Below, piece by piece: positions 1 to 23,151 of a stretch of 23,151 bases of DNA. The position numbers were made by a program, and so were the translations under genes. Source of the DNA: a virus; IMG/VR virus record IMGVR_UViG_3300027963_000354, positions 1-23,151 of that record. The stretch is one strand, 5' to 3'. How positions within the stretch are numbered: the first letter of the stretch is position 1; every line of letters begins with the position of its first letter. The notes under the pieces are model-generated. The model worked only from the letters and a program-made list of their open reading frames with translations, was not told the DNA's origin and made no database searches.

Positions 1-1026
1 CCTACGGGTGTAACTGGTTCAACTGGACCTACAGGTATAACAGGTATAAATTGGCGAGCAGCCTTTGATTTTGTTGAATATAATGTCCGTGATGTAGTTC
101 AGTACAACGGCAGTACATATTTTTGTAACACATTTATTGCAAGCGGGGATATTGCCTCACATATTCCTGGCTCATCTGCAAGGTGGGATTTACTTTCAGG
201 TAAAGGCAATACTGGAGTTACAGGTCAGACTGGTGCTACAGGTATCACTGGAGCAGTAGGTAACACAGGTGCAAACGGTAATACGGGTGCAACTGGAGCA
301 GTTGGTAATACTGGTGCAGTTGGTAATACTGGTGCAGTTGGAAACACGGGTGCAACAGGATTAACTGGGGTTACTGGTGCAACTGGAACAACTGGTTCTC
401 AAGGCACATTATCTGTTGCTACAACAACTCCACCCGCAACTCCTCAAACAGGAGATGCGTGGTATGACTCTGCAAGTGGAAATTTATATGTTTATTATGA
501 TAGTTATTGGGTAGAGGCAGCGAGTGCTAATGATGGGCCTACTGGAAATACAGGATCAACGGGTGCAACTGGACCTACTGGCACTGCAACTTTAAATAGA
601 TACCGTTTTGTAGCCGCAGGCGGTGAGACTGGGGTTTCTGGAGCAGATGCAAACTCAGTAACACTTGCGTATACGGCAGGCTATGAGCAAGTATTTCTTA
701 ATGGAGTTTTACTTGTAAGAGGAACGGATTACACCGCAACTAATGGAACCTCAATTGCTAGCCTTTCAGCTCTGGCTGTTAATGACATTGTTGAGGTACT
801 TGCAATTGGTGCATATAACGTAGCAAACGCAGTTCTTTCAACTACAATTAACGCAAAAGGTGACTTACTTGTAGGTACTGCTGATGACACTATTGGTAGA
901 CTTGCGGTAGGAACTAATGGGTATTACTTACAAGCAGATTCCACAGCAGGCACAGGTCTTGCTTGGGGTGCAATAGATACAACATCAAACGCAGACATAA
1001 TAATGACTATTATGGGTGCATACTAA
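1..1026 (+). CDS. Collagen-like tail fibre protein, 5'-truncated
   Basis: The reading frame is open from the left edge to TAA at 1024-1026; 341 residues are visible and the N-terminus is missing. Three collagen-like Gly-X-Y stretches lie at about residues 1-15, 67-135 and 181-195, rich in Thr, Asn and Ala (units such as [12 protein letters not shown]). Residues about 17-66 ([17 protein letters not shown], Tyr/Trp-rich, ending RWDLLSGKG) look like a small CBM5/12-type carbohydrate-binding module between collagen segments. Residues about 217-265 ([16 protein letters not shown]) match a module in the fibre at 3738-5336. The end (about 281-320, [17 protein letters not shown]) is the KGD module shared with three fibre genes downstream. 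It probably forms a trimeric fibre that binds a surface glycan. Role is inferred from modules; exact family unknown. Confidence 0.85.
298..351 (+). repeat. Tandem 18-bp repeat in collagen-like coding region
   Basis: Three consecutive 18-base units begin GCAGTTGGTAATACTGGT. The first two are identical and the third has three changes. They encode repeated AVGNTG and are in frame, so slippage would lengthen or shorten the collagen-like rod without breaking the gene. Confidence 0.85.
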
Positions 1027-1044
1027 GAGAAAAGGTAGTAACTA

Positions 1045-1347
1045 ATGGCTACAGTATCAAAGGCGCTCTTTCGTGGAGCAGCAGCAACATCAAGCACAAC
1101 CCTATACACAGTCCCTGCATCAACTACAGCAGTAGTGACTAATATACTAGTAACTAATACTGCTGCAGGGGCTGCCACATTTCGCATATTATTAGACGAT
1201 GTTCAAGTTGCTAGTGATATAGCAATTGCAGCAAATGATACAATTACTATTGACCTTAAACAGGTACTTGCTACAACTAAAACAATTAAAGGTTTAGCAT
1301 CTGCAACTACAGTTAATTTTCATATTTCAGGAGTGGAGATAGCCTAA
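1045..1347 (+). CDS. Small virion/tail-associated protein, 100 aa
   Basis: A 100-residue Thr/Ala/Val-rich protein with alternating strand-like segments (YTVPASTTAVVTNILVTN, TFRILLDDVQVA) suggesting a small beta-sandwich. It has no membrane segment or catalytic motif. A purine-rich AGAAAAGG precedes the ATG. Its TAA overlaps the ATG of the next gene by one base (TAATG), so the two are probably translationally coupled. It lies between a collagen-like fibre and a glycine-rich adhesin-like protein, so a head-fibre, tail-fibre or baseplate-decoration role is inferred. No specific family is recognised. Confidence 0.75.
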   Translation: MATVSKALFRGAAATSSTTLYTVPASTTAVVTNILVTNTAAGAATFRILLDDVQVASDIAIAANDTITIDLKQVLATTKTIKGLASATTVNFHISGVEIA

Positions 1348-2225
1348 TGGCTGTACGCAGTATTAAAGGTTCAGGTTTAAAAAATTTAAATATAAGAACT
1401 ACTGTTTGGGACCAAACTGCATCAACTTCTATTACAGCGCAAGTTTTATTAGTTGGCGGTGGTGGTTCTGCCGTTAATCGTCACGGTGGTGGCGGTGCTG
1501 GTGGTGGTTATATTGCACACCCATCGTTTACTTTAAGGTCTGGAGATACAAATACTATTGTTGTAGGTTCTGGTGCTCCACCAAACTCAGGTGATTCTGG
1601 AAATATGGCAAATGGTGTTAATAGTACTCTTACTAATAGTCAAATTACACTAACTGCTTTAGGTGGCGGTTCAGGTGGAAACAATTCTTCTGGTTGGGGT
1701 GGTAAAGATGGTGGTTCTGGCGGTGGTGGTTCTGCAACTTATGGCGCTATAAAAGGATACGCTTTACAACCTAGTCAATCTGGAGACTCTGGAACTTATG
1801 GATTTGGAAGTGATGGCGGTAATGCAAGTGGTGACGCTGGTGGCGGTGGAGGTGGCGCAGGCGGCGGAGGTGGTAACGCTGGTAGTTCTACTTCAACTGG
1901 CGGCGGTGGTGCAGGAAAAACTTGGTTAAATGGAACAACTTATGCTGGTGGTGGATGTGGTGCTGGTAGAAGCAATCATAGCATTGGCAGTGGTGGAGCA
2001 GGTGGTGGCGGAAGTTATGGTTCTGCTGGTACTGCAAATACTGGCGGTGGTGGCGGTGGTGGCAATGATACCAGCAATAATGGTGGTGCTGGTGGTTCTG
2101 GTATTTGCATTATTCGTATGCCAGATACTAATTCTGCTAGTTCAACAACTGGTTCTCCAACCGTAACAACTGCAGGTGGATACCGTTATTATACATTTAC
2201 TGGAAGTGGGAGTCTTACATACTAA
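1347..2225 (+). CDS. Glycine-rich tail adhesin-like protein, 292 aa
   Basis: Long poly-Gly tracts (for example GGGGGGAGGGGG) alternate with short polar loops across roughly residues 36-255, followed by GGSGICIIRMP and a C-terminal GGYRYYTFTGSGSLTY. This layout is typical of Gly_rich-type phage and bacterial surface proteins and recalls the polyglycine-sandwich receptor-binding tip of T-even-like gp38 adhesins, where the loops between glycine strands set receptor specificity. The gene is coupled at both ends by TAATG overlaps (1347 and 2225). One cysteine pair candidate is present (GGGCGAG and GICII). A receptor-binding role is inferred from family resemblance. Confidence 0.75.
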   Translation: MAVRSIKGSGLKNLNIRTTVWDQTASTSITAQVLLVGGGGSAVNRHGGGGAGGGYIAHPSFTLRSGDTNTIVVGSGAPPNSGDSGNMANGVNSTLTNSQITLTALGGGSGGNNSSGWGGKDGGSGGGGSATYGAIKGYALQPSQSGDSGTYGFGSDGGNASGDAGGGGGGAGGGGGNAGSSTSTGGGGAGKTWLNGTTYAGGGCGAGRSNHSIGSGGAGGGGSYGSAGTANTGGGGGGGNDTSNNGGAGGSGICIIRMPDTNSASSTTGSPTVTTAGGYRYYTFTGSGSLTY

Positions 2226-2590
2226 TGGCACACTTTGCGAGATTAAATGAAAATAATATAGTTACTGAAATAATTGTAGTTAATAATAATGAAATATTAT
2301 TTAATGGTGTAGAATCTGAATACAAAGGTACTGTATTTTGTCAATCATTATTTGGTGGCAATTGGAAACAGACTTCCTATAATAGCAATATTCGCAAGAA
2401 CTATGCAGGCATTGGTTATACCTATGATGCCGAAAGAGATGCTTTTATAGCACCTAAACCTTTTAACTCTTGGGTCTTAGATGAGGCTACTTGCCGTTGG
2501 CAAGCACCAACTCCTATGCCTACAACAGCAGGTAAGTTCTACTACTGGTCAGAGGATGACCTATCTTGGAGGGAAATAACCAATGACTAA
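2225..2590 (+). CDS. MAHFA-type small virion-associated protein (copy 1), 121 aa
   Basis: It begins MAHFARLNENNIVTEIIVV and contains a central block RKNYAGIGYTYDAERDAF followed by SWVLDEATCRWQAP. A paralogue at 7386-7754 shares all these blocks. From memory, related proteins are common beside fibre genes in aquatic tailed phages, but no biochemical function is known to me; tail-fibre accessory or assembly protein is a guess. It starts in the TAATG overlap with the glycine-rich gene, and its end overlaps the next gene by 8 bases in another frame. It is soluble, without signal peptide or membrane segment. Confidence 0.8.
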   Translation: MAHFARLNENNIVTEIIVVNNNEILFNGVESEYKGTVFCQSLFGGNWKQTSYNSNIRKNYAGIGYTYDAERDAFIAPKPFNSWVLDEATCRWQAPTPMPTTAGKFYYWSEDDLSWREITND

Positions 2591-3329
2591 AGCAAGAGAC
2601 CTAGCAAACGCAGGTACCGCACTAAGTGCCGTATCAGCAACTGAGTTAGGGTATGTAGATGGTGTTACCTCTGCTATCCAAACACAGATTGATGGCAAAC
2701 AGGCAATTAATGCCAATGTATCTACAACTGAACTTGGATACCTAGATGGAGTAACGTCTTCTATTCAAACACAATTAGATGCTAAGACTGCGAAGGCTAC
2801 CCTTACAACTAAAGGTGATATATATGCAGCAACTGCTGCAGACACAGTTGCTAGATTAGCCGTAGGTGCAAACGGCACAGTCTTAACTGCTGCCTCTGGT
2901 CAGGCAACTGGATTACAGTGGGCTGCTTTGCCTTCATCAAATCCTACAACTGCTGATGCTGCAATTGCAACAAGTCAAACCACTGATTCAAACAGTTACA
3001 CAAACTTAGCAACTGTCGGTCCTGAAGTAACACTTACAACTGGCACAAAAGTTTTAGTTATTATTACTGCAAAATTTAACGATGCTCCAAATAATGGTTC
3101 ATTTATGTCTTATGCAGTTTCAGGCGCAACCACAATTGCAGCACAAAATTCAACTGCACTTTCGTCAGAATTTGCCGCTGACAGCCTAACCTTGAATTTG
3201 CAAATGAGCAGGGCTTCAGTAATTACTGTAAATGCTGGTTCAAATACTTTCACGGCCAAATATAAATCACCTGGCTTTGGAAGTAGAACTTGGTCAAACC
3301 GTGAAATCTTTGTAATGAATCTTAATTAA
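2583..3329 (+). CDS. Tail fibre protein with LGYxDGVTS repeats and KGD module, 248 aa
   Basis: The N-terminus MTKARDLANAGTALSAVSA is a type often found in phage fibres. Two 20-residue repeats follow (residues about 20-39 and 49-68; ELGYVDGVTSAIQTQ and ELGYLDGVTSSIQTQ), probably a trimeric spacer. Residues about 77-114 are the KGD module (TTKGDIYAATAADTVARL, then ATGLQW). The C-terminal 130 residues are strand-rich and likely the receptor-facing domain. The start overlaps the preceding gene by 8 bases. It is followed after 8 bases by a small gene, the first of the fibre plus small-gene pairs. Confidence 0.8.
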   Translation: MTKARDLANAGTALSAVSATELGYVDGVTSAIQTQIDGKQAINANVSTTELGYLDGVTSSIQTQLDAKTAKATLTTKGDIYAATAADTVARLAVGANGTVLTAASGQATGLQWAALPSSNPTTADAAIATSQTTDSNSYTNLATVGPEVTLTTGTKVLVIITAKFNDAPNNGSFMSYAVSGATTIAAQNSTALSSEFAADSLTLNLQMSRASVITVNAGSNTFTAKYKSPGFGSRTWSNREIFVMNLN

Positions 3330-3337
3330 GGAGAAAA

Positions 3338-3598
3338 ATGGCAACTACATCAAAGGAAATTAATTTAAGTCAATTAAGCCGTGAGTTGGGTGATAAAGGT
3401 TTAATCGCAGATTTTAATAATCCACAAGAAAAACTTATATTACCTGCTGATGGTGTTGAGTTAACTGAAATAGAATTAGAATCTGCTATTGCTGCTCACG
3501 TTGCTATTGATGAAGAAGCAATAAGAGCAACTGCCAAGGCAGCCGTTCTAGCACAGTTGGGTATTACAGAAGAGCAGGCAAAACTTTTACTTTCTTAA
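3338..3598 (+). CDS. Small fibre-trailing protein, 86 aa
   Basis: A well-placed AAGGAG lies just before the ATG. The C-terminus (AKAAVLAQLGITEEQAKLLLS) matches the C-termini of the small proteins at 6208-6423 (RQAVLDRLGLTAEEAQLLLG) and more loosely 7087-7305. The middle is acidic and probably helical (ELTEIELESAIAAHV). Its position directly after a fibre gene, repeated in other pairs here, suggests a chaperone or capping partner of the fibre, comparable in arrangement to tail-fibre assembly proteins. That role is inferred; no sequence match to a characterised chaperone is claimed. Confidence 0.75.
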   Translation: MATTSKEINLSQLSRELGDKGLIADFNNPQEKLILPADGVELTEIELESAIAAHVAIDEEAIRATAKAAVLAQLGITEEQAKLLLS

Positions 3599-3609
3599 GG
3601 AGCACTTTG

Positions 3610-3684
3610 ATGGCAGTAATAATGGATAGACCCCTTTCTAGGGCTATAAATCCTTTAAAATCGCGCCTTAAAAATCAGTTTTAA
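3610..3684 (+). CDS. Possible micro-ORF, 24 aa
   Basis: ATG at 3610 is preceded by TAAGGAG at 7-8 bases spacing and runs to TAA at 3682-3684. The product (MAVIMDRPLSRAINPLKSRL...) is short, basic and has no recognisable motif. It sits in the otherwise gene-free 139 bases between the small gene at 3338 and the fibre at 3738. The ribosome binding site is the main support; it could equally be a decayed gene end. Confidence 0.3.
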   Translation: MAVIMDRPLSRAINPLKSRLKNQF

Positions 3685-3709
3685 ACTATTAACGCAGGTA
3701 ATTACCCAC

Positions 3710-3715
3710 TATAAT
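3710..3715 (+). promoter_or_regulatory. Candidate -10 element before the second collagen-like fibre
   Basis: A perfect TATAAT lies 22 bases before the ATG at 3738 and would start a leader of about 16 bases carrying the strong AGGAGG. No good -35 is visible; TTAACG at 3689-3694 has 15-base spacing. The intergenic position supports it. Compare the candidates at 7349 and 9903. Confidence 0.45.
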
Positions 3716-3737
3716 ACTTAGGTAACTAGGAGGAACC

Positions 3738-5336
3738 ATGCCAGCAATAGATTTTCCTAACTCGCCATCTGTCAACGACACACATACCGTTGGCAATCGT
3801 GTTTGGAAGTGGAATGGCACTGTCTGGGAGGTCGTTCGTTCGACTGTTCCTTATTCAACAGGGGCAACTGGTGCTACGGGTGCAACGGGTAGTACAGGAC
3901 CTACTGGTCAAACGGGTGCTAATGGAAATACAGGGGCAACTGGCAATACAGGGGCAACTGGCAATACAGGTGTTACGGGGCAAACTGGCCCAACAGGAAT
4001 GGCATTTGCACAAACTACTGAACCAGCAAATCCAGTAGATGGTCTTATTTGGGTAGATACAGATGGGGCAGTAGTTGGTCAAGCAGTAACTCGCTGGTCA
4101 AAGGCTCCTACTGGTGGTACAACATCATTAACTGGATTAGATGATAGTTCAGTTACATTAAGTTACACAGCAGGATATGAGCAGGTATACCGAAACGGTA
4201 CGCTTTTATCTCGTGGCAATGATTACACGGCAACAAATGGCACATCTATCACCTTAATTGATGCAACTCTTACGGGCGATATCATTGAGGTAATTGGTAG
4301 TGCAGTACTTGCTATTGCAGATGTTTACACACAGGCTCAAGTTAACAGCGGTTTTATTCCACAAACTACAAACTTCTTTGCTGGTAAGAATAAAATCATT
4401 AATGGTGACTTTGGTGTATGGCAAAGAGGTACTTCTATAGCAGGAACTGGGTCAGAAACATTTTCTGCTGACCGATTCCTATGGATAGGCGATGGTTCAG
4501 GTGGTACTCGTACATTTAGTCGTCAGACTATGGGATATGGAGATATTGCAGGATATGAATACCCATACTTTTTCCGATTCAATCAAAGCGTTGCTGGAAC
4601 TGGTGCAAGTTACAATTACATTTGCCAAAGAATTGAAAACGCAAACACATTTGCTGGTCAAACTGTAACATTTAGTTTTTGGGCTAAGGCTTCATCAACT
4701 ACAACATTGCCTGCAATCTATGCTCGTCAGCGTTTTGGTTCAGGCGGTTCTTCTGAAACAAGCACAACTGTTGCATCAAGTATTTCAGTTACAACATCTT
4801 GGCAACGATTTACATATTCTTTTACAGTTCCATCTATTGCTGGTAAAACTGTTGGTACTGGTTCATATTTGACTATGGATGTTTACCATCCAATTAACTC
4901 TACTTTTACAGTAGATACTTTTGGCTGGCAACTAGAAGCAGGTTCAACAGCAACAGCCTTCCAAACTGCAACAGGAACTGTTCAAGGCGAGTTAGCCGCT
5001 TGTCAAAGGTATTACAACAGATACACGGCTACTGGTGTTTATTCATCTTTTGCAAGTTCGGCCTTCGCTCAAAGTACAACAGCGGGAACTGGTTTATTTG
5101 CTTTTCCAATAGAAATGCGAATTGCTCCAACAGCAATAGATAGTTCGACTTTGGCTTTTAGCAAATGGGATAATACTCATTATGCAATGAGTTCAGTGAC
5201 TTTAGACTCAGCAACAACTAGCACAAAAAATGCTTATGTATATGGAACAGGGTCTGGTATGACTGCTGGAAATATCGGCTATTTTGGCGCAAACAATTCA
5301 GCATCGGCTTACATCGGATTTAGTGCGGAGTTATAA
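3738..5336 (+). CDS. Collagen-like tail fibre protein, 532 aa
   Basis: Domains in order: an N-terminal attachment-like segment (residues 1-35, [20 protein letters not shown]...), a collagen-like rod (about 41-87, [20 protein letters not shown] and onward, Thr/Asn in the Y position), a module at about 134-188 ([16 protein letters not shown]) shared with the fibre at 1-1026, and from about 217 a long strand-rich C-terminal region starting [14 protein letters not shown], a motif common at the start of phage receptor-binding or jelly-roll carbohydrate-binding domains. The ATG follows a strong AGGAGG and an upstream TATAAT. It is followed within 3 bases by a tiny gene. It is probably a trimeric host-recognition fibre. 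Confidence 0.88.
3924..3977 (+). repeat. Tandem 18-bp repeat in collagen-like rod
   Basis: Three in-frame 18-base units of the form GGCAATACAGGGGCAACT encode [18 protein letters not shown]. They are of the same unit size and coding as the repeat at 298-351 but with different codons, so the two rods appear to have expanded separately or diverged after copying. Confidence 0.85.
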
Positions 5337-5338
5337 AA

Positions 5339-5488
5339 ATGGATAATGTATCTTTTATTAAAGTTTTAGAATCAGACGGTGTTGAAAGAGAACACGCCAT
5401 TATTGACCACGGCAACGAGCAATTTACCTCAATGCTTAAATCAACTTATGATGAAATGATTGCTCAACAACTACTAGGAGGCAACTAA
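5339..5488 (+). CDS. Tiny fibre-trailing protein, 49 aa
   Basis: ATG at 5339 to TAA at 5486-5488; the product begins MDNVSFIKVLESDGVEREHA and ends AQQLLGGN. The ending is the same as that of the 71-residue protein at 6208-6423 (QLLLGGN). The gene sits 2 bases after the collagen-like fibre, as the other small genes follow their fibres, so it is probably a functional member of the small-gene set. Its last codons contain the AGGAGG used by the fibre gene at 5492. No strong ribosome binding site is seen before its own ATG, so coupling to the upstream fibre is likely. Confidence 0.65.
   Translation: MDNVSFIKVLESDGVEREHAIIDHGNEQFTSMLKSTYDEMIAQQLLGGN
5471..5487 (+). repeat. Cassette-joint repeat, copy 1 (carries RBS)
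   Basis: CTACTAGGAGGCAACTA encodes the C-terminal LLGGN and supplies AGGAGG for the ATG at 5492. It matches copy 2 at 6406-6422 in 16 of 17 positions. Confidence 0.75.
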
Positions 5489-5491
5489 CCA

Positions 5492-6208
5492 ATGGCAACA
5501 ATTAGTAATACCCCTAGACCAGGTTATGTTTATGACTCAACAGATGCTGTTTGGTATCCGATAGGCACTGGTACACACAGTCATAGTGAGATTGCTTCTA
5601 CAATAGTAGATGCTAAAGGGGATCTGATTACTGCTACGGCAGCAGATACCCCTGCTCGTCTTGGAGTAGGTGCTAATAATACAGTCCTTACGGCAGATAG
5701 TGCTGAGGCTACTGGTTTAAAGTGGGCAACACCTGTTGTTGGTGGAAATGTTTCTTGGTCATTGTTATCAACAACTTCTTTAACTGGTTCAAGTGTGTCT
5801 TTGACAGGATTAACCAATAATAATTATTTTGTTTGGTTGCAAGATTGGACAGGTTCATCAGCTGGTCAGGATGTAAGAATTACATTAAATAGCAATACAA
5901 CCGCTGCAAATTATGATGGTTTATATTTATACCCAACTATTTTTCAGGCCCAAAGTTATCGTGAAGCAATTGGTGCTTTTGATATTGGCAATATAAGTAG
6001 CACACAAGCTGGATTTGCTGAAATTAGTTCAGCGCAACAAAGTGGCTATAAAAAAATAAGGGCTTGGACTGCAAAAACTTCTGGAGGAACAGAGTATCAA
6101 GGGACAGAAGGATTTTTCAAAAGTTCTAGCGTTGTTTCAAGCATTCAAATTTTTGTGACTGGTGGAACTTTTTCTGGTGGAACTGCTTACCTATATGGAG
6201 GTTCATAA
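5492..6208 (+). CDS. Tail fibre protein with KGD module, 238 aa
   Basis: The N-terminus (PRPGYVYDSTDAVWYPIG) is a short Trp/Tyr attachment-like motif with a histidine pair (HSHSE). The KGD module follows at about residues 40-80 (AKGDLITATAADTPARLGVG, then EATGLKWATP). The C-terminal part is strand-rich and ends GGTAYLYGGS, resembling the ends of the proteins at 6423, 8042, 8608 and 9136, so it belongs to that receptor-facing domain family. The stop and the next ATG overlap by one base. Its ribosome binding site lies in the last codons of the preceding gene. Confidence 0.8.
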   Translation: MATISNTPRPGYVYDSTDAVWYPIGTGTHSHSEIASTIVDAKGDLITATAADTPARLGVGANNTVLTADSAEATGLKWATPVVGGNVSWSLLSTTSLTGSSVSLTGLTNNNYFVWLQDWTGSSAGQDVRITLNSNTTAANYDGLYLYPTIFQAQSYREAIGAFDIGNISSTQAGFAEISSAQQSGYKKIRAWTAKTSGGTEYQGTEGFFKSSSVVSSIQIFVTGGTFSGGTAYLYGGS

Positions 6209-6423
6209 TGACAAATCCAATAATTAAAATTGTTGATGTTTTAACTGGTGAGGAAATTGAACGGCCAATGAACAAAGATGAATTTGATGCTTACAAATTA
6301 GCAAGTTATGTAGATCCGCAAATTGCTGTTGAAGCACAAGCAAAAGCAACTGCACGACAAGCAGTTCTTGATCGTCTTGGTTTAACTGCCGAGGAAGCAC
6401 AACTACTACTAGGAGGTAACTAA
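6208..6423 (+). CDS. Small fibre-trailing protein, 71 aa
   Basis: It begins MTNPIIKIVDVLTGEEIERP, passes through an Ala/Gln-rich, helix-prone segment and ends ARQAVLDRLGLTAEEAQLLL plus GGN. Its N-terminus pairs with that of the 72-residue protein at 7087 (MTKPIVRIHNIETDEVIDRE), and its C-terminus with 3338 and 5339. It begins in a one-base stop/start overlap with the fibre at 5492. Proteins of this design (beta N-terminus, helical middle, L.LTaEEa end) often follow fibre genes and are usually called tail-fibre assembly-like; the role is inferred. Confidence 0.75.
   Translation: MTNPIIKIVDVLTGEEIERPMNKDEFDAYKLASYVDPQIAVEAQAKATARQAVLDRLGLTAEEAQLLLGGN
6406..6422 (+). repeat. Cassette-joint repeat, copy 2 (carries RBS)
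   Basis: CTACTAGGAGGTAACTA encodes the end of the 71-residue protein and provides AGGAGG six bases before the ATG at 6423. It differs from copy 1 at 5471-5487 by one base. Confidence 0.75.
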
Positions 6424-7085
6424 TGGCTATAACTAAGGCCTCAAGTAATGCAGTTGCACCGGCAGCCAAGGGAGATCTAGTTGTAGGTAGTGCTACTAAT
6501 GACTCTGGTGTTCTTGCGGTAGGAAGCACTGACCAAGTATTAACAGTTGATTCAACTACTGCTACTGGTTTGAAGTGGGCAACTCCTGCTGCTGGTGGTA
6601 TGACTTTATTATCAACTACAACTCTTTCAGGTGCAACAACAACTATTTCATCAATAAGTGGTTCATACAATACTTTGTTTGGAATTGTAACAGGTATGAC
6701 AAATGCAACAGGAAATGGTCAATATAGAATTGCACCAAATGGTTCTACAACTACTTCATTTAATATACATGTTGGCAATGCAGTGACTCCAACATGGCAA
6801 TCCACAACCGCTTCTTATTTAATGATAAGCACTGGGGGTGGCGAAGCGCCAGACCGCACAAGTGCTTCAAATGCCATTGCTTTCACCATTAACAACTATA
6901 CAAGCACAACTGCACACAAACCATTTCAGGTATATGGTTATTACAATGTAAGCAATAGTGCAAGCGACCAAGCATTTACATGTTTTGGTGGCATTCAAAC
7001 AACTTCTGCAATAACATCACTTGTATTTTCAAATGATGGTGGGAATTTATCAACAGGCACAGTCCTACTTTACGGGGTGAAATAA
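6423..7085 (+). CDS. Tail fibre protein with KGD module, 220 aa
   Basis: A short N-terminal segment leads directly into the KGD module (about residues 16-57, AKGDLVVGSATNDSGVLAVG and TATGLKWATP). A strand-rich C-terminal domain ends SAITSLVFSNDGG...GTVLLYGVK. The last part shares a 21-base identical stretch (7001-7021) with the gene at 9136 (9561-9581), so the receptor-facing domain has been copied or exchanged between them. It is directly followed by the small gene at 7087. Confidence 0.8.
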   Translation: MAITKASSNAVAPAAKGDLVVGSATNDSGVLAVGSTDQVLTVDSTTATGLKWATPAAGGMTLLSTTTLSGATTTISSISGSYNTLFGIVTGMTNATGNGQYRIAPNGSTTTSFNIHVGNAVTPTWQSTTASYLMISTGGGEAPDRTSASNAIAFTINNYTSTTAHKPFQVYGYYNVSNSASDQAFTCFGGIQTTSAITSLVFSNDGGNLSTGTVLLYGVK

Positions 7086-7086
7086 T

Positions 7087-7305
7087 ATGACAAAACCAAT
7101 AGTAAGAATACATAACATTGAAACTGACGAGGTCATTGATAGAGAGATGGATGATGCTGAGTTTGCTCAATATCAAGCAGACCAAGCAGCACAGGCAATT
7201 GCACAAGCAGAGGCAGAAGCAAAGGCTCAGGCTAAAGCAACTGCCGAAGGCAAGTTAGCCGCACTCGGTTTAACTACTGATGATTTAAGGGCTTTAGGTT
7301 TATAG
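7087..7305 (+). CDS. Small fibre-trailing protein, 72 aa
   Basis: It starts MTKPIVRIHNIETDEVIDRE and has a long Ala/Gln/Glu helix-forming middle (QAAQAIAQAEAEAKAQAKAT), likely coiled-coil, ending KLAALGLTTDDLRALGL. It is paralogous to the product of 6208-6423 in both termini. The ATG follows the fibre stop by one base. A weak terminator-like hairpin comes directly after the stop. A fibre-partner role is inferred from the repeated pairing. Confidence 0.75.
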   Translation: MTKPIVRIHNIETDEVIDREMDDAEFAQYQADQAAQAIAQAEAEAKAQAKATAEGKLAALGLTTDDLRALGL

Positions 7306-7306
7306 C

Positions 7307-7327
7307 ACAATCTTGAGGGATTGTTTT
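7307..7327 (+). terminator. Weak intrinsic terminator candidate
   Basis: A perfect 6-base inverted repeat ACAATC/GATTGT with the loop TTGAGG is followed by TTT. The stem is short and AT-rich, but its place between a gene end and the promoter candidate at 7349 fits. Confidence 0.4.
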
Positions 7328-7348
7328 AAAGAGAACTTTAATCAGGCG

Positions 7349-7357
7349 TGGTATAAT
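7349..7357 (+). promoter_or_regulatory. Extended -10 promoter candidate
   Basis: TGGTATAAT is a complete extended -10 (TGn plus TATAAT) followed by TAG. It lies in an 80-base intergenic stretch after a terminator-like hairpin. Start of transcription near 7364 would give a leader of about 22 bases with AAGGAG before the ATG at 7386. The same TGGTATARTTAG core recurs at 9903. Confidence 0.55.
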
Positions 7358-7385
7358 TAGTATCAGAAATAAGGAGAAAAAAAAT

Positions 7386-7754
7386 ATGGCACATTTTGCC
7401 GAAATAGATGAGAGCAATACAGTAGTACGTGTACTTGTTGTTCCAGATGCTCAAGAAGGTCGGGGTCAAGAGTATCTAGCCGATGACTTAGGTCTAGGTG
7501 GGACTTGGAAGAAGACTTCCTACAACACACAAGGTGGAGTTCACGCTTTAGGTGGAACACCATATCGCAAGAATTATGCAGGAATTGGTTATACATTTGA
7601 CGCCGTAAAAGACGCGTTCATTGCGCCAAAGCCTTACGCTTCATGGGTATTAGATGAAGCAACATGTAATTGGGAAGCTCCCGTTGCAATGCCAACCGAT
7701 GACAAGATGTATCGTTGGGATGAAGAAACAACTAACTGGATAGAGGTAGCATAA
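7386..7754 (+). CDS. MAHFA-type small virion-associated protein (copy 2), 122 aa
   Basis: It begins MAHFAEIDESNTVVRVLVV and carries RKNYAGIGYTFDAVKDAF and SWVLDEATCNWEAP, matching copy 1 at 2225-2590. It differs by an insertion-like segment (TQGGVHALGGTP) before the central block. AAGGAG precedes the ATG and an extended -10 lies upstream. Function is unknown; placement among fibre genes suggests a fibre-associated role. It is followed after 2 bases by a small Ala-rich gene. Confidence 0.8.
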   Translation: MAHFAEIDESNTVVRVLVVPDAQEGRGQEYLADDLGLGGTWKKTSYNTQGGVHALGGTPYRKNYAGIGYTFDAVKDAFIAPKPYASWVLDEATCNWEAPVAMPTDDKMYRWDEETTNWIEVA

Positions 7755-7756
7755 AC

Positions 7757-7993
7757 ATGTCTGAAGCACCAACAAAGGTAGTAGTAGATTGCTCAACTGG
7801 AGAGACACAAATTATCCCGTTGACGGCTGAAGAAATTTCACAACGCGAGGCAGATGCAGCAGCGTATGCAACTGCACAGGCTGAGCGCGAAGCGGCAGAG
7901 GCTGCAACAGCAGCATTAAAAGCATCTGCTAGAACAAAGCTAATCGCTGGAACTCCTCTAACAGAGGCAGAAGCGGCTGTACTAGTAATTTAG
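7757..7993 (+). CDS. Small fibre-trailing protein, 78 aa
   Basis: The N-terminus (APTKVVVDCSTGETQIIPLT) includes the TGE turn seen in other small partners here. The middle is an Ala/Glu-rich helix (AYATAQAEREAAEAATAA) and the end LTEAEAAVLVI resembles the LTaEEa endings of the genes at 3338 and 6208. It is the most diverged member of the set and follows a MAHFA-type gene rather than a long fibre. It is probably a small helical assembly partner; this is inferred. No clear ribosome binding site precedes it, so coupling to 7386-7754 is likely. Confidence 0.75.
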   Translation: MSEAPTKVVVDCSTGETQIIPLTAEEISQREADAAAYATAQAEREAAEAATAALKASARTKLIAGTPLTEAEAAVLVI

Positions 7994-8041
7994 TTTTTTG
8001 TTACATCAAAGCAAGATAAGTATTAAAGACTGGAGGCTACT

Positions 8042-8608
8042 ATGCCAATATTAGGAACGGTAGCCTCTCAGTTTGCAGGAAAACCTTTTAGCTCGTTTGA
8101 ATCTATTGCAACTCTTACTGGTAATGGTTCATCAGGCGTATTAAACTTTACTAATATTCCACAAACCTACACGCATTTACAAATAAGAGCGTTTGCTAGA
8201 AATAGTGCTGGGGCAAATCTTGACAACTTTTATGTAAATTTTAATGAGGTTTATGCCACAAACTCATACGCAACACACTGGATTTATGGGTATGGTGGTG
8301 CTATTGCTTCTCAACAGGTTGCCCCTTGGACATTATCTTTAGGTGGATTTTTAACAGCAGGTACTGGTGAACCCAATGCAAATGGTGGCGCAATAGTATT
8401 AGATATTTTAGATTACACAAACACAAATAAAAACACTACATTTAAATCATTAAATAGTTTTAATGCAAACAATCAAACATATAGTGGCGTAGCAGTAGCG
8501 TCAGGTGTATTTTTAAATACTGCGGCAATAACAAATATAAGGTTGGCTTGCTCCAATTCATTTGCAACAACTACGCAATTTGCGCTTTATGGAATTAAGG
8601 GAGCATAA
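8042..8608 (+). CDS. Tail fibre/receptor-binding domain protein, paralogue 1, 188 aa
   Basis: First of three consecutive paralogues. It shares the N-terminal theme ESIATLTGNGSSGVLNFTNI, the block IPQTYTHLQIRAFARN and the end FALYGIKGA with the proteins at 8608 and 9136. It is all-beta by appearance and lacks the collagen rod or KGD module, so it is essentially a free-standing tip domain. TGGAGG precedes the ATG; a one-base TAATG overlap joins it to the next gene. Probably a minor tail or receptor-binding protein. Confidence 0.75.
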   Translation: MPILGTVASQFAGKPFSSFESIATLTGNGSSGVLNFTNIPQTYTHLQIRAFARNSAGANLDNFYVNFNEVYATNSYATHWIYGYGGAIASQQVAPWTLSLGGFLTAGTGEPNANGGAIVLDILDYTNTNKNTTFKSLNSFNANNQTYSGVAVASGVFLNTAAITNIRLACSNSFATTTQFALYGIKGA

Positions 8609-9135
8609 TGGCAAGTACATACGAACCAATAGGAACATCTACAGTTAGTAATGCTACAACTTCTACTTTTACATTCAGTAGCATTCCAGCGACATATACT
8701 GACCTTGTTGTTATCCTAAATGGAAACACTGATGGTCCAAGTTCTCCAAAAATGTTTTTTAATAATGAAAATACTGGAACTAATTATAGTTGGAATGGTG
8801 TAGTAGGCAGAACAGTAGTAGTTGCTACGGGGGATGTAAATACTAATCAACTTTACATTGGCGGCTATCAAAACTATTGGCCTAATAGCGCTACTGAAAG
8901 AGCGACTGCTTATATTCATATTATGAATTATGCAAATACATCAACATATAAGTCTTATGTAAGTCGAGATTCTGATTCTTACGATGTTGGTAGTCAAATA
9001 GGCGAAGTCGGGCTTTATGGTGGCATGTGGCGCAGCACAGCCGCAGTAAATAGAATTGATATATGGACAGGTTATGCACTTTATTACTTTAGAGCAGGAA
9101 CAACTGCAACTATTTACGGAATAAAGGCGGCATAG
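8608..9135 (+). CDS. Tail fibre/receptor-binding domain protein, paralogue 2, 175 aa
   Basis: It contains TSTFTFSSIPATYTDLVVIL, a central Tyr/Asn-rich region (TAYIHIMNYANTSTYKSYVS) and the end TATIYGIKAA. The order and spacing of blocks match its neighbours, showing tandem duplication with strong divergence in the middle, the part expected to face the receptor. The stop is immediately followed by the next ATG at 9136. Confidence 0.75.
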   Translation: MASTYEPIGTSTVSNATTSTFTFSSIPATYTDLVVILNGNTDGPSSPKMFFNNENTGTNYSWNGVVGRTVVVATGDVNTNQLYIGGYQNYWPNSATERATAYIHIMNYANTSTYKSYVSRDSDSYDVGSQIGEVGLYGGMWRSTAAVNRIDIWTGYALYYFRAGTTATIYGIKAA

Positions 9136-9654
9136 ATGGCAAATACATATGTATTAATTAGTCCAGTAACTGTAGGCGCAGGTGGCGCGTCCTCAATAGA
9201 GTTTACTTCTATTCCTCAAACTTATACTGATTTATGCGTAGTTCTTTCTACTCGTTTAACTTCAACTGGTGGGGCGCAAGATACAACTTGGCTTAATTCT
9301 ATAAATGGTAATACCAGTTCATTTAAGGACAAAGTTTTAAGAGGTGATGGAAGTTCCGCTTCAATTTTTGTACCTAGTGAAACACCCCTATACATAGGTC
9401 AAAGCCCAACTGCTAGCGGTACTGCTAATACTTTTGCTAGTCATTTTGTTTATATTCCAAATTATACTAGTTCTAATCAAAAATCTATTTCTATTGATAG
9501 CGTTCAAGAAAACAACTCATCAACTGCATATCTGGGATTTACTACGGGATTATGGACACAAACTTCTGCAATAACATCACTGTCTTTTACTACCAATAGT
9601 GGTAATTTTGCTCAATACTCAACCGCTTATCTATATGGAATATCTAACGCTTAA
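9136..9654 (+). CDS. Tail fibre/receptor-binding domain protein, paralogue 3, 172 aa
   Basis: It contains SSIEFTSIPQTYTDLCVVLS, the block HFVYIPNYTSSNQKSISIDS and the end TAYLYGISNA. It is the third copy of the module at 8042 and 8608. A 21-base stretch (9561-9581) is identical to 7001-7021 in the fibre gene at 6423. It has no gap from the preceding gene, so it is probably translated by coupling. It is the last structural gene of the run. Confidence 0.75.
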   Translation: MANTYVLISPVTVGAGGASSIEFTSIPQTYTDLCVVLSTRLTSTGGAQDTTWLNSINGNTSSFKDKVLRGDGSSASIFVPSETPLYIGQSPTASGTANTFASHFVYIPNYTSSNQKSISIDSVQENNSSTAYLGFTTGLWTQTSAITSLSFTTNSGNFAQYSTAYLYGISNA

Positions 9655-9688
9655 GAAGAAAGTCTCTAGGGCTTAGGAGGAAGAGTCT

Positions 9689-9883
9689 CTGAGCGACCAC
9701 GGATCTACAGGGCGTTCTAGTAAGTCATTCTACTGCTCAAAGAGTAGAGTGGGCAGGAAAATATTGCCTCGTGTTTTAAGACATCTAAAGTTCAGAAAAC
9801 CTGTGTATAAACGTAAAGTTAAACCGTACTTTTACTGGTCAGATCAAAGATTTAATAAGAATAAGACACACTTTTACCATTAA
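9689..9883 (+). CDS. Possible basic 64-aa protein with CTG start
   Basis: A 64-codon open frame lies in the 263-base space between the last tail gene and the glycosyltransferase at 9918. A perfect AGGAGG (9675-9680 region) ends 8 bases before CTG at 9689, the only start-like codon at that spacing; a GTG at codon 21 (9749) is an alternative giving 44 residues. The product is very basic and aromatic (KPVYKRKVKPYFYW, then RFNKNKTHFYH), about 18 Lys/Arg in 64, and could bind nucleic acid or be a small virion protein. CTG starts are rare, so this is tentative. Confidence 0.35.
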   Translation: MSDHGSTGRSSKSFYCSKSRVGRKILPRVLRHLKFRKPVYKRKVKPYFYWSDQRFNKNKTHFYH

Positions 9884-9902
9884 AGGATAGATATGCCAGA
9901 AA

Positions 9903-9911
9903 TGGTATAGT
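9903..9911 (+). promoter_or_regulatory. Extended -10 promoter for a leaderless glycosyltransferase mRNA
   Basis: TGGTATAGT is an extended -10 (TGn plus TATAGT). Only six bases separate the hexamer from the ATG at 9918, so transcription would begin at or next to the start codon, and no ribosome binding site is present. This is the layout of leaderless actinobacterial genes. The core matches TGGTATAATTAG at 7349. Confidence 0.55.
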
Positions 9912-9917
9912 TAGATT

Positions 9918-10955
9918 ATGAAAGTTGCCGCCTACGCTATTGCCCTAAATGAGGAGAAGCACGCTCAGCGGTGGGCAGATACTACTAAAGATGCAGATTT
10001 TAGATTGGTATGTGACACAGGATCTACGGACAAAACGATTGAGATATTAAGAAGTAATGGCATTATTGTCTATGAAATAAGTGTAAAGCCTTGGAGATTT
10101 GATGTTGCAAGAAATACTGCTCAGAGCCTACTACCAGCAGATATAGATTTATGTTTAAGTTTAGATTTAGATGAAACAGTAGATGAAGACTTTTTTAAAA
10201 AAGTAAAAGAACACTGGGCACCTGGTGCTAATAAAGGCTGGTGTGATTTTGATACTGGTCATACTTGGCTTGGTGCTAGGTTGCACGCTAGAGATGGAAT
10301 TTATTGGAAGTATCCTATTCATGAAGTATTTGTTCCTTCCCTTGATACTCCCTTAATGAGTTGCACTATTCCTACCAAGATGTATCACAAGCCAGATAAT
10401 ACAAAATCTCGTGGTCAGTATATGACAATGCTTGTGGCAGCAAGTAAAGAGTTTGGCGAAGACCATAGAATTTGGGTCTACCTTTGCCGTGAGTATTACT
10501 ATTACAGAATGTGGGAGTTAGTGATAAGTAGTGCTCAAAAGGTTACTGATTTTAGTAAAGACTGGTATATAGAGCGTGCAGCAGTTTGTAGATTTGCATC
10601 TGAAGCATGTAGAAACTTAGGAAGACTTGAAGAGGCACATACTTGGGCAGATAAAGCAATATCAATTGATCCATGCGGTGAGGCTTATTATGAAAAAGTA
10701 CGTTGTTACTATGAACAATCTGACTGGGGTGGCGTCTGGGAGACCTGTAAGTTAGTTGCTAAGTGTGAACCAACTAAACATTATTTATCATCTGAAGCGC
10801 TATGGAACTGGATGCTAGATGATATGAGAGCCTTATCTGCTCACAATCTAGGAGATAAAGAAAAAGCAGTAGAGTATGGGGAGAAAGCCCTTAAAGGAAA
10901 CCCAAGTGAAACTAGATTAATAAACAATATGGTTTTCTATAAGCAGGGTATTTAA
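9918..10955 (+). CDS. Family 2-type glycosyltransferase with C-terminal TPR-like region, 345 aa
   Basis: The N-terminal GT-A domain shows an early ALNEE (residues 9-13), DTGSTDKT (33-40) for nucleotide-sugar binding, and the DxD-type LDLDET (82-87) for metal and diphosphate. This matches GT2 enzymes that add sugars to glycans or proteins, including the SunS-like group. After about residue 190 the sequence becomes helical with TPR-like pairs (RLEEAHTWADKAISIDP, DKEKAVEYGEKALKGNP), suggesting binding of a protein substrate. There is no membrane segment, so it is cytoplasmic. It overlaps the next glycosyltransferase by one base. Donor and acceptor are unknown; tail fibres are plausible targets. 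Confidence 0.82.
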   Translation: MKVAAYAIALNEEKHAQRWADTTKDADFRLVCDTGSTDKTIEILRSNGIIVYEISVKPWRFDVARNTAQSLLPADIDLCLSLDLDETVDEDFFKKVKEHWAPGANKGWCDFDTGHTWLGARLHARDGIYWKYPIHEVFVPSLDTPLMSCTIPTKMYHKPDNTKSRGQYMTMLVAASKEFGEDHRIWVYLCREYYYYRMWELVISSAQKVTDFSKDWYIERAAVCRFASEACRNLGRLEEAHTWADKAISIDPCGEAYYEKVRCYYEQSDWGGVWETCKLVAKCEPTKHYLSSEALWNWMLDDMRALSAHNLGDKEKAVEYGEKALKGNPSETRLINNMVFYKQGI

Positions 10956-11821
10956 TGACACAGCCAAACGTATTCTTAGCCCTTCTTGTAAAACAAAAAG
11001 AAGCCGTTCTTCCACTATTTTTAGAAAGTCTAAACGACTGGGATTACCCTAAAGAAAACATATTTATTTACATCAGAACTAATAACAACACAGATAACAC
11101 AAAACAACTTTTAGAAGAGTGGGTAAAGGAGTACGGGGATAAATATAAAGGATTAATCTATAACAGCGAAGATGTGCCAGAGAAGGTAGAGCAGTACGAT
11201 GTTCATTTCTGGAATGGAGAAAGGTTCAGGGTTCTAGGAAAAATTCGTCAAGAGAGTATGAATCAAGCCTTGCTCACAGATTGTGAATATTATTTTGTAG
11301 TAGATACAGACAACTTCTTATTCCCAGAAACTCTTAAAGAGTTAGTAAAACTAGACTTACCTATAGTTGCTCCATTTTTAAGGTATGCAGTTGCTCTTGG
11401 AGAGAACGCTGATACTCCTGTAGAGGCTGCTAAGAGAGAAGGTCATATGAGTAGGTACTACTCAAACTATCACGATAAAGTAGATGACTTCGGGTCAATT
11501 ATTGCAGAAGACCTTTACTACAAAATTTTAAATCAAGAGGTAAAAGGGTTAATTGAATGCATGTGCGTTCACTGCACTTATCTGATTAAAAGAGAGTATT
11601 TATCTGAACTTACCTATTTAGAGCAGTCAGACCGCTGGGAGTATATGGTTTTTTCTAACTCTGCTAGAAATAAAGGAATTACTCAGTACCTAGATAACAG
11701 AACTATATATGGAGTTCTAACCTTGAGTGAGAATCTTGGGGCCTCTAGGTGGTGGTTTAATTATTTAAAAAATGAAAAAAATAGAACAGAAAAATATAAA
11801 TCTGTTACTAGTTTTACATAA
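10955..11821 (+). CDS. Glycosyltransferase resembling collagen galactosyltransferase N-domain (COLGALT/CERCAM type), 288 aa
   Basis: The order of motifs closely follows the N-terminal domain of animal collagen galactosyltransferases as I recall them: VFLALLVKQKEAVLP at the start (6-20), DYPKENIFIYIRTNNNTDNT (30-49), EEWVKEYGDKY (54-64), a DxD-type FVVDTDNFLFPETL (114-127), PIVAPFLRYA (136-145), and a late CMCVHCTYLIKREYL. The fold is GT-A. Eukaryotic relatives move galactose onto hydroxylysine of collagen; here the acceptor could be Thr, Asn or Lys in the collagen-like fibres encoded upstream. It is coupled to 9918-10955 by TAATG and overlaps the convergent epimerase by 8 bases. Glycosyltransferase is firm; donor and acceptor are inferred. 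Confidence 0.78.
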   Translation: MTQPNVFLALLVKQKEAVLPLFLESLNDWDYPKENIFIYIRTNNNTDNTKQLLEEWVKEYGDKYKGLIYNSEDVPEKVEQYDVHFWNGERFRVLGKIRQESMNQALLTDCEYYFVVDTDNFLFPETLKELVKLDLPIVAPFLRYAVALGENADTPVEAAKREGHMSRYYSNYHDKVDDFGSIIAEDLYYKILNQEVKGLIECMCVHCTYLIKREYLSELTYLEQSDRWEYMVFSNSARNKGITQYLDNRTIYGVLTLSENLGASRWWFNYLKNEKNRTEKYKSVTSFT

Positions 11822-12818
11822 GCCTGTCTGTCCATGTTTTTGGAGTTTTATCAGTAACAAACTCTAGAGGTAGGTGGTAGTTAAACTCCCTAGCGCCCTT
11901 AGATTTAATCCAGTTTACTAGTTCTACTAATCCAGACTCTAATGAGGTAGTAGTTTTATAGTTCAAAAGTTCTCTTGCAAGATTGGCTGAGCAGTTAGCG
12001 TGAAAAACTTCCTGAGGTCTTCCTGGCATATAAATTGGCTCTAACTTAAAATCAAGAATTATTGATAGTTTCTGGGCTAGTTCATTTATAGTAACAAACT
12101 CTTCATCTGGGCCAATATTAACAATTCGCCCATCAGCAACATCGGTCTCACATGCAATCATAAGTGGGTCAGTGACATCTTGCATAAATGAGAAACATCT
12201 TTTTTGCTCGCCGTTTCCATAGATAATAGGTTGCTTACCTTGAAGCATTCTATTTATCATAATTGAGGCTACGTTTCTGTAGGGGTCATCAAATTTTTGT
12301 CTAGGGCCAATAATGTTGTGTGGAACCAGTATTACGTAATTTAGCCCGTGAGTATCTGCAATATTTTTAATCATAAGTTCAGCCCCGTATTTTGCAATTC
12401 CATACGGATCCTGAGGCTTAGGGGTCATTGACTCAACAAAGGGAACTACATCCTGAGTGCCGTACCTTGCCATAGAAGATAGATGAACAATTTTTTTAAC
12501 ATTAGTTTTTACACAAGCACTCATTATGTTTGTAGTTATTTGCATGGTATTTCTAACAACTAGGGATGGAGAGAATACAGAGAGACCTTCATAGGCAGTA
12601 CATGCAGTATGAACCACTAAATTTACATCTTCAAAAAGAGGTTGGATTAGTTCTAAATTATCTAAATCTATATTATAAAAATCAACGCCTGAAGGCACAT
12701 TTTCTTCATACCCACCTAGTAAATTATCTATTCCTATAACATCATAGCCTTTAGCAAGAAAAGCATCTGCTAGATGACTGCCCATAAACCCTGCTACACC
12801 AGTTACTAATACTTTCAT
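11814..12818 (-). CDS. NAD-dependent epimerase/dehydratase (extended SDR), 334 aa
   Basis: It begins MKVLVTGVAGFMGSHLADAF with the Rossmann GxxGxxG (G7, G10, G13), has HLSS at 113-116 and the catalytic YxxxK as Y139/K143 (DPYGIAKYGAE). This is the layout of UDP-sugar 4-epimerases and nucleotide-sugar 4,6-dehydratases. C-terminal PGRPQEVFHANCSANLAREL fits the sugar-nucleotide-binding part of that family. It would supply an activated sugar for the neighbouring glycosyltransferases. Its start overlaps the end of 12815-13495 by four bases (ATGA), and its end overlaps the convergent plus-strand gene. The exact substrate cannot be assigned. Confidence 0.88.
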   Translation of the reverse strand: MKVLVTGVAGFMGSHLADAFLAKGYDVIGIDNLLGGYEENVPSGVDFYNIDLDNLELIQPLFEDVNLVVHTACTAYEGLSVFSPSLVVRNTMQITTNIMSACVKTNVKKIVHLSSMARYGTQDVVPFVESMTPKPQDPYGIAKYGAELMIKNIADTHGLNYVILVPHNIIGPRQKFDDPYRNVASIMINRMLQGKQPIIYGNGEQKRCFSFMQDVTDPLMIACETDVADGRIVNIGPDEEFVTINELAQKLSIILDFKLEPIYMPGRPQEVFHANCSANLARELLNYKTTTSLESGLVELVNWIKSKGAREFNYHLPLEFVTDKTPKTWTDRLM

Positions 12819-13495
12819 TTGTTAATTGCCTCTTTTAGTTTTGTAATATCACTCTGAAAATTTGTCATTTTATATCTAGCCAAAGCATTTCTATCTCTCT
12901 CATACATCCAAGGAGAGTTTATTGCATCATATAAATCATCAACAGGTGCTTTACGAACAGCGTAGTGGTGATGTTCTAGGATAACTTCAGGACAGTATCT
13001 AAGAGTCTGCATAGCATCTCCCAGTAGTTTCCAAAAATTATCTATATATAGATGTAATAACTCAGGAGGGGCTAGGTATCCAAGTGTTTTTACAATATTT
13101 GAATCAAAACAAGTTCCGTTGCTGGGTAAAAGAGCCCTTTGAGCCAGATCATCTGGGTATGAGATGCCCATAGGTACATCTTTTATTGCATTAATAAGGT
13201 TTTCATCCCACTTGGGTGTCATAACAGTCGTGTCATCGGCTGCCCAAAGAATGTAGTCATACTCATCCATGTACTTATTTGCCATGCGATTTAGTTTTTC
13301 ATTAACACCCAACTGCTCTGGTTTAGGTCCTATCTCATACTTAATACCCTGCATCCTCGGATATAAAGCGTGATCATCCTCATCTAAGCAAGCGACTATG
13401 TCTGAAACAGTTGTGTGTTGTCTTAGAGAATTTACTGCTCTAACAAACCTTTTGGGCCTAGTTCTAGATGGAACTAAGATAACTGAGCGAGTCAT
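12815..13495 (-). CDS. GT-A-type glycosyltransferase, 226 aa
   Basis: The N-terminus SVILVPSRTRPKRFVRAVNS is typical of compact GT2-like enzymes. LDEDD (38-42) and YILWAADDTTVMTPKWD (81-97) supply acidic metal and donor-binding motifs, and a HHH cluster (175-177) lies where a catalytic or metal-binding His is found in related GT-A folds. It has no membrane segment and is shorter than usual GT2 proteins. It is translationally coupled to the epimerase, suggesting that the epimerase makes or changes its donor. Acceptor unknown; phage fibre, host glycan or DNA are possible. Confidence 0.72.
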   Translation of the reverse strand: MTRSVILVPSRTRPKRFVRAVNSLRQHTTVSDIVACLDEDDHALYPRMQGIKYEIGPKPEQLGVNEKLNRMANKYMDEYDYILWAADDTTVMTPKWDENLINAIKDVPMGISYPDDLAQRALLPSNGTCFDSNIVKTLGYLAPPELLHLYIDNFWKLLGDAMQTLRYCPEVILEHHHYAVRKAPVDDLYDAINSPWMYERDRNALARYKMTNFQSDITKLKEAINK

Positions 13496-13520
13496 AATTT
13501 AATTTTAACACGGAATACAT

Positions 13521-13555
13521 AAAAAATAGGGATCACTCTCTACAAGTGATCCCTA
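13521..13555 (-). terminator. Strong intrinsic terminator of the secreted-protein gene
   Basis: An 11-base perfect inverted repeat (TAGGGATCACT and AGTGATCCCTA at 13527-13555) has a 7-base loop. In the minus-strand transcript the stem is followed directly by six U. It lies 14 bases after the stop of 13570-14712. In the opposite direction it has no U tract, so it is directional. Confidence 0.9.
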
Positions 13556-13569
13556 CTTTAGATGTTGTA

Positions 13570-14712
13570 TTACTTAGATATGCCCTCACCTTTGATCACG
13601 GTCTCTTGTCCCGTAGCAAGATCTCTAACTACAACTGAAACGGTGTAATCACGACCTGCTCCAAGAGATCCAACATTTAGAGTCTGAGCAGAGCCATCTG
13701 TTCCAATTGCAGTAGTTGATCCAGACTTATTATCGCGGACAATAAGAGTTGCCCAAGATTTACTTGCATCAAAGTTTGGAACCGCAGGCATTGCAATAGC
13801 CACAGACAGGGCACCTGAGGCATCTACAACTCGAGAAGCAATAGATGGAGCAGTAATAGTTGCTCTATCTGTGGTATCACTTCTGGCTGGCGTTGGTGCT
13901 GGCGCAGTAGAAGCAACAGTTGCAACTACTGGGTTTAGTATTACAGTCTCAGTATTTGTCAAAGTATCACGAATTACTGTTTTAACTGTGACGTTCTGAT
14001 CTTGTGGAAGATTGTTAATAGTCACTGTGCTTGAACCTTGCGCAAGCCCGACTGAAGTAGTTGAGCGACCATCAGTAACTGTGTAAACAGAAACAACTGA
14101 TGTAGATGGTAGGTCTTGAATACCAGTAACATCAACAGTCATTGCGACTGAGTTATCCGCATTAAGTACCTGAGTTGTAACTACAGGTGAATTTGCTTGT
14201 GCCACAACAGGATCAGTTGGCTCTGTAGGAAGTGTCACTGGAGATAGTTGAGTGATCCCATATGTAGGAGTCACCTTCACGTCAGGTGCTACATATACTG
14301 AAACTATCGAGCCTTGAGTAATTGGCTTAAGGCGAGTTACACCATTTGAATCAACATATTTAACGCCAGCATTAGCAGGAAGTTTTACAATAATTCCATA
14401 TGAATCAATTACACGGTTTGGTGAGTACCCATCCCAAGTAACAATACGATCAACAACACCATCCACAATAACTGCATACTTTGCTTTCGCAGTTGGGGCA
14501 GGTGTTAAGCCTGACATCTGAGGTGTAGATGTAATTTCATCTAGAGTGATTGCAAAGTAACCATCTGCTCTTACCTGAAGTAAATCTTCAGACTTCATTC
14601 GAGATACTGTGCTTTGCGCATCTATGTCTGCTACCCATCCAGCAAAAGCTGGGCTGGCAATAAGTGTTAGCGCAGTGGCTAAACCTAATATACGTACTTT
14701 ATTCTTTAACAT
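13570..14712 (-). CDS. Secreted protein with two Fn3/Ig-like repeats, 380 aa
   Basis: A classic Sec signal peptide: basic MLKNKVR, a hydrophobic core to about residue 19, and a cleavage site SPAFA|GW after residue 24. Residues 25-165 form a strand-rich domain with AKYAVIVDGVVDRIVTWDGY. Two related repeats follow (about 175-266 and 285-378), ending VIRDTLTNTETVI and VVRDLATGQETVI, of Fn3/Ig-like appearance, joined by a Pro/Ala linker. There is no catalytic motif, LPXTG or C-terminal membrane anchor. It has its own promoter and terminator, so it may be expressed separately, possibly changing the infected cell's surface. AGGAG precedes the ATG. Function unknown. Confidence 0.8.
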   Translation of the reverse strand: MLKNKVRILGLATALTLIASPAFAGWVADIDAQSTVSRMKSEDLLQVRADGYFAITLDEITSTPQMSGLTPAPTAKAKYAVIVDGVVDRIVTWDGYSPNRVIDSYGIIVKLPANAGVKYVDSNGVTRLKPITQGSIVSVYVAPDVKVTPTYGITQLSPVTLPTEPTDPVVAQANSPVVTTQVLNADNSVAMTVDVTGIQDLPSTSVVSVYTVTDGRSTTSVGLAQGSSTVTINNLPQDQNVTVKTVIRDTLTNTETVILNPVVATVASTAPAPTPARSDTTDRATITAPSIASRVVDASGALSVAIAMPAVPNFDASKSWATLIVRDNKSGSTTAIGTDGSAQTLNVGSLGAGRDYTVSVVVRDLATGQETVIKGEGISK

Positions 14713-14746
14713 TCTTGCTCCTAGTCATTTTGTCTCTTGAGAGGCA

Positions 14747-14775
14747 ATACTAGTAGGTAGGCTAGCAAATAGCAA
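14747..14775 (-). promoter_or_regulatory. Promoter candidate for the secreted-protein gene
   Basis: On the minus strand TTGCTA (14770-14775) and TAGTAT (14747-14752) are separated by 17 bases; each matches the sigma-70-type consensus at four of six positions. It lies in the 68-base space between the WhiB stop and this gene's ATG. Confidence 0.5.
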
Positions 14776-14780
14776 GTAGG

Positions 14781-15305
14781 CTATGAAACTGCTTTTTTAC
14801 GCTTGTTTTTCTTCTTAAGTTTCTCTTTTTTCTTCTCTAACTTGGCTGCTTTATCAATTTTCTCAGCCTTGTATGCCTCTACTGCGTTGGCGCTAGTTCT
14901 ACTTCTCCAAGCAAATCCACACTCGGTACAGGTAACAATCTTTGCTGTAGTCCATCTTCCAGTTGTTGATAGTTTCTCTATAGATGTTTCTAGTTTGCCA
15001 GGTCTTGCGGTACAAAATGGACAGTTGGGATATCTACGGCGTCGAGTCTCTTCTCCAAGATATGAAACTGAAAGAGTCCTGCGAATTTCAATTTCATCTT
15101 TGCCTCCCCATATTCCCCAAATTTGTCTGTGCTCTAGAGCCCACTGTAAACAATCTTTTCTTACAGGGCATGAAAAACATAAATTTTTAGCATCATACTT
15201 TTCAGAAAAATCTTTAGAGAAAAACCAGTCTAAATATTTTTTATTTGATGGTTTGGCGCATAAGGCTTCACTCTGCCATCTGAGGCTTTCTGCTGGTTTC
15301 CACAT
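14781..15305 (-). CDS. WhiB-like protein fused to a zinc ribbon and Lys-rich tail, 174 aa
   Basis: Residues 1-80 are a WhiB domain: C16, then C43-x2-C46-x5-C52 to hold a [4Fe-4S] cluster, and GIWGG (64-68). A second, unusual part follows: RYPNCPFCTARPG (C95, C98) and VTCTECGFAW (C126, C129), a CxxC...CxxC zinc-ribbon arrangement, then a tail from about 147 made almost wholly of Lys, Glu and Ala (KKKEKLKKKNKRKK). Ordinary WhiB proteins are about 80-130 residues and lack these extras. Known family members bind sigma factor and DNA to change transcription. The ribbon and tail may add nucleic-acid binding. It ends 68 bases before the secreted-protein gene. Confidence 0.88.
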   Translation of the reverse strand: MWKPAESLRWQSEALCAKPSNKKYLDWFFSKDFSEKYDAKNLCFSCPVRKDCLQWALEHRQIWGIWGGKDEIEIRRTLSVSYLGEETRRRRYPNCPFCTARPGKLETSIEKLSTTGRWTTAKIVTCTECGFAWRSRTSANAVEAYKAEKIDKAAKLEKKKEKLKKKNKRKKAVS

Positions 15306-15319
15306 ACACTCTATTTTAA

Positions 15320-15356
15320 ACTAAAGCACTATAAATCTACTGACTAAAACACTATA
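15320..15356 (-). repeat. Paired direct repeat upstream of the WhiB-ribbon gene
   Basis: ACTAAAGCACTATA (15320-15333) and ACTAAAACACTATA (15343-15356) match at 13 of 14 bases with a 23-base period. Read on the minus strand they contain TATAGT, and the nearer copy lies 22 bases before the ATG at 15305, so it can act as a -10 element. The pair may be a promoter plus an operator. Confidence 0.45.
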
Positions 15357-15360
15357 TTTA

Positions 15361-15699
15361 CTATATTTCTATCCATGTAGTTAATTCAATATTTTCGACT
15401 ATATCACCATACTCGGTCTCAGAGTTTTCGTCGCACACTACGTACTCAAACTCTTCCTCTAGAATGCCACACCAGCCCCTAATTATTTGACAATTTTCAA
15501 TTAATTTAAAACTATCTCCTAAAGAATCAGCAACTCCATCTCTTTGAATAGCAGACGCTAATGCTCTAGAAACAAGATCGTTATCCATATCTACATGATC
15601 TAAAGTGTAATAAACGGTTGAGTCAGGATTGTTTTTACTATAGCCAGAGCCACTCCACTCACACCAAAGTTCTTCCCCAGGTCTTGTGTCTTTTTTCAT
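15361..15699 (-). CDS. Unknown acidic protein, 112 aa
   Basis: No family recognised. The protein is acidic, starts MKKDTRPGEELWCEWSGSGY and ends ENIELTTWIEI. It has four cysteines (13, 70, 77, 89) but no CxxC pair, and no membrane segment or signal peptide. No clear ribosome binding site precedes the ATG, so translation may rely on coupling to the gene 14 bases upstream. It lies in a cluster of small regulatory-type genes between two WhiB genes, which suggests an early host-takeover or regulatory role without proving one. Confidence 0.65.
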   Translation of the reverse strand: MKKDTRPGEELWCEWSGSGYSKNNPDSTVYYTLDHVDMDNDLVSRALASAIQRDGVADSLGDSFKLIENCQIIRGWCGILEEEFEYVVCDENSETEYGDIVENIELTTWIEI

Positions 15700-15713
15700 T
15701 AATTTTTTAAAGA

Positions 15714-16061
15714 CTATTCGTCTTCTGTAGAGTAAAAGTTAAACTCGAAATCCTTTGAAAACTCATCATTGGTAAAGTATATTTCTTCTTGCTTCTTTAA
15801 CTCATATATTCCAGCAATAGTTACTGATCCACACATACAGCAGACGTCTACAGAGCCAGTGTTTATTATTGTTGGCATATCTACACCAACAAGTTTTACA
15901 AGGATGTTGCCATCCTCATTGACGCTCTGAGGCTCCCACTTGGAATGCTCTTCCATCCAGCACAACTCGCAAAGAGCCATAGGGCTAACCATTGAACTGT
16001 CTTCCATACATAGCCTTTCTTGAGGCGTATCTAGTAGGACAATTCTAGTTGTATTTCCCAT
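15714..16061 (-). CDS. Unknown small zinc-ribbon-like protein, 115 aa
   Basis: Two cysteine pairs, CELC (31-34) and CCMCG (74-78), are about 40 residues apart, suggesting a zinc ribbon around a strand-rich middle (NILVKLVGVDMPTIINTGS). The C-terminus is acidic (KDFEFNFYSTEDE). No enzyme motif is seen. The ATG lies two bases after the stop of the second WhiB gene, so the two are probably co-translated and may work together. It could be a small adaptor or nucleic-acid-binding protein; function unknown. Confidence 0.7.
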   Translation of the reverse strand: MGNTTRIVLLDTPQERLCMEDSSMVSPMALCELCWMEEHSKWEPQSVNEDGNILVKLVGVDMPTIINTGSVDVCCMCGSVTIAGIYELKKQEEIYFTNDEFSKDFEFNFYSTEDE

Positions 16062-16062
16062 T

Positions 16063-16341
16063 CTAGATTTGTTTTAAATCTATATTTACAGGAATTCTTT
16101 TATGCTTTCTTATATTAGTTCTTTCTTTAGGGCTTAGTCCTCCCCAAAAACCAAACAGTTCATTTCTAATAGCCCAGTCAGCGCACTCGGCTTTGTGAGG
16201 ACATTGTTTGCATATGGAGCTTGCCATAGCATATGTACTCATTGAATCAATTTTCTTTTCATCTTTATCATCAGTATAAAATATCTCTACACCAACTTCT
16301 GCGCATAACGGTTCTTCAAATTCCCATGGTCCACGAGACAC
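16063..16341 (-). CDS. WhiB-like transcriptional regulator, 92 aa
   Basis: A compact, typical WhiB: C13, then C44-x2-C47-x5-C53 (ICKQCPHKAEC) for the [4Fe-4S] cluster, GFWGG (64-68), and SPKER followed by a basic end (RTNIRKHKRIP) for DNA contact. Its length is normal for the family. The start is GTG, supported by AAAGGAG seven bases upstream; the next ATG would lie within the protein. WhiB proteins act with the main sigma factor, and phage copies can repress host promoters or redirect transcription. It differs clearly from the larger WhiB at 14781-15305. Confidence 0.92.
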   Translation of the reverse strand: MSRGPWEFEEPLCAEVGVEIFYTDDKDEKKIDSMSTYAMASSICKQCPHKAECADWAIRNELFGFWGGLSPKERTNIRKHKRIPVNIDLKQI

Positions 16342-16387
16342 TTGGCTCTCCTTTTAAAGTTTAATTATCGGGTTATTTACTTACAAA

Positions 16388-16714
16388 TTACTTTTGTTTA
16401 TTCTCCAAGTTCCCGACCTCATAACCACATGCAGCATAACCAGCAATATCAACCCAAGTGTCAGGTTGAAATCCAGACTTAGAAGCATACCTAGCCACTT
16501 TAAGACCAACCATCATCATTGCAACATCTTCATTGGTAATTTCAATACCTAGAATTACAGACCAAATTTTTGCTGTTCGTTCAAAATTGTCTTCAGGATT
16601 TCCGTACTGTTTGTTGCGCTCCCCAGAAATAATTCTGGCGGCTTCCCGTAGCGCTTCAACTCGTAAGGTAGTAGGTTCATTAGTTGTTGGTTTTTCTTCG
16701 TTACCTGATGTCAT
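16388..16714 (-). CDS. DUF6378-like phage protein, 108 aa
   Basis: The core LREAARIISGERNKQYGNPE with DNFERTAKIWSVILG, EDVAMMMVGLKVARYASK and DTWVDIAGYAACGYE matches the helical phage protein family I know as DUF6378. Its conserved Glu/Asp residues recall all-alpha NTP pyrophosphohydrolases (MazG-like), so nucleotide-pool housecleaning is possible but unproven. The N-terminal 17 residues are polar and probably disordered. Its start lies inside the preceding gene (14-base overlap with 16701-16919). Confidence 0.78.
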   Translation of the reverse strand: MTSGNEEKPTTNEPTTLRVEALREAARIISGERNKQYGNPEDNFERTAKIWSVILGIEITNEDVAMMMVGLKVARYASKSGFQPDTWVDIAGYAACGYEVGNLENKQK

Positions 16715-16919
16715 CTTTTATCCTCGCTATCACTTGAGCATTGTATTTTTTGGGAAGATTTTTATCAGAGGTGCCGTCAATAGTCACCTCATAATTAACA
16801 TATTTTAGTGGGTCATCAGAGGTTATGGCAAGGTACAAAGATATTTCTTCTTTGATATTGTCGATAATCTCTTGATGATTATTCCCAACTACAGAGAACT
16901 TATATGTAACTGTTTTCAA
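16701..16919 (-). CDS. Unknown small protein with TTG start, 72 aa
   Basis: The frame opens with TTG, one base after the TAA of 16921-17352, and has no in-frame ATG, so TTG and coupling to the upstream gene are the best explanation. The protein alternates strand and helix (KTVTYKFSVVGNNHQEIIDN, then VNYEVTIDGTS and NAQVIARIK), suggesting a small beta-alpha-beta fold. No family recognised. The end overlaps the DUF6378-like gene by 14 bases. Confidence 0.6.
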   Translation of the reverse strand: MKTVTYKFSVVGNNHQEIIDNIKEEISLYLAITSDDPLKYVNYEVTIDGTSDKNLPKKYNAQVIARIKDDIR

Positions 16920-16920
16920 G

Positions 16921-17352
16921 TTACAAGCGTTTCTCTAATTGATCTGGTCTTAAGTGAACTCCTTCTAAAAGAGGAGCTTTATTATCATCGCTTTTAATAA
17001 TAATATCTCCATAACGAATTCCTACAACCCGACCTCTCCTTCCATTAAAGTCTTTACCGCTTTTATTATCAAAAGCATCAGACTTTATTCGCACGTAATC
17101 TGCCAAAACAATTGAGCCAGGAGTTACTTGAACCCAAGTCTCGCCCTTTTCTTCCTTTACAAGAGCGTGCCCCAATGACAACTTAGCAAAGATAGCAATA
17201 ATATCTTTAGAGTAGTCAACTTTTTGATCTTTATTCTTTTCCTTTACATCTTCCCAAGACTTGAGAAGAGTTAGAACAGAGTCACCAACAATTCTTCTGG
17301 TTTTGTTTTTTGTCAGTTGCTCTTTTACCCAGGCGATATCTACATCAGCCAT
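16921..17352 (-). CDS. Unknown protein with SH3/KOW-like C-terminus, 143 aa
   Basis: The ATG at 17352 is chosen because GGAAAGGAAC lies just upstream; a longer frame from 17430 would run into the preceding gene and lacks such a site. The N-terminal half is helical and basic (WVKEQLTKNKTRRIVGDSVL). The C-terminal half (GSIVLADYVRIKSDAF, RRGRVVGIRYGDIIIKSDD) looks like a small SH3/KOW-type barrel with a GRRGRVVGIRYGD turn. KOW domains often bind RNA, DNA or RNA polymerase. Specific function unknown. Confidence 0.68.
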   Translation of the reverse strand: MADVDIAWVKEQLTKNKTRRIVGDSVLTLLKSWEDVKEKNKDQKVDYSKDIIAIFAKLSLGHALVKEEKGETWVQVTPGSIVLADYVRIKSDAFDNKSGKDFNGRRGRVVGIRYGDIIIKSDDNKAPLLEGVHLRPDQLEKRL

Positions 17353-17381
17353 TTTTGTTCCTTTCCTAGTTAGTTTGTTTA

Positions 17382-18392
17382 TTACTTTTGTAGCAGTATG
17401 TTTCCTATATTTTCTTTTACACTCTCCCATGAGTGTATATTTTGAATATAAGACTCTTTCTGTTTCTTAGATACTTCCACTCTTTCAATAGGGCTCATCT
17501 CCTCTATAGCGTTTGGAAGCATTGACCATTCTGGACCCATATACGTAGTTAACCTCCAATCAGTAATTGCAGGTACTCCTATGTAAAGCGCTTGAGATAA
17601 AGTCGGAAACCACCAAGGATTTCCAGATTTATAAACTGAAACTAAAACTCCCATTGAACTAGATATTCTAGTCAATATGTCTTTATTGCCTTCCCACTTA
17701 GTTGCTCTGTAGTTAACCTGTGGGTTAGATAGAGAAAGAGACACTTTACGATACCAATCGGTCTTAGGATTATCTATGCACCAATAACTTCCGTCAGCAT
17801 AGTTGTGTATTGGGTTATTAATCTCTAGAAGGTAAGCGTCTGGGTTAACTAAGAATAATTTTGTTTTATTTATATTAGGTATGTATTTAGTAACTACCTC
17901 TTCAGTAGACCAAGGGTAGGACGGAATAATTGTTTTAGGCCAAGCACCGCCATAAAGTTTTCTAGCACCCTCTATTACGTTTTTATAGTTTTTAGGCTCT
18001 AAGGCTAATTTGTACTCTCGCTTTTTAGAGTAGAAACTGCCAAAGAAAGATTCTGGTTTTCTGTATATGTCTCCTAAACTAAAGTACAGTTTGTGAGGGT
18101 CTATCGTGTCTATAAAGAGAGAAAGAGTTCCTAGATCACTAGCGTGATTTATTACAGATAAAGCGCCGTATGCCCTGTGGGACGCAATACCTGTTGGCTT
18201 AGCGATACCCACCAAAATGGCGTCATATTGAGATAAATAATCTTTAGTCATAGTTACTGAAGGATCTTCCCAAGTAACATCAAAACCTAATTCAGTTAAA
18301 GCATTATTAATATTTCCAGCAAATGAAGGAACTTTTTCGTTTGTATTTTTGGATGCATGAGAGGCTGTGCATCCTGTAATTAATACCTTCAT
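17382..18392 (-). CDS. GT-B-like glycosyltransferase, 336 aa
   Basis: It starts MKVLITGCTASHASKNTNEK, with an N-terminal Rossmann-like half (YDAILVGIAKPTGIASHRAY). The C-terminal donor-binding half has SVYKSGNPWWFPTLSQALYI followed by GVPAITDWR (about 252-280), the pattern of a loop plus acidic/Ala-Gly-Pro turn typical of GT-B enzymes. Unlike the other sugar genes here it lies beside the DNA-replication block, so DNA-base glycosylation, as by T-even glucosyltransferases, is possible, though no base-hydroxymethylating gene is visible in the window. AAGAGG precedes the ATG. Glycosyltransferase is fairly likely; the target is unknown. Confidence 0.65.
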   Translation of the reverse strand: MKVLITGCTASHASKNTNEKVPSFAGNINNALTELGFDVTWEDPSVTMTKDYLSQYDAILVGIAKPTGIASHRAYGALSVINHASDLGTLSLFIDTIDPHKLYFSLGDIYRKPESFFGSFYSKKREYKLALEPKNYKNVIEGARKLYGGAWPKTIIPSYPWSTEEVVTKYIPNINKTKLFLVNPDAYLLEINNPIHNYADGSYWCIDNPKTDWYRKVSLSLSNPQVNYRATKWEGNKDILTRISSSMGVLVSVYKSGNPWWFPTLSQALYIGVPAITDWRLTTYMGPEWSMLPNAIEEMSPIERVEVSKKQKESYIQNIHSWESVKENIGNILLQK

Positions 18393-18418
18393 ATAAACCT
18401 CTTATATCTAAGATGGTT

Positions 18419-18463
18419 ACTAGATGTTGTTGTTAATTCCCCTGAACAACAACAACATCTAGT
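18419..18463. repeat. Long inverted repeat with GTT/AAC triplets
   Basis: Perfect 16-base arms ACTAGATGTTGTTGTT and AACAACAACATCTAGT flank a 13-base loop. It sits between the single-strand-binding protein gene and the GT-B-like gene. In the minus-strand transcript no U tract follows, so it may be an attenuator, RNA-processing site or mRNA-stability stem rather than a standard terminator; on the plus strand U-rich bases follow only after several bases. Confidence 0.7.
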
Positions 18464-18479
18464 AAACTCTATTTTTTAT

Positions 18480-18995
18480 TTAGAACGGAGCAGCAGGAGC
18501 AGCAGCAGGTGCTGGCGCTGGTGCAGGAGCAGGTGCTGGCGCTGGTGCAGCAGCAACTGGAGCGGATGCTGCAGAAGTTTGTGCAGTATTTGGGTAGTAG
18601 TTCTTGATTTCATTCTTCTTAGAACCATTCCATGTACGTGTTCCAACTTGAGCACGGAAACGCTTACCAGAAATTATTTGCTCAATTTGAGCATTGGTTG
18701 GCGCTGGTTGCTGTAAGAAGTAATCACGAGGTACACCAAGAGCATGCATCTTCTTGAAAAAGATACCAAGAGCAGCAGGACTATCTGGAGAAACAACTAA
18801 GTTGTCCCAGACAAGACGCTTGTTATGAGCGCCACCTTCAACTTGCGCTTTTACAGAGAACATTGTTTTGCCACTCTGTGTCATTTTATGCGTAGCCTCT
18901 ACGACTACAACATCATAATCACCATCTGGAAGCGGATCATAATTACCTGATTCGCCTGCTTCTTTGATGAGGTCACCCCAATTTAGAGTACTCAT
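18480..18995 (-). CDS. DUF669-type single-stranded-DNA-binding protein, 171 aa
   Basis: The N-terminal 135 residues (NWGDLIKEAGESGNYDPLPD, then GDYDVVVVEATHKMTQSGKT) have the conserved start and OB-fold-like strands of DUF669/phage SSB proteins. Residues about 145-170 are a Pro-Ala repeat (APAPAPAPAP), and the protein ends APF, echoing the conserved Pro-Phe tip of bacterial SSB, though without the acidic residues before it. It lies just downstream of the Sak4-like ATPase with a 3-base gap. It probably coats phage single-stranded DNA during replication and recombination. Confidence 0.8.
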   Translation of the reverse strand: MSTLNWGDLIKEAGESGNYDPLPDGDYDVVVVEATHKMTQSGKTMFSVKAQVEGGAHNKRLVWDNLVVSPDSPAALGIFFKKMHALGVPRDYFLQQPAPTNAQIEQIISGKRFRAQVGTRTWNGSKKNEIKNYYPNTAQTSAASAPVAAAPAPAPAPAPAPAPAAAPAAPF

Positions 18996-18998
18996 TTG

Positions 18999-19778
18999 TT
19001 ATACCTCTTTCTTTTCTTTAGTGGTTTTGTCTTGAGTAGTTTGCTTAGTTCCAAAAATGGTATTAAGCATTACTTCAATTGATAACTTGTCTTGCTCGAC
19101 TATAGAACCTAGACGACCTTGTACTCGCTCGCCAGCCTCATAATCGTTTGTTCTTTCCACATACATACGCCTTACTTTATAAGGAGGCTGTAGTGGATCT
19201 GGATTTGCCATTTGCTCTACTGTCAACGCACCAAGAATGTCGTAAAAATATGGTGCTTGAATTGCTAGTTGACCTTGTAGATACGGACGGTGTCTTCCAT
19301 CCTGGCTTGTTCTTGACATAGCAGTTAGTACAACTGCTTCAAGAGGATTTGTAGCATGCATAGTTAGATCGCGAAGATCACGAAGAAGCCCACCCATGTG
19401 ACGAAGAAGTTCGCCCCACTGTTGCATCTTCATTTGTTCTGTGCCTGCGATGCTATCCATACATTTAACTTGCAGTTCAGATATTGAGTCAATAATTAAA
19501 CTCTTGAACTGATGCTTTCCAAGTTGTAACCACTGATAAACCTTAATAACAGTGTCATAGTCACGAACTGTAACTACAACAGTGTCCCAAGTTCCATCAG
19601 CGATTGGTGGTTCCTCGCGAAGAGGATCCCAATACTTAACAACGATAGGTAGGAATCGGTGCCCACCCTCGACGTCAAGCATGAGTCGTGGGTATGGAGC
19701 AGTTACAGCAAAAGTAGATTTACCTACCTTGCTTTCTCCGTACACCATAACCGTAAGAGAGCGTTGGATCTCACTCAT
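18999..19778 (-). CDS. Sak4-like RecA-fold ATPase, 259 aa
   Basis: Walker A GESKVGKST lies at 14-22 and a Walker-B-like SLIIDSISEL at 93-102. The early LMLDVEGGHRFL and the overall length match phage AAA/RecA-core ATPases of the Sak4 type, which aid single-strand annealing and recombination with a partner SSB. The partner is the next gene downstream. The C-terminal 20 residues are charged (KQTTQDKTTKEKKEV). It starts three bases after the nuclease gene's stop, so all three are probably one operon. Confidence 0.85.
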   Translation of the reverse strand: MSEIQRSLTVMVYGESKVGKSTFAVTAPYPRLMLDVEGGHRFLPIVVKYWDPLREEPPIADGTWDTVVVTVRDYDTVIKVYQWLQLGKHQFKSLIIDSISELQVKCMDSIAGTEQMKMQQWGELLRHMGGLLRDLRDLTMHATNPLEAVVLTAMSRTSQDGRHRPYLQGQLAIQAPYFYDILGALTVEQMANPDPLQPPYKVRRMYVERTNDYEAGERVQGRLGSIVEQDKLSIEVMLNTIFGTKQTTQDKTTKEKKEV

Positions 19779-19781
19779 ACG

Positions 19782-20708
19782 TCACTCGCCTCCTTTTTTG
19801 TCTGTGTCGTAATATGCATAAGGATCAGTCTCCTCATACATTTCACTAAGTGCTTGTTCAGCGGCGCTTCCGTCGTCAAACATTGGGCAGATAGTAAAAA
19901 ATTGGCATTTCCATTTACAGTCACGACTTGGTTTTGGATAAGCATTAAACGCATGGCTCTCACCAGCATCTAACGCCTGTCTTACTCTCATTAAATCTGT
20001 AATCGTTCCGTGAATTCTATTCCAGAAGGAACGTAAAGTAAATATGTTATGGCGAATCTCTACTTGATCATAAAACGGAGGTTTAGCAGCCGCAGTTCTG
20101 CGAACTTTTTTAAGAAGAGTAAATATTCCGCCTTCACTTCTTTCTTTCTCATCTGTCTTAGTAGACTCTAAAAGCATGTATGTCATAACTTGCTCATTCA
20201 TGTGAGCCATATTTGCAAACTCAGACAAAGAGCCTCCTACAGTTTTAAAGTCACGGAACATTCTTACGCCATCGGCTTTGCGACGAACACGCATATCAAG
20301 TTTTCCTTGAAGTTCTACTTCACCATTAAACAATGGAGCAATAATTGTTTCTTCAGTTGAAATCATCTCAAGTTCTGCATCAATACCATTCTCTTCTACC
20401 CATTGCTCATAACCTTCGAGCATGATGCGACCTAACTCTCCTTCTGTTTCAAGGTTAGATACATCTCTAAAATCTTGTAGTAAAAGTTGTTTATCTTGTT
20501 CAATTAATTCAGAGTGCGCAGTTAGTAGAGGAACACCCTTCGCATAGTGAGCATCTAGAGCGGCGTGGATTCTACTTCCCATAGCAAGTGGACCAGTCAT
20601 ATCTTGATGCTTAGGTTTCAATGCACGGTAGTAAGTTAGCCACCAACGACGACGACAATCTTTAAATGTCTGTATTTCCGAGTTAGATAGTCTTATGACT
20701 CCACTCAT
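19782..20708 (-). CDS. RecB/Cas4-like PD-(D/E)XK nuclease with probable Fe-S site, 308 aa
   Basis: Nuclease motifs: GSRIHAALDAHY (44-55, H48), GKLDMRV (135-141, D138), FRDFKTVG (151-158, the D-x-K centre) and a downstream NEQVMTYMLL with the Q-x3-Y motif of the RecB family. Cysteines C18 (KDCRRRW) and C264-x3-C268-x5-C274 (RDCKWKCQFFTICP) place one Cys before and three after the active site, as in AddB and Cas4, so a [4Fe-4S] cluster is likely. It overlaps the helicase by four bases (ATGA). Probable role: 5'/3' exonuclease for recombination or genome processing. Confidence 0.86.
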   Translation of the reverse strand: MSGVIRLSNSEIQTFKDCRRRWWLTYYRALKPKHQDMTGPLAMGSRIHAALDAHYAKGVPLLTAHSELIEQDKQLLLQDFRDVSNLETEGELGRIMLEGYEQWVEENGIDAELEMISTEETIIAPLFNGEVELQGKLDMRVRRKADGVRMFRDFKTVGGSLSEFANMAHMNEQVMTYMLLESTKTDEKERSEGGIFTLLKKVRRTAAAKPPFYDQVEIRHNIFTLRSFWNRIHGTITDLMRVRQALDAGESHAFNAYPKPSRDCKWKCQFFTICPMFDDGSAAEQALSEMYEETDPYAYYDTDKKGGE

Positions 20709-22504
20709 AGGTTTCCTGTCTTATCATCTTGTAGTAGTTTTAGAAGTTGATCTTTATCTTTAACAATTTGTTCAAAGTTATCGGCTTTAGTTTCTAAAAC
20801 TTGGATAACTCTCTCTTCTATAGTTCCTTCCGTAACATAGTCGGTAATTACTATAGAGTCATGTATTTCGCTTCCAATTCTGTGTACGCGATCTAATACT
20901 TGCTTGTAATCAACTAAAGACCAAGGTCTTTGAAGCATTATCAGACGACGAGCAGAAGTTAGTGTAATTCCAACTCCTCCCGCTTGAGCTGTAAACAGAA
21001 TCCATTTTATTGCTCCAGACTGAAAATCGTCAATAGCCTTCTGACGTTCATCTTCATCTTGATCGCCTGTAATTAACCCGTGAGAAATTTTTTTCTTTGT
21101 TAACTCAGCGCTCAGTAGATTAATAAGTTGTTTAGAGACGGCGCTTACCGCTACAGAGTCATCTCCAAAGTCTCCGTTTTCAATATCATCCATCAAAGCA
21201 TCAATTTTGCATGAAGGAGCATCGAGCACTGCTCTAGGCTCACCAGTTACTTCATTGGTGGCAATAGTTGCATAAGAACTAGCAAACTGAAGAAGTCTTA
21301 TTGTTTGAGTTAGAACGCTAGGTGCTGCAAGAGTATCCCCAGACTCAAGTTCAGAGATCATTAAGTCTCTCATCTGCTCGTAGGCTTTTTTCTGTTTAGT
21401 AGACATCTCTACATCTCTACGCTCTTTTAGAACTGGAGGCAGGTTTGGTAGCACAACCTTTTTAAGCATGCGTCTCATGTATGGATTTACGCTCTTATAA
21501 AACTCGTCCTGCATCTGAGGCTTAACTCCTAGAACCATCATTCCACCAAAAGCATTAAGCATTACATCAACCATTCGATCAATCCATTTTGTCTTGCTAG
21601 GCCAGTCCTTTGGAGATATCCAGTGAAGTATTGACCAAAGATCTACAACATTGTTAGCAATAGGTGTTCCAGTTAGTGCAAAGCGAATCTCAGAAGTGCC
21701 AGAGGCAGACCAAAGAGCACGAGATTGTTTTGACTTGGGATCTTTACTTCTATGAATCTCATCTGCAACTACTGCTTTAAATTTAAAGTTGTTTAACTCT
21801 CTTAAATGTACTTCGCAACGATTCTCGCTAATCTTTTCATCTTGACCACCGCAAGCACGGCATCTTGTTAAAGAGATAGATCCATAAGGAGAAAGTCTTG
21901 AATGAGACCGTAAAGATTCCCAGTTGATAATAAAAATTTGCGCTGGTTGTTCAAATTGTTTTTTGCGTTGAACAGCAGATCCTTTAATAACTTGAGTAGT
22001 TACATCTGGCCACCATCTAGCAAACTCTCTTGCCCAGTTATTCTTTAAAGTGTTAGGGCAGACAATAAGAATAGGAAAAACCTCTTCTCCTCTATCGTTT
22101 AACTCTTTTAGGGCTCTAATAGCCTGAGCAGTCTTTCCTAAGCCAGGTTCATCGGCTAGAAGGGCTCTTTTAGCGGTTGCTAGGAAGGCAACTCCTGCTC
22201 TTTGATGAGGGAATAGCACCTCATCGCCTTCATAGGTCTCTAACTCTCTTAAATTATTGGCTGGGGTAATTCTTGTCTCTAATTGATTGGCTGCCCAAGC
22301 GCCTAAAGTAGGCTTTATCTCTAAATCACTGCGGAAAGTGGAGCGTAAGGCTAAACAGGTTGTCCAACTTAGGGGGACTCTCCAAACCTGCTCAGAAGCG
22401 CTCCAGGAGGCTCCTGGGAGGCTTTTACAGAGTTCTTTGTAGCGCCAGTCAGCACTTATAAGGATGTGTTCGCCTTGGGCATCTATATCTACAGATACTG
22501 CCAC
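20705..22504 (-). CDS. SNF2-family DNA helicase/translocase, 599 aa
   Basis: Walker A DEPGLGKT (118-125), motif II ADEIH (247-251), TGTP (278-281), and the C-terminal helicase motifs AGGVGITLTSARRLI and RPWSLVDYKQVLDRVHRIG define a complete two-lobed SNF2 enzyme. The N-terminal 65 residues (WRYKELCKSLPGASWSASEQ, WRVPLSW) resemble the HARP-like domain of SMARCAL1-type annealing helicases. A zinc-knuckle-like insertion (C215, C218, C230, H233) sits before motif II. The start is GTG, supported by AAGGGG. It probably remodels forks or strips proteins from DNA; it overlaps the nuclease by ATGA. Confidence 0.92.
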   Translation of the reverse strand: MAVSVDIDAQGEHILISADWRYKELCKSLPGASWSASEQVWRVPLSWTTCLALRSTFRSDLEIKPTLGAWAANQLETRITPANNLRELETYEGDEVLFPHQRAGVAFLATAKRALLADEPGLGKTAQAIRALKELNDRGEEVFPILIVCPNTLKNNWAREFARWWPDVTTQVIKGSAVQRKKQFEQPAQIFIINWESLRSHSRLSPYGSISLTRCRACGGQDEKISENRCEVHLRELNNFKFKAVVADEIHRSKDPKSKQSRALWSASGTSEIRFALTGTPIANNVVDLWSILHWISPKDWPSKTKWIDRMVDVMLNAFGGMMVLGVKPQMQDEFYKSVNPYMRRMLKKVVLPNLPPVLKERRDVEMSTKQKKAYEQMRDLMISELESGDTLAAPSVLTQTIRLLQFASSYATIATNEVTGEPRAVLDAPSCKIDALMDDIENGDFGDDSVAVSAVSKQLINLLSAELTKKKISHGLITGDQDEDERQKAIDDFQSGAIKWILFTAQAGGVGITLTSARRLIMLQRPWSLVDYKQVLDRVHRIGSEIHDSIVITDYVTEGTIEERVIQVLETKADNFEQIVKDKDQLLKLLQDDKTGNL

Positions 22505-22522
22505 TTTGACCCCTTACTTATA

Positions 22523-22564
22523 TATGGACTGAAATAGTTTTTAGATTATTTTTTTCTGTCCATA
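22523..22564. repeat. Inverted repeat between the RuvC-like and helicase genes
   Basis: TATGGACTGAAA and TTTCTGTCCATA (12 bases, 11 paired) flank an 18-base AT-rich loop. It begins one base after the RuvC-like gene's stop. It may be a weak terminator, an operator or an mRNA-processing stem. Confidence 0.55.
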
Positions 22565-22565
22565 C

Positions 22566-23045
22566 CTATTTTAACAGAACTAATGGCTTCCAACCGCTCT
22601 TAACCAACTTTAAAAGGGCGTGTCGTATAGCGTCATTTGCATGGCCTTCTCCGCCTTTATGCCAAGTGCCTAACTTCTTTAAAGCATCATTAGGAAACAT
22701 TGTCTTAGCATCTACAGGGGACTGAAAAATGATTTTTTCAGGGTCATATTCCTTAGTTCGACACATATGCTTTAAAACCCCTATCTGTTCAAGGCTAAAT
22801 GGCGCTTGCGAGTTTCTCACCGTCTGAGCAGTAATAACAAATCGCTCACAAACCACCAAAACATTATCGTAGGAGGCAGCCGAGGAAAAAGCAATAGACA
22901 TAGCCGTGTCTATCCAAGAAGCAAATGTTTCTGGGTCAACCTCTGCTGACATTTTTACTACTGGAGCCTCTTCTGGCAAGCCAGACCACTCAACTAAACA
23001 AACTCCTGTTGCCTTACCAGGATCTACAGAAACTATATATTTCAT
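22566..23045 (-). CDS. RuvC-like Holliday-junction resolvase/RNase H-fold nuclease, 159 aa
   Basis: The start ATG at 23045 is chosen because it gives MKYIVSVDPGKATGVCLVEW, the canonical first strand with catalytic D8, and overlaps the polymerase stop (TGATG); a longer frame would only add out-of-family residues from inside the polymerase gene. Other acidic centres are E67 (VVCERFV) and D138 in HANDAIRHALL, with H135. This is the RuvC/RNase H arrangement used for four-way-junction cleavage. It probably resolves recombination intermediates before packaging. The sequence is at the short end for RuvC. Confidence 0.8.
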   Translation of the reverse strand: MKYIVSVDPGKATGVCLVEWSGLPEEAPVVKMSAEVDPETFASWIDTAMSIAFSSAASYDNVLVVCERFVITAQTVRNSQAPFSLEQIGVLKHMCRTKEYDPEKIIFQSPVDAKTMFPNDALKKLGTWHKGGEGHANDAIRHALLKLVKSGWKPLVLLK

Positions 23046-23151
23046 CAGTACTTTTGTCCCCAGTTCTCTAGTGGACCATCTATTCCAGCAGTTAGTGGAA
23101 CATCCCAACCTTCAGTAGTTGTCATACATTCTTGAACTACTTTCTTTACTT
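23045..23151 (-). CDS. DNA polymerase family A, C-terminal fragment (continues beyond right edge)
   Basis: On the minus strand the 35 visible codons end VPLTAGIDGPLENWGQKY followed by TGA. Family A polymerases end in the same way (a VPL.....G.NW motif), and an upstream CMTTTEGWD corresponds to the preceding helix. The stop overlaps the next ATG. The rest of the gene lies outside the window. Confidence 0.7.
   Translation of the reverse strand, partial: VKKVVQECMTTTEGWDVPLTAGIDGPLENWGQKY

Follow-up and report, generated by a model that had tools for sequence, protein, structure and literature searches.

A repeated 17-base gene-end joint in a freshwater phage tail operon is very probably a translational-coupling junction

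Intragenic Shine-Dalgarno (SD) sequences in the 3′ end of the upstream gene of overlapping pairs are widespread in archaea and bacteria (Huber et al. 2019, PMC6728339). In mycobacteriophages, about 60 bp is common to the 3′ ends of Island3 genes 67 and 68 (Pope et al. 2011, PMC3029335). Embedded SDs and short shared 3′ ends at mosaic boundaries are already known, and the 17-base joint described here, CTACTAGGAGG[C/T]AACTA, is a further, well-documented case. As in termination-reinitiation pairs (PMC6728339), the SD lies within the upstream coding end and the stop and start overlap or nearly do so; here, however, the SD-bearing coding tail comes and goes among relatives with the following gene, at mosaic boundaries, and the coupling is predicted from sequence. 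Like Island3 67/68 (PMC3029335) and the lambdoid boundary sequences, the joint is a short repeat at small-gene 3′ ends, at a mosaic boundary, and is common to otherwise unrelated C-termini. Unlike them, it spans 17 to 27 nt, is largely explained by ribosome-binding site (RBS) function, and has most recent exchange edges in the flanking coding blocks. No description of the joint was found in the literature searched, which was covered in part.

The window, meaning the whole stretch of DNA analyzed, is a virus record of 23151 bases from a freshwater phage. Two WhiB-domain proteins encoded on the − strand (14781-15305 and 16063-16341) suggest an actinobacterial host. Positions 1-9654 hold collagen-like, glycine-rich, and fibre-type genes packed densely on the + strand, with small genes interspersed. 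The features around the joints are as follows.

3338..3598, + strand, paralogous small gene ending EQAKLLLS*, without GGN; SD after the stop
5339..5488, + strand, 49-aa small open reading frame (ORF), MDNVSFIKV...EMIAQQLLGGN*, from the sequence; 80 relatives (L140-L219)
5471..5487, + strand, joint 1, CTACTAGGAGGCAACTA; LLGGN codons and SD for the ATG at 5492
5476..5481, + strand, SD AGGAGG of joint 1, from the sequence; 10-nt spacer to the ATG at 5492
5492..6208, + strand, fibre-type gene, MATISNTPRPGY...; phrog_38058 tail fibre (E 1.5e-8); ends YGGS* with its own embedded GGAGG
6197..6201, + strand, that GGAGG, SD for the ATG at 6208; arranged as in the joints, with a different sequence
6208..6423, + strand, 71-aa small gene ending AQLLLGGN*; beta hairpin, long helix, short helix, and unstructured LGGN tail
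6331..6655 (about), + strand, block common to many relatives; blast edges at 6326-6350 and 6626-6675
6406..6422, + strand, joint 2, CTACTAGGAGGTAACTA; LLGGN codons and SD for the ATG at 6423
6411..6416, + strand, SD AGGAGG of joint 2, from the sequence; 6-nt spacer to the ATG at 6423
6423..7085, + strand, fibre-type gene, MAITKASSNAVAP...; phrog_32934 and phrog_3030
7087..7305, + strand, paralogous small gene ending DLRALGL*, without GGN; next gene 80 nt away with its own SD
7757..7993, + strand, paralogous small gene ending AAVLVI*, without GGN; next gene 48 nt away with its own SD

Both copies are exact to the degenerate pattern and are built as the original prediction described, each encoding a terminal LLGGN while its AGGAGG is placed to serve the next ATG. 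They stand 935 nt apart with one cassette between them, and the repeat around them (family D9) reaches 27 nt, 24 of them identical (5462-5488 and 6397-6423). With 3 mismatches allowed, the chance expectation for the pattern is 0.14, and 2 of 100 shuffles gave at least two matches; read backwards, the pattern has no match in the window record. Site-specific recombination was also considered as a reading; beyond the collagen-like and glycine-rich coding repeats, the direct repeats in the window are short. Stop and start overlap as TAATG at joint 2 (6421-6425) and nearly so, as TAACCAATG, at joint 1 (5486-5494), and each SD sits within the upstream coding sequence at usable spacing, which is the makeup of an embedded-SD coupled pair. 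Judged on sequence, an embedded SD with a TAATG or near overlap, as in termination-reinitiation, appears to be the best-supported reading, and we consider the joint very probably a translational-coupling junction at a mosaic gene boundary.

The small proteins at the joints match no family in PHROGs, Pfam, or NCBIfam, and the named phage records hold no useful near DNA relatives of the window, nor any protein related to the product of the 71-aa small gene. As modeled by AlphaFold2 (mean pLDDT, 80; last residue, 45), this 71-aa product has a hairpin and two helices, the first long and the second short and reaching residue 67, followed by an unstructured LGGN tail. The small proteins at 6208-6423, 3338-3598, 7087-7305, and 7757-7993 form a mosaic family in which several unrelated N-terminal modules are combined with a few C-terminal types (LLGGN, LLS, ALGL, and ALTK); similarity edges within the gene at 6208-6423 accumulate at about 6331.

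The joint also recurs at gene ends in relatives. An exact scan of IMG/VR placed the 17-mer in 57 stretches, and in all but 2 of them (L006 and L010) it encodes the terminal LLGGN of an ORF, with a stop after it and an ATG close by. Most carriers are small genes ending LG[IL]TxEEAxxLLGGN; about twenty, in another phage group, are endolysin-like genes ending FFNIPLLGGN. These endolysin-like genes (L004, L008, L104, L268, and others) share the terminal CTACTAGGAGG and have different next genes in different contigs, the sequences diverging after it into unlike followers (L104 and L268 versus L004), so that the group has one embedded RBS for different followers. When the synonymous spellings YTAYTAGGAGGYAACTA were added to the scan, the total rose to 91 stretches; 8 among the 30 new stretches listed belong to the same small-gene family and spell its end with TTACTA or TTATTA, and the Leu codons are therefore free to drift.

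The presence of the tail follows the downstream neighbor rather than the family of the protein. Small proteins in relatives of the window end in LLGGN*, LLGGK*, or LLEGN* when a fibre-type start lies −1 to +3 nt from the stop, and in LLLS*, LLLA*, ALGL*, or AALTK* when the following gene lies farther off or carries an SD of its own; GGN is likewise absent from the paralogues in the window that have no directly coupled gene. Among loci L060-L299, which were collected by tail-less small-protein alignment or by flanking genes and not by the 17-mer, an SD-like sequence falls within the final 15 nt of the small gene at 27 of 30 fibre-adjacent ends versus 1 of 106 others (Fisher p 5e-24; the counts are dereplicated, but the relatives are not independent and the p value ignores kinship). 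Two of the three exceptions look like misclassified non-fibre genes and the third has its SD after the stop, while the sole SD-bearing end among the 106 precedes a truncated fibre gene. In the 49-aa family, the body is kept across the 80 relatives to about STYDEMIAxQ, after which the ends diverge: LLGGN is found only in the near twin of the window, and LGGN in L198 and L200, only before another fibre-type gene. Judged by these ends, the C-terminus of this family is whatever the next gene imposes. The C-terminal codons of L140-L219 often overlap the start of an endolysin-like gene, e.g., ...NEASTL* over ATGAAGCC.... At most of the other close junctions in the window, the 3′ end of the upstream gene likewise contains SD-like purines. 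In a related phage group (TAATGAAG..), overlaps that carry no SD at all are common (50 cases), and an SD is therefore not indispensable to such an arrangement.

The codons of the tail were compared over 31 dereplicated small-gene ends, part of which were collected by the exact 17-mer; this biases the sample towards conservation, so the dips in codon identity are conservative. Synonymous identity is 0.94 at the first Gly (GGA in 30 of 31) and 1.00 at Asn (AAC in 30 of 30), against background frequencies of 0.21 for GGA and 0.23-0.48 for AAC. The Leu codons, at 0.43 and 0.67, behave like the gene body, the second Gly is at 0.50, and the codons upstream of the tail score between 0.37 and 0.94, GAA GCA being a second stretch of high identity. 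Around the joint, codons are thus fixed only at the SD (GGA) and in the leader (AAC). Conservation of the DNA beyond the needs of coding and ribosome binding, as for a boundary sequence, was not found, AAC being the one fixed codon left unexplained. The SD does not account for AAC in 30 of 30, which stays odd; this terminal Asn lies at 5483-5485 and 6418-6420, and elsewhere AAT is at least as common. AACTA precedes the ATG in 41 of 79 coding leaders, and 6 non-coding leaders have it too; it therefore belongs to the start region. Another leader, GGTAGTAACTAATGG, lies between genes in L005, L231, L099, and the window (1034-1048), and in L069 it is translated as the C-terminal codons of the small gene (...GGSN*), an apparent leader capture.

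It had been proposed that LLGGN is selected at the DNA rather than the protein level. For the GGN tail this is borne out by the 27 of 30 versus 1 of 106 association, the fixed codons, and the loss of the tail when the neighbor changes; the tail is set at the DNA level because the SD and leader fix its codons while the Leu codons drift. That LLGGN is instead a conserved protein-level C-terminal signal, e.g., for fibre binding, is suggested by the recurrence of identical residues within a single genome, in two small proteins unrelated to each other, and in endolysin-like proteins of other phages. It is very hard to credit, since the motif is absent from paralogues and relatives whenever the neighbor changes, the tail is unstructured in the AlphaFold2 model, and the codons are fixed at GGA and AAC.

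The coupling-junction reading would work as follows. The upstream small gene ends in the protein motif LG[IL]TxEEAxLL, a predicted short C-terminal helix. Where a fibre-type gene comes directly next, the small-gene frame would run on through the SD and short leader of that gene until readthrough stops at the TAATG or TAACCAATG stop. The RBS would therefore be translated as the GGN tail, and the tail would accordingly be selected as RBS sequence. CTACTA would supply the LL of the upstream motif, AGGAGG the SD, and AACTA(ATG) a leader linked to the downstream gene; the exact 17-mer spelling would recur because LL codons, SD, and leader abut. Neighboring genes have been reassorted around the joint, probably by ordinary phage recombination in the flanking conserved protein-coding blocks, namely, the C-terminal half of the small gene and the N-terminal part of the fibre gene, or alternatively through exchanges with less homology that persist only if the coupling is preserved.

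The original prediction had further proposed that the joint could serve as a short homologous recombination target that keeps swapped cassettes correctly coupled; in its full form, this reading has whole cassettes of fibre and small gene swapped at the joint and its DNA conserved for that reason. Reassortment across the joint stands: the graph of upstream against downstream genes contains at least 4 independent cycles, and change points gather either 5-6 nt ahead of the start or where the stop ends, from which we take reassortment at the junction to be real. These cycles, the presence of the joint at gene boundaries in many relatives, the two copies flanking one cassette at 935 nt, and the pairs L003/L034 and L052/L310, in which about 91-93% identity starts within 1 nt of the 17-mer, all speak for a target. 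The 17-mer as the site of exchange was not supported: of the 129 similarity edges that close relatives (≥90% identity) show near a small-gene joint, only 12 lie within 30 nt of it, with 47 at 61-120 nt upstream and 47 at 90-239 nt downstream, in a count where cluster pairs can enter in both directions. Breakpoints between close relatives thus mostly do not fall on the joint, where those of a boundary sequence should lie. Edge counts around joint 1 were left out as proof because its loci were collected with both flanking genes. At joint 2, the block at about 6331-6655 comprises the C-terminal half of the small gene, the joint in the middle, and the N-terminal part of the next fibre gene.

Tail sharing across 79 dereplicated junctions also weighs against a target. 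The tail is shared in 65% of pairs with a similar upstream and a different downstream gene; with a different upstream and a similar downstream gene it is shared in 15%, no more than the background of 16%. The stop-to-start spacer is shared in 68% of the latter pairs versus 28%. The RBS tail therefore mostly moves together with the upstream gene, and the spacer with the downstream one. Ahead of the downstream block MATISNTPRPG stand many other RBS-bearing tails that do not contain the 17-mer; the 17-mer lies at gene boundaries, yet most reassorted MATISNTPRPG junctions lack it, and the Leu codons inside it drift. The target idea is weakly supported and largely contradicted by these data, and we regard it as improbable. 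Exchange seems to use longer flanking homology, and dual-use gene ends of this kind are an ordinary compact-genome trick, not a dedicated recombination site.

The joint thus reveals no new recombination system. It is a clear natural example of how the conserved C-terminus of a protein can arise as a by-product of the ribosome-binding site of a neighboring gene, and it warns against taking such tails for functional peptides. It also shows a mosaic tail operon that, as we infer, keeps its genes translationally coupled despite changed neighbors. A tentative extension, which we think possible though doubtful, is that, in the tail operons of freshwater phages, C-terminal tails that carry an RBS serve as interchangeable adaptors: the leader of an incoming fibre gene would become the C-terminus of the preceding small gene, as in the apparent leader capture of L069, coupling could be restored between any small gene and any fibre gene, and junctions of this kind would be preferentially retained after recombination.

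Two further features of the window were observed. Genes for DUF669, AAA_24, PD-(D/E)XK nuclease, and SNF2-type helicase proteins lie in a row on the − strand at 18480-22504, of which the nuclease and the AAA_24 protein could be recombination functions. In the + strand run, similar genes beginning MAHFA... lie at 2225-2590 and 7386-7754, the second matching phrog_7759 (E 1.9e-41), an apparent duplication inside the tail operon.
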